Source: Promethearchaeota archaeon
GTDB lineage: Archaea; Asgardarchaeota; Lokiarchaeia; Sigyniarchaeales; SOKP01
Reading direction: 5' to 3'
DNA: 45,998 bases
Assembly: GCA_019058295.1 (NCBI GenBank)
Contig: JAHPZI010000003.1
Location: forward strand, 1 to 45,998
Every line of letters starts with the position of its first letter. Position 1 is the stretch's first letter. This document shows, piece by piece, positions 1-45,998 of the stretch. The position numbers were made by a program, and so were the translations under genes. The notes under the pieces were generated by a model. The model was not told the origin of the DNA. It was given only the letters and a program-made list of their open reading frames with translations, and made no database searches.

Positions 1-1
1 A

Positions 2-73
2 TATATGCCCTTCTTAGCTATTCCTTACTTATTGGGATTAATTAAACAAGTAGAAGATAACTCATCAATATAA
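2..73 (+). CDS. Possible C-terminal tail of an unidentified gene (partial)
   Basis: An open frame enters from the left edge and stops with TAA at 71-73. It encodes about 23 residues, starting around YMPFLAIPYLLGL and ending in NSSI. Hydrophobic residues followed by a polar end fit a protein C-terminus. The frame would converge on the minus-strand gene at 118, with an A/T-rich gap between. It is too short to assign a family and could be chance. Confidence 0.35.
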   Translation, partial: YMPFLAIPYLLGLIKQVEDNSSI

Positions 74-95
74 ATGATAATAAAGAAATTATTTA

Positions 96-109
96 AAAAT
101 AAAAAAAAA
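96..109 (-). terminator. Oligo-T terminator of the redox operon
   Basis: On the minus strand a run of nine T (101-109) follows the stop of the last redox-operon gene within 20 bases. Archaeal RNA polymerase commonly stops at such oligo-T tracts, so this is a plausible operon end. Confidence 0.45.
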
Positions 110-117
110 TAATTATT

Positions 118-1404
118 TTATTTTCTTACTTTTTTCTTTAATTCTCTAATTAATGGTTTTAGAACTGTTGCGCCATTAGAAATTATATTTGAAGCAATAA
201 AAGATGTTTGTTCGTCAGATAATTCTTTTAAGATATTGCTTTTTAAATAATAAGCTTCTAAAAGGAGTTCATAATTCTCGGGGTCAGTTCCTTTAATCAC
301 CACGTCTATCAAATGCAATGCAAGTTGTAATTTACCTTCTTCTAAATTCTTCTTTGCTTGTTCTAAAAACTTTTCTTCATTCGCAACTTTCAAAAATTCT
401 TTTGCTACATCTTGAGATTTTGCTGGGAAAAGATCCGTAGGATTTCCTGTGTTATACCATCCATGATATTCTCTGTATACCGCATGTATTGCAAATTCGA
501 AGCAACCATATAGAGGGCGTAAATATTCGTGCTTTTTCAAATGTTCTGGAAAAATCTCAAGTAATTCGTGAAAAATTTGTTCAAACCATTTACCCTCATT
601 CATTCTCTTTACTACTTCATCATGAACGAAATTTAATGCTTCTGCTGTAATAGATAATACTTCTTTGACTTTTTCTTGTCCTTCTATTAGGAGGCCATGT
701 CCGGGTAATAAATATTCAGCATTTTTTTCCAGCATTTTTTCCATTGCTAAAGCCCAATGTTTTGGATATCTCTGAACTTTATATGGATTACCTACATTTG
801 GAAAGTGGCTTACCATGAGGTCTCCCGCGAAGATTACTTTTTTTTTCGGAACCCATAACCAAATCGCATCGTCAGTTTCTCCCCAGTCGTGATATATCTC
901 GCAATCATAATCCCCAAATTTAAATTTATAAACTTCTTTTCCTTTAATGACTATATTTGGTTCTAATTCTTCATGAGCGGGAAAAATTTTTCCCATCCCT
1001 TTAGTCAACGATGAGAATTGCTGTTGATTTAACCACTCGTGATATTTATCCAGCATGCGGTATTTTTTAAATCTCTCCACGCAATTTTCATGCGCTATTA
1101 CTATAGGCATTTCCCAGCCTTTTTCCTCTGCTTCTTGTATGATTGGTCCAAATCCGTATGCATGATCTATATGTCCATGGGAATAAATGATATATTTAAC
1201 TGGTTTATCAGTAATTTCTCTTAGCTTACGAAATTTTCCCGGTGCCATTTGTCTAACCGGAGTATCAAAAATTATTAATCCCTCATCCGATTCTAAAACG
1301 CCCATATTTCCAAAAGCAGGTATAATATGGCAAGTGCCTTCTGCAAAAGTTATGGCGGGTGTATTTCCCATCATCGCATTTGCTATTTCGGTTGACATTT
1401 TCAT
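118..1404 (-). CDS. Alkylsulfatase-like metallo-beta-lactamase-fold hydrolase
   Basis: 428-residue MBL-fold protein. The metal motif HxHxDH is at about residues 76-81 (SHGHIDHAYG), and further ligand regions are HDWGETDD, AGDL and PGHG. Residues near 295-330 (YGCFEFAIHAVYREYHGWYNTGNP) resemble the dimerization segment of the BDS1/SdsA1 alkylsulfatases. It is much shorter than those enzymes (about 650 residues), and the C-terminal SCP2-like domain seems reduced or absent. Known relatives hydrolyse primary alkyl sulfates with two zinc ions, but the substrate here is unknown. It is the last gene of a minus-strand run of redox proteins, which suggests a shared pathway. ATG at 1404 is used; a second ATG lies two codons downstream. 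Fold is confident, substrate is not. Confidence 0.85.
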   Translation of the reverse strand: MKMSTEIANAMMGNTPAITFAEGTCHIIPAFGNMGVLESDEGLIIFDTPVRQMAPGKFRKLREITDKPVKYIIYSHGHIDHAYGFGPIIQEAEEKGWEMPIVIAHENCVERFKKYRMLDKYHEWLNQQQFSSLTKGMGKIFPAHEELEPNIVIKGKEVYKFKFGDYDCEIYHDWGETDDAIWLWVPKKKVIFAGDLMVSHFPNVGNPYKVQRYPKHWALAMEKMLEKNAEYLLPGHGLLIEGQEKVKEVLSITAEALNFVHDEVVKRMNEGKWFEQIFHELLEIFPEHLKKHEYLRPLYGCFEFAIHAVYREYHGWYNTGNPTDLFPAKSQDVAKEFLKVANEEKFLEQAKKNLEEGKLQLALHLIDVVIKGTDPENYELLLEAYYLKSNILKELSDEQTSFIASNIISNGATVLKPLIRELKKKVRK

Positions 1405-1411
1405 TTTTCTC

Positions 1412-2539
1412 TCAAATCCTCTTTTCTTTTTTGTATTCCTCCCATGTTGGAGGATAATATATTATTTCTTTTCCATTTTCATCTATTTTTTTAACGTATT
1501 CTTGACCTTTATCGTCAAGATACATTATTCCTGAAGTTTTTAACATTTTATAGAGTTCTGCTCTTTTTTTAGGATCCGCAACGCAAATAAAATTACAATT
1601 ACCGCAACGGGGATTCGTATCTTCAATTGGTCGCAATCCAACATTTTCTGTTTTCCCCACTTTAGCAAAGGAGGCTGCAATTTTTTGATTAAATTTACGT
1701 AACTGCCGAGGTGTTTCCTTTCCAGACATTACTTGTTGCATTAAATTTCGTATATATCCTCTTGTTAAATCCTTATCGGGAATTTTTTTTAAGCATGTAT
1801 GGTCTGCTGTCCATGTACTCCATGTTCCATTTACTGACAATCCCGTAAACCCAGCACATCCTATACCACATTTCATGTATATACCCCTTTTTCCATAAGT
1901 TTGCTTTACTCCTCCAATAACTACAGGTTGTCGTTCCTCAGGTTCGTCCTTGGCTACATATCCCGTAGTACAAACTTTCTGGCAAATTTTACAGAGATTA
2001 CAATTATTTTCTTCTGCCATAGGGTCTGCTTCGAGTGGTGCGGTTGTAAGAACCCCATTTAAGTATATTGAGCCTCCATATTCTTTGCTAACAAGGTTTC
2101 CAGACCATCCAAGATGACCAAGTCCCGCAGCAACAGCACCATACCGAAGTGAGAATGGTGGGAACGATTCTGCATTTTTCATTACACTAGCAACCCCACC
2201 TCTATATTTTCCATTCGGAATTACGGGATGAGCCTGATAATCAGTATTATCTTCTATAAACTTAGCAATCTGTTGAGCAGTTTTCCAACCAGTTGCATAA
2301 CCTAAGTCTTGTAATATTTTAATGCTCCATCTTTCTTTCTTAGAGAAATAATATTCTAACGCTTCAATATCATTTGGATATGCCCAAATAATGCAACTCT
2401 GAGCTCCAGGAAGACAATAATCCATATCAGCAGATGGCGGATTATTTTCAAGTCTTTCTCGACTCCCAACACCAAATAACTTCGCTCCTGAATCGAGAGC
2501 TATTCTTTTTATATTTTCCTTAAGTTCTATTAAATCCAT
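1412..2539 (-). CDS. QueG/RdhA-like 4Fe-4S protein (paralogue 1)
   Basis: Iron-sulfur protein of the superfamily containing epoxyqueuosine reductase and the C-terminal part of reductive dehalogenases. The core AAGLGHLGWSGNLVSKEYGG followed by LTTAPLEADP is the family signature. A CxxCxxCxxxC cluster (NCNLCKICQKVC) follows, and a CxxCxxxC motif (RCGNCNFIC) lies near the C-terminus. No Tat signal is seen and the protein ends soon after the clusters. The start is set at ATG 2539 because GGAGTGA precedes it at good spacing; that ribosome-binding site forms the last codons of the upstream gene. A GTG at 2548 is the alternative. It is a diverged neighbour-paralogue of the next gene upstream. An electron-transfer or reductase role is inferred; the substrate is unknown. 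Confidence 0.8.
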   Translation of the reverse strand: MDLIELKENIKRIALDSGAKLFGVGSRERLENNPPSADMDYCLPGAQSCIIWAYPNDIEALEYYFSKKERWSIKILQDLGYATGWKTAQQIAKFIEDNTDYQAHPVIPNGKYRGGVASVMKNAESFPPFSLRYGAVAAGLGHLGWSGNLVSKEYGGSIYLNGVLTTAPLEADPMAEENNCNLCKICQKVCTTGYVAKDEPEERQPVVIGGVKQTYGKRGIYMKCGIGCAGFTGLSVNGTWSTWTADHTCLKKIPDKDLTRGYIRNLMQQVMSGKETPRQLRKFNQKIAASFAKVGKTENVGLRPIEDTNPRCGNCNFICVADPKKRAELYKMLKTSGIMYLDDKGQEYVKKIDENGKEIIYYPPTWEEYKKEKRI

Positions 2540-2544
2540 TTTTT

Positions 2545-3648
2545 TCACTCCTTTTTTATAATTAATTTATAGCTTTCTTTTTTATCTTGCATTGTGGGTC
2601 CACATACCAATTGACAAAATCCACAGCTCGGTCTAAAATCTTCTGAAAGCTTATCATTACGTCCTAAGAAGGAATTAGAGACCAAACGAAATACATTTTC
2701 AGCTTCATCCCCTCCCTTCTCAACAGCCTTAGCAAACATATTTTGAACGTAATCATTTACAGAATCATCTAAAGGAAGCCTCTCTATATCATCAAATCGA
2801 AAAGGTGACCATATTGACCACTCTTTAAATTTATTTTGACCTACCATACCGCTGCAGATCGCAATGCAATATGCATAACTATTTCTCTTAGCAATAGTTT
2901 CTTCAATTCCAGCAATATTAATTTTTTGTGTCTCCTCCTTAGAAAATAGGCCACCTTGACATGATTTTTCACATATTTTACAATTGAAACAAGGATGCTT
3001 TTCTAAAATTTTATCAGATTTTAATTTTGCATCAGTGATAATAGAATTCAGTAATATTCTTGCTCCAAATCTTTCTGTTATTACATTCCCAGAAAATCCA
3101 ATTCGACCGAGCCCACTAGCTACGGCAGCACAACGATGTGAAAAATTAGGAATTAAATTCATTGGTGTTTTTCTTAATCCCGGTAACATCATTTTCTTTA
3201 ACCTCCCAAGTGTTTTCACTTCCCCTTTCGTAAGCTCTATATTTTCATCCTTTTCTTTATTAATAAGATCAATTAGAGTTCTTAGAGAAGAAACAACTGT
3301 TTGGGTTCTTGCCCCAGCTCTCCTTGTAAATCGATAATTAAAATTACAATCACAATTATAGGCTTTAAATCCTTTTTCTTCAAGAAAAATCTTGATTTTT
3401 TCTCCCACTCTCTTCAAACTTTTGGTAACTTCCCCCTCTTCAATGCTTAAAGGCATTCTATCTTCTTTTGAGATAAATTTTCTCACCTTCTCATCATCAA
3501 AGCCTATTGCGATACTGATTATAGATTGAGCACCGGGTAATAAGAAATTAGGATCTGAGAAGTCTTTATCTTTTATGCTATCGGCTGAACAAATACCAAC
3601 TAAATCAGCACCAGCATCTAATGCTATTTTTTTAATCTCATCTTCCAT
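2545..3648 (-). CDS. QueG/RdhA-like 4Fe-4S protein (paralogue 2)
   Basis: About 367 residues, built like the downstream gene: N-terminal half with LPGAQSIISIAIGF, core SGLGRIGFSGNVITERFGA, a CxxCxxCxxxC cluster (CFNCKICEKSC), a Cys-bearing middle (YCIAICSG) and a final CxxCxxxC (SCGFCQLVC). The frame stays open to 3891, but that extension runs antiparallel-free through the flavodoxin gene in another frame and is low-complexity Lys-rich. The start is therefore ATG 3648 (MEDEIKKIALDAGADL), with AGTGAT just upstream. This N-terminus also aligns with KENIKRIALDSGAKL of paralogue 1. The stop overlaps the paralogue 1 ribosome-binding site, so the two are probably translationally coupled. Function beyond iron-sulfur redox chemistry is unknown. 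Confidence 0.8.
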   Translation of the reverse strand: MEDEIKKIALDAGADLVGICSADSIKDKDFSDPNFLLPGAQSIISIAIGFDDEKVRKFISKEDRMPLSIEEGEVTKSLKRVGEKIKIFLEEKGFKAYNCDCNFNYRFTRRAGARTQTVVSSLRTLIDLINKEKDENIELTKGEVKTLGRLKKMMLPGLRKTPMNLIPNFSHRCAAVASGLGRIGFSGNVITERFGARILLNSIITDAKLKSDKILEKHPCFNCKICEKSCQGGLFSKEETQKINIAGIEETIAKRNSYAYCIAICSGMVGQNKFKEWSIWSPFRFDDIERLPLDDSVNDYVQNMFAKAVEKGGDEAENVFRLVSNSFLGRNDKLSEDFRPSCGFCQLVCGPTMQDKKESYKLIIKKE

Positions 3649-3685
3649 AATAATATCACTTTTTTCATAAAATAAAAAAATTTTT

Positions 3686-4195
3686 TTATATAAGATTTGT
3701 TCCAAACTCTTTAGCTTTCTCAAGATCTTCTGCGTTTGGTCGACCTTCAATTTCTTCCATACGCTTTTTAGCTTTTTCTTGTTCCGCTGGTGGCAAATTT
3801 GATAGCATTTCTTCTTGTTTTTCTTTAGGAATACCAAGATTTTCACCAATACATTCAAAATTTCCAACCACCTTGGCACCACCAGTTTCAAATTTCTTTA
3901 TAATTCTTTTAAATGCTTTTCCAGAATAACTCATTGGACTCGAGTGCGTGTTGAAAAAGGCAACTTTCGGAGGGAAATCTGTAATTTTCTTCATCATTGT
4001 AAGAATGTTTTTACTAACCATTCCTCCATAGATACCAGAGCCTAAAACAACAAGATCATATTCACCAATCTTGGCAGGATCTACATCATTTATTTTTATA
4101 AGATCCACTTCTTGCCCTTGTAAGCCTTCTTGAATGCTTTTTGCTACTTTCTCAGTATTTCCAGTTCCGGAAAAATACCATACTAATATTTTCAT
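3686..4195 (-). CDS. Flavodoxin-like protein
   Basis: 169 residues. The N-terminus MKILVWYFSGTGNTEKVAKS carries the FMN phosphate-binding loop SGTGNT typical of flavodoxins and of the flavodoxin part of EFR1-type proteins. VVLGSGIYGGMVSKN matches the second FMN loop. The C-terminus (PNAEDLEKAKEFGTNLI) is usual for the family. It lies between the iron-sulfur proteins and the ferredoxin in one minus-strand run, so it probably shuttles electrons to the QueG/RdhA-like pair. An AGAGGT ribosome-binding site precedes ATG 4195. Confidence 0.88.
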   Translation of the reverse strand: MKILVWYFSGTGNTEKVAKSIQEGLQGQEVDLIKINDVDPAKIGEYDLVVLGSGIYGGMVSKNILTMMKKITDFPPKVAFFNTHSSPMSYSGKAFKRIIKKFETGGAKVVGNFECIGENLGIPKEKQEEMLSNLPPAEQEKAKKRMEEIEGRPNAEDLEKAKEFGTNLI

Positions 4196-4294
4196 ATTTT
4201 TTTTACCTCTTTTTAGTATTTTGTTATATTTTACTTATGGTGAGGAATTCTATAAATAATTTTTTTTCCGATATTCTTCTAAAATTATCGGTTT

Positions 4295-5383
4295 CTATGT
4301 TTCTGACATTCCCCTTAATGCGGGAATATCTTCTCTTTCAATTCTTTTCATAGTAATTGCATTTTCGGGGCAAGTTACAGCGCATAGTCCACAACCAACA
4401 CATTTATCGGGATTAATCTGTGCAAAATCCTCAACTGTAATAGCATCAAACTTACATCTCTCAATACAAGTTCCACACGCAACGCATAACTCTTCATCAA
4501 TACTAGAGATATAATTTGCTCTTGCTATACATCTAGGATTATCTAATCTTGTCAATCCTGCTAAATTTCCACAACAACACTCACAGCATTGACAAAGAAT
4601 ATGAGTGTTAGTAACATTATTATCTGACATATGAACAAGGCCAAGTTCGTTAGCTTCAATTGTAATTTGTTTTGCTTCTTCTTTTGTTATAGCTTTTATC
4701 GCCGGATCTCCCATCTCTAACAATGCCTTGGCAAAAACTCCGAAGGTTATACAATTATTAATTGGATATTTTCCTTTACATTTTCTATTTCCCTCGATTT
4801 CCCTTCTAGAACGGCAAGGACAAGGAAAAACTGCAATATCTGTTTGACTATCAATTACTTCATAAACAGCTTCTATAGGAATAATTTCCTGACTAGGTTC
4901 TATTTTTTCTTGTACTGTTAAAACTCTGGTGCGAGGAATCCCGGATCTACTAGTCTCCCAGGTTTTATAATAACCACCATCAAAATATTCTCTACTTAAA
5001 TTAGCAAATTTCACAACATCCTCCCGATCCAGATTCTTTTTAAGAATAAACGGCATATCATGGATTTGTAAAGGAGAGGGACGAGCATAAAGATTTCCTA
5101 CTCTAACTACAAATCCTCTTTTTGCAGGCTCTTCCAACTTAGCCTTTAATTCATTTTTATCAATATTTAATGTTTTTGCTAATTTTCTTATGGCTAATAA
5201 TTTAGGCATAATAGGAAGTTCCAACATTATTTTCACGAGTTCTGGATCATACATTAAGCTTAAATATTCAAGGTAAGCCTCTTTTGGCTCCTCATTTTCA
5301 TCTGCAGGATAAGATTGTGCAGAATATTTGTATCCTTTAGCTAATTTTATCAAATCCGCTCTATGCTCTTCGTTTACAATCAT
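4295..5383 (-). CDS. Ferredoxin with two C-terminal 4Fe-4S clusters and extra Cys-rich middle
   Basis: 362 residues. The C-terminal part is a classic 2[4Fe-4S] ferredoxin: Cys 300, 303, 306, 310 and Cys 328, 331, 334, 338, the second ending in TCPE. Upstream are two more Cys groups: PCPCRSRRE with C202 and C211 (about 188-211), and a dense HILCQCCECCCG stretch (264-271), which could hold another cluster or metal. The N-terminal 110 residues are helical and winged-helix-like (MPKLLAIRKLAKTLNI then an FVVRVGNLYAR wing), so a redox-sensing role is possible. It is the first gene of the redox operon and probably the electron donor or sensor. Precise function is unknown. Confidence 0.82.
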   Translation of the reverse strand: MIVNEEHRADLIKLAKGYKYSAQSYPADENEEPKEAYLEYLSLMYDPELVKIMLELPIMPKLLAIRKLAKTLNIDKNELKAKLEEPAKRGFVVRVGNLYARPSPLQIHDMPFILKKNLDREDVVKFANLSREYFDGGYYKTWETSRSGIPRTRVLTVQEKIEPSQEIIPIEAVYEVIDSQTDIAVFPCPCRSRREIEGNRKCKGKYPINNCITFGVFAKALLEMGDPAIKAITKEEAKQITIEANELGLVHMSDNNVTNTHILCQCCECCCGNLAGLTRLDNPRCIARANYISSIDEELCVACGTCIERCKFDAITVEDFAQINPDKCVGCGLCAVTCPENAITMKRIEREDIPALRGMSET

Positions 5384-5510
5384 TTTCCTTAAAAATAACT
5401 CTTTTTTATTATTTTTTTAAGCTCTTTCAATATAGTATTTTTTTTTATTGAGATTATTATGATTAACTATTATTTAAGGATTGCTCTTAGTGATTATCAG
5501 TAGTGTAAAG

Positions 5511-5518
5511 TTTAAATA
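5511..5518 (+). promoter_or_regulatory. TATA box upstream of the VOC gene
   Basis: TTTAAATA preceded by a purine-rich stretch (GTAAAG) resembling a BRE. A start about 25-30 bases downstream would fall near 5540, exactly at an ATG that opens a 19-codon reading frame (5541-5600), well before the VOC gene at 5669. Confidence 0.45.
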
Positions 5519-5668
5519 GAATCCTTATAGTATCAATAAAATGAATAATAACGGAGAAAGAAGGTTTAAGCTTACCCATTTTTTCAATTTCTTGATTTAA
5601 TGTAATAATTAAATTATTTAGATTCAAATTATTTATTAATTCTAAAAGATGTTGGAGTTTTTAATATA

Positions 5669-6049
5669 ATGAAAATTGATCATATAGCAGTAGCATCAAA
5701 CTCGATTGAAGATAGCGATAGATTTTTTATGGAATTATTAGGCTTAAAAAAGACTAAAACGTTCACGGTTTCAGCAGAATTAATGGAACAATTTTTCGGA
5801 ATAAATAAAGAACATAATTTTGTTAGATATCAAAACGATAATTTAGGAGTCGAGGTAATTATTACAAATGATACTAGTAAAGCTATTGATGTTTTTACGC
5901 ATTCCTGCTTAATAGTAGATAATAAAGAGGCTTTCATAAAGAAATCATCGTCAATGGGATTTAAAACGATAAAGGTTCCGCGGAAAAATGGTGAAGGATA
6001 TTATTCTTTTGTTAAGGATTCGTTTGGAAATTTATATGAAGTCAAATAA
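5669..6049 (+). CDS. VOC/glyoxalase-fold protein
   Basis: 126-residue single-module vicinal-oxygen-chelate protein. The start MKIDHIAVASNSIEDSDRFF is the usual first beta-alpha unit with a metal-ligand His in DHIAV. The end, SFVKDSFGNLYEVK, matches the last strand with its acidic ligand (DxxGNxxE). Family members include methylmalonyl-CoA epimerase, glyoxalase I and dioxygenases; the substrate cannot be told here. The gene precedes two GTPase-like genes on the same strand but is separated from them by about 100 A/T-rich bases, so it need not share their role. A second VOC gene at 27243 is of a different subtype. Confidence 0.8.
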   Translation: MKIDHIAVASNSIEDSDRFFMELLGLKKTKTFTVSAELMEQFFGINKEHNFVRYQNDNLGVEVIITNDTSKAIDVFTHSCLIVDNKEAFIKKSSSMGFKTIKVPRKNGEGYYSFVKDSFGNLYEVK

Positions 6050-6155
6050 TTAATTTATTTATTATTATACCCGCAACGAATTAAATAAAATTAAAATATT
6101 TTTAAATTTGATTATATCATTTATTATTTGGAACAAATAGGATAAAAGTGAAAAT

Positions 6156-6929
6156 TTGAAGAATAGTGTATTTAAAATTATTATAGCGGGAGCTTCTGGC
6201 TCAGGAAAAACCTCATTTTTAAACGGATTGTCTTATCCTTTTAATGATAGTGAGTATCTTCAGATAGGGGTCTCCTTCAAATTAGTAGATTGTCTGATAA
6301 ATAATGAAGACTCCTGTCTGCTACAGATATGGGATTTAAAAGTGACTTCTGTATTAGAAAGCCTATATCCGAGCTTTTGTAAAGGGGCTAAAGGAGCTCT
6401 AGTTTGTTTCGATATAACTGATCGTAATTCTTTTAACGAATTGAATTATTGGATTCAAATTATAAGAAAAATGGCAGGTTACATTCCAATTATTTTAATA
6501 GGCACTAAACTTGATCTAAATGATCAGACTGTGCCTAATAACGAAATTAACGAATACGTTAAAAAAAATCAGCTAAGTGGGATTTTTTTTACGACAATTG
6601 AAGAAAAGAATCATATAGAGATATTTAAACATTTATTAGAAAGTATAAAATTTCCTCACATTTATCGGCTTAGTATTCCATTACCTGAGTACGATTATGA
6701 TTTTGAAAATTTTCTCGAATTATTTTCGGAGTGCATTGTTTGTGGTCGTAAGAATCACTACAGAGAACTCAAGGAGCTTTTTTTCAGTCAAAAACCTACT
6801 GTTGTTAAATTAAGGGAAAGACTGTTAGAATTGGTAAAAAAATCAAAAGCTTTTAATAAAAAATATAAATTTAGTGTGGGGATTCCTTGTTGCAGATGCT
6901 TCAAATTGATTTCAGATGTATCAAATTAA
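6156..6929 (+). CDS. Ras-superfamily GTPase-like protein with C-terminal Cys-rich module (copy 1)
   Basis: 257 residues from a TTG start with GTGAAAA before it. The P-loop GASGSGKTS is at 12-20. The switch I region reads LQIGVSFK, like Rab TIGVDFK but with the Mg-binding Thr replaced. G3 reads WDLKV (59-63), so the DxxG Gly and the catalytic Gln are missing. G4 is GTKLDL (Rac-like TKxD). After the G domain (about 170 residues) follows a unique 85-residue tail with CIVC (193-196), NH (200-201), a conserved KLRERLLEL helix and CCRC (245-248), which looks like a zinc-binding module. Nucleotide binding is likely; intrinsic hydrolysis by the Ras mechanism is not. The next gene is a paralogue. Function unknown. 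Confidence 0.8.
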   Translation: MKNSVFKIIIAGASGSGKTSFLNGLSYPFNDSEYLQIGVSFKLVDCLINNEDSCLLQIWDLKVTSVLESLYPSFCKGAKGALVCFDITDRNSFNELNYWIQIIRKMAGYIPIILIGTKLDLNDQTVPNNEINEYVKKNQLSGIFFTTIEEKNHIEIFKHLLESIKFPHIYRLSIPLPEYDYDFENFLELFSECIVCGRKNHYRELKELFFSQKPTVVKLRERLLELVKKSKAFNKKYKFSVGIPCCRCFKLISDVSN

Positions 6930-7040
6930 TAAAAACTAGGATTAATATTGATTTTGATATTTTGAGATAAATTTTTTAGTTTGTATTTTCATATAAAAAT
7001 AGAGTTATAGATTTTTAGGTATAAATAGTGCTTTTTGAAA

Positions 7041-7847
7041 ATGTCCGGTTCTTTCAAATTAAAAATGGTCGTTGGAGGCTCATCTGGTTCTGGAAAAACT
7101 TCATTTTTATTAGGAAATACCCAAAGTGAACCTGAATTCGACCACTTAGGTGTCTCTTTTAAGTCGATAGAATGTGTAGTAAATGAGGTTGATTCTTATA
7201 AATTTATTATTTGGGATTTAAAAGTAAAAGAAAGATTCGGTTTTCTGTATCCTATATTTTGCAAAGGTGCTTCTGGAGCATTTATTTGTTTTGATACTTC
7301 AAATCATAAGTCTTTTGAGGAAGTTGCCTATTGGGTTGAAATGTTTAGAAATAATGAAAAAAACATTGAAGTAAAAATACCTATTATTTTAATAGGAACA
7401 AAAACGGATTTAAATCATCAGGAAGTTTTAGACGAAGAAGTTAATGATTTAATTAATAAATATGACTTAGACGGTGTATTTTATACTTCTATTTACGATA
7501 TCGACAACGAGGAAAAAAAAGAAGCAATTTTCAAATGTTTAATAGAAAAAATAGAACCATATAGTCGCATAAATGACTGTTCCATTTTCATTCCTAAAGA
7601 AGACGAAGAGTTTAAAAATTTTGTGAAACAATTTGCGACTTGCCCCATTTGTAAGAAAAATAATCATTTTCAGAGTTTAAAAAATTTTTATTTCAGTCGA
7701 GAACCTAATGTTGTTAAATTAAGAGAAAGGGTACTCGAATTAATTGATATATCAAAAAATATTAATGATATTTATTTAAATAAAATAAGTTTGGGAATTC
7801 CGTGCTGCTCCTGTTTCGAAATGATTTTTTCGATGGAGAAATTATAA
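7041..7847 (+). CDS. Ras-superfamily GTPase-like protein with C-terminal Cys-rich module (copy 2)
   Basis: 268 residues from ATG 7041 (a TTG two codons upstream is possible). It is a tandem paralogue of the preceding gene with the same architecture: P-loop GGSSGSGKTS, switch I HLGVSFK without Thr, G3 WDLKVK without Gly or Gln, G4 GTKTDL, then a tail with CPIC-x3-NH, the shared phrase VVKLRERxLEL, and GIPCCSCF. Conservation of the tail Cys/His residues between the two diverged copies argues that the module is functional. An A/T-rich TATA-like element (ATATAAAAAT, 6991-7000) suggests its own promoter. Its 3' end overlaps the convergent Nudix gene by six bases. Likely a nucleotide-binding scaffold or effector; this is inference. 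Confidence 0.8.
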   Translation: MSGSFKLKMVVGGSSGSGKTSFLLGNTQSEPEFDHLGVSFKSIECVVNEVDSYKFIIWDLKVKERFGFLYPIFCKGASGAFICFDTSNHKSFEEVAYWVEMFRNNEKNIEVKIPIILIGTKTDLNHQEVLDEEVNDLINKYDLDGVFYTSIYDIDNEEKKEAIFKCLIEKIEPYSRINDCSIFIPKEDEEFKNFVKQFATCPICKKNNHFQSLKNFYFSREPNVVKLRERVLELIDISKNINDIYLNKISLGIPCCSCFEMIFSMEKL

Positions 7848-8258
7848 GATAATCCCTGAATCCTTTAAAATCTCCATATGATCAAAAGCTAATTTTAAAG
7901 AAGGAATTTTTGAAACTGGGATTATTTCCAAAGACGCAGCATCATCCTGAGCTTTTGGTTTCTCTTTTTTTGTCTTGGGTTCACATAAATATGCTATTGA
8001 AACTATATGGCCACGAGGGTCGCGTGAAGGCTCAGAGAATACACCGATTAACTTCTTGATTTTGACGTTGATATTCGTTTCTTCTTTAGCTTCTCTGACA
8101 CATGCATCTTCAACAGTTTCCCCAACATCTACAAACCCTCCAGGTAATGCATATTCCCCTTGAAATGGAGGATTTTTTCGCTTTATTAAAACTAATTTAT
8201 CTTTTTCATATAAAATAACAGCATCGACTGTAAGAAGTGGACATATTGGCCTAGGCAT
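7842..8258 (-). CDS. Nudix hydrolase, ADP-ribose pyrophosphatase-like
   Basis: The Nudix box is complete: GGFVDVGETVEDACVREAKEE fits Gx5Ex7REUxEExGU closely, with the final Gly replaced by Asn (EETNINV). Family enzymes cut nucleoside diphosphate derivatives using magnesium held by the box Glu residues. The FSEPSRDPRGHIVSIAYLCE segment is typical of the ADP-ribose pyrophosphatase/archaeal Nudix subgroup. The frame opens at 8282, but ATG 8258 (MPRPICPLLTVDAVI) is preferred because archaeal relatives begin near this MPRP phrase. Likely housecleaning or NAD turnover; exact substrate unknown. Confidence 0.85.
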   Translation of the reverse strand: MPRPICPLLTVDAVILYEKDKLVLIKRKNPPFQGEYALPGGFVDVGETVEDACVREAKEETNINVKIKKLIGVFSEPSRDPRGHIVSIAYLCEPKTKKEKPKAQDDAASLEIIPVSKIPSLKLAFDHMEILKDSGIIL

Positions 8259-8357
8259 AAATAAATTATAGATTATATGCATTAAAAACTTTAGTTGCTG
8301 ATTAAAAAAATAGTAAAAAAATTTGATTAAATTAACTATTATGAAGTAAAATAAATT

Positions 8358-9083
8358 TTATTCAACTAACACATTAAACTTTTCAAAATCTTCGATGAGT
8401 TGCTCTGTACAAGAATATTGGATGCCATTAAAACCTAAAGATTGACCAATTTCTAAAACGGATCTATGATCATCAATAATTAATGCCTGTTTAGGTTTGC
8501 AATTAATATGGTCTAATAATTCATGATAAAACTCAATATTTCTTTTATTATATTGATAATCGAAGCTAAATACAGTATCATCAAAATACTTTAAAAAGTC
8601 ATATTTTTTATCTAAAAATTCAATTCTCTCTCTGACATTTCCACTAAAAATCACCATTCTATATTTTCCAGATTTAGACAATTGTTGAATTAATTCGAGC
8701 ATTTTAGGATTTGGAACATATGAATTGAACCAAATTTGCCATATACTATGATTTTTAGATTTTGGAATTCTAAGTTTAGATCTAATTTGAGTTTCAAATT
8801 CATTAATTGTAATTAATCCTAATCTTACCTGAGTTCCAATAGAATCAGTATCTGAACTAAAGAGATATTTTAGTAATCTTTTATCTTGAATACTATATAT
8901 TTCTTTTATCTTTTTTTTAGCAATGGGTGTCCCAGCAGTAAAATAAACCCCTCCTAAATCAAAAACTAGAGTTTTAATATTATAACTCTTGGGTGATTTT
9001 AATTGAGGAGTAGCTATTATATTATCTAATATTTCATTATAATCTTGTTCTTTTATTAATTCTTCCATTTTTAACTCATTCAC
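8358..9083 (-). CDS. HAD-superfamily hydrolase
   Basis: 241 residues from GTG 9083 (ATG 9068 is the alternative). HAD motif I is VFDLGGVYFT with nucleophile Asp near 42; the second Asp of DxD is Gly, as in YihX-like phosphatases. Motif II is MVIFSGN. Motif III is the Lys/Arg region after FDYQYNK. Motif IV is ALIIDDHRSVL with the acidic pair. The cap is short and helical, as in subfamily IA. It likely removes phosphate from a small metabolite; the substrate is unknown. A 55-residue ORF ends 13 bases upstream on the same strand, and the two probably share a transcript. Confidence 0.8.
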   Translation of the reverse strand: MNELKMEELIKEQDYNEILDNIIATPQLKSPKSYNIKTLVFDLGGVYFTAGTPIAKKKIKEIYSIQDKRLLKYLFSSDTDSIGTQVRLGLITINEFETQIRSKLRIPKSKNHSIWQIWFNSYVPNPKMLELIQQLSKSGKYRMVIFSGNVRERIEFLDKKYDFLKYFDDTVFSFDYQYNKRNIEFYHELLDHINCKPKQALIIDDHRSVLEIGQSLGFNGIQYSCTEQLIEDFEKFNVLVE

Positions 9084-9096
9084 ATTTCACTTTTAT

Positions 9097-9264
9097 TCAT
9101 TTGGCGAAGATTCTCTTAAAAGCTCTTCCTAACTTTCGATTTATTCTTTTTATTATTGTATTTATATGTTTTTTGAGCTTTTTTTCAGAAATATAATCAT
9201 TAAGTCTGATAAACTCTTCTCTTTCTTTTAATAGAAAAAGCAAATCCTCGTCATTTCTTATCAT
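9097..9264 (-). CDS. Small basic protein of 55 residues
   Basis: ATG 9264 to TGA 9097 encodes 55 residues, MIRNDEDLLFLLKEREEF then a Lys/Arg-rich helix (KKLKKHINTIIKRINRKLGR) ending FAK. The composition is amphipathic and protein-like rather than random A/T codons. The frame ends 13 bases before the HAD gene. A TATA-like TTTATAAA (9311-9318 on the minus strand) lies at the right distance to start transcription about 25 bases before the ATG. No family is recognised. The basic helices could bind nucleic acid, but that is a guess. Confidence 0.45.
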   Translation of the reverse strand: MIRNDEDLLFLLKEREEFIRLNDYISEKKLKKHINTIIKRINRKLGRAFKRIFAK

Positions 9265-9310
9265 TTTCTATCTAAGTAACTAACATAATTATACCGTTTT
9301 AAGTAGTTTC

Positions 9311-9318
9311 TTTATAAA
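9311..9318 (-). promoter_or_regulatory. TATA-like element for the small ORF/HAD operon
   Basis: The minus strand reads TTTATAAA here (plus strand TTTATAAA is self-complementary). A start about 26 bases downstream would be near 9289, giving a short leader to ATG 9264. The 18-bp palindrome lies just upstream of it. Confidence 0.35.
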
Positions 9319-9327
9319 ATATAATGT

Positions 9328-9345
9328 CTATATAGATCTATATAG
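9328..9345. repeat. Perfect 18-bp palindrome, candidate operator
   Basis: CTATATAGATCTATATAG equals its own reverse complement. It lies in the intergenic gap between alaS and the small ORF, immediately upstream of a TATA-like box for the minus strand. Position and symmetry suit binding of a dimeric regulator, though an A/T-rich genome produces such palindromes by chance more often than a balanced one. Confidence 0.4.
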
Positions 9346-9464
9346 GGAAAATCACTTGAATGAAAACGATTTGGTATAGAATAAGATTAAAAAAACTAAT
9401 TCTATATAAATAAGATATGATCTATTTATTTTTTAAACTATTATTTCTTCGTTCAAAAATTATT

Positions 9465-12419
9465 TTAACTCTCAAAAAGTTGTTTTTTGATATAGTTTAT
9501 GATATCATCTATTTTCAAATCATTTCTAGAGATGAAACCTTGTCCAAAATCTTTCCTGCCTCCCCCTTTTCCGCCAAATTGAGATACACATTTGCTAACA
9601 AAATTACCCATATTAAACTCCAATTTCTCTGAGGGACTTTCTCCCACCATTCCCATAATTGATATTCCATTTTGGGTCTTATTTAAGAATATAAGTATTA
9701 AATCATTTTTATCTTTTAAAATCTTAACTCCAAAATTCTTTAGATCATTTTGCTCTAAGTTTTCAAAAGATTCAATTATCAGTTTAAATTTATTGAATTC
9801 ATAAGCATTTTTTATCAGATTGTTTATATTTTCATTGCTAAAGAGTCTCTGAATCTTTTTTATCTTAACTTTAGCTTCATCCCATTCTTGATATAGTTTT
9901 TCTATTTTTGAAGGAACTTGGTCTTTCTTAATATTGAGAAAGTATGAAATTTCAGTTAAAATATCTCCCTTGAAAACATCATTAGAAGTTAATTTTAGAT
10001 CACTTTCATTAAAGTTTCCAGTTGTTAGAGATTTATTTACATTTTTCCATTTTTCTAAAAGTTCTCTAACTCTTCCTACTATTTTATCTGAATCAATTTT
10101 CATCAGAGTTACTAGTTCATTTAAAATTTCTTTATCTTTCTTTTTAATTCGTTCTGTAGCTTTTCCAGCTGTAAATTTTAATCTTACGACGCCATCCTGA
10201 ATTTTTTGTGATTTTATTATTTTAATTTTACCTGTTTCTGCTGTGTTATTTAAATGGGTACCACCGCATGCTTCTACATCCACATCTGGAATCTCTACTA
10301 TCCGAATATTTTTACCAGGAACAGCTCCACCTTGGTATATTGCCATTCCATACTTTTTCTCAGCTTCCGTCCTCGGGATAAAATCTAAATAGAGATCAAT
10401 TCCTTGTTCAACTATTTCGTTTGCACGCCTTTCAATTTCTTTGAGTTTATCTCTAGAGATTTGTTCAAAGTGAGTGATATCTAGATGAGAGCTTTTAAGC
10501 GTTTTTTTAGCACCTGCCTGATTAACATGACTACCTAAAACATCTCGAGCAGCTGCATTAACAATATGAGTTGCTGTATGATGCTGAGAAAGTTGTCTAC
10601 GCCATTTTTCATCGACTTTTATTTTAACAATATCTCCTTCTTTAAATTTTGGTTTTTCATCTAAAATATGAATAATGTAGTTACCTTGTTTGAAAACATC
10701 GCTGAATCTTTGATTATTAATAGTACCAATATCGTGTAATTGACCTCCAGATGTTGGATATGCTACTGATTTATCTAAAACAACCATATTATCAAAAATT
10801 TTCAATACTTTAGCTTTATTAGTAGTTTCAGTGTAATCATAGTAATAGAGAGATTTTGTCTCAGGAAGTCCATTTAAATCTAATTCCAATTCTCTTTCTG
10901 TTGCATGAATTTGCTCAACCTTTTCATGTCTTTCGACAACTAAAGAATAGAAATCATCTGGAATTTTCACCTTCTTGTCATATTTTTTAGCTGCGTCTTT
11001 AACCATATCTGGGCTAATTCCATTAGAATCGTATAATTCTATTAAAGTATCAGTAGAGATATCCCCTTTTTTCAAGATCTTTTCTAAAATTTTTCCAGCT
11101 TTTTTCTTTGTGGCGTAAAATTTTTCCTTTTCGACATTAAGAATTTCTCTAATTTCGTCTAAATGTTCAGAAACTTCAGGAAAGAGGACTTTTAATTCTT
11201 CAGCGTGCCAAGAGCATACATCCGCCATATCTATATTCCAATCAAATTTGTCAATAAAGCTTATGGCACGCCTAAAAATCACTCTTAAATTATAACCACC
11301 ACCTACATTTGAGGGAAGTTTACCATCATTAATTGCAAACAATAAAGTTCGAGCGTGCTCAGCAATTGAATATAATCCGGTCATTGGTAATATTTTTTCT
11401 TTTAACACCTTAACATCTATCTGTAATTCCTTACCAACGCGATTCCAAGCAGCGTCCATATCATCAACTTCGTCAATATTTAGATATGCAGAATATTGAG
11501 AGAATCTATTATATAGCTCTAAATCTAATTCGATTTTTGTAATTTCTCTTAATTTTGATAGGACATGAGGAAAAATTGCTTCATACATATTAGGAGTACC
11601 CTGTGAAAACCATGCAACTCGTTCTTGTCCAAGGCCCATATCTAAAACTTTAAGCTGTAATTCACGTGGGCCTTCAGGGGATTGTTCAAACATAGTATAA
11701 ACTTGATTAAAAAGTTCAACACCTCTACTAAAGAATTCAAGACTACATCCAAAAGAGCCTCCACCTGCCCAACTATCTTCATGAATAGTAATTTCTTCCT
11801 TCGCAAGACCAACCCCTTTATGGATAAAATCATGCATGTCCATAAAAAGCTGCCCTTGATCCCATTCTTGGGGTGAAACAAATGTATGCTGTCCAATCAT
11901 TACAAAACCAGTGTTATGACTTCCAGTAACCCCTACATTCTCGATGTCATTAAATCTCAAACAGAACTGAGGGATTAATAATTTTTTTGCTGGGGGTTCC
12001 ACCTCACCTGTTATAACATATGGCTGAAATGCTGAAATTGAAGCTATGGTAAACTCAGATGTGGGATTCCACCTTGCTACACATGGATACCTTTTTATTG
12101 GTTGATATCCTCTTGGCTCTAAAATTTCAACAATTTTGTTCCAAACATCGATAAATGATAGTTTTATTGCTGATGGATTATCTATGACAACTTGAAATCC
12201 TCCTGAACAAGCTGGGTCTCCACAAACTTCTCTATCATTATGAACAGTCCAAAAATAGGTTCCGCACTTACATAATTTTCTCATATATCCAAGTTTTTTG
12301 AGCTCTTCAGTAGGAAAATATTTCTCGGGTTCTTTTGATGCGATTTTTTTGAAGACGCTTTTCAGCTCTTTATCTGTTTTGCTGTTTTTAAGCTGTGTCT
12401 CAAGGTCATTAGAAGGCAT
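9465..12419 (-). CDS. alaS: Alanyl-tRNA synthetase, archaeal type
   Basis: 984 residues from ATG 12419 (a TTG three codons upstream is in frame). It charges tRNA-Ala. An archaeal-type N-terminal zinc motif KCGTYFWTVHNDREVCGDPAC comes before the class II catalytic core (VARWNPTSEFTIASISAFQP, and later GLGQERVAWFSQGTPNMYEA). The editing domain has HHTATHIVNAA (HxxxH) and CGGTHL, which supply the metal ligands for removing Ser and Gly. The C-terminal DHHA1/C-Ala part ends in GGKGGGRKDFGQG. All key elements are intact. The gene is flanked by short A/T-rich gaps, so it is probably transcribed alone. Confidence 0.97.
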   Translation of the reverse strand: MPSNDLETQLKNSKTDKELKSVFKKIASKEPEKYFPTEELKKLGYMRKLCKCGTYFWTVHNDREVCGDPACSGGFQVVIDNPSAIKLSFIDVWNKIVEILEPRGYQPIKRYPCVARWNPTSEFTIASISAFQPYVITGEVEPPAKKLLIPQFCLRFNDIENVGVTGSHNTGFVMIGQHTFVSPQEWDQGQLFMDMHDFIHKGVGLAKEEITIHEDSWAGGGSFGCSLEFFSRGVELFNQVYTMFEQSPEGPRELQLKVLDMGLGQERVAWFSQGTPNMYEAIFPHVLSKLREITKIELDLELYNRFSQYSAYLNIDEVDDMDAAWNRVGKELQIDVKVLKEKILPMTGLYSIAEHARTLLFAINDGKLPSNVGGGYNLRVIFRRAISFIDKFDWNIDMADVCSWHAEELKVLFPEVSEHLDEIREILNVEKEKFYATKKKAGKILEKILKKGDISTDTLIELYDSNGISPDMVKDAAKKYDKKVKIPDDFYSLVVERHEKVEQIHATERELELDLNGLPETKSLYYYDYTETTNKAKVLKIFDNMVVLDKSVAYPTSGGQLHDIGTINNQRFSDVFKQGNYIIHILDEKPKFKEGDIVKIKVDEKWRRQLSQHHTATHIVNAAARDVLGSHVNQAGAKKTLKSSHLDITHFEQISRDKLKEIERRANEIVEQGIDLYLDFIPRTEAEKKYGMAIYQGGAVPGKNIRIVEIPDVDVEACGGTHLNNTAETGKIKIIKSQKIQDGVVRLKFTAGKATERIKKKDKEILNELVTLMKIDSDKIVGRVRELLEKWKNVNKSLTTGNFNESDLKLTSNDVFKGDILTEISYFLNIKKDQVPSKIEKLYQEWDEAKVKIKKIQRLFSNENINNLIKNAYEFNKFKLIIESFENLEQNDLKNFGVKILKDKNDLILIFLNKTQNGISIMGMVGESPSEKLEFNMGNFVSKCVSQFGGKGGGRKDFGQGFISRNDLKIDDIINYIKKQLFES

Positions 12420-12524
12420 TTTAATCAAGTTTCATTAAAGTATAATCTTGAAATATAGATGATTACTAAGAAATAAAATAAAACATTTCCTAAAACTATT
12501 ATTATTATTCCTAATATAACAAAT

Positions 12525-15500
12525 TTAGGAATAACAGGTCCTATTGATAATAACCTTTTTCATCTCATCAGAAAGCTCATTAAAGTAGGCGCAGTAACCG
12601 GCAATACGAACCATAAGGTTGGGGTGTTTTTCTGGGTTTTTATAGGCTTCCAGTAATATTTCACGGTTAATGACATTGGGTTGAAGTTCCATTCCCCCTT
12701 TTGTAAGAAATGTCTTTATTATACTTGCCAGATTTTTTACACCCTCTTTGCCCTGAAACAATGCGGAATCAATAGTAAACGTAACCGTTGTACCATTTTC
12801 AGCATGATCTATAAAATTAACCCCAGCGATAGAATTCAGTGACGAAAATAGATCCGATTGTTCCATTCCATAATGCGGAATAATACTGTTGGCAAGAGGA
12901 ACGCCTTTTAATCTTCCCGAAGGCAGGGCTGGGGTATTTTTACCATATCTAGTACAGACATTCAAGGCATAATAGCCAGCTGAATATCTGCCGTTTCGCG
13001 GACAATTCTTCACAGAGTCCAGAGCATTATTATAAATCTCCATTACTTTGGTTACCCATTCTGTAGCTTCACGAGATGAATCATCACCGAATTTTGGTAT
13101 CGCGAGCAATGCAGACCGGATATTCTGGTTATAGTCCCCTTGGAAATTTTTTTCGATGGCATAAATGATGTCACTGATACTATAAAGTTTTTTCTTGAAT
13201 ACAACCTCATTGATGGCATACAACGAATCTGCGACATCCGTAACCCCTAACGCTTGAATACCACTGCTGTTAAAGGTTGTACCGCCTTCGTTTACATCTT
13301 TTCCACTTTCAATACATCCATTAAAGAGTGAGGAGGCAAGAGGTGTTGTAAAATTTTTACAAAGCTCTTTTTCAATTTTCTGGTGATCGGTCAATATTGA
13401 ATTTGCCAGATGGTTCAATCGTGTCTGGAAGCGTTCAAGTAATTCATCCATACTGGATGGTGGGTTATAAATATAGAGACCTTTCTTACTATTACGCCTT
13501 TTAATTAGCTTGTTAAAAATAGTATTAATGTACCTGGAAATTATATTTTTCTTGTATGAATATAAGTATTTATTAAAATTTTTTATTAATTGCAATAATG
13601 CCTCACGGAATCCATAATTCCATAGATCATGTCTATGACCTCTAATTGCCTGCAATAAAGGAAGAGCAAGATTCATATTGGCACAATCTGTATTGCCAAA
13701 ATGGTCATCTGAAGCATTAGGTTCAACACATCCTATTATTGAATAATTTCTCGCATTTTCCAGAGTAGTAGAATAATGTCTTTGTATGGTTTCTATGTAA
13801 ATCTCATCGCTGAATAATTGTGGTATAGGACATCCGTTGATATATCCCTCTGCAATTCTTTCCAGATATTGAGCAGGACTGTTTTTATGAACTCGTGCTG
13901 CCATATCTACACATCGCGGCAGCAGTTCACAGGCATCAATCAGCATATAGGTAATGTCATTGGTGGCATCCCTGCCGTCCTTGTCAACACCGCCAAAAGT
14001 CAAAGCCTGATCTGTAGAGAGAGTCTCAAAATTCTTAGAGATACTTAAAAATGATTCGCCATCATTTATAAAAAATACTTCATCCATTTTGAGAATAAAT
14101 AAACAAAGAAGTTCTTTTGCTTTCTCGTAAGTAATTAACCCTGCTTCTTTGTCCTTTTTATAATAAGGATACAAGATCTGATCAAGACGTCCATAGGAGA
14201 CCGCATTTTCAAAAGATTCAAGGCAAAGCGCGATTTGTATAAACAACATGGATTGCAGAGCTTCATGAAATGTGCGGGCGGGATACATAGGAACATGCCT
14301 ACAGATCCTTTCCATTTCTTCCAATTCCATGCGACGCTCCGGATCTTTTTCTTTCTTGCTCAAACTCGACAATTTTTCAGCATATTTCAGAGCAAAAGAT
14401 TCCAATCCTTTTAGAGCAATTATGATACTATTATAAAAATCCTGATTATTCTCAGGCTTTTCTTTTTGCTTTGCCTTAATCTCTTCTATGAGACCAGAGG
14501 TTCCTAGATTAAGAATGCGTTTAAAATTTACAATATAATGCGCTATTGATACTAAATTATTATTAAATCCAGAATCCATCTCTGAAGTTCGTCCCAGATA
14601 GAAGATAAACTCAGATAATTTTGGATATACCTTCTTTAAAAGGCTATGTTTCGACCAGAAAGGATATATCCGAAAATAAAAGTAGAGCCTATCTTTACGA
14701 GAAATGTGGAATGAAACCGGTTTTTGGCGATTTATTTTATAGAGAAACATTATAGCCGAAGTGCCAGCGTATTCTTCCCAAAGCTGGCCAGCGGTTCTTT
14801 TGGATGTAAAATTACCAACGAGTAGCTCCCGGGGATAGATTATGACTTTCTTATTTCGTAATACATACGAAAGACGTTCTGCCCTATGAATGGGGGTCGG
14901 CTTTTTAAAACCGTGCTTCTTATAATACTTTGTTTTAAGTTTAGCTGCTTCTATACAAAGAGCCAGCCTACTCTCTCTTATATCTTTCTGTATTTCTTTA
15001 ACACGCTGCGTAAAGACGGTTTGATGTCCGGAAGAATCTAGATCCGTGTTTTCGGCCTTAATGCCATAAGATTTGAATAATTTTACTCCATTTTTTAGTG
15101 ATACAAGGCTTTGTTCTGGGGTGATATTTAATGAAGCCACATCCAGACCAAGACGTTGAGCTTTTTCTTCATACAAGTTGTGGTATTTCATTAATTCAAT
15201 TGAGTTATACTTGATTGATTTTAAAAAATCAGAAGTGTTTTGTATATTGCTTTTACTATCGGTGAATCCCGGCACCATTACCATTCGAAATTTAATTTTG
15301 GCGTTTAAATCAATTAATTTCTTTATATTGCTATGGATCAAGGTGCTGTCTTGTTTTGTGTATTTTATATGGAGCTTGTCGTCACCAACAACCTTAAGAT
15401 CAACGAGAAAAAGATCTATGTAAGGTGCGATTTTACTGATATTTTTCCAAGGCGCATGAAGCGATGTTTCAGCGGTTATCTTTATATTTTCTTTTTTTAA

Positions 15501-15803
15501 TAATTTCAATAAATCTATTAGACTATTCGGGTCTTGTAAGAGAGGCTCACCGCCGCTCAGCGTCACTCCACCGTTGGTTGAGCGGTAATAATCAATATCT
15601 CTCGAAACCACTTCCATTATGTCGTCTATTGAATAATTACAATCAGACGCCATGACGCCCTGAAATGATTGCATTTCTGGATTTTGACACCATAAACATC
15701 TCAAATTGCACCCCTTGAAAAACAATGTGGTATTAATCCCGGGGCCGTCATAAACACAGGTACGTTGTATTTGAAAGGTTTTTAGGCTTTCAGTTGTTTG
15801 CAT
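12525..15803 (-). CDS. Fusion of radical-SAM glycyl radical enzyme activase and glycyl radical enzyme
   Basis: 1092 residues in one uninterrupted frame. Residues 1 to about 260 are a PFL-activase-like radical SAM domain: CxxxCxxC at C32, C36, C39 (GCNLRCLWC), a GG motif in TLSGGEPLL (81-89), and VPGFTDS. It lacks the ferredoxin-like insert of many GRE activases. From about 270 to the end is a full-length GRE: thiyl Cys near 692 in IIGCVEP, with the Cys-x-Glu of the eliminase/dehydratase branch, and glycyl loop RIAGYCAYF with Gly 1069. GREs are normally activated by a separate protein. Start MQTTESLKTF at ATG 15803 has no clear ribosome-binding site. The DNA is visibly richer in G and C than its neighbours, suggesting transfer. 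The substrate is unknown. Confidence 0.9.
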   Translation of the reverse strand: MQTTESLKTFQIQRTCVYDGPGINTTLFFKGCNLRCLWCQNPEMQSFQGVMASDCNYSIDDIMEVVSRDIDYYRSTNGGVTLSGGEPLLQDPNSLIDLLKLLKKENIKITAETSLHAPWKNISKIAPYIDLFLVDLKVVGDDKLHIKYTKQDSTLIHSNIKKLIDLNAKIKFRMVMVPGFTDSKSNIQNTSDFLKSIKYNSIELMKYHNLYEEKAQRLGLDVASLNITPEQSLVSLKNGVKLFKSYGIKAENTDLDSSGHQTVFTQRVKEIQKDIRESRLALCIEAAKLKTKYYKKHGFKKPTPIHRAERLSYVLRNKKVIIYPRELLVGNFTSKRTAGQLWEEYAGTSAIMFLYKINRQKPVSFHISRKDRLYFYFRIYPFWSKHSLLKKVYPKLSEFIFYLGRTSEMDSGFNNNLVSIAHYIVNFKRILNLGTSGLIEEIKAKQKEKPENNQDFYNSIIIALKGLESFALKYAEKLSSLSKKEKDPERRMELEEMERICRHVPMYPARTFHEALQSMLFIQIALCLESFENAVSYGRLDQILYPYYKKDKEAGLITYEKAKELLCLFILKMDEVFFINDGESFLSISKNFETLSTDQALTFGGVDKDGRDATNDITYMLIDACELLPRCVDMAARVHKNSPAQYLERIAEGYINGCPIPQLFSDEIYIETIQRHYSTTLENARNYSIIGCVEPNASDDHFGNTDCANMNLALPLLQAIRGHRHDLWNYGFREALLQLIKNFNKYLYSYKKNIISRYINTIFNKLIKRRNSKKGLYIYNPPSSMDELLERFQTRLNHLANSILTDHQKIEKELCKNFTTPLASSLFNGCIESGKDVNEGGTTFNSSGIQALGVTDVADSLYAINEVVFKKKLYSISDIIYAIEKNFQGDYNQNIRSALLAIPKFGDDSSREATEWVTKVMEIYNNALDSVKNCPRNGRYSAGYYALNVCTRYGKNTPALPSGRLKGVPLANSIIPHYGMEQSDLFSSLNSIAGVNFIDHAENGTTVTFTIDSALFQGKEGVKNLASIIKTFLTKGGMELQPNVINREILLEAYKNPEKHPNLMVRIAGYCAYFNELSDEMKKVIINRTCYS

Positions 15804-16117
15804 TTTTGACTAATTCTAAATATATACATTAACTCTAGTAAGTATATAATAATATAAATCAACGGAATAATATTAATTTTCTTTTTATGTATTGGTTAAT
15901 TTTTCTTGAAAATGATTATAAATTATAACTTAATGCTTTCTTATTATTTTTTCCAATATTTCTATATTAATAAAAAACATTTATTATGGCGGAAAAAAAC
16001 TAGAAATAGTTCATTATTTAGTTCTATTTATCTTTTTCTAAAGATTTAAAAGACATTTCTATTATTAATTTTGAGAAAAATTTCAAATTTAGAGAATATA
16101 TTTTAAAAAGTGATATT
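15804..16117. other. Divergent intergenic region
   Basis: 314 A/T-rich bases between the divergent GRE fusion and Rab-like GTPase genes. It should hold both promoters. I see several A/T-rich TATA-like stretches (for example around 15842-15850 for the minus strand) and the AAGTGAT ribosome-binding site just before ATG 16118. No additional gene or RNA is apparent. Confidence 0.5.
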
Positions 16118-16696
16118 ATGAGTGATGATGAAGAAAGAGGATTTGTTTTTAAAATTGCGGTGATAGGAGATGGTGCTGTAGGAAAAACATCCCTAATTAA
16201 AAAGTATACTTCCGGTGAATTTAATGAGAAATATATAATGACATTAGGGGCACAGTTTACAGAACACAATACTGTTATTCACGACAACCCAATAAGGCTT
16301 GTTTTATGGGACATTGCAGGACAGGAGCAATTTGCCCAACTCCGACAAGGATTTTACAAGGGAAGTAGAGCCTGCATAATTGTTTTCTCTCACGAAGAAA
16401 ATGAACTCGGAGAAAATAGTTTTAATAACATTTCTAAATGGCTTAATGACATAAAGAAGAATTGTGGGAATTTACCAATCATTTTATTTGGAAATAAAAT
16501 CGATTTAATTAAAGATATTGATAAAATAGCCCAAGACAAAGATTATCCAAAATCAAACGACAATATTGATAAAATGGTGGAGGGATACAACTTCCTTGGT
16601 TATTATCTAACGAGTGCACTAACAGGGATAGGAGTTAACGAGGCTTTCCAAATATTATGTGAGAAACTATATCAGATATATAAGGATTTTGCATAA
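16118..16696 (+). CDS. Rab/Ras-like small GTPase
   Basis: 192 residues with all G motifs intact: G1 GDGAVGKTS (17-25), switch I Thr in MTLGAQF (about 42), G3 WDIAGQE with the catalytic Gln near 69, G4 GNKIDL (125-130) and G5 TSA (165-167). It should bind and hydrolyse GTP as a molecular switch. No C-terminal Cys prenylation motif is present (ends IYKDFA), as is usual for archaeal members. AAGTGAT precedes the ATG. The gene converges with the longin-like gene at 16784; the two strands meet in an A-run (16762-16776) that may terminate transcription. Such Rab-like GTPases are abundant in Asgard archaea. Cellular role unknown. Confidence 0.92.
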   Translation: MSDDEERGFVFKIAVIGDGAVGKTSLIKKYTSGEFNEKYIMTLGAQFTEHNTVIHDNPIRLVLWDIAGQEQFAQLRQGFYKGSRACIIVFSHEENELGENSFNNISKWLNDIKKNCGNLPIILFGNKIDLIKDIDKIAQDKDYPKSNDNIDKMVEGYNFLGYYLTSALTGIGVNEAFQILCEKLYQIYKDFA

Positions 16697-16783
16697 ATAA
16701 TTTTCCAATATAGCCAAATTTATTGGTTTCTCTTTTTTTCGAGATTATGATTCTAAAATATTTAAAAAAAAAAAAAAAGTTTT

Positions 16784-17902
16784 TTAAGTAGTTTCTTTAC
16801 TTTTAGCTTTTAGTTGTGCTTTGTGTTCAAAATAAGCATTTTCCAGTACATTTAAGTATTCTATTAAGACTCTATCTGATTTTGATTTTACATCGTATTC
16901 TGAAATTATTGTTTGCAAAATATATTTTGGAAAAATTTTGGCAATGTAAAAATCAGAGAGCATTGCATAATATTCAATACCTTTAGAGCTCTGGAAGACA
17001 TGGACTATTTGATTCTCCCATAAGATTTTTAGTACCCCATCGACATCCTCAACGCCTTTCTTTTTAAGTTTTTCAATTTCGTTTTTAGTACAAATAGAAG
17101 TTCTCAACAATTTTAATGTCTGATAAACTTGAGGATCCATCAAAATATTTATCAGTTTTAAATTGTCTTCTTCTGATGGACGATAATTTTGGAAAAAATT
17201 TTTTACTTCTATATAATAATCATTAGTAAAATTCTCTGGCAAGCCTAGCTCTACAGAATTTTTCAGCAATTTATTTGGAGGAGGTCTTCGAGATATTAAC
17301 AAATCATTAATGAAAAAAATCAACTCTGAAGGCATACCTTTTACAGATGATTCCTTTATAATATCAATTTTAATTAAATCGACGATAAGCGCATTTATAT
17401 CCACATATCCGTGTCGATATTTGTCTTTAAGCCAGATAACTAATTCTGATTTAGTAAATACACCTTCTTCTCTGAGCCGTTCGATAATCATTCTTTTAAC
17501 CTGATCTTCGTAAGCAATAGCAAGTCTTAATTCTTCAGATAGACTTGGATAAACAGAAATACGATTGAAAAGAGATGGTAACAATGTTTTAAAGGTTTTT
17601 TCCTCAATATTTTGTAAAATCATTCTACTAATGTCAGATAATCCTCCCTCATAAGCATCTGCATCTTCATTTAAATTTAGAAGTAAGACAATGTAATAAC
17701 CCACATCAGGGCCACTATAATAAGAAATGAGATTTAAAGGACCAACCATCAAACTGATTACGCCTGCTTCGCCGCTATATTCGTGTGCACTGTAGATCTG
17801 CATCAATGTGTCTTCACTTAGTTCAATCTCTTCTGGATATTTGGCTTCAATTTTCGTACCAAGACGTTTATCCCATCTCATGACTATTATTCCAATTGGC
17901 AT
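16784..17902 (-). CDS. Cytosolic protein with longin-like N-terminus and winged-helix-like segments
   Basis: 372 residues, unrecognised by close family. Residues 1-110 (GIIVMRWDKRLGTKIEAKYP, then ISLMVGPLNLISYYSG, YYIVLLLNL) read as an alternating alpha/beta domain of longin or SRX type. Residues about 145-200 (VKRMIIERLREEGVFTKSEL then VDINALIVDLIKIDIIKES) and 265-320 look like winged helices. No signal peptide or membrane segment is seen. A strong GGAGGTG ribosome-binding site lies inside the last codons of the upstream surface-protein gene, and that gene stops at 17903, directly adjacent. The coupling suggests that the two products act together at the membrane. The domain call is by eye and tentative. 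Confidence 0.6.
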   Translation of the reverse strand: MPIGIIVMRWDKRLGTKIEAKYPEEIELSEDTLMQIYSAHEYSGEAGVISLMVGPLNLISYYSGPDVGYYIVLLLNLNEDADAYEGGLSDISRMILQNIEEKTFKTLLPSLFNRISVYPSLSEELRLAIAYEDQVKRMIIERLREEGVFTKSELVIWLKDKYRHGYVDINALIVDLIKIDIIKESSVKGMPSELIFFINDLLISRRPPPNKLLKNSVELGLPENFTNDYYIEVKNFFQNYRPSEEDNLKLINILMDPQVYQTLKLLRTSICTKNEIEKLKKKGVEDVDGVLKILWENQIVHVFQSSKGIEYYAMLSDFYIAKIFPKYILQTIISEYDVKSKSDRVLIEYLNVLENAYFEHKAQLKAKSKETT

Positions 17903-20900
17903 TTATTTAGCACCTCCTTTTTTTCTTAATTTATCTTTCGCTTTACCTAAATTTGGCGATTCAATTTCTTTAATTCCTAATGTATCTTTAAGTGAGATTC
18001 CAAGTTGGCTCCATTCTTTACCAAGTTCTTTTAAAAACATTTTATTCTTTGTAGGAATAGGAATTGAAGGAACAGAACTTCTTGATTTAATTGATTTTTT
18101 TACTTTTCTAATATTTTTAACGAATTTAGGAATTCTAGCCTGTTGAATGATTCTATATCCAGCAATAGCGCCCACAATACCAATAATAGCAGCTAAAATC
18201 AAAATAAAATAGAATGTTGGCATTCCAGGGAAAATCTCTTCCATTTCAACGACAATAGTTACTTCGATTTCATCGCTATCGAAATCCACTTTCTCAATAG
18301 TTATGGTGCATGATAAAGTTTTAGATGTATAGAAAGCTTCAACATCGTCTGTATCATAGGTGTACTTATACACACCAGGCTCATCTTCATCCATGTCATA
18401 TTCTTTATTGTCTATTTCAATTGTGACATCTGCTCCTGTTAAGGGGATATTACCCCTTGTTTTATCTATTAAACTCACTTCAAATTCTATCTTTTTTCCA
18501 TGAACTACTGTAATTATCTCATCGTCTAAATTCGTTGCGTCCAAATCTGCATCGAAAATTCTAATTTTAACTACTAGATTAATTACTGCAGTCCGTAATT
18601 CGTAATTGTCCTTTTGGATAGCTAAATAAAGTAGATAATATCCAATAGATTTTTTCTCTGTATCAAAATCCAAAACATATTTTTTATCGCCCCTTTTTAT
18701 AAGTGTTCCTACGCCTTCTTGTCCGCTGATAGGATTCCCTTGTGCGTCTGTTTTTTGCCAAGTATATTCATGAACATCTAGTTCACTAATTAGATTCTTA
18801 GTTAAGTAATCTCTATATCCAAAGGTAAAGTTGTAGGGATCTTTGACCCAAACACTTTTAGAAATATAATAGAATCCAGTCTGGTTATTTATAGATGTTG
18901 GTCTCTCCAAAATTCTTAGTTCTATAAGTATATTTTGTTTGATTGTATAATTTTCTTTATAAACCGTGAGTTTAATAGATTTTAATCCTACAGATCCTGC
19001 TAAAGAAGTGTTTAATGATACTGTATAATAAGAATCATTAACTTCGTCTGCGTAAAATTGTTTATCTCCTAAATTAAGCCAATCATAAAATACTTTTGCG
19101 TCCTTTATAGCAGTTTTGGTTTCATTATCGATATACATGATTGATATGTTGATAAGTTCCCCAAAATATTGTGAAAATTCAACCCCCTCAACAAAATCAG
19201 GGTAACCATCGTGAATAGTATAATCGGTTTCTCTTGCGTTAACTATTGTATAATTTACCGCATCTGCGGGATCAACATACTCACTTTCATCTGCAGATAT
19301 TATTACCACATAACTTTTACTACTTACCCCAGCAGTTAAGAGACTTGAATCTGCGTTATATATATAATTACCTCCTCCTGTATTTGACATAGGAGCAGTG
19401 ATGTATGTTTTACTGTCTGCACCCATAGTTGAAAATTTAATCATTACATTACTACTATCGGTTATAGGATTCCAGCCGCCGACACCTATAGTAAATTCAT
19501 AATAAACTTGTACATATATAGTATCACCCCAATCCACTTCTTCTGTTATTGTCATATTAGTGAATCTCGTTTGAATTTGGGCAGCAACTACATTGGTATC
19601 TAATATTACTGTTCCATCATCATATGTCATTGTTAAATTATATGTGTTTCCTGCTGAAACAAAATAATCTTCTCCCCACTGATCATTAAGAGTTGTGTTA
19701 ACTTCGAAATCAACTAATACAGATGAGATTGTCACTGAAAGATTGTATGACCCACCAATAATATACCAAAATGGTATTAGATAATTGATTCTACCGTAGC
19801 ACCAACCATCGCTATCTAATCCTAATAATGGAATAACATAAGATGTAAGATTTATTATCGATTTTCTATTAGGGGGACCTGTTTCAACATGAACAGTTGC
19901 AACATCAATAGGATTTAATCCGCTTACAACTTGGATATTCATTCTTGCCAATGCTGTTCTATTAAACTCATTCCACGTTTCGACTAATTCAACTGTAATT
20001 GTTCCATTGCATTTTACGGTATTATTTGTTCCTTTTACTATAATTAATAATCCATAAGCATCATAATTATCAGTAGCTAAATTATCGCAATATTCAGGAG
20101 GATCCCGTATTGTTATCGATATCGTATCGCTGTTGTCTGTTGGGCCATAACTGGTATCAGTAAAAATAAGGTTCCCGTCTGTGGAATTTGTTCTATCAAC
20201 GTAATAGATAGTGACATTATCAAGAAAGTTATCCATATTTTCTAACGTTACAGTGAAATTAATTATCTTTTTATTTCCCAATTCTGTTGAAGATCCATTC
20301 GTATAGACATACTGTTCTACTAAATATTCAGGACCTGGTGTAAGATTAGTCTCATTTACTTTAAATGTCTGAGTTTTTTCAATTGCTGCTAAATAATCAG
20401 ATCTATATACATAGCTTTCATTCAGTTTAATAGGATTATCAGCATAATCTGTATTATTATAATAAATTTCATAGTAATAACTACTTACATTAAACCATCG
20501 AAAAGTTGTTGTACCTCTTGAGTCAAGGGTTCTATTTTCTAAAGAGGACCCAGTTTCACTTGTTTTTATATTAACAAAGCCATAATTTAAAGGTCTCCCT
20601 ACCCAATCAGTAATCTCAAAATCTAATGTTGACATATTCAATATAAGCACAAATTCATAGATAGATTGTTCTTCACTAATAGTATAGTTTTTCTCTCCTG
20701 GTTTTGTGCTATCATAAACTACCCCTTTTTGCCCTGTATTTAATGTATATTCTACAGTAAAATTATATGTTCCATATCCTATATTTGAGAATAAAGCAGA
20801 ACCGGTTGAGTCTGTAACTTCCGATCTTAGTATAGATGGTGTTTTTGTTATGTCGACGAGAGACACATTCGCATATGGTACAATACGTCCATATACATCT

Positions 20901-22282
20901 TTTGTTATGATATTTATTTCTGACTGAACTTCTTGTACATCATCTTGCAAATCAATATCTAATTTATAATTATATGATACATTATCAACTTGTCCAAATG
21001 CCATTTTAAATTTATCTTCAACACCATACATTCCAATTTCTAAAAATACCGGCTGACCTTGCCATGCTGCGGGAATTTCAAAAGTATTTGAGACCATTCC
21101 CGTCAATTCACCATCTGGGACTCCTGTAGGAGGATCAACAATTTCATTTCTTGTATCAACTAGTGTTGTTCCATAACCTTTTGGGTCGACAGGATCTCTT
21201 TGCATTTCTGTAAATGGGAGATTCTTATCTTCCATCTTATATTCCTGAAAATATTCAACCGAGTCAGCGCTACTTCCAGGATTATCATAATTTCTAGTAG
21301 CATTACTGATTCTAACGAAAAAAGTCATTGCAGCCTGTGGTTTTTCATTATATACTCGTATATTACGAAATAGATTAATATATAATTTTTTATCAGCATC
21401 TACTTTTGGAGTAATAAAGGGATAACTATATAATCTTCCTTCAAAGTCAAATGAATATCCTCCACCAGGAAATTTGCTATCATCGACGATTTCGTGTGAT
21501 GTCCCCCATTTATAAGTAAAATTTCCATAAACTCTCTCTTGTCCTAATGCTGTGTCAATTAAACCGTGTACAAAACTTTCAGTTCCAGAACCACTTCCAC
21601 CTGGTTTAAGATCGGTTGGAGGTTGATCAGACCATTTCCATCCAAAAAATTCTGTTTGGAAAAGGTTATCGCCAGGCGGATCTATTAACTCGAAGTCGCC
21701 GTTTCTAATCCAACTAAAAGCATCTGCGGAATCGCTCGATGATTCATTCATGAAGTAATCTGTATTTATTTCAATATCCAGGTTACCATAATATAAATAA
21801 GTATCATACTCAGTTGTGCCAGGACCACTAGCAATGGTTGTATCGAACCATACTGTAACTAATTCAGGTGCGGGATAATCTCTCAGAAAATAATACTTAC
21901 GAAGAGCGCCGCCCTCTACAATTCTAATATCCTTACAGGTTGAATTCATATATCCATCATCAACTAGTTTTGAATAGTTAAATGTTATTTTTACGGGATA
22001 ATTTTCCAACCCCGTAGGATTCTCATTTGTAATAACTATTAATTGTCTGAAGCGCCAATTAATATCCCACCAAGTATCATTACCAACAATGCTTAATTTA
22101 GGGTTATTATCAATGTCAATCGATTCAATTTCCGTGTCAATATCATTATTATTCTTATTTTTTAAATCCGCTCCAGAATCAAAATTATTCATTGGAAAAA
22201 TCATGAGAAAACTTGAGAGAAAAATCATTAATAGAATTGTCAAAGTCGTTATTTGCTTCTTAAATTTTGTATTTTTTTTCAT
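17903..22282 (-). CDS. Large secreted, C-terminally membrane-anchored surface protein (DUF2341-like)
   Basis: 1459 residues. The N-terminus is a signal peptide (KKNTKFKKQITTLTILLMIF, cleavage near residues 30-40). A DUF2341-like domain follows (WWDINWRFRQLIVITNEN ... TYLYYGN, about 68-170). Next are repeated beta-sandwich modules of carboxypeptidase-regulatory or Ig-like type (for example TKDVYGRIVPYANVSLVD and ITDWVGRPLNYGFVNIKT). Near 1355-1380 is one membrane helix (YFILILAAIIGIVGAIAGY), then a basic cytoplasmic tail of about 78 residues. Many Asn-x-Ser/Thr sites suggest N-glycosylation. Probable role: cell-surface adhesion or envelope; no enzymatic motif is seen. Translationally coupled to the longin-like gene downstream. 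Confidence 0.8.
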   Translation of the reverse strand: MKKNTKFKKQITTLTILLMIFLSSFLMIFPMNNFDSGADLKNKNNNDIDTEIESIDIDNNPKLSIVGNDTWWDINWRFRQLIVITNENPTGLENYPVKITFNYSKLVDDGYMNSTCKDIRIVEGGALRKYYFLRDYPAPELVTVWFDTTIASGPGTTEYDTYLYYGNLDIEINTDYFMNESSSDSADAFSWIRNGDFELIDPPGDNLFQTEFFGWKWSDQPPTDLKPGGSGSGTESFVHGLIDTALGQERVYGNFTYKWGTSHEIVDDSKFPGGGYSFDFEGRLYSYPFITPKVDADKKLYINLFRNIRVYNEKPQAAMTFFVRISNATRNYDNPGSSADSVEYFQEYKMEDKNLPFTEMQRDPVDPKGYGTTLVDTRNEIVDPPTGVPDGELTGMVSNTFEIPAAWQGQPVFLEIGMYGVEDKFKMAFGQVDNVSYNYKLDIDLQDDVQEVQSEINIITKDVYGRIVPYANVSLVDITKTPSILRSEVTDSTGSALFSNIGYGTYNFTVEYTLNTGQKGVVYDSTKPGEKNYTISEEQSIYEFVLILNMSTLDFEITDWVGRPLNYGFVNIKTSETGSSLENRTLDSRGTTTFRWFNVSSYYYEIYYNNTDYADNPIKLNESYVYRSDYLAAIEKTQTFKVNETNLTPGPEYLVEQYVYTNGSSTELGNKKIINFTVTLENMDNFLDNVTIYYVDRTNSTDGNLIFTDTSYGPTDNSDTISITIRDPPEYCDNLATDNYDAYGLLIIVKGTNNTVKCNGTITVELVETWNEFNRTALARMNIQVVSGLNPIDVATVHVETGPPNRKSIINLTSYVIPLLGLDSDGWCYGRINYLIPFWYIIGGSYNLSVTISSVLVDFEVNTTLNDQWGEDYFVSAGNTYNLTMTYDDGTVILDTNVVAAQIQTRFTNMTITEEVDWGDTIYVQVYYEFTIGVGGWNPITDSSNVMIKFSTMGADSKTYITAPMSNTGGGNYIYNADSSLLTAGVSSKSYVVIISADESEYVDPADAVNYTIVNARETDYTIHDGYPDFVEGVEFSQYFGELINISIMYIDNETKTAIKDAKVFYDWLNLGDKQFYADEVNDSYYTVSLNTSLAGSVGLKSIKLTVYKENYTIKQNILIELRILERPTSINNQTGFYYISKSVWVKDPYNFTFGYRDYLTKNLISELDVHEYTWQKTDAQGNPISGQEGVGTLIKRGDKKYVLDFDTEKKSIGYYLLYLAIQKDNYELRTAVINLVVKIRIFDADLDATNLDDEIITVVHGKKIEFEVSLIDKTRGNIPLTGADVTIEIDNKEYDMDEDEPGVYKYTYDTDDVEAFYTSKTLSCTITIEKVDFDSDEIEVTIVVEMEEIFPGMPTFYFILILAAIIGIVGAIAGYRIIQQARIPKFVKNIRKVKKSIKSRSSVPSIPIPTKNKMFLKELGKEWSQLGISLKDTLGIKEIESPNLGKAKDKLRKKGGAK

Positions 22283-22510
22283 TTTCTCTAACCATTTATA
22301 ATAAATAAGAGTTCAATTTTTCTTTAGATTTTAAAAAGGTTTATATTAGTTATAATAGTAAAAAAGTATGTATTTAAATCCTATCTAAATTAAAAAGCTT
22401 CATTTAATTTTACTTTCAATAACCATATAAAATAATTCATTTTTTAAGCGATTTGGGTTGACTATTTGCGTTTTAGTTTTATTAGAGTTTTTTCAAAAAG
22501 ATTTTTCATT

Positions 22511-23770
22511 TTAGCTAGCTTTTTTTCCTCTACGAAATAATCTTCTTTTAGTTTTCTTTTTTTCAATAGGGATTTGAAGACCTTGCGGTGTTTCAATTGT
22601 GTCAATGGAGTCAAATGTTGTTGAAGTTTTCAATTTTTCGTGTGATACTGGTAGTGGCTCATTTTTTTTTAAAATTTCGGGTGCAAAAGGTACTTCTGAA
22701 ATTTCGGATACTTGCGTTGGTGGAAAGGAATTCCCACTCAATTCTATTCTTAAATTTTGAGCTTTCTCATAATATTCCTTTGATAGCGAATCATCGCCTA
22801 TTTCAAGGCAAATATTAGCAATTTTTTCAAAATAAGATAATGCATTATCATAATTGCCCCGTTCATAGGCATTCTGAGCATCTATAATCAGAAGATCTCT
22901 CTCATAAATAGGGCTTAATAAAGGTGAATCATCAATACTTATCTCGAGAATCTCTGAAATAATTCGAATCATTTTTTCTCGATTTTTCGGGTCAATTGCT
23001 ACCATATCATAAGCTTTTAATCCAAGAATTTTTTCCAATTCTTCAGGTTTTAAGGCACCAGGCAAATCTTGTTTATTTGCTATGATTGCTGAATTTGCAT
23101 AAGGGGCTTCCTCATGTATTAGTTCAATAAAAAACTTACTTTTTTCTGCATTTTCTAAAGTTGAATCTGAAATTAAAAGGGCAGCATCCGAACCTTCAAT
23201 AAATTTATTCCATAAGTAGCTGAATTGTTCTTGACCAGCAAAATCCCATAAAATAAACTGTAATTTTCCTATTTTAATTATTGACCTCTTCCCTGTAATT
23301 GTTGGACGATGTACAGTCGGAATCTCTTCTTCTCTAATTAATTTGGAAATTGTCGTTTTTCCTACTCCAGAAAAACCAATTAGAGATATTTTAGGTCTCA
23401 GATTTATAAAAATTTTATCAATAATAGGATTTAATAACTCTAATAATGAAGTTTCTATAGTATTTGTAAGTACTTCGCCAAATATACTTAAAAAGTCATT
23501 TCTTAATTCTTTTAACTCAATTTCAATATCTTCAGGTTCATCACTCAACCCTGATATAAAAATAAAAAATAAATCTAAATCTCTTTCAAATATATATGAT
23601 AGTCTATTTTGAAACGATATATAATTACCATAATTTTTTGTTAGATCTAAATTTGCCTCCTTTTTTAGTTTCATTAAAAGAAGTTTAAGTTCCTCTTCAC
23701 CCATGGCTCTTCCAAATTCTCTACAATATATTATCTCATCATCTTTAGTTATAAGGACTTTTTGTAGCAT
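22511..23770 (-). CDS. Longin-like domain fused to Arf/Rag-like GTPase and TPR-like tail
   Basis: 419 residues. Residues 1-115 (MLQKVLITKDDEIIYCREFG ... LDLFFIFISGLSD ... FGEVLTNTIETSLLELL) have the strand-helix order of a longin domain. Residues 125-280 are a GTPase: P-loop GFSGVGKTT (132-140), switch I Thr in PTVHRPTITG, WDFAGQE (175-181), ANKQDL (231-236), all intact and Arf-like. Residues about 290-345 form a TPR-like helical pair (NAYERGNYDNALSYFEKIAN). The tail is polar and ends in a basic KKTKRRLFRRGKKAS, which could bind acidic lipids. AAGGAGAT precedes ATG 23770. A switch that carries its own longin platform is the likely role; this is inference. Confidence 0.82.
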   Translation of the reverse strand: MLQKVLITKDDEIIYCREFGRAMGEEELKLLLMKLKKEANLDLTKNYGNYISFQNRLSYIFERDLDLFFIFISGLSDEPEDIEIELKELRNDFLSIFGEVLTNTIETSLLELLNPIIDKIFINLRPKISLIGFSGVGKTTISKLIREEEIPTVHRPTITGKRSIIKIGKLQFILWDFAGQEQFSYLWNKFIEGSDAALLISDSTLENAEKSKFFIELIHEEAPYANSAIIANKQDLPGALKPEELEKILGLKAYDMVAIDPKNREKMIRIISEILEISIDDSPLLSPIYERDLLIIDAQNAYERGNYDNALSYFEKIANICLEIGDDSLSKEYYEKAQNLRIELSGNSFPPTQVSEISEVPFAPEILKKNEPLPVSHEKLKTSTTFDSIDTIETPQGLQIPIEKKKTKRRLFRRGKKAS

Positions 23771-24078
23771 CTTTTTTATCTCCTTACGATTTTCTTATTT
23801 CTTACGAATTATTTTAATTTTTAACCATGTTAAAGAGCAATTTTAAATCTTTTGAAGTTATTAAAAGTTAAACTAAAAATCTAAACTATCTTCTGATAAA
23901 TTCTCTAATATATCCATCTTAATTTTTATATTTAAACTTATTTTTATCATAAAATAGCATAGATTCGGTTAAATATTATTAAAATTGAGATGTTAATGAA
24001 GTAAAACGGTAATTAATGGAATAAATTGATTTTTGAATTTAATAAAATCTTTTCAAATGATATTCATAGATTATAATT
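23771..24078. other. Intergenic gap
   Basis: About 308 A/T-rich bases between the longin-GTPase gene and the small ORF behind ftsZ. It holds the AAGGAGAT ribosome-binding site of the 23770 gene and A/T-rich promoter-like stretches. I find no convincing ORF, RNA or repeat. Confidence 0.5.
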
Positions 24079-24249
24079 CTAAAGATTAAAGGCTTGAATT
24101 TGTTTTTTTAATTCTTCTTTGGACATTTTCTGCATTATCTTATCTATTTTAAATCTGCATAAATCTTCCTTTATTTCCTTATATGAATTAGTAATAATGA
24201 TTTGGATAATAATGCTGATAAAATATTTATTGAAAGGGAATATCATCAT
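24079..24249 (-). CDS. Possible 56-residue protein overlapping the end of ftsZ
   Basis: An ATG pair at 24249/24246 lies in another frame inside the last ftsZ codons and opens a frame to TAG 24079. The product starts with hydrophobic residues (FPFNKYFISIIIQIIIT) and ends with a charged helix (SYKEIKEDLCRFKIDKIMQK then MSKEELKKQIQAFNL). The charged part looks like real coding sequence. The hydrophobic half comes from AT-rich codons and may be chance. No ribosome-binding site is seen; coupling to ftsZ translation would be needed. No family recognised. Confidence 0.3.
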   Translation of the reverse strand: MMIFPFNKYFISIIIQIIITNSYKEIKEDLCRFKIDKIMQKMSKEELKKQIQAFNL

Positions 24250-25408
24250 CAGCATTAACAGCAGATCTTACATAAGGAGAGATTGGCCCTTTTCCTAAGA
24301 CCATAATTCTTATTTTAGTATCCAAATTAGGATCCATATTAGCACCAAACTTAATTTTTGCGTTCTGAGGAACTTCATTTGAGATAGTTGATACTATTTT
24401 ATCGACATTTGATAATGATAATTTATGGTCGCTTGAAACGGATATTAAGCAACGATCGACGTCATTTGTATTTGGTTTTAAAAGAGGGTTATGTATAGCT
24501 AATTTTGACTTTTGAATGATATCATGTTCATTTCCTAGTGTTTCAGTGATTCCAATTAGACCAGAAGGATAATTTCCAGTTCTTTCGAGAATTTTTCTTA
24601 CATCAGCAAAATCGATGTTAATTAATCCACAGTTATTCATAAGATTTACAATTTCCCTTATGCTTCTAACTAAGACTTCGTCCATAACTTTAAAGCATGT
24701 TAAAATAGGTGCTTTGGGTATCAGTTGTAATAGATTATCATTAGGTATTGGAATAATGGAATCGGAATATTTAGCAAGTTTTTTGAGTCCTAATTTCGCC
24801 CTTAATCTTCTTTGGTTTCCTTCACTTCTAAAGGGAATTGAACAAAAACTTACCACCAAGGAATTGTTTTTTTTTGCTTCTCTCGCAATAATGGGTGCCG
24901 CTCCAGTTCCCGTACCACCGCCCAATCCACATGTTAAAAATACAACATCAGCCTTTAGAATCTTATTTAGCCTATCAGTATCCTCTTCAGCAGCTTTTGA
25001 ACCAATAAGAGGATTATTTCCCGAACCTGTACCATTGCATTGATCCTTACCAATTAATAATTTTTTTTTCGCATTAGAATAATATAAATCGTGAGCATCT
25101 GTATTTACATTCAAAGTTTCAGTACCAACTAAACCCATTTCTTGTAATCTCGAAACAGTATTATTTCCTGCTCCACCAACACCGACAACAAGCGTCTTGA
25201 TTTTTAAAACTTTTAATAAATCCGATAAATAATCGTCATTATCATAAATATGAGTCGAAGTTGCATTTCTCTGTAGATTAGAGAGCTGTTTAAATCTTGA
25301 GTTAATTGCTGTTTCAGATCTTGAAAAATTGGGCAATTGTAATCCTTCTTTTAATCGAAATTCCTTCAAATTTGTCATCTCCGATATTATTTTATAATCA
25401 TAATACAT
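24227..25408 (-). CDS. ftsZ: FtsZ cell-division GTPase
   Basis: 393 residues of the tubulin/FtsZ superfamily. It shows the GVGGAGNN nucleotide loop (76-83), the tubulin signature GGGTGTG (163-169) and the T7 synergy loop NIDFAD (264-269) with both acidic residues needed for GTP hydrolysis in the polymer. It should form the cytokinetic ring. There is a 65-residue N-terminal extension with no obvious domain, and the C-terminus ends shortly after the core in DDDIPFQ, without the typical conserved tail peptide. ATG 25408 is used; ATG 25378 (MTNLKEF) is possible. It is alone apart from a possible overlapping small ORF. Confidence 0.95.
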   Translation of the reverse strand: MYYDYKIISEMTNLKEFRLKEGLQLPNFSRSETAINSRFKQLSNLQRNATSTHIYDNDDYLSDLLKVLKIKTLVVGVGGAGNNTVSRLQEMGLVGTETLNVNTDAHDLYYSNAKKKLLIGKDQCNGTGSGNNPLIGSKAAEEDTDRLNKILKADVVFLTCGLGGGTGTGAAPIIAREAKKNNSLVVSFCSIPFRSEGNQRRLRAKLGLKKLAKYSDSIIPIPNDNLLQLIPKAPILTCFKVMDEVLVRSIREIVNLMNNCGLINIDFADVRKILERTGNYPSGLIGITETLGNEHDIIQKSKLAIHNPLLKPNTNDVDRCLISVSSDHKLSLSNVDKIVSTISNEVPQNAKIKFGANMDPNLDTKIRIMVLGKGPISPYVRSAVNADDDIPFQ

Positions 25409-25530
25409 AAATTATATCAGAATAATATTTGATTGTAATATGTAAATAATATGCTTAAAGATCTTAATTTTTAATTTTTGAGTATTCTCTTTGATGGTGA
25501 GAAATAAAAGATAAGTATATTGCACATAGA

Positions 25531-25538
25531 TTTATAAA
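25531..25538 (+). promoter_or_regulatory. TATA box of the zinc-ribbon gene
   Basis: TTTATAAA with transcription expected to begin near 25558-25562. This leaves a leader of about 20 bases before TTG 25582, with AAGTGA in between as a weak ribosome-binding site. Confidence 0.4.
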
Positions 25539-25581
25539 CAAAAATTATTTCTATTATATTAGAAAGTGAAGGGTTGCTATT

Positions 25582-25821
25582 TTGGAAATTGATTATAATA
25601 ATAATAATGGAAATGACATAGAATCTACAAATAAATTGGCTTCTGACCTAATCAAGGTTAGAGCCACTCTGAGTTGTCCTAGTTGTTCTTATAAAAAATC
25701 GTTCAAAAATCAATTTCGTCTAAAAAATATAGAGCATATGATAGTTTCATTGAAATGTTTTGACTATATGACATGTAGCTGTGGAGAGCTTCTTAGTTTA
25801 AATTTAGATTTTGAAATTTAA
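25582..25821 (+). CDS. Small zinc-ribbon-like protein
   Basis: 79 residues from a TTG start. After an Asn-rich N-terminus, two Cys pairs (SCPSCSYKK and MTCSCGELL) are 30-odd residues apart, suiting one zinc ion in a ribbon fold. The spacing region is basic (KKSFKNQFRLKN). The gene is divergent from ftsZ and convergent with the PHP gene, with its own TATA box. It could bind nucleic acid or a protein partner; no family is recognised. Low codon complexity makes the first 15 residues uncertain. Confidence 0.6.
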   Translation: MEIDYNNNNGNDIESTNKLASDLIKVRATLSCPSCSYKKSFKNQFRLKNIEHMIVSLKCFDYMTCSCGELLSLNLDFEI

Positions 25822-25838
25822 CAATAATTACTAATTCT

Positions 25839-27149
25839 TTATAAATCGATTTTTATTTGTCCATATATTCCTCCTCCACCAGGAGTGTAATCTATCTCAT
25901 TATTTCTAAAGGCTTTTATTACAGAAGCAAGCTTTTTATCGAAATTTTCGATTTGATTTATTGGTGTATCAATTAATATTTCAAATTCAGGAGCAAGTTC
26001 TTTTATAATTTTATCGTAGAAATTTAAAACTGTTTTACTACTTGTACTTTTTATACCCCTTACTGAACGAATGATATCGATTAAAGGTATAGCATTAATA
26101 TACGGTGGTCTATGATCAGGATGTTGAGGCTTAACGTAAGTAGAGATGACATCAATTCTTTCGCTCACCCCTAATTTAATTTTAAAATTTTTTTTTAATT
26201 TTTCTTGACAAGCCGGACATATCATTTTATCTTTTGCTGTTTGGTCAATATAATTTTCTTTAGCTTTAACAGGATCATTAGTGTAAAATATGATAAAATT
26301 TTCTGAAATAGAATACTGACTAAAAATTGTATCTATTTTTTTTTTCGCTTTTTTAAATAATACCCTTCTTCTACATTTATAACAGAACATATTATAATAT
26401 TTTCCAAGCATAGGAGAAAGCCCGAAATTGAGTGTAATTTTTCTATTATTCTTACGTTCTAATGCTAATTGAATTTCTTCAAAAGAAGGACAATCAATAT
26501 CGAATTTATTAAATTCTCGACCTAGTGAGCGAGGATCCTGAGAATGAGCATCACTATTACTTAGGAAAGTCACATCTTTTAGACAAGATAACCTATCTGC
26601 TAAATCTGTATTAGCAGAAAGACCTAACTCGATAAAGCTAATTTTTTTTATCGCATCTTGGTAGCATTCTTTAAGAGTTTTGAATTTATTTTGACGGAAG
26701 ATTGCTTTAAAGGGGGTGAAAGCATGAGCAGGACCAATTAATCCTCCCGAATCAGCCACTATATCAACTAATTCTGCAGGGGATAAATTAACTCTAGGGC
26801 GTCCGCCCCATTCATCTAAGATATTTTTTGAATGGGGATTTAATTTTTTTTGAATTTCCCTAACCGAGTCAAAATCAGGGAAAAAAACAACTTGATGTAT
26901 GCTTTCTTGATCTTCTATTTCAGTTTGTAGAATAAAATAAATATCTTTATACTTAAAAGCGCCATCTTTATCTTTATCAAGATTACTTTCCATATATTTA
27001 AGCCATTCTGGCTGTAAAATGTCACCAGTACCCAAAATATGTAACCCTTTCTTATTACATGTTTGAACCATCGTATCAAGATTTAAACTTTTTGAGACAG
27101 CAATAGAATGAGGTGAATGAATGTGGAGATCACTATTATAAATATCCAT
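25839..27149 (-). CDS. PHP-domain phosphoesterase (TIGR00375-like)
   Basis: 436 residues. The N-terminal metal motif is SDLHIHSPHS (HxH at 9 and 11), with further ligands in TEIEDQESIHQVVF, IGPAHAFTPF and SNSDAHSQDPRSLG. This pattern belongs to the PHP family, which uses two or three metal ions for phosphoester hydrolysis. A Cys4 zinc-ribbon-like insert follows (MFCYKCRRR ... MICPACQEK), then a helical C-terminus ending GGGGIYGQIKIDL. Length and layout match the TIGR00375 archaeal/bacterial group, whose substrate is not established and which has been associated with DNA repair helicases. ATG 27149 fits the motif position. Confidence 0.85.
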   Translation of the reverse strand: MDIYNSDLHIHSPHSIAVSKSLNLDTMVQTCNKKGLHILGTGDILQPEWLKYMESNLDKDKDGAFKYKDIYFILQTEIEDQESIHQVVFFPDFDSVREIQKKLNPHSKNILDEWGGRPRVNLSPAELVDIVADSGGLIGPAHAFTPFKAIFRQNKFKTLKECYQDAIKKISFIELGLSANTDLADRLSCLKDVTFLSNSDAHSQDPRSLGREFNKFDIDCPSFEEIQLALERKNNRKITLNFGLSPMLGKYYNMFCYKCRRRVLFKKAKKKIDTIFSQYSISENFIIFYTNDPVKAKENYIDQTAKDKMICPACQEKLKKNFKIKLGVSERIDVISTYVKPQHPDHRPPYINAIPLIDIIRSVRGIKSTSSKTVLNFYDKIIKELAPEFEILIDTPINQIENFDKKLASVIKAFRNNEIDYTPGGGGIYGQIKIDL

Positions 27150-27242
27150 TGAAATTATAAGAGAATGATTAATTAAAAAGTTTGATTCAAATTTTATTAA
27201 TTATTTAAGAATTTTTAAGTTCTTAAATAAGGGCATATGACA

Positions 27243-27710
27243 TTATTTTTTTCTACGTCTTTTTACAGTCATTTGAAATTCAATTGATAACCCAAACGCT
27301 TCTTCTGTATCAAAGTAGACAAATTTTTGCTTTCCAATTTGACCAGATTGACTAATCTCAAATCCCTTTTTTTTAAAATCTTTTACATAAGGATCTATAT
27401 CATCAACAAAAAGACTAATATGCTGAAGCCCTTCCCTACCTTTATCAAGGAATTCTGTATGAGCACTTTGACCTGTTAAGGGTTGAATAAGCTCAATTTG
27501 AGTACCCAACCACCTACTTATTCCAATTCTCGCAGAATATTCTAATTCCTTCCCTCTATAAATGATTGTATTGGTTCCCTCTAAAATTGCAAAGGGAGGA
27601 ATTCCAAAAGTCTCTTCCATTATTTTAGCTTGCTTCTCAATATCTTTATAAACATAACCTAATTGATCAATCTTCATATTTTTTAAATCTATTTCGATAT
27701 TTTCACCCAT
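27243..27710 (-). CDS. VOC/glyoxalase-family protein
   Basis: 155 residues from ATG 27710 (ATG 27719 also in frame; GATGATT before 27710 favours the shorter form). Two beta-alpha-beta-beta-beta units are visible: IDQLGYVYKDIEKQAKIM and LQHISLFVDDIDPYVKDF, with candidate ligands in IELIQPL, GLQHISLF and LSIEFQ. The layout resembles methylmalonyl-CoA epimerase and lactoylglutathione lyase relatives. The first metal His (usually DHIxx) is replaced by QLG, so metal binding may be altered. The tail KRRRKK is strongly basic. Substrate unknown. Confidence 0.75.
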   Translation of the reverse strand: MGENIEIDLKNMKIDQLGYVYKDIEKQAKIMEETFGIPPFAILEGTNTIIYRGKELEYSARIGISRWLGTQIELIQPLTGQSAHTEFLDKGREGLQHISLFVDDIDPYVKDFKKKGFEISQSGQIGKQKFVYFDTEEAFGLSIEFQMTVKRRRKK

Positions 27711-27773
27711 TATAATCATCTTTTTAATATTTTGATTATCAGTAATTAATTATTAAAATTTAAAAAATTTTAA

Positions 27774-28622
27774 TTAAATCTCATCATAATTTTTTTTTTT
27801 TTTCCCCTCAATCATTTTTTTATAGCTAAAATCAATGTTATCATATAACACATCAGCGTTATCTTGATCTAACTCAAGTGCTTTTCTATAACATTCTATT
27901 GACTTTTTATAATCTTCATTAAAAGTATATGCGAGTCCTAAACCATTCCAAGCATTGATGGAATATGGATCAATTTTAAGGGCTTCTTTATAGCATTTAA
28001 TTGCTTCTTTAAATTCGTTTAATTCGTAATACATATTCCCTAAATTACTCCAGAGTATAGCGTTATCTTGATCTAACTCAAGAGCTAATTTATAATAGAA
28101 TAGAGCATTATCATAATCTTTTTGGTCATAATATATTTGACCTAAATTTTTTAAAAGAAGAATATTATCTGGATCAATGTTTAGAGCCTTTTTATAGCTC
28201 TTAATTGCCTCATCGTACATCTCGTTATTCCTGTGGATTGATGCAATATTATTTAAGGGATCGATGTAGCTGGGATCAATTTCAAGAGCCTTGTTGTAAT
28301 ATTTAATGGCTTTATCAAACTCCTCCAAATCTTCAAATGAATAGCCCAAATTATAAAGGGTTATACTGTCGTCGGGCTCAAGCTCTAAAGATTTTTTATA
28401 AGATTCAATGGCTTTATGATAATTCCCATTACAAGAATGTGAAAGTCCAAGATTATTCCATGCTTCGCTCGAATATGGATTTAATTCTATTACTTTTTCA
28501 TAACATTCTATTGCTTTTGAATAATTAGTTTCATCATAATAAACATCACCTAAATTCATCCATGAATCTACATCGTGAGGATCAATATCAACTAATTCTT
28601 TATAACGATCAATTTTATTCAT
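27774..28622 (-). CDS. Tetratricopeptide repeat protein
   Basis: 282 residues made of about eight consecutive 34-residue TPR units, each with the W/L-G-Y-A-P pattern (for example AWNNLGLSHSCNGNYHKAIE and ILWSNLGNMYYELNEFKEAI). No signal peptide or catalytic domain is present, so it is a soluble protein-interaction scaffold. The frame opens upstream at a TTG (28673), but ATG 28622 is preferred. A TATA-like element near 28676-28685 would place transcription start around 28654, between the two. The product ends with low-complexity Lys (EGKKKKNYDEI). Confidence 0.9.
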   Translation of the reverse strand: MNKIDRYKELVDIDPHDVDSWMNLGDVYYDETNYSKAIECYEKVIELNPYSSEAWNNLGLSHSCNGNYHKAIESYKKSLELEPDDSITLYNLGYSFEDLEEFDKAIKYYNKALEIDPSYIDPLNNIASIHRNNEMYDEAIKSYKKALNIDPDNILLLKNLGQIYYDQKDYDNALFYYKLALELDQDNAILWSNLGNMYYELNEFKEAIKCYKEALKIDPYSINAWNGLGLAYTFNEDYKKSIECYRKALELDQDNADVLYDNIDFSYKKMIEGKKKKNYDEI

Positions 28623-28681
28623 TAAGAATCTATTAAAGATAAAAGAATCATAGAAAATAAGTGTAATTGACAAAAATTTAT

Positions 28682-28699
28682 AAAAAAAATTAAAAAAAG
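28682..28699 (-). terminator. Oligo-T terminator of the mptA/nucleotidyltransferase operon
   Basis: On the minus strand two T runs (28682-28689 and 28692-28698) lie just beyond the nucleotidyltransferase stop and before the TPR gene. This fits archaeal oligo-T termination; the same stretch borders the TPR promoter. Confidence 0.35.
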
Positions 28700-28715
28700 A
28701 GCAATAAGAAGACGA

Positions 28716-29759
28716 CTATTTACCCAATAGAAGCATCTTATCTTGGACCTGATCGCTTAATAATATTCTATAATATTTCTTTTTATCTTTGCTCTCTATA
28801 AATATCTCTTCTAGTTTGCCCTCTACGATCACTTCTTCTCCTTTTTTTGCATGTTCACAGAATCTTCCTCTAAATGAATTAATCTCGCTGATATCATTTA
28901 GATGCATTCGATTTTGTGGGATATCGCTTTCAATAATTTTAATTACATTAATTTTATAGGAACATGGTGTAAAGATCGAATTTTTATCGTCTATGATTAA
29001 TGCCTTGAGTTTAATTCTACCGTAATTTTTATATCTGTAATCATAAAAACTTCCTTGCCAATCTTCTGGACTTTTAATGTATCGGATGAAGAATTCAAAA
29101 CCATTAAACATTCCTTGATGTAGTTTTCTCTGTTCGCATCGAATAAAATTATTAAATGGGATGTCAGAACCTCCCGCTCTCCATTCATAATGAGATTTAA
29201 ATTCTTGTAGATTATATTTCCGGCAATTTTCAGATTTATTTAATATTTCTTCAATTTTTTTTTGGAATTTCAAACTTACGTCCGTACCATAAATGATCAG
29301 ATCAATGTCAGAATCGTCTTTACTTAAACCTATCATAGAGGAACCAGTTATTCCTATTGAATTGTCAGGTACTCCTTCCTGAATAAATAATTCACATAAT
29401 TCTTTTGAAGATTTTTCAATTTGAGAAAGTTTAGATTTATTGAATAAACTCTTAAAATACTCTCGAGGAGTATAAATTTTTTTAATATCTTTGTCTTTAA
29501 CTCCCTGTAATTCTAAATCAAGTTCCTCGGAGAAAAAAAGATATTTAGGATAATTTTCTCTTAAGAACAAATATCTTTCTTTTAAATCATAAATTTTTTT
29601 ATATTTTCTTCCATTTTTTATTCTATCGCCCTCTGAATGAGGATAAAATCGTATAAAGCATATTTTTCGATCTTTTGGATGAAGAAGCCCTTTTACATCA
29701 AAAAATAGATTATCCTTAGTTTCAATATAATCCCCTTCAATCCCTCTAATAATTTCCAT
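28716..29759 (-). CDS. Predicted nucleotidyltransferase (archaeal, COG1665-like)
   Basis: 347 residues. The polymerase-beta-type nucleotidyltransferase motif GSSMIGLSKDDSDIDLIIYG (139-158) contains GS plus the DxD metal pair (D151, D153). A third carboxylate is likely in the segment around RAGGSDIPF. The N-terminal 100 residues (GIEGDYIETKDNLFFDVKG, HPKDRKICFIRFYP) and the C-terminal OB-like end (EEVIVEGKLEEIFIESK) match the layout of conserved archaeal predicted nucleotidyltransferases. It sits 12 bases downstream of mptA and is probably co-transcribed. Substrate unknown. Confidence 0.75.
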   Translation of the reverse strand: MEIIRGIEGDYIETKDNLFFDVKGLLHPKDRKICFIRFYPHSEGDRIKNGRKYKKIYDLKERYLFLRENYPKYLFFSEELDLELQGVKDKDIKKIYTPREYFKSLFNKSKLSQIEKSSKELCELFIQEGVPDNSIGITGSSMIGLSKDDSDIDLIIYGTDVSLKFQKKIEEILNKSENCRKYNLQEFKSHYEWRAGGSDIPFNNFIRCEQRKLHQGMFNGFEFFIRYIKSPEDWQGSFYDYRYKNYGRIKLKALIIDDKNSIFTPCSYKINVIKIIESDIPQNRMHLNDISEINSFRGRFCEHAKKGEEVIVEGKLEEIFIESKDKKKYYRILLSDQVQDKMLLLGK

Positions 29760-29771
29760 AATCTTTATAAA

Positions 29772-30731
29772 TTAAATGCTTTTAATTTTTCTTTTTAGTT
29801 CTCCTATGGTAGTTTTAAGTTCAGCATAAACGTTATGTGGATGGATTGATTCTTCTGATTCTATTTTGAATATAATTTTAAAATCATCTTCTAAATTCGG
29901 ATAATCTTTTTCTATAAAATTTTTTGCCATTTCTCTAACAGCATCTTCAGAAAATAACGGATTAAGATGAGAACTTCTAACTAATTCAGCTTCTTGAGGT
30001 CTTTTTAAAACACTCTGTATTTTACCACTCATGCTTTCTTCAATAACGTCGATTATATCCAAAACATCAATCTTATGATTTTCCAAATCCTTAATTTGGA
30101 CAATAATAGTTCCCTTAGAACGCTGATTGTGAGAGGAAAAGGGTAAAATATTAATCAATTTTTCAATGTCTTCTTTAGAAATATTGATATCTTCTCTTGT
30201 TTTAATAACTTCTGCCGCATATTCCTGAGACATTTCTTTAGCGCATGGACAAACGGTCATACCAACGGCGCTTGCTCCAATATAATAATTATAATCAATT
30301 TCGCCAGAAGATCCACATCTTTTTGCTTTAACATAAGAACTAATATTATAAGCTTTTTGTATATTTCTCTGTTCGCTTTCTCTAACTTGGACAATGATTT
30401 TTCCCTCTAATTTTACTTCAGCTTTTTTTGTATAGGGATGAGCCTCTAACAACCTCTTTACAATTCTATAGGCTACAAATTCAATTGTAGGAGTAGGTTC
30501 AAAAATAACTTCATTAATAACTTCTTCAATAGTCTCTGAGGTTCTAGACATATGAATTCCGCGTTGCTGTCCTGGAAGAGAAATTAAAGCAGAAATTTTA
30601 GGATAAAATGAATATTTTTTGTCTTCTTGTACAATTTCAACTTTCTTTTCAAGTCCAACGATACCAACTTTATCAAGTGGTAAGTCTACTGATGAAGGTT
30701 TTGAACTTTGTAAATCCGTCTTGAAAGGAAT
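29772..30731 (-). CDS. mptA: GTP cyclohydrolase MptA (type IB), apparent ATT start
   Basis: MptA opens GTP to 7,8-dihydroneopterin 2',3'-cyclic phosphate, the first step to tetrahydromethanopterin. Family marks are GIHMSR, GMTVCPCAKEM, LPFSSHNQRSKG and RSSHLNPLFSEDAVREMAKN. The first ATG in frame (30551) lies inside GIHMSR, which is far too late. The conserved N-terminal region (TDLQSSKPSS, VDLPLDKVGIVGLEKKVEI, PKISALISLPGQQRGIHMSR) is intact upstream. No ATG, GTG or TTG precedes it in frame; ATT at 30731 (or 30734) follows GGTGG at normal distance. The full length is then about 319 residues, usual for MptA. The nucleotidyltransferase gene follows 12 bases downstream. Confidence 0.92.
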   Translation of the reverse strand: MPFKTDLQSSKPSSVDLPLDKVGIVGLEKKVEIVQEDKKYSFYPKISALISLPGQQRGIHMSRTSETIEEVINEVIFEPTPTIEFVAYRIVKRLLEAHPYTKKAEVKLEGKIIVQVRESEQRNIQKAYNISSYVKAKRCGSSGEIDYNYYIGASAVGMTVCPCAKEMSQEYAAEVIKTREDINISKEDIEKLINILPFSSHNQRSKGTIIVQIKDLENHKIDVLDIIDVIEESMSGKIQSVLKRPQEAELVRSSHLNPLFSEDAVREMAKNFIEKDYPNLEDDFKIIFKIESEESIHPHNVYAELKTTIGELKRKIKSI

Positions 30732-30737
30732 AATGTG

Positions 30738-30742
30738 CCACC
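30738..30742 (-). promoter_or_regulatory. Ribosome-binding site GGTGG deciding the mptA start
   Basis: On the minus strand GGTGG precedes two successive ATT codons, three and six bases away. It supports translation of the conserved MptA N-terminus from ATT. Confidence 0.5.
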
Positions 30743-30835
30743 GATAACTTAAATTAATTTTTTGTTCTAATTTATAATAATTTAATATTAAATTATATTA
30801 TTTTTTAATACACTATTTAAAAATTCAAGTAATAA

Positions 30836-32005
30836 ATGCCTAATTCTCAAATTTTTTGTAAATATGGTCTCATAGGAGAAAATTTAGATTTAAAAGAGAA
30901 TATATCATTAGAAATCGATAAAGAAGGACAAATTTTAAATATTGATTTTGAAAATCCGGGTAAAATATTAGATATTATTCCTGAAAACAAAAATAATTTA
31001 ATGATACCTGGGCTTATTAATTCTCATGTCCATATTGTTGATAATTTTGCTAAAGAAATGGGTTTTAACAAAGAATTACGTGAGATTGTAGCACCTCCTT
31101 TCGGTTTAAAACATAAAATGCTTAGACAAACTTCAGAGGACATTAAAATTGAAGGAATTCAAAATGCTGTTATAGAAATGCTTTCAAATGGAATAACATA
31201 TTTTATTGATTTTAGAGAGGGAGGATGTGATGGAGTAAATCTTTTAAAAAAGGCTTTAAAGCAAAATCCAATAAATTATTTAATCTTAGGCAGATTCGAG
31301 GATGAGAGTGAAATAGATTCTATATTTAATTTGGCAGATGGGGTAGGACTCGCAAGCTATAACCAAATAACTACAACAAATATAAAATGGGTTATAGAAT
31401 CTAAACGAAAATTCAATAAAATAATTGCATGTCATTGTGCTGAGAGCAATCGAAATACTAGTTTAATAAAAAAAATGTTTAACGATAATCTTGTTGATGT
31501 AATCGTCCATGGAACAAAATTCATGAAAGATGATCTAGAAAAAATAAAAAAAGAAAAAAAATCATTAATTCTCTGTCCCAGATGTAATGGATATTTTGGA
31601 TCGGGATTTCCCCCTATTATGGATATTTTAAGATTAGGAATTCCTGTATCCTTAGGAACAGATAATTTAATGGTAAATAATGCTGATTTATTTGAAGAAA
31701 TGCGATATCTTTACAGAATTTCAAGAGTATTATGCAATTTTGATAAAAATATTCAATTAACCTCAAAAGTATTATTAAAAATGGTAACCATTAACGCAGC
31801 AAAAACTTTTGGCCTTGAAAATAAATTTGGCTCGATTTCAGAAGGAAAGTCAGCCGATTTATTTTTGATTGACCTAAATGAACCAAATTTATACTCATGT
31901 AATATAGATAATGATAATATATTTAACTTAATCACTCAAAGAACAAAATCCGAAAATATTAAAAAAACTTATATAAAAGGAGAATTAGTATTTGAAAGAA
32001 AATAA
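30836..32005 (+). CDS. Amidohydrolase-family (deaminase-like) enzyme
   Basis: 389 residues of the amidohydrolase superfamily, in the branch with adenosine/cytosine/SAH deaminases. Metal-site motifs are PGLINSHVH (HxH), CHCAES, IVHGTKF and SLGTDN, with the final Asp. The C-terminal strand (FGSISEGKSADLFLIDLNEP) is the usual barrel-flanking beta-sandwich. A pterin, purine or pyrimidine substrate is possible because the gene is divergent from mptA and upstream of the F420 genes, but that is context only. No ribosome-binding site is seen before the ATG, so the message may be leaderless. Confidence 0.85.
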   Translation: MPNSQIFCKYGLIGENLDLKENISLEIDKEGQILNIDFENPGKILDIIPENKNNLMIPGLINSHVHIVDNFAKEMGFNKELREIVAPPFGLKHKMLRQTSEDIKIEGIQNAVIEMLSNGITYFIDFREGGCDGVNLLKKALKQNPINYLILGRFEDESEIDSIFNLADGVGLASYNQITTTNIKWVIESKRKFNKIIACHCAESNRNTSLIKKMFNDNLVDVIVHGTKFMKDDLEKIKKEKKSLILCPRCNGYFGSGFPPIMDILRLGIPVSLGTDNLMVNNADLFEEMRYLYRISRVLCNFDKNIQLTSKVLLKMVTINAAKTFGLENKFGSISEGKSADLFLIDLNEPNLYSCNIDNDNIFNLITQRTKSENIKKTYIKGELVFERK

Positions 32006-32011
32006 ATATTC

Positions 32012-32029
32012 ATGGGGTATTTGCCCCAT
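32012..32029 (+). terminator. Hairpin after the amidohydrolase gene
   Basis: ATGGGG-TATTTG-CCCCAT forms a perfect six-base-pair stem six bases after the amidohydrolase stop. No T-run follows, so it may stabilise the 3' end or be a weak terminator rather than a classic one. Confidence 0.35.
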
Positions 32030-32055
32030 TGATGCGGAATGAAAACACTTGTAGA

Positions 32056-32238
32056 TTATTTATACGATAATATATATGCTCTATTAGTTAGGTCAAATTC
32101 TTCAATTTTGATATCTGACATTGATTTTTTATAATCTACACTACTGAGAGGCACTTTAACTACTATTTTATAATCCTCCAAATATAGATTATTGTAAAAA
32201 ATCCTATCCTGTTTGTCAAAATCTATAAATTGACCTAT
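32056..32238 (-). CDS. Possible 60-residue protein lacking a standard start codon
   Basis: A strong AAGGAGGTGG (minus strand, 32244-32253 region) is followed by a frame open to TAA 32056. Its residues look protein-like: GQFIDFDKQDRIFYNNLYLE, then DYKIVVKVPLSSVDYKKSM and a C-terminus IEEFDLTNRAYILSYK. No ATG, GTG or TTG opens this frame. An ATA at 32238 has the spacing seen for other starts, and ATT 32244 is very close to the ribosome-binding site. A TTG in the neighbouring frame stops after nine codons, so a frameshifted remnant is the alternative. No family recognised. Confidence 0.4.
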   Translation of the reverse strand: MGQFIDFDKQDRIFYNNLYLEDYKIVVKVPLSSVDYKKSMSDIKIEEFDLTNRAYILSYK

Positions 32239-32309
32239 ACAAATCCACCTCCTTAATTTATGTTTTGTTTTTTTTAATATTTTATGAAATTTTTTTTAAT
32301 AACTTTTAT

Positions 32310-32391
32310 GCCTGTTTAGGCTATAGTTTTTCGGCAACTCTATGTGCCGTGCGAGGGTTTTTTATAATGCGAGACCACTACGCCTACTCGC
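32310..32391 (+). ncRNA. GC-rich hairpin island, candidate structured RNA
   Basis: Inside a 760-base gap, an island richer in G and C than its surroundings holds three hairpins: GCCT-gttt-AGGC (32310-32321), CGGCA-x8-TGCCG (32332-32349) and GCGAG-x13-CTCGC (32369-32391), the last arm also matching GCGAG at 32351. It is followed by long T-runs (32395 onward), which would end a plus-strand transcript. It is not a tRNA (no TTC loop or acceptor pairing). Strand is uncertain. No RNA family recognised. Confidence 0.4.
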
Positions 32392-32394
32392 TAT

Positions 32395-32430
32395 ATTTTT
32401 TTTATTTTTCTTTTTTTCTTTTTTTACATC
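32395..32430 (+). terminator. T-rich tract after the hairpin island
   Basis: Several runs of six to seven or more T separated by single bases. This suits archaeal termination of a plus-strand RNA ending at the hairpins. Confidence 0.35.
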
Positions 32431-32704
32431 CCTCATAACATTTTTTTCTAGTTATATTTTTTTGTTTAAGTATATATTTTTTAATTTTGGTTATATTATG
32501 ATCAATATGTTAATATTCATATTTAAATGTTACTATTTCATCCAGTGATCAGTGGGAAAAGTGGACGAATGCATGATATGCCCATAAAAAAGTGATCATA
32601 AAATGATTAATAAAACCACTAGTATAAAAAAATGAGATTATCTTATAGATACTTTTTTTAGGTAATAATAATTTAAGTTAAAAATTTTATTTCTTCTTGA
32701 TTTT
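32431..32704. other. Remainder of the 32-kb intergenic gap
   Basis: A/T-rich sequence with two TGATCA palindromes (near 32547 and 32593) in similar AGTGATCA contexts, and no convincing ORF. The frame reading from 32342 is Phe-rich and arises from the T-runs, so I do not annotate it. Confidence 0.4.
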
Positions 32705-32715
32705 TATATATAAAA
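32705..32715 (+). promoter_or_regulatory. TATA box of the arfC-cofG-cofH operon
   Basis: TATATATAAAA, expected to start transcription near 32735, about 30 bases before the TTG start of arfC and upstream of its AAGGAG ribosome-binding site (32753-32758). Confidence 0.45.
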
Positions 32716-32765
32716 GAAAATTATTCTGAGACTTGAAACATTACAAATAATTAAGGAGCACTATT

Positions 32766-33425
32766 TTGGAATTCAAAAAGCCGTATATAATTCTTAGTGC
32801 GGCCATGACTATAGATGGAAAAATAGCTACAAAGACGGGTGATCCTGAACTTTCAGATGAGCAAGACTGGCGAGAAGTGCATAAATTGCGATCAACTGTT
32901 GACGCAATTATGGTTGGAAAGGGAACAATATTAAAAGACAATCCAAAACTTCACATAAAATTCTACGAACATAAAGGATATTTTCGGATTGTAGTAGATA
33001 GCAATTTATCTATTCCAATTGATTCGAAAGTTATTGATTTTCAACCTGAAACTTATCCAACAATTATATGTACAACTGAAAATGCACCTACAGAAAAAAT
33101 CAAGGAATTCGAAGCTATAAAGATAAAAATAATTCGTTCAGGAAAAGGAGAAAAAGTAGATATCGTAAAACTAATGCCCTTTTTATATGATTTAGGGATA
33201 AAAACGATCTTATTAGAAGGAGGAGGGACTTTAAATTGGAGTTTTATTAAAAATAATTTAGTAGATGAGATGCGGATAACAATTGCTCCGTGGATTGTAG
33301 GAGGGAAAGATGCTATTAGTTTAGTTGAAGGAGAGGGATTCGAAAAAATGGTTCAAGCTACGCGACTTAAATTAATTGATGTTGTTAATAGAGATAATTA
33401 TGTAATTTTAAAATATAAAAAGTAG
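32766..33425 (+). CDS. arfC: RibD-type pyrimidine-deaminone reductase (archaeal ArfC-like)
   Basis: 219 residues, RibD C-terminal reductase family: PYIILSAAMTIDGKIAT at the start, RSTVDAIMVGKGTILKDNP, RIVVDSNLSIP, ILLEGGGTLNWSFI and IAPWIVGGKDA. In archaea this enzyme reduces the ribosylamino-pyrimidine 5'-phosphate to the ribityl form with NADPH in riboflavin synthesis. That branch supplies 5-amino-6-ribitylaminouracil, the substrate of CofH, so its place ahead of cofG-cofH makes metabolic sense. Start is TTG 32766 behind AAGGAG at seven bases. The stop overlaps the next gene's GTG by one base. Confidence 0.92.
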   Translation: MEFKKPYIILSAAMTIDGKIATKTGDPELSDEQDWREVHKLRSTVDAIMVGKGTILKDNPKLHIKFYEHKGYFRIVVDSNLSIPIDSKVIDFQPETYPTIICTTENAPTEKIKEFEAIKIKIIRSGKGEKVDIVKLMPFLYDLGIKTILLEGGGTLNWSFIKNNLVDEMRITIAPWIVGGKDAISLVEGEGFEKMVQATRLKLIDVVNRDNYVILKYKK

Positions 33426-34531
33426 TGATAATGAACAATAGAGAAGATATTGAATATTTTAAAAGCTTATCAATTAAAAAAATAAAGGAAAAAGTAAAAG
33501 AGATAAAAGCTCAATTACCTAAAGAAGAGCAAAATGTAATTACATATTCTAAAAATTTTACATTATCACTTTCTAATTATTGTCAAAATTTTTGTAGTTA
33601 TTGCTTCTATAATTACAAAGTTCCTAAAGTTTCAGGGGAGGGAAATGTTATTTTATTGGATAATGATCAAATGAAAACTCTTATCCAAAAAGCCCTTTCC
33701 TATAATTGTAAGGAAGCTCTATTAATGTCTGGAGAAAGACCATATAGTTTTGAAGAAGTTCAGAAAGAATTAGAAAATAGAAATTGTATTGATTTTATTG
33801 AGTTTATTAAGGATATTTGTACGTATTTATTAGATTTAAATTTACTTCCCCATTCTAATATTGGTCTGCTTTCATATGAAGAATTAAGGGATTTAAAGAA
33901 TTATAATGCCAGCATGGGATTAATGTTGGAAAGTACGAGCATGGAACTCTTTAAAAAAGGTGGGGTACACGAATTTTCTCCTGGAAAACTTCCTGAAAAG
34001 AGAATAAGACATATTGAAGATGCTGGTAAGTTAAAAATCCCGTTTACTACTGGATTGTTGTTGGGTATTGGAGAAACTTTAGAAAATAGAGTTAATGATC
34101 TACATTTGATTAAAAAAATACATGAAAAATACGGTCATATCCAAGAGGTTATAATTCAGAATTTTGTGTATAAAGATGGTGTACAATATCATCCCGAAAA
34201 TCCCATTTCAATTGAAGATATGTTGAAAATAGCTGGCATAGCAAAATTAATTTTTAAAAACGAAATTGCTATTCAAGTTCCACCAAATTTAATCTCTGGA
34301 TTTGAAAAAGATTTTATTGAGATGGGTGTTGATGATTTTGGAGGAATATCACCGTTCACAATAGATTACATTAATCCTAATATGTCTTGGCCTCAAATTG
34401 ATGATTTAAATCAAATCTGTAAAAGATTAGGTTTTGTACTTAAAGAAAGACTTCCTATCTACGATAAATTTATAAAAAAGAGCGAATTCTGTCCCGTAAG
34501 TATTAAAAAAAGAATTGAGAGTATAATTTAA
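33425..34531 (+). CDS. cofG: FO synthase subunit CofG
   Basis: 368-residue radical SAM protein with CxxxCxxC at C53, C57, C60 (NYCQNFCSYC). Further family marks are EALLMSGERP, GLMLESTSMELF, TTGLLLGIGET and VPPNLISGF. CofG acts after CofH to close the deazaflavin ring of 7,8-didemethyl-8-hydroxy-5-deazariboflavin, the F420 chromophore. The frame opens at GTG 33425, overlapping the arfC stop; ATG 33431 two codons on is equally possible. The stop directly abuts cofH. The start codons and tight packing indicate one operon. Confidence 0.93.
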   Translation: MIMNNREDIEYFKSLSIKKIKEKVKEIKAQLPKEEQNVITYSKNFTLSLSNYCQNFCSYCFYNYKVPKVSGEGNVILLDNDQMKTLIQKALSYNCKEALLMSGERPYSFEEVQKELENRNCIDFIEFIKDICTYLLDLNLLPHSNIGLLSYEELRDLKNYNASMGLMLESTSMELFKKGGVHEFSPGKLPEKRIRHIEDAGKLKIPFTTGLLLGIGETLENRVNDLHLIKKIHEKYGHIQEVIIQNFVYKDGVQYHPENPISIEDMLKIAGIAKLIFKNEIAIQVPPNLISGFEKDFIEMGVDDFGGISPFTIDYINPNMSWPQIDDLNQICKRLGFVLKERLPIYDKFIKKSEFCPVSIKKRIESII

Positions 34532-35662
34532 ATGCTAAAATCTGAAGTTTTTAATCATATAAAACCTAAAATCAAATCTATTCTAAAAAAGGCTCTCAAT
34601 TCAGAAGAAGATTTAACTTTAGAAGAAGGCTTTGAACTGCTCAAAGTTACTGGCAAGGAATTTATTGCCTTACAAAACGTTGCTGATACGATCTGCTTTG
34701 AAAAAAAGAGAGATTTAGTGACTTTTGTAATAAATCGCAACATAAATTTTACAAATATATGTTTTCAAGAGTGTAAATTTTGTTGTTTTAGTGTTCCCGA
34801 TAAAAATAAAGGATTTTTATTAACTCTTGATGAGATTAAAGAAAAAGTTATAGAGGCAAAAAGAAATAATTGTACTGAAGTTTGTATTCAAGGAGGGATA
34901 CACCCTGATTTAACTTTTGAATTCTATTTGGATATTTTGAAAACAGTAAAGGATGTTGATAGAAGAATTCATACACACGCTTTTTCACCTCAAGAAATAT
35001 TATATATGTCTCAATTATTTGGAGATACTATTGAGAATACATTAAAGGAATTGCAGAAAGCAGGTTTAGATTCAATACCTGGAACTGCGGCTGAAATATT
35101 AGTTGATAAAATAAGAGAAATTATCTGTCCAAATAAAGTCTCTGTATCTCAATGGAAAGATATTATTACATCTGCTCATAATTTGGGTATTCCAACTACA
35201 TCAACTATTATGTACGGTCATATCGAGGATTTAAAGGATAGAATTGTACATTTAGAGATTTTAAGAGAGATTCAAAAAGAAACTCATGGTTTTACCGAAT
35301 TTGTTCCATTACCTTTTGTTAGAGAGAATTCTATATTATCAAAACAAAATGAATTTCCTTTAAAATATAGTTATGGAGTGGCAGATTTAAAGCTCTATAG
35401 TGTAGCAAGATTGTTTCTTAATAATTATATTAATAATATTCAGACTTCTTGGGTAAAATTAGGTCCAAAACTCGCTCAAATTTCTTTGAATTATGGTGTA
35501 AATGACTTTTCCGGTACATTGATGGAAGAAAACATATCGAAGAGTGCTGGGGCGGGCTTTGGAGAATATTTACCTCCAGATGAAATGATAAGAATAATTA
35601 AATCTGCAGGCAAACACCCTGCTCAAAGGGATACTGTTTATAATATTATTCGAAATTATTGA
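34532..35662 (+). CDS. cofH: FO synthase subunit CofH
   Basis: 376-residue radical SAM protein with CxxxCxxC at C77, C81, C84 (ICFQECKFCCFS), then CIQGGIHPD, HAFSPQEI, LDSIPGTAAEILVD and TTSTIMYGHIED, all typical of CofH/MqnE-type enzymes. It joins a tyrosine-derived radical to 5-amino-6-ribitylaminouracil. MqnC/MqnE of menaquinone synthesis are relatives, but the partner cofG and the arfC neighbour support the F420 role. The ATG follows the cofG stop without a gap. Its 3' end overlaps the convergent gene by seven bases. Confidence 0.93.
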   Translation: MLKSEVFNHIKPKIKSILKKALNSEEDLTLEEGFELLKVTGKEFIALQNVADTICFEKKRDLVTFVINRNINFTNICFQECKFCCFSVPDKNKGFLLTLDEIKEKVIEAKRNNCTEVCIQGGIHPDLTFEFYLDILKTVKDVDRRIHTHAFSPQEILYMSQLFGDTIENTLKELQKAGLDSIPGTAAEILVDKIREIICPNKVSVSQWKDIITSAHNLGIPTTSTIMYGHIEDLKDRIVHLEILREIQKETHGFTEFVPLPFVRENSILSKQNEFPLKYSYGVADLKLYSVARLFLNNYINNIQTSWVKLGPKLAQISLNYGVNDFSGTLMEENISKSAGAGFGEYLPPDEMIRIIKSAGKHPAQRDTVYNIIRNY

Positions 35663-37056
35663 TTTTTGACTCTAGTACCATCAATCGAAAAAAAATTTTT
35701 TCTCATATATAAGTAAATACATATAAGTGGTATAATTACTAATCCAATGAGAGGAGGTAAAATTTCTATTATATTGTGTGGCTGATCACTACATTCAGGG
35801 TCAAAATCAACAATGCCGTCATGGATTTGTATTGTTTCGATTTCAGCGTCGTTAAATTCTCTTAAAATCCGTAATATAGCTGATATTGCGTGTTGATTGT
35901 AATCAATACGAATATCATAGGCATCTTTTATTGTAAAACCATTATGAAATCCTCCATAGGCGCGATTAGGACATGCTAATTGTGATTTTTTGCGAAACTG
36001 AAGTGTTAAAACCCATTCAATACCAGCTTTTAAACTTTCATAATATTTTGCGACTCTTTTGGAGTCATATACTGATTTAGCAACTCTATAGGCATCGCCA
36101 ATACCTTCTAAATATACGCCAGTATTCACTGTTGGGCCTATAAAATAACCATAAAGATCGTTCCCTAACACATCTAATTCATGCTGAAAATTTTGTCTAG
36201 ATATTTGAATATCGGTCATATTGAAACAAAAATCACGAAATTTTGAATTATCCGTTAATTCATACCATTTTGCACAACCTGAAGTAGCCCAAGGAATAAA
36301 AGCAGCATCATCGTAATCATAATCTTCTGACCAATAATAATCAAGAGCATCTTCCATTGCTCTACGATAGCTTCCATGGTCAAGCATATCATAGGCCAAT
36401 GCGAGAGCAAAAAAAGCTTCCCCCGAATAATATCGGTTTTCTCCACGCTCTCCGTAAAGTCCATCAAAAGCCCCATCATCACGCTGTTGAGATACAATGA
36501 AGTTAGCGAAATTCTCGACATAGGAATTATATTTTTCATTTTCCGTAGCCTCCCAATAGCGAACCATTCCGAGTATAGCAAGTGAGACTGTTCCAACTTT
36601 CATTTTGCCTCCCCAGTTTATTGCCCATTTATCCCAACTTATCATTTGAGTAAAACTACATAAATAATCTAGTCCTGCTTCACCTGCAGTTAAATATTTT
36701 TCCTCTTCTAATTCCTCATATAAGTCCAATAGAGCATAAGTTGTTCCAGCATGTCTTACAATATTATATTCTGAATCATCATATTCATCATCTTCGGCAT
36801 CGTAGAGATATCTGTACTTACCGTTGCAATATTGATTGAAAACGAGATTATCAGCCCCATAACGAGCACATTCCTCAACTAAACTATCTGCAATACCATC
36901 TTCGTAATACTCACGTTCTTCCCAATCAGGATCACAATCAAAATTCTTACAACAAAAAGGATCGTAGAAAAGCGTTAGATATCTTAGAAGGACTCCGATC
37001 CCAATACTTAAAAGGATTATCGTAATTACCGATATTGTTTTTTTTTTATTACCCAT
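35656..37056 (-). CDS. Membrane-anchored extracellular alpha/alpha-toroid protein
   Basis: 466 residues. An N-terminal membrane segment (VITIILLSIGIGVLLRYLTL, about 10-30) and a C-terminal one (LPPLIGLVIIPLICIYLYM) flank a large outer domain. That domain has repeated helical hairpins with aromatic turns: RHAGTTYALLDLYEELEE, GTVSLAILGMVRYWEAT, SGEAFFALALAYDM and NQHAISAILRILREF. This is the pattern of six-hairpin glycosidases and related (alpha/alpha)6 barrels. A clear catalytic pair is not identified. Paired Cys (CCKNFDC, SGC) may form disulfides. Probably acts on or binds a surface polysaccharide or protein; unproven. It is convergent with cofH. Confidence 0.7.
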   Translation of the reverse strand: MGNKKKTISVITIILLSIGIGVLLRYLTLFYDPFCCKNFDCDPDWEEREYYEDGIADSLVEECARYGADNLVFNQYCNGKYRYLYDAEDDEYDDSEYNIVRHAGTTYALLDLYEELEEEKYLTAGEAGLDYLCSFTQMISWDKWAINWGGKMKVGTVSLAILGMVRYWEATENEKYNSYVENFANFIVSQQRDDGAFDGLYGERGENRYYSGEAFFALALAYDMLDHGSYRRAMEDALDYYWSEDYDYDDAAFIPWATSGCAKWYELTDNSKFRDFCFNMTDIQISRQNFQHELDVLGNDLYGYFIGPTVNTGVYLEGIGDAYRVAKSVYDSKRVAKYYESLKAGIEWVLTLQFRKKSQLACPNRAYGGFHNGFTIKDAYDIRIDYNQHAISAILRILREFNDAEIETIQIHDGIVDFDPECSDQPHNIIEILPPLIGLVIIPLICIYLYMRKNFFSIDGTRVKNQ

Positions 37057-37148
37057 TTTTTTTTATAAAAATATCTAATTGTTTAAAGAATATTTTTAAT
37101 TTTAATCATTATTATAATTTTACATCAATAAAAAACTGAGTTGATTAT

Positions 37149-37442
37149 TTGCCAATAACTGTAATTGCTATGGTAAAAGTAAAAGAAGGAAAAATGGAAG
37201 AAGCTATTGAGGTTTTGAAAGAAATTGCCCCAAAAGTAAGAGAATCTGAACCTGGAACCCTTGAATATATCCCTCATACTGTGAAAGGTTCAAAAGAAAA
37301 GAACACAATACTTTTTTATGAAAAGTATGCGGATCCAAAGGCATCACAAGAACATATGCAAAAACTTGGAAAAACTATGGAAAAATTGTTGCCGCTTTTA
37401 GAACCAGGAATGGATATTAAAACTTGTTTTGAGATAGTATAA
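37149..37442 (+). CDS. Antibiotic biosynthesis monooxygenase (ABM) domain protein
   Basis: 97 residues from TTG 37149. The dimeric ferredoxin-like ABM/YgiN fold is recognisable from ITVIAMVKVKEGKMEEAIEV, RESEPGTLEYIPHTVKGS, TILFYEKYADPKASQEHM and the final LEPGMDIKTCFEIV. Relatives are quinol monooxygenases or heme-degrading enzymes; in anaerobes the function is often unclear. It is a single gene between two convergent or divergent neighbours. T-runs after its stop (37462-37476) probably end the transcript. Confidence 0.85.
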   Translation: MPITVIAMVKVKEGKMEEAIEVLKEIAPKVRESEPGTLEYIPHTVKGSKEKNTILFYEKYADPKASQEHMQKLGKTMEKLLPLLEPGMDIKTCFEIV

Positions 37443-37461
37443 AATTAACTTTTTATTCATC

Positions 37462-37476
37462 TTTTTTTTCTTTTTT
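37462..37476 (+). terminator. T-run after the ABM gene
   Basis: Eight T (37462-37469) plus six T shortly after, 20 bases beyond the ABM stop and just before the convergent DHPS-like gene ends. Fits archaeal oligo-T termination. Confidence 0.4.
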
Positions 37477-37478
37477 AG

Positions 37479-39005
37479 TTATACATCTTGAATGTAGGAC
37501 TTACTTGAAAAAAGAGAAAATTCAGCTTTACTGAGTTCTCTTCCTAAATAATTAATATGTTGGAAATTCTTAGTTAACTTTAATTCGATTATTTTTTTGC
37601 TTAGGGCTTCCGCATTGGTCCCAATTAAAGTGTTAAGTAATTTATGATCATTTGATAAATGCAATACATAAATCTTTTCAGCATAATGATTTACATATAT
37701 TTTAAAATATCCAATTTCATCTGGTATATATTCGGGATCCAATTGATCTACTATGATCGCATCATTTTCATTGATTTTTGGCATTTTTTGGCTTACTTTT
37801 CCTTTTGCTCGAAAGAATTGAATTCCCTGATTGATTGGAGGTGATTTTTTATATTTCGAAATATAATTCAATTTTACGCTCTCTTTTAATTCCTCCACAC
37901 CTCCCATAAGTTTTATGCTATGCTCAACTGTAAACAATACACCTATATCTAATTCTATTGCTATACTTGCTAAAAGTCCATTAATTCCAACAGAGTCAAT
38001 ATCCATTAGTTCTACGACATTTGAAATGCCAAAGAAAAGCGGCAATTCCATATTTTGATATTTTTTGGTACAAACTTTCTTTTTGTATAAGAAATATGTT
38101 TCTAAAGAATTACAAATTCCGGGGGCAATGGGGGTTTCTAATAATGGATCAGCAATTAATTTTTTAAAGCCATTTTTTTGTAATTCTTCCGTTAATTTAA
38201 ACAAATTTTCAATTCTAGATTCTGGATCTTTAGGGAAATACCCTTCCTTTACGTTAGTTGGGAGTATAACAATTGGGATATTTTTAGGAATGTTTAGAAA
38301 TTCCTTATAATTACCTAAATCTAAACTTAGAATTAAATCGATTTTTTCATCAACTGCGGCTAAGATTTCTTCTGTATCCATTGAATCTATACTTATTAAG
38401 ACATCGAAATTTTTTTTGAGATTCTTAATTATTTGTTTTACTTTATCCGGATTTGGTTTATTTGACACGCAGCCAATATCAATAATATCTGCTCCAGATT
38501 TAATGTAATGTTTTGCTTTTTTAATAATGCTTTTATCGCTTTTTTCAGTGCAATTTACGATTTCGGCTATAATTGGTGGAGGAAGATTGCGCCCAATTAT
38601 TATATCTGATTTTTGTTCATTTATATAAAAGCTATGATGCTCTAGATGATTTCTAGCAAGTTCAATTTGTTTTTTAACAATTGTTTCATATTCTTTTTCT
38701 CCAGAACTCTCAAACAATTTATTTGCCGGGATGTTATTCGATAATTTTATTTTATCAAAGTTTCTTAAAATAACGGGAAGATCTGACGCAAATTCCGGGC
38801 CTTTTCTGATATTGATTAAAAATTTTTTTTCTAAGTTAGTTGTATCCCATTGAATAAATCCCGGAAGTAATACTAAATCGTATTCAGAAATCGAAATATT
38901 TTTTAAAGTCTTTTCCGTTAAACCCTCTGAAAGAAAAGCAGAAATGGAGACAGGAGCTTTTTCAACTGTAATCTTATGCTCCTTAATTGGTTTTATTATT
39001 TTCAC
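37479..39005 (-). CDS. Dihydropteroate synthase-related protein (TIGR00284-type)
   Basis: 508 residues. Residues about 145-400 form a TIM barrel with DHPS traces: PPIIAEIVNCTEK, GADIIDIGCVSNKP, VLISIDSMD and KLIADPLL. The N-terminal 140 residues (SEYDLVLLPGFIQWDTTNLE and following) and C-terminal 100 residues are the extra parts found in the archaeal TIGR00284 family. That family is implicated in joining the pterin to beta-ribofuranosylaminobenzene phosphate for tetrahydromethanopterin. GTG 39005 is the start. It lies 40 bases downstream of the DUF1464 gene, a usual archaeal pairing. Function in vivo is inferred. Confidence 0.88.
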   Translation of the reverse strand: MKIIKPIKEHKITVEKAPVSISAFLSEGLTEKTLKNISISEYDLVLLPGFIQWDTTNLEKKFLINIRKGPEFASDLPVILRNFDKIKLSNNIPANKLFESSGEKEYETIVKKQIELARNHLEHHSFYINEQKSDIIIGRNLPPPIIAEIVNCTEKSDKSIIKKAKHYIKSGADIIDIGCVSNKPNPDKVKQIIKNLKKNFDVLISIDSMDTEEILAAVDEKIDLILSLDLGNYKEFLNIPKNIPIVILPTNVKEGYFPKDPESRIENLFKLTEELQKNGFKKLIADPLLETPIAPGICNSLETYFLYKKKVCTKKYQNMELPLFFGISNVVELMDIDSVGINGLLASIAIELDIGVLFTVEHSIKLMGGVEELKESVKLNYISKYKKSPPINQGIQFFRAKGKVSQKMPKINENDAIIVDQLDPEYIPDEIGYFKIYVNHYAEKIYVLHLSNDHKLLNTLIGTNAEALSKKIIELKLTKNFQHINYLGRELSKAEFSLFSSKSYIQDV

Positions 39006-39045
39006 GATTGTTGAATAACTTTTTAATCCAGTAATGATGAGAATA

Positions 39046-40143
39046 TTAATCTAAATCACTTATCAATTTTTCTTTATTAAATGGTATAAAAATATCATCT
39101 AGAATTGTACCAGAAGCTTCTTTAATTTTTAAATTATTAATTATTGATTCATACAGATCTTCTTTTCCCAAAATTCCTTTAGCTATAAAAGCAGCACCTT
39201 GAGCTGCACGTTTTGCAATATGACTATATGATTTCATTACTCTTACAGGTGCAACGTCGTTCAATCCACGGATAAATCGATCTTTTAAATAATTTAACTC
39301 AGCACCCCTTCCAGCTAATAATATTTCTACTATTTTTTCTTTACTTGAAAAGGAGGAGGATATTCCAAAGACTGCTTTTTTAACGCTTGAAATATAAGCT
39401 TTAAGAGCATTTTTAATTTGATCGTCTTTTTCGGCTAATAATGTTATTTCTTTTAGACTTAAATCTAAATAACCTGCAATTGAAGCCACTCCACCTTTAT
39501 AGATATTTTTCTTTTCTATATTTTTAATTAGATATGCCAATTCACCATCTAAACTGCCGCATGCTCTGAAGCCCATGATGTTTGAACCTCCAATACCATC
39601 AATGATTTGGCCATTTTCTATTGCGAGAACAGCTGTAAATCCATAACCTATTTCGACCATTATAAAATTAATTTCTTCAGGATTTATCTTAAATCTCTCG
39701 ATTTGATCTCTCATTCCAACAACAGAAGTACATAATTTATCAGCAGTACCCATATCAATTTTATTAATTTTTCGATATCTTGGAACTGTAGGTAAATGTT
39801 TAACTCCTGGAACGATTATACCTGGAATTCCTGACGATTTTATAAGTCTTAAAATTTCTCCAAGCCCTACTAGTTTTTCCTTATCAGTTTGTTCAAACTT
39901 TAATAATGTGAAAAAAATATCTCTTTCCGTTAAATCACTTACATCTTTCAACGGTAGACCAAAACCGCTTGGAGCGACCATTAGGTCAATATTTTCAACA
40001 GATTTTATAATCTTTATTGCTTTTTGGGGGGCCCTCATTAATTCTTTAGTTGGTATAGATGTATCTAAAATAACTCTATTATCCTCCAAGCCAAAAAAAT
40101 CCCAGCTTGCAGAGCCAGGATCAATACCAATTACTCTATACAA
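39046..40143 (-). CDS. DUF1464/COG2441 ASKHA-fold protein
   Basis: 365 residues from TTG 40143. The start VIGIDPGSASWDFFGL is the phosphate-1 loop of the acetate/sugar-kinase/Hsp70 fold. MVEIGYGFTAVLAIENGQI gives the second loop, and EILLAGRGAELNYLKDRFI the adenosine motif. COG2441 has been labelled predicted butyrate kinase, but its neighbourhood in archaea links it to pterin synthesis, as here with the DHPS-like gene. It likely uses ATP; the substrate is unknown. Confidence 0.85.
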   Translation of the reverse strand: MYRVIGIDPGSASWDFFGLEDNRVILDTSIPTKELMRAPQKAIKIIKSVENIDLMVAPSGFGLPLKDVSDLTERDIFFTLLKFEQTDKEKLVGLGEILRLIKSSGIPGIIVPGVKHLPTVPRYRKINKIDMGTADKLCTSVVGMRDQIERFKINPEEINFIMVEIGYGFTAVLAIENGQIIDGIGGSNIMGFRACGSLDGELAYLIKNIEKKNIYKGGVASIAGYLDLSLKEITLLAEKDDQIKNALKAYISSVKKAVFGISSSFSSKEKIVEILLAGRGAELNYLKDRFIRGLNDVAPVRVMKSYSHIAKRAAQGAAFIAKGILGKEDLYESIINNLKIKEASGTILDDIFIPFNKEKLISDLD

Positions 40144-40360
40144 GGAATGTCAGACTTAAAAAATTAATATTTTTTATTAATATTTTGAATGAATTAACTT
40201 TTTCTCTAATTCAAATTATGGAATTAATCAAGAAAAATAGAATCCATTTCATCCTTTAATTGAATTTCTCTAATATTTATAGATCTTAAGTCCAAAGTAT
40301 TTATATTTTTAAAATCTATAAATTTTAAAATTAAAAAAAAATTTAATATGAATCCAAGAT

Positions 40361-40365
40361 GGTGA
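40361..40365 (+). promoter_or_regulatory. Ribosome-binding site GGTGA deciding the rubrerythrin start
   Basis: GGTGA, whose TGA is also an in-frame stop, is followed by six A and then ATT 40372, the only sensible start for the Cys-rich N-terminus. Confidence 0.5.
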
Positions 40366-40371
40366 AAAAAA

Positions 40372-40902
40372 ATTTTCGTTCAAGTATTTGTATGTAAGAT
40401 TTGTGGTGAAGCTTATATAGGAGAGGAAGAACCATCAAGGTGTCCTTTCTGTGGAGCTTACAAGAAATATTTTGTAAAATCAACGGAATATGATGATTCA
40501 GGAGATTGGGATGTCGAATTGAATGAAACTGACAAAGCTAATGTTGAAAAAGCTTTAGGAGTTGAAATTTCAAACACCTTATTTTACAAATGCGCCTCAA
40601 AGAAGGTAAAAGAAATAGATGGTCAAAAACTCTTTAAGATTCTTAGTAAGGTAGAAAATGAACATGCTTCCGTATGGAAAAAAATACTTAAATTAGATAA
40701 AATCAAAATGGAACCTCCTGAAAGTTGTGTAGAAGATTATACAGCAGATCTTAATGACTCGCATGCACGAGAAGAAAGAGCAATAAAATTTTATGGTGAA
40801 GCTGCTGCTGCCGCTCAAAATCCAAGAGTAAAAGAAATTTTTCAAGCTTTTATAGAAGTGGAGACAGATCATTTAAAGCTCTCAGAAGAAAGATTGAAAT
40901 AA
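40372..40902 (+). CDS. Reverse rubrerythrin: N-terminal rubredoxin-like domain plus diiron domain, apparent ATT start
   Basis: 176 residues. The N-terminus has a rubredoxin-like pair, VCKICGEAY (C8, C11) and RCPFCGAYKKYF (C24, C27), ahead of a four-helix ferritin-like domain (residues 50-176) with ligands in KALGVEISN, ENEH (ExxH), REERAIKFY and ETDH (ExxH). Classical rubrerythrins have the rubredoxin at the C-terminus, so this is the reverse order found in anaerobes. It likely reduces peroxide. A start at TTG 40519 would delete the metal domain. Upstream in frame there is a stop at 40363, then AAA AAA ATT; the ATT at 40372 lies six bases after GGTGA. No ATG, GTG or TTG opens the frame before the first Cys. 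Confidence 0.88.
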   Translation: MFVQVFVCKICGEAYIGEEEPSRCPFCGAYKKYFVKSTEYDDSGDWDVELNETDKANVEKALGVEISNTLFYKCASKKVKEIDGQKLFKILSKVENEHASVWKKILKLDKIKMEPPESCVEDYTADLNDSHAREERAIKFYGEAAAAAQNPRVKEIFQAFIEVETDHLKLSEERLK

Positions 40903-40909
40903 TAATTAC

Positions 40910-40938
40910 TTTTTTTTTAAATTTTTTAATTTTTTTTT
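40910..40938 (+). terminator. Oligo-T terminator after rubrerythrin
   Basis: Runs of nine, six and eight T begin eight bases after the rubrerythrin stop, separating it from the glycyl radical enzyme gene. Confidence 0.5.
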
Positions 40939-40972
40939 CTCATAAATATATTCTTATATTCTGTAAAAACAA

Positions 40973-40982
40973 TTTATAAATA
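40973..40982 (+). promoter_or_regulatory. TATA box of the stand-alone glycyl radical enzyme
   Basis: TTTATAAATA, preceded by GTAAAAACAA as possible BRE. Transcription would begin near 41003, about 40 bases before ATG 41042. Confidence 0.45.
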
Positions 40983-41041
40983 CCCATATAAATTTATAGA
41001 TATTGAATTTTAGACATAATAATTATTAGATGAGTCTTTAA

Positions 41042-43546
41042 ATGAGTAAAATCAATGGCAAATTAGACAGCCACAGAGAGGAACCAAAATTTCCGATTGC
41101 GGAACCTCATGATCTCTCACCTCGTTCAAAATGGCTAAGAGAATATTATTTTAAGGGAGCAGAAAGAGAATGGAATAACGAATTTATGGTATTTACGACA
41201 GGGACTGATTGGGATATAATTTGGTATGAAGGAGATTATTATAACGCACCTGAAATTCTTTATTATATTCAAATTTTGGGAAAAAAAGACAAAGGAGTTT
41301 TTGCTTCTTCCTTTAGATCGATGGGTATACCAGTTAAATTGCCCGATGATTTTTGGGAATTATCCTTGCCAGAACGTAGAATGACATTTCTTGAGGATGT
41401 TATTCTCAATTATATTCCCCAAGAAATTATTTCAGAAAACGATTTAGTTGCTGGGGGAAGGTTTAACACTCAATTAAGTAAATGCTTTAATAAAAACGAA
41501 TCTAAAGAGTATTGGAAAAAAAATATAAGAAATAGAGATGATGTTTTCAAATATCATAGATCTGGATTTGGAAATCTTGGCGCTATCGCAGGACATATCA
41601 TTCCCGATTACGAAGCTGTTGTCAAGAAAGGATTTAAACATATATATGAGAGTGCAAAAGAAAGTTACTCCAAATTAAGTGAAGAGGAAAAAAACGGTCC
41701 AAAAGGACAAGAACTTAGAGCAATGATAAAAGCTGCTGAAATTCCAAGAAAATTAGCAAAAAAATACGTTGAGGAATGTAGAAGATTAAAAGATGAAGCA
41801 ACGACTCCTGAAAGAGTGGAAGAACTTGAACTAATGGCAGAAAATTTGGAGCGCGTTCCGTGGGAGCCTGCAGAAACCTTCTGGCAAGGAGTTCAAGCGA
41901 TTTGGCTTACACACATGTTAGTAATGACAGAAGAGTCTTATCCCGGACCTGGGCTTTCTTTTGGTAGAACAGATCAACATTTATGGTCTTTATACAAAAA
42001 AGATGTTATAGACGAGAAAAATATTACAAAAGAATTTGCAAAGGATATATTGGGAAGCTTCTGGTTTCATTGTAATACTGTGTACGATGCTATGATAAGA
42101 GTTGGCAAGCAAGGAATTACGTCAGCCTTTGGACAATTAATGACATTATCCGGATGCGGTCCGAATGGAGAGGATTTGACGAATGAATTAACCTATACGA
42201 TTTTAGAGGTTATTGATGAGTGGTCGCCTATTCTAGAACCAAAGCCAAACGTAAGATTACATAGAAATTCACCTGATAAATTATTAGATAAAATAATTGA
42301 GATGATCTCAAGGTCTCAAGGTGCTCCTTTTCTAATAAATTTTGATGAAAGGAGTATTGCCGGTATGGTTAAAGAGGGTATTTCTAAAGAAGAAGCTTGG
42401 GATTATGCTTGTGTTGGATGTTTAGAAAACACTATGCAAGGAAACGATCGTTCAGGAACGGTCAATTGTAATCCTAATCTGACAAAAAGTATAGAATTAA
42501 CCCTATGGAATGGAAAAAATATGCCAGGAAACAATTTAGCAACGAAACCCAGCGAACAAATTGGACCTGAAACAGGAGAACCTGAAAATTTTGAAACATG
42601 GGAAGATTTCTGGAACGCATGGAAACAACAAATTCAATTTGCTATAAAATACACTGTAGATATAAACAATTTATGTGAAGAACTACGTGGAGAGTTTCTC
42701 CCAACTCCGTACTTATCAACTATCGTTCGAGGGTGTATAGAGAAGGGTTTAGATGTACGGAATGGTGGACCAGAACTTAGATTCATAACTATTGAAGGAG
42801 TTGGTTTTGCAACCACCGTTGACTCTTTATTAGCAATTAAAAAGTTAGTTTATGATGATAAAAAATATACAATAACTCAAATTAAAGAAGCATTAATTAA
42901 CGATTTCAAAGATACTGAAGTTATGCAAACTTTCCTAAAGAATAAGGCTCCAAAATATGGAAACGATGATGACGCTGCAGACGAATTGGCTAGAAAGGTT
43001 ATGAAAGTCTGGGCGGATGAAACTTGGAAATATAAAACACTAACCGATTTTCAATATCGTCCCGGAATGTTATCTTGGAATTATTGGGCTGGAGCTGACG
43101 CTGGTTTTACAGCTACGACTCCAGATGGTCGAAAAAAAGGTACATTTCTTTCAAATGCGATTTGTCCTTCAAATGGGGCCGACAAATGGGGGCCCACGGC
43201 TGTCACTAATTCAGTAGGAATTGTTTTAGGTGGTAAGACAGAAACAGGAGAATACATAAATTATTTACCAAACGGTGCTTCGCATACGATAACGTTTAAT
43301 CCTAGCATTCTTGTTGATCCCGAGCATAAAGAAAAGTTTAAATCTTATCTAAGGGGCTATGTTGAGAATGGAGGAACATGTTTGCAAATAAATATGCTAG
43401 ATGCTGAAATGTTAAAAGACGCTCAAAAGCATCCAGAGAATTATAAAAACCTCTTAGTTAGAGTTACCGGATATAATGCTTACTTTACGGCAATTGGAAG
43501 GGAATTACAAGACGAGATAATTGCACGAGAATCTCATAAAATTTAG
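41042..43546 (+). CDS. Stand-alone glycyl radical enzyme
   Basis: 834 residues, PFL-like family. The thiyl Cys is near 460 in YACVGCLENTMQ; the Cys-x-Glu (C460, E462) is the pattern of diol dehydratases and C-N/C-C lyases rather than of pyruvate formate-lyase (Cys-Cys). The glycyl loop is LLVRVTGYNAYF with Gly 810, and the C-terminus is IARESHKI. All catalytic elements are intact, so it should form a glycyl radical and carry out an anaerobic radical reaction on an unknown substrate. No activase gene lies beside it in this window; the only activase domain seen is fused to the other GRE at 12525-15803. Strong TATA upstream and T-run downstream indicate a single-gene transcript. Confidence 0.92.
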   Translation: MSKINGKLDSHREEPKFPIAEPHDLSPRSKWLREYYFKGAEREWNNEFMVFTTGTDWDIIWYEGDYYNAPEILYYIQILGKKDKGVFASSFRSMGIPVKLPDDFWELSLPERRMTFLEDVILNYIPQEIISENDLVAGGRFNTQLSKCFNKNESKEYWKKNIRNRDDVFKYHRSGFGNLGAIAGHIIPDYEAVVKKGFKHIYESAKESYSKLSEEEKNGPKGQELRAMIKAAEIPRKLAKKYVEECRRLKDEATTPERVEELELMAENLERVPWEPAETFWQGVQAIWLTHMLVMTEESYPGPGLSFGRTDQHLWSLYKKDVIDEKNITKEFAKDILGSFWFHCNTVYDAMIRVGKQGITSAFGQLMTLSGCGPNGEDLTNELTYTILEVIDEWSPILEPKPNVRLHRNSPDKLLDKIIEMISRSQGAPFLINFDERSIAGMVKEGISKEEAWDYACVGCLENTMQGNDRSGTVNCNPNLTKSIELTLWNGKNMPGNNLATKPSEQIGPETGEPENFETWEDFWNAWKQQIQFAIKYTVDINNLCEELRGEFLPTPYLSTIVRGCIEKGLDVRNGGPELRFITIEGVGFATTVDSLLAIKKLVYDDKKYTITQIKEALINDFKDTEVMQTFLKNKAPKYGNDDDAADELARKVMKVWADETWKYKTLTDFQYRPGMLSWNYWAGADAGFTATTPDGRKKGTFLSNAICPSNGADKWGPTAVTNSVGIVLGGKTETGEYINYLPNGASHTITFNPSILVDPEHKEKFKSYLRGYVENGGTCLQINMLDAEMLKDAQKHPENYKNLLVRVTGYNAYFTAIGRELQDEIIARESHKI

Positions 43547-43561
43547 TTTTTAATCACTCAC

Positions 43562-43570
43562 TTTTTTTTT
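43562..43570 (+). terminator. Oligo-T terminator after the glycyl radical enzyme
   Basis: Nine T begin 16 bases after the GRE stop, before the convergent membrane-protein gene. Confidence 0.5.
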
Positions 43571-43593
43571 CTACTATAGCATATTTATTTTCA

Positions 43594-44097
43594 TTAATCA
43601 ATTTTCATTTTAATTAGCGCTCCAATAATAATTAAATTTGCTCCGATAAAAAGAGTATACACACCAATATAAAACTCAAAAAAATCCCAAAAATTCAATC
43701 TTAATTGTTCACCAAAAATTACAATTGATGCAGAATAATAAAGTTCAACTGCAAATATCCAGCTTATCATTGTGAGAATAGCAATAATTGCCATAAAAAA
43801 TGCAAGTGTTCCTCCACTATTGCCCTTTCTAATAGTGTTTCCTTTTAATATCGCTATTATTGATGCTATGATTATTCCTATAGCACATATACAACCGTAG
43901 AACTCAATTGCGAATTTACTTTCTGAAATGGAATCTTCTGTTCCTTGAGCATAAGTAAATCCCCACATCCAATAGTAAATATCCATATCTAAACCAGAAT
44001 ATTCCCATCTTATATATGTTGTTGGAAGTAAAACTGATATTAAAGTTAAAATGCCTCCAATAATAACAATGATACCTCCTTTTTTTTCAATAGTCAT
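43594..44097 (-). CDS. Four-helix membrane protein
   Basis: 167 residues with four predicted membrane helices: GGIIVIIGGILTLISVLL, FYGCICAIGIIIASIIAIL, LAFFMAIIAILTMISWIFAV and VYTLFIGANLIIIGALI. Between helices 1 and 2 is an outer loop with aromatic residues (TTYIRWEYSGLDMDIYYWMW). No catalytic motif or known family is recognised. ATG 44097 lies three bases after the upstream gene's stop, so it is in one operon with the two anchored secreted proteins and may form a complex with them. Confidence 0.65.
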   Translation of the reverse strand: MTIEKKGGIIVIIGGILTLISVLLPTTYIRWEYSGLDMDIYYWMWGFTYAQGTEDSISESKFAIEFYGCICAIGIIIASIIAILKGNTIRKGNSGGTLAFFMAIIAILTMISWIFAVELYYSASIVIFGEQLRLNFWDFFEFYIGVYTLFIGANLIIIGALIKMKID

Positions 44098-44100
44098 CTT

Positions 44101-44952
44101 TTAATCATTTGATTTCTTTTTTTTAAGAATTCTACTAAAAATTTCTCTTTTTTTAACCATTATTATAATAATTATTGAAATAATTGCTATTATTCCTAAA
44201 ATTACCAAATAATCATATTCTATAAAAACACCCCAGTCTAATTCAACCTTTATAATCGTATCTCCATCATATAAGAATTCATATGACCAAAGAACTCCAT
44301 TTTTTGTATATTTAAAATTATATTCTCGCTCTTCAAAATCATCGCTAATATCACAATCAATTTCAATATTTATTCCATTTTCTCTGCTTTCTCTCAAAAC
44401 ATTAATTTTCTCATACTTTAAGCTCTGATAATAATCCTTAATCACAACTTTAATATCAGCCCAATTCATTGAATTTGAAATAAAATAAGGTAATTCTGTT
44501 TTAAGTCCGTCTTCATCATAAGGAAATCCTAACCAAAAAAAACTGGCATAAATATCATCCTCATCATCATCAAAAATGGCAAATTTCTCATCCTTCTTTA
44601 CACGATCCCAATCATTAGCTGCTATATCTTCTGTAATGTAATAATTATAGATAATTTGCACACTCTCCCTACCAAAATTGTTTCTTTCCTGATTATCAAT
44701 ATCGAGAATGAAAATTTTTATTGCTTCATTATCCTCATCAAGTTCGACATTTTTATCGATATACGAATTACTATATCCTTGATCTTCGTAATAATCTTCT
44801 AAAGTATCTTCGTCATATTCCGTATGCCAAATAAATATCTGATTCTCTTCAATGCCAACATACTTTGGTCTCATAGCAAGCGCAAAACTACTAATTAATA
44901 TTATAAATATACCTATTAACGCAAGAATATGGATAATCTGATATTTCTTAAT
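44101..44952 (-). CDS. Secreted, C-terminally anchored protein with apparent ATT start
   Basis: 283 residues. The first ATG (44874) begins after what is plainly a signal peptide: in-frame upstream codons give KKYQIIHILALIGIFIILIS then SFALA before MRPKYVG. No ATG, GTG or TTG starts it; ATT 44952 sits at good distance behind GGTGA (minus strand, 44960-44964). The outer domain is acidic and rich in aromatic residues (YDEDTLEDYYEDQGYSNSY). A C-terminal helix (YLVILGIIAIISIIIIIMV) and a KKKKSND tail anchor it. No family recognised. Middle gene of a three-gene membrane operon. Confidence 0.7.
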   Translation of the reverse strand: MKKYQIIHILALIGIFIILISSFALAMRPKYVGIEENQIFIWHTEYDEDTLEDYYEDQGYSNSYIDKNVELDEDNEAIKIFILDIDNQERNNFGRESVQIIYNYYITEDIAANDWDRVKKDEKFAIFDDDEDDIYASFFWLGFPYDEDGLKTELPYFISNSMNWADIKVVIKDYYQSLKYEKINVLRESRENGINIEIDCDISDDFEEREYNFKYTKNGVLWSYEFLYDGDTIIKVELDWGVFIEYDYLVILGIIAIISIIIIIMVKKREIFSRILKKKKSND

Positions 44953-44959
44953 AAAAAAT

Positions 44960-44964
44960 TCACC
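44960..44964 (-). promoter_or_regulatory. Ribosome-binding site GGTGA deciding the 44952 start
   Basis: On the minus strand GGTGA is followed by ATTTTTT-ATT-AAG-AAA. The ATT places Met directly before a Lys-Lys signal peptide, matching the layout upstream of mptA and rubrerythrin. Confidence 0.5.
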
Positions 44965-44973
44965 TTAATTTAG

Positions 44974-45804
44974 TTAAAAATCTTCATTCTTGTTTTTGTT
45001 TTTTAATCTTTCTTCTTTTTCCAAAATTTGATCAATATTAAATTTCTTTTTAATGTCTTTTTTTTTTAATATAGAACCAAAAATTAATGTTATACCAATA
45101 ATTCCCAAGGTTGTTATGATAAATGGAAGTAAATCAAAAAACAATTCATTATTAGTAGGGGATTCAAGTTCTCCATCATATCTAGCTCGAAATATTATAT
45201 CTTCACCCTTTATAATTGAATATTCACTTATATACCCATATTTACTATATTGATGATATACATTATAATTTCCCTCAATTATTATGTAACAATACCCATA
45301 TTGTATAACATTAGGTTTCCAGTTTACTTCAGATAGATAATCATCAACGTTATCTAAAATTATACTCATTATAAATTCTGTATTATTATGTATACGATCA
45401 ATAGGACGTGCGGGCCAACCTTGATAATAGGGGTCTTTAGAAGTTTTTATTTTACTTCTACGATCATATTTTTGATAAAAATTGTTATCATCATCCGTCC
45501 AATCCCAAGCTCTATATCTAAAAATATAACGACCGTTTGTCTTCTTTATATCATATATCTTATAATAAGCTCTATCTCCTTTTTCTAAATCATAAACTGT
45601 AGTAATACTAAAATTTTTAATAAGATCATCATCATAATCCGTAATCTCATAAGTAAGAGTTCTTCCCTTCCTTATTCTTCTATAAAAACTCGCCTCCGAT
45701 TCTCGAATATTTAAAGAAAAGAGCATTAAGGCTATTAATAATAAGGTAAAAGTAAATTTTAAATATGTTTTAAGTGATGAATTTGAATTTTTTCTAAATT
45801 TCAG
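44974..45804 (-). CDS. Secreted, C-terminally anchored protein (non-ATG start)
   Basis: About 276 residues with a signal peptide (KTYLKFTFTLLLIALMLFSL), an outer domain rich in Tyr, Asp and Arg (FYRRIRKGRTLTYEITDYDD and later), and a C-terminal helix (LLPFIITTLGIIGITLIFG) followed by a Lys-rich tail. The frame stays open to ATG 45939, but that part is antisense to a GRE remnant and is rejected. Between them there is no ATG, GTG or TTG; AGGGAG is followed by ATT 45807 and CTG 45804, the likely start region. No family recognised. First gene of the membrane operon; its outer domain may pair with the 44101 product. Confidence 0.6.
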   Translation of the reverse strand: MKFRKNSNSSLKTYLKFTFTLLLIALMLFSLNIRESEASFYRRIRKGRTLTYEITDYDDDLIKNFSITTVYDLEKGDRAYYKIYDIKKTNGRYIFRYRAWDWTDDDNNFYQKYDRRSKIKTSKDPYYQGWPARPIDRIHNNTEFIMSIILDNVDDYLSEVNWKPNVIQYGYCYIIIEGNYNVYHQYSKYGYISEYSIIKGEDIIFRARYDGELESPTNNELFFDLLPFIITTLGIIGITLIFGSILKKKDIKKKFNIDQILEKEERLKNKNKNEDF

Positions 45805-45901
45805 AATTTTCTCCCTATGAATTTTCGCTTTTTGCGGAATTATTTTTAATAATATATTTTTTAATTTTAAAATATATAAATATTCTTTTTTTGAAAGGAT
45901 T

Positions 45902-45964
45902 AATACGGCAATAGGTAGGGAACTAAAAGATGAGATCATTGCCCGAGAATCTCATAATATGTAG
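45902..45964 (+). pseudogene. Remnant of a glycyl radical enzyme C-terminus
   Basis: In frame, this encodes NTAIGRELKDEIIARESHNM and a TAG stop. The intact GRE at 41042 ends FTAIGRELQDEIIARESHKI. Similarity stops abruptly before the Thr, and the glycyl loop is missing, so no functional enzyme remains here. Differences from the intact gene are mostly at third codon positions, meaning the ancestor was a diverged functional paralogue rather than a fresh duplication. It lies antisense to the open frame upstream of the neighbouring secreted-protein gene. Confidence 0.75.
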
Positions 45965-45998
45965 ACTTTATTTTTTATATTTAATTTATATAATCTAA

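Follow-up and report, generated by a model that had tools for sequence, protein, structure and literature searches.

Activases of glycyl radical enzymes (GREs) are described as separate partner proteins in excerpts of two papers (PMC11528403; PMC12338860). The exposure of the buried GRE glycine is not fully understood, according to a portion of PMC9326890, and half-site reactivity of GRE dimers is in dispute in the excerpted text of PMC12338860. In the window studied here, i.e., the whole stretch of 45,998 nucleotides analysed from a Promethearchaeota archaeon, an activase and a GRE seem to lie in one reading frame. The question raised by this locus is whether such a fusion is real and, if so, whether the enzyme could install the glycyl radical on itself.

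Architecture of the fused gene

An earlier note on this DNA had proposed a single-frame fusion of activase and GRE, and this was confirmed. A single frame of 1092 codons (window 12525-15803, minus strand) encodes a radical-SAM activase domain, a linker and a complete GRE, with all the motifs at the residues proposed (Cys32/36/39, Cys692, and Gly1069). The features are listed below, with the evidence for each in brackets.

12525..15803, minus strand: fused activase-GRE gene, 1092 aa (ORF, Pfam, homologues, named-genome loci)
15048..15803, minus strand: radical-SAM activase domain, residues 1-252, PFL-AE fold (Pfam, TIGR02494, fold match, motif spacing)
15687..15710, minus strand: CxxxCxxC, Cys32/36/39, radical-SAM [4Fe-4S] motif (sequence; all three Cys invariant in 30 of 30 rows)
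15543..15572, minus strand: GGVTLSGGEP, residues 78-87, radical-SAM GGE motif (sequence, alignment)
15030..15047, minus strand: linker between the folds, residues 253-258 (fold boundaries, alignment)
12528..15029, minus strand: complete glycyl radical enzyme, residues 259-1092 (Pfam, fold match)
13722..13730, minus strand: Cys692-Val-Glu694, putative thiyl cysteine and general-base glutamate (alignment with 5i2a and 2f3o; invariant)
13686..13688, minus strand: Asp706, aligned to an Asp of the propanediol dehydratase motif (alignment)
12594..12608, minus strand: glycyl radical loop R1066-I-A-G1069-Y1070 (sequence, alignment)

In the fold comparison, residues 5-252 matched 3cb8, and the PFL-AE and glycerol dehydratase folds followed each other head to tail. 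The linker comprises about six residues, and residues 248-268, which include it, were constant in length in all 30 rows of the family alignment while varying in sequence. The GRE half is PFL-like, with PF02901 at 449.8 bits (cut-off 24.3) and PF01228 at 78 bits (cut-off 22.2), both above the curated cut-offs, and with a catalytic cysteine and a C-terminal glycyl loop of the RVxGY type. The CxxxCxxC cysteines, Gly84, Gly85, Asp135, Lys137, and Arg173 of the activase half were invariant in 30/30 rows, as were His422, Cys692, Glu694, Asp706, and Gly1069 of the GRE half; E86 of the GGE motif was replaced by D in some rows. We infer the roles of Cys692 (thiyl) and Glu694 (general base) from those in relatives. 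When compared with a 93% identical gene of the same genus, dN/dS came to 0.215 in the activase half and to 0.138 in the GRE half. The fusion is conserved, with purifying selection on both halves, and both halves look active, given the invariant catalytic residues and the low dN/dS.

Elsewhere in the window, a Ras/Rab-like small GTPase gene (window 16118-16696), identified by eye, is divergent from the fused gene and is absent at the corresponding place in the same-genus genome. A second GRE gene is located at 41042-43546 and is immediately preceded by a rubrerythrin-family gene (both in window 40519-43546).

The fusion as a protein family

A homologue search of 5.8 billion proteins, in which 7990 candidates were scored, gave 535 matches at E 1e-30 or better. 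The best 120 of these, a list ranked by score and thus biased to full-length proteins, were 1047-1146 residues long, and the two-domain order, with PF04055, PF02901, and PF01228, was found in 119 of them, the only exception being P0077, which begins inside the activase. All four motif patterns were present in 107 of the 120 listed homologues, with 612-622 residues between the activase and GRE motifs. Seven of the 120 failed the strict GGE pattern only and six the cysteine pattern only, the latter because the sequences begin in or after the pattern.

Among 20 loci from named genomes, 16 hold the whole protein and four are truncated by contig ends. The source genomes are those of Lokiarchaeota, Sigynarchaeum, Hydrogenedentota, Oscillospiraceae, Clostridiales, an unclassified bacterium, Desulfobacteraceae, Syntrophaceae, Smithella, and other deltaproteobacterial records. 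The earlier note had held that homologues always encoded as two genes would speak against its reading; with 16 complete fused loci, this is not so.

Classification of the activase half

Among the activase families listed, TIGR02494 (ferredoxin-type GRE activases) scored best and was the only one above its cut-off (200.4 bits, cut-off 174.35); the PFLA model reached 142.7 bits, below its cut-off of 231.75. This score, together with CxxxCxxC at Cys32/36/39, places the domain among the TIGR02494 activases. The ferredoxin-like insert, typical of these activases but not universal, is absent: 46 residues lie between the two motifs, compared with 87-105 in insert-bearing relatives, and the short type of activase proposed in the earlier note was thereby upheld. 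Most TIGR02494 activases carry the insert, whereas the fused activases do not. Moreover, TIGR02494 activases formed the nearest branches to the fused activase in the tree, though weakly placed, and this weakly suggests that the insert was lost in the fused lineage, the deep branches of the tree being poorly supported. Short separate activases also exist, the closest being P0321 with 42% identity. According to a portion of PMC6181972, the insert of ferredoxin-type activases holds auxiliary [4Fe-4S] clusters. The excerpted part of PMC11528403 cites work according to which one GRE reportedly depends on the ferredoxin-like domain if its radical is to last, which makes the absence of this domain from the fusion of interest.

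Chemistry of the GRE half and gene neighbourhood

The GRE scored below the cut-off of every characterised equivalog (25 of 36 families listed), with a best score of 368.5 bits vs 1000; the equivalogs compared were HypD, CutC, PFL, HpsG/HpfG, HPAD, and IAD. In the alignment with 5i2a, His422, Cys692, Glu694, and Asp706 match residues of propanediol dehydratase. The pocket differs from that of 5i2a at 533-534 (Asn-Ala vs His-Ser) and at 595 (Leu vs Tyr). With low confidence, the GRE could be regarded as an eliminase of the dehydratase type with a different pocket. Its substrate would be one outside all characterised GRE families.

An all-against-all comparison of the neighbours in 21 sources (the window plus the 20 loci) revealed no partner gene that was conserved, and the attempt to deduce the substrate from the neighbours was therefore rejected. 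The best shared neighbour was a GntR/FadR-type regulator just upstream of the fused gene in four loci (L023, L025, L026, and L027), which belong to Smithella, Syntrophaceae, and one 'Deltaproteobacteria' record, and in two loci (L021 and L022) a TetR-type regulator was near the fused gene; one call of each type was confirmed by Pfam. In the Asgard loci, read by eye, neighbours were common to close relatives only. In one genome (G030), both pieces of the fused gene (L065 and L066) adjoin genes of the type found with 2-hydroxyacyl-CoA dehydratases, namely DUF2229 at each piece and a BadF-type ATPase at L066. At L028:7-3060, five ORFs from the fused gene, a 1017-aa protein combines domains of 2-hydroxyacid dehydrogenase, SCP2, and class II aldolase.

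Other unusual GREs were also found. The window genome encodes a GRE of 988 aa (L002, contig C21) with an extra N-terminal region of ~185 residues, in which there was no Pfam match; it is similar (29%, E 1e-8) to a small protein whose gene adjoins that of a GRE in a different Asgard genome (L050). In a GRE-like protein truncated by a contig end (L078, G232 C73), the cysteine motif reads GCWE by eye, the N-terminus is Tat-like, and a further region is present.

Probable self-activation and its alternatives

The 20 loci derive from 18 genomes, 14 of which were scanned for activases (TIGR02494) and GREs (PF02901). In two of these 14, a Clostridiales record (G238) and an unclassified bacterium (G239), PF02901 matched nothing but the fused gene, which was also alone in exceeding the TIGR02494 cut-off. 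The other radical-SAM matches examined in these two genomes were AmmeMemoRadiSam enzymes (C15, C189), NrdG2 (C21), NrdG below the cut-off (C141), and one unassigned protein (C92), and weak matches were also present (G239 C131 and G238 C13). The fused gene was the sole TIGR02494 match in G232, together with a second GRE and a weak match to the PFLA model (C131). In G236 it was the sole activase over the cut-off, and a strong sub-threshold match there (E 7e-34) is probably another activase. When the latter was counted, further activases were present in 11 of the 14 carrier genomes, and over the cut-off in 10; only G232, G238, and G239 were without another one, in assemblies that may be incomplete and could hide a partner.

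Since the fused gene is the sole PFL-type GRE and the sole activase over the cut-off in two of the 14 genomes, it likely activates its own chain or its dimer partner. It seems that the fused gene can be retained without a separate activase, and self-activation in cis or across the dimer would be the simplest reading of G238 and G239. On the whole, we consider it quite probable that the activase domain generates the glycyl radical in the chain to which it belongs or in the dimer partner, and that a separate activase would not be needed. Flavodoxin or ferredoxin would pass electrons straight to the [4Fe-4S] cluster of Cys32/36/39, a direct route being proposed because there is no ferredoxin insert. 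The reduced cluster would cleave SAM, hydrogen would be taken from Gly1069 upon opening of the radical loop, and the radical would pass on to Cys692. In AlphaFold models, the radical loop had low confidence both in the full model (residues 1064-1081) and in a control of the GRE only (797-813, i.e., 1061-1077). Docking in cis, as deduced from the low-confidence loop of the full model, was rejected, since the control was low there as well; the low confidence in both models is better explained by a shallow alignment.

The activase half could, on the other hand, mainly serve the other GREs of the cell in trans, the fusion being just a means of expressing it and the attached GRE perhaps activated by another activase. 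The window genome (G000), which is listed as 79% complete, has eight PF02901 GREs and three TIGR02494 activases over the cut-off, including the fused one, and this agrees with a service in trans, as do the further activases in 11 of the 14 carrier genomes. However, neither another PF02901 GRE nor another activase over the cut-off was found in G238 and G239, and the constant length of the linker also argues against it. We therefore regard such a role as unlikely, although it is the alternative that survives best.

It is less likely still that the two halves become separate proteins through proteolysis or an internal start, the fusion being merely genetic. For this, fragments of the family are relevant. 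A 500-residue piece of the GRE was used as a query, its length chosen to exclude full fusions as candidates. Among the best 120 of 1922 matches, family members had at least 41% identity and other GREs at most 37%, and the family members were incomplete copies, besides two metagenome fragments (P0132 and P0142) that start exactly at residue 268 (Val268). These starts favour separate proteins and were counted against self-activation, an unfused family member being possible. Among 107 family pieces (identity at least 41% for ids below P0283 and at least 50% otherwise, other rows dropped), eight begin or end within residues 245-285 (P0132, P0142, P0246, P0250, P0263, P0265, P0271, and P0272). Split homologues were rejected as evidence of a two-gene form, since the remaining pieces break along the whole protein, as contig ends or frameshifts would cause. 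Separate proteins are also favoured by in-frame activase-stop-GRE pairs with a Shine-Dalgarno-like AGGTGG in another GRE clade of six Asgard genomes. However, the stretch from codon 240 to codon 351 of the window gene is free of ATG, GTG, and TTG codons, which leaves a separate complete GRE without a usual start in it, and the linker length is fixed in 30/30 rows. Moreover, no complete two-gene version of the fusion family was found among the matches in 227 genomes of the Asgard phylum and 155 of the Smithella order, where the partial pieces numbered two and six, respectively, with contig ends checked for some.

The pairs themselves (L045-L049 and L072, in G042, G026, G017, G009, G022, and G068) consist of a short activase gene followed by an in-frame GRE gene, with one stop codon (TAA or TAG) and then one to three codons at the junction and AGGTGG just before the activase stop; L048 has ATT at the GRE start position, the others ATG. 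They were rejected as a two-gene precursor, since they belong to another GRE clade (three of the six are in the tree) and thus give no sign of the parent of the fusion.

It appears very unlikely that the activase domain has degenerated and is left with no more than a structural or regulatory function. The ferredoxin insert common in relatives is indeed absent, but the CxxxCxxC cysteines and the other activase residues named above (Gly84 to Arg173) are invariant, dN/dS is 0.215, and the score exceeds the curated activase cut-off. Finally, a frame error or misassembly joining two adjacent genes is refuted by the homologues and deserves almost no weight: broken copies occur on some other contigs, with nothing of the kind at the window locus, but the same junction is found in independent genomes and assemblies across two domains, and the 119 of 120 listed homologues, the 16 of 20 complete loci, and the linker constant in 30/30 rows argue that the fusion is not an assembly error.

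Origin and distribution of the fused gene

In a quick tree of the GRE domain (52 rows), the 19 fused rows formed one clade with an SH-aLRT of 100, whose stem is long (1.15 changes per site), and in a quick activase tree (43 rows) they also formed one clade, with a support of 99. One origin of the fused proteins is indicated by these trees. The fused gene is carried by seven of 227 genomes of the Asgard phylum, the eighth match (G068) being a two-gene pair of another kind, and by 17 of the 155 genomes in the order to which a Smithella genome belongs. The 20 matches in this order comprise 14 complete ones in 14 genomes and six partial ones, with partial matches only in three of the 17 genomes. 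Within the genus of the window, two of five genomes have it.

The window gene was placed in a clade with other Asgard sequences and two Hydrogenedentota. None of 200 bootstrap trees united the Asgard rows, since the two Hydrogenedentota fall among them, and this speaks for inter-domain transfer, though the starred branches do not force it. A recent bacterial transfer into the lineage of the window does not follow from this 0/200 result, as the starred branches allow a single origin. Third-position G+C of the fused gene was the highest among the 33 genes of the window. However, the 93% identical gene of the same-genus genome is located between the same neighbours, so the raised G+C is no proof of recent arrival, and on this comparison the fused gene appears not to be a very recent arrival in the lineage. 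The transfer proposed in the earlier note thus holds in part, gaining from the patchy, cross-domain presence. A single gene with both parts would suit transfer between lineages, a partner gene not being required.

Comparison with known systems

Pyruvate formate-lyase of E. coli and the PFL activating enzyme are two separate proteins, unlike the fusion, and the fused GRE reached 119.2 bits against TIGR01255 (cut-off 994.2) and lacks an adjacent cysteine pair such as C418/C419, described in the excerpted text of PMC12338860. The B12-independent glycerol and 1,2-propanediol dehydratases (1r8w, 5i2g, 9rco), which use separate activases, have 27-28% identity to the fused GRE.

The only precedent found for an activase-GRE fusion is a distant one, the eukaryotic NrdDG, in which a class III ribonucleotide reductase and its activase are fused in one reading frame (Lundin et al. 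2010, PMC3019208, in part). According to the same excerpt, NrdDG is sporadic and spread by horizontal transfer, and its authors suggested that fusion helps a transferred pair become fixed. As far as this excerpt goes, both systems have a GRE and a radical-SAM activase in one frame and a sporadic occurrence. However, NrdDG belongs to the NrdD branch, whereas the window fusion is PFL-like and has no NrdD-type catalytic domain. Moreover, the activase comes first in the window fusion, whereas the name NrdDG suggests that the catalytic part comes first there, and the transfer of NrdDG described in the excerpt was from bacteria to eukaryotes, whereas the window type is present in archaea and bacteria. 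A PFL-branch activase-GRE fusion was not recognised in the literature searched, a coverage without several key GRE papers and reviews.

Significance of the fusion

Taken together, there is about an even chance that this is a self-starting enzyme, with one radical generator per chain at a fixed distance, in which the halves of the dimer would switch themselves or each other on free of a partner, which would catalyse a new GRE reaction, and which would pass between archaea and bacteria as a single-gene cassette. Because the natural 1:1 tether fixes the stoichiometry and geometry of activase and GRE, mixed dimers of activase-dead and glycine-dead chains could directly separate activation in cis from that across the dimer, and the radicals per dimer could be counted. 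The fusion therefore bears on how the activase gains access to the buried glycine and on whether one or both halves of the dimer are radicalised, questions that figure in excerpts of PMC9326890 and PMC12338860. Being a single gene, it may also offer GRE engineering a practical point of departure, and it flags a widespread GRE clade outside the characterised families.
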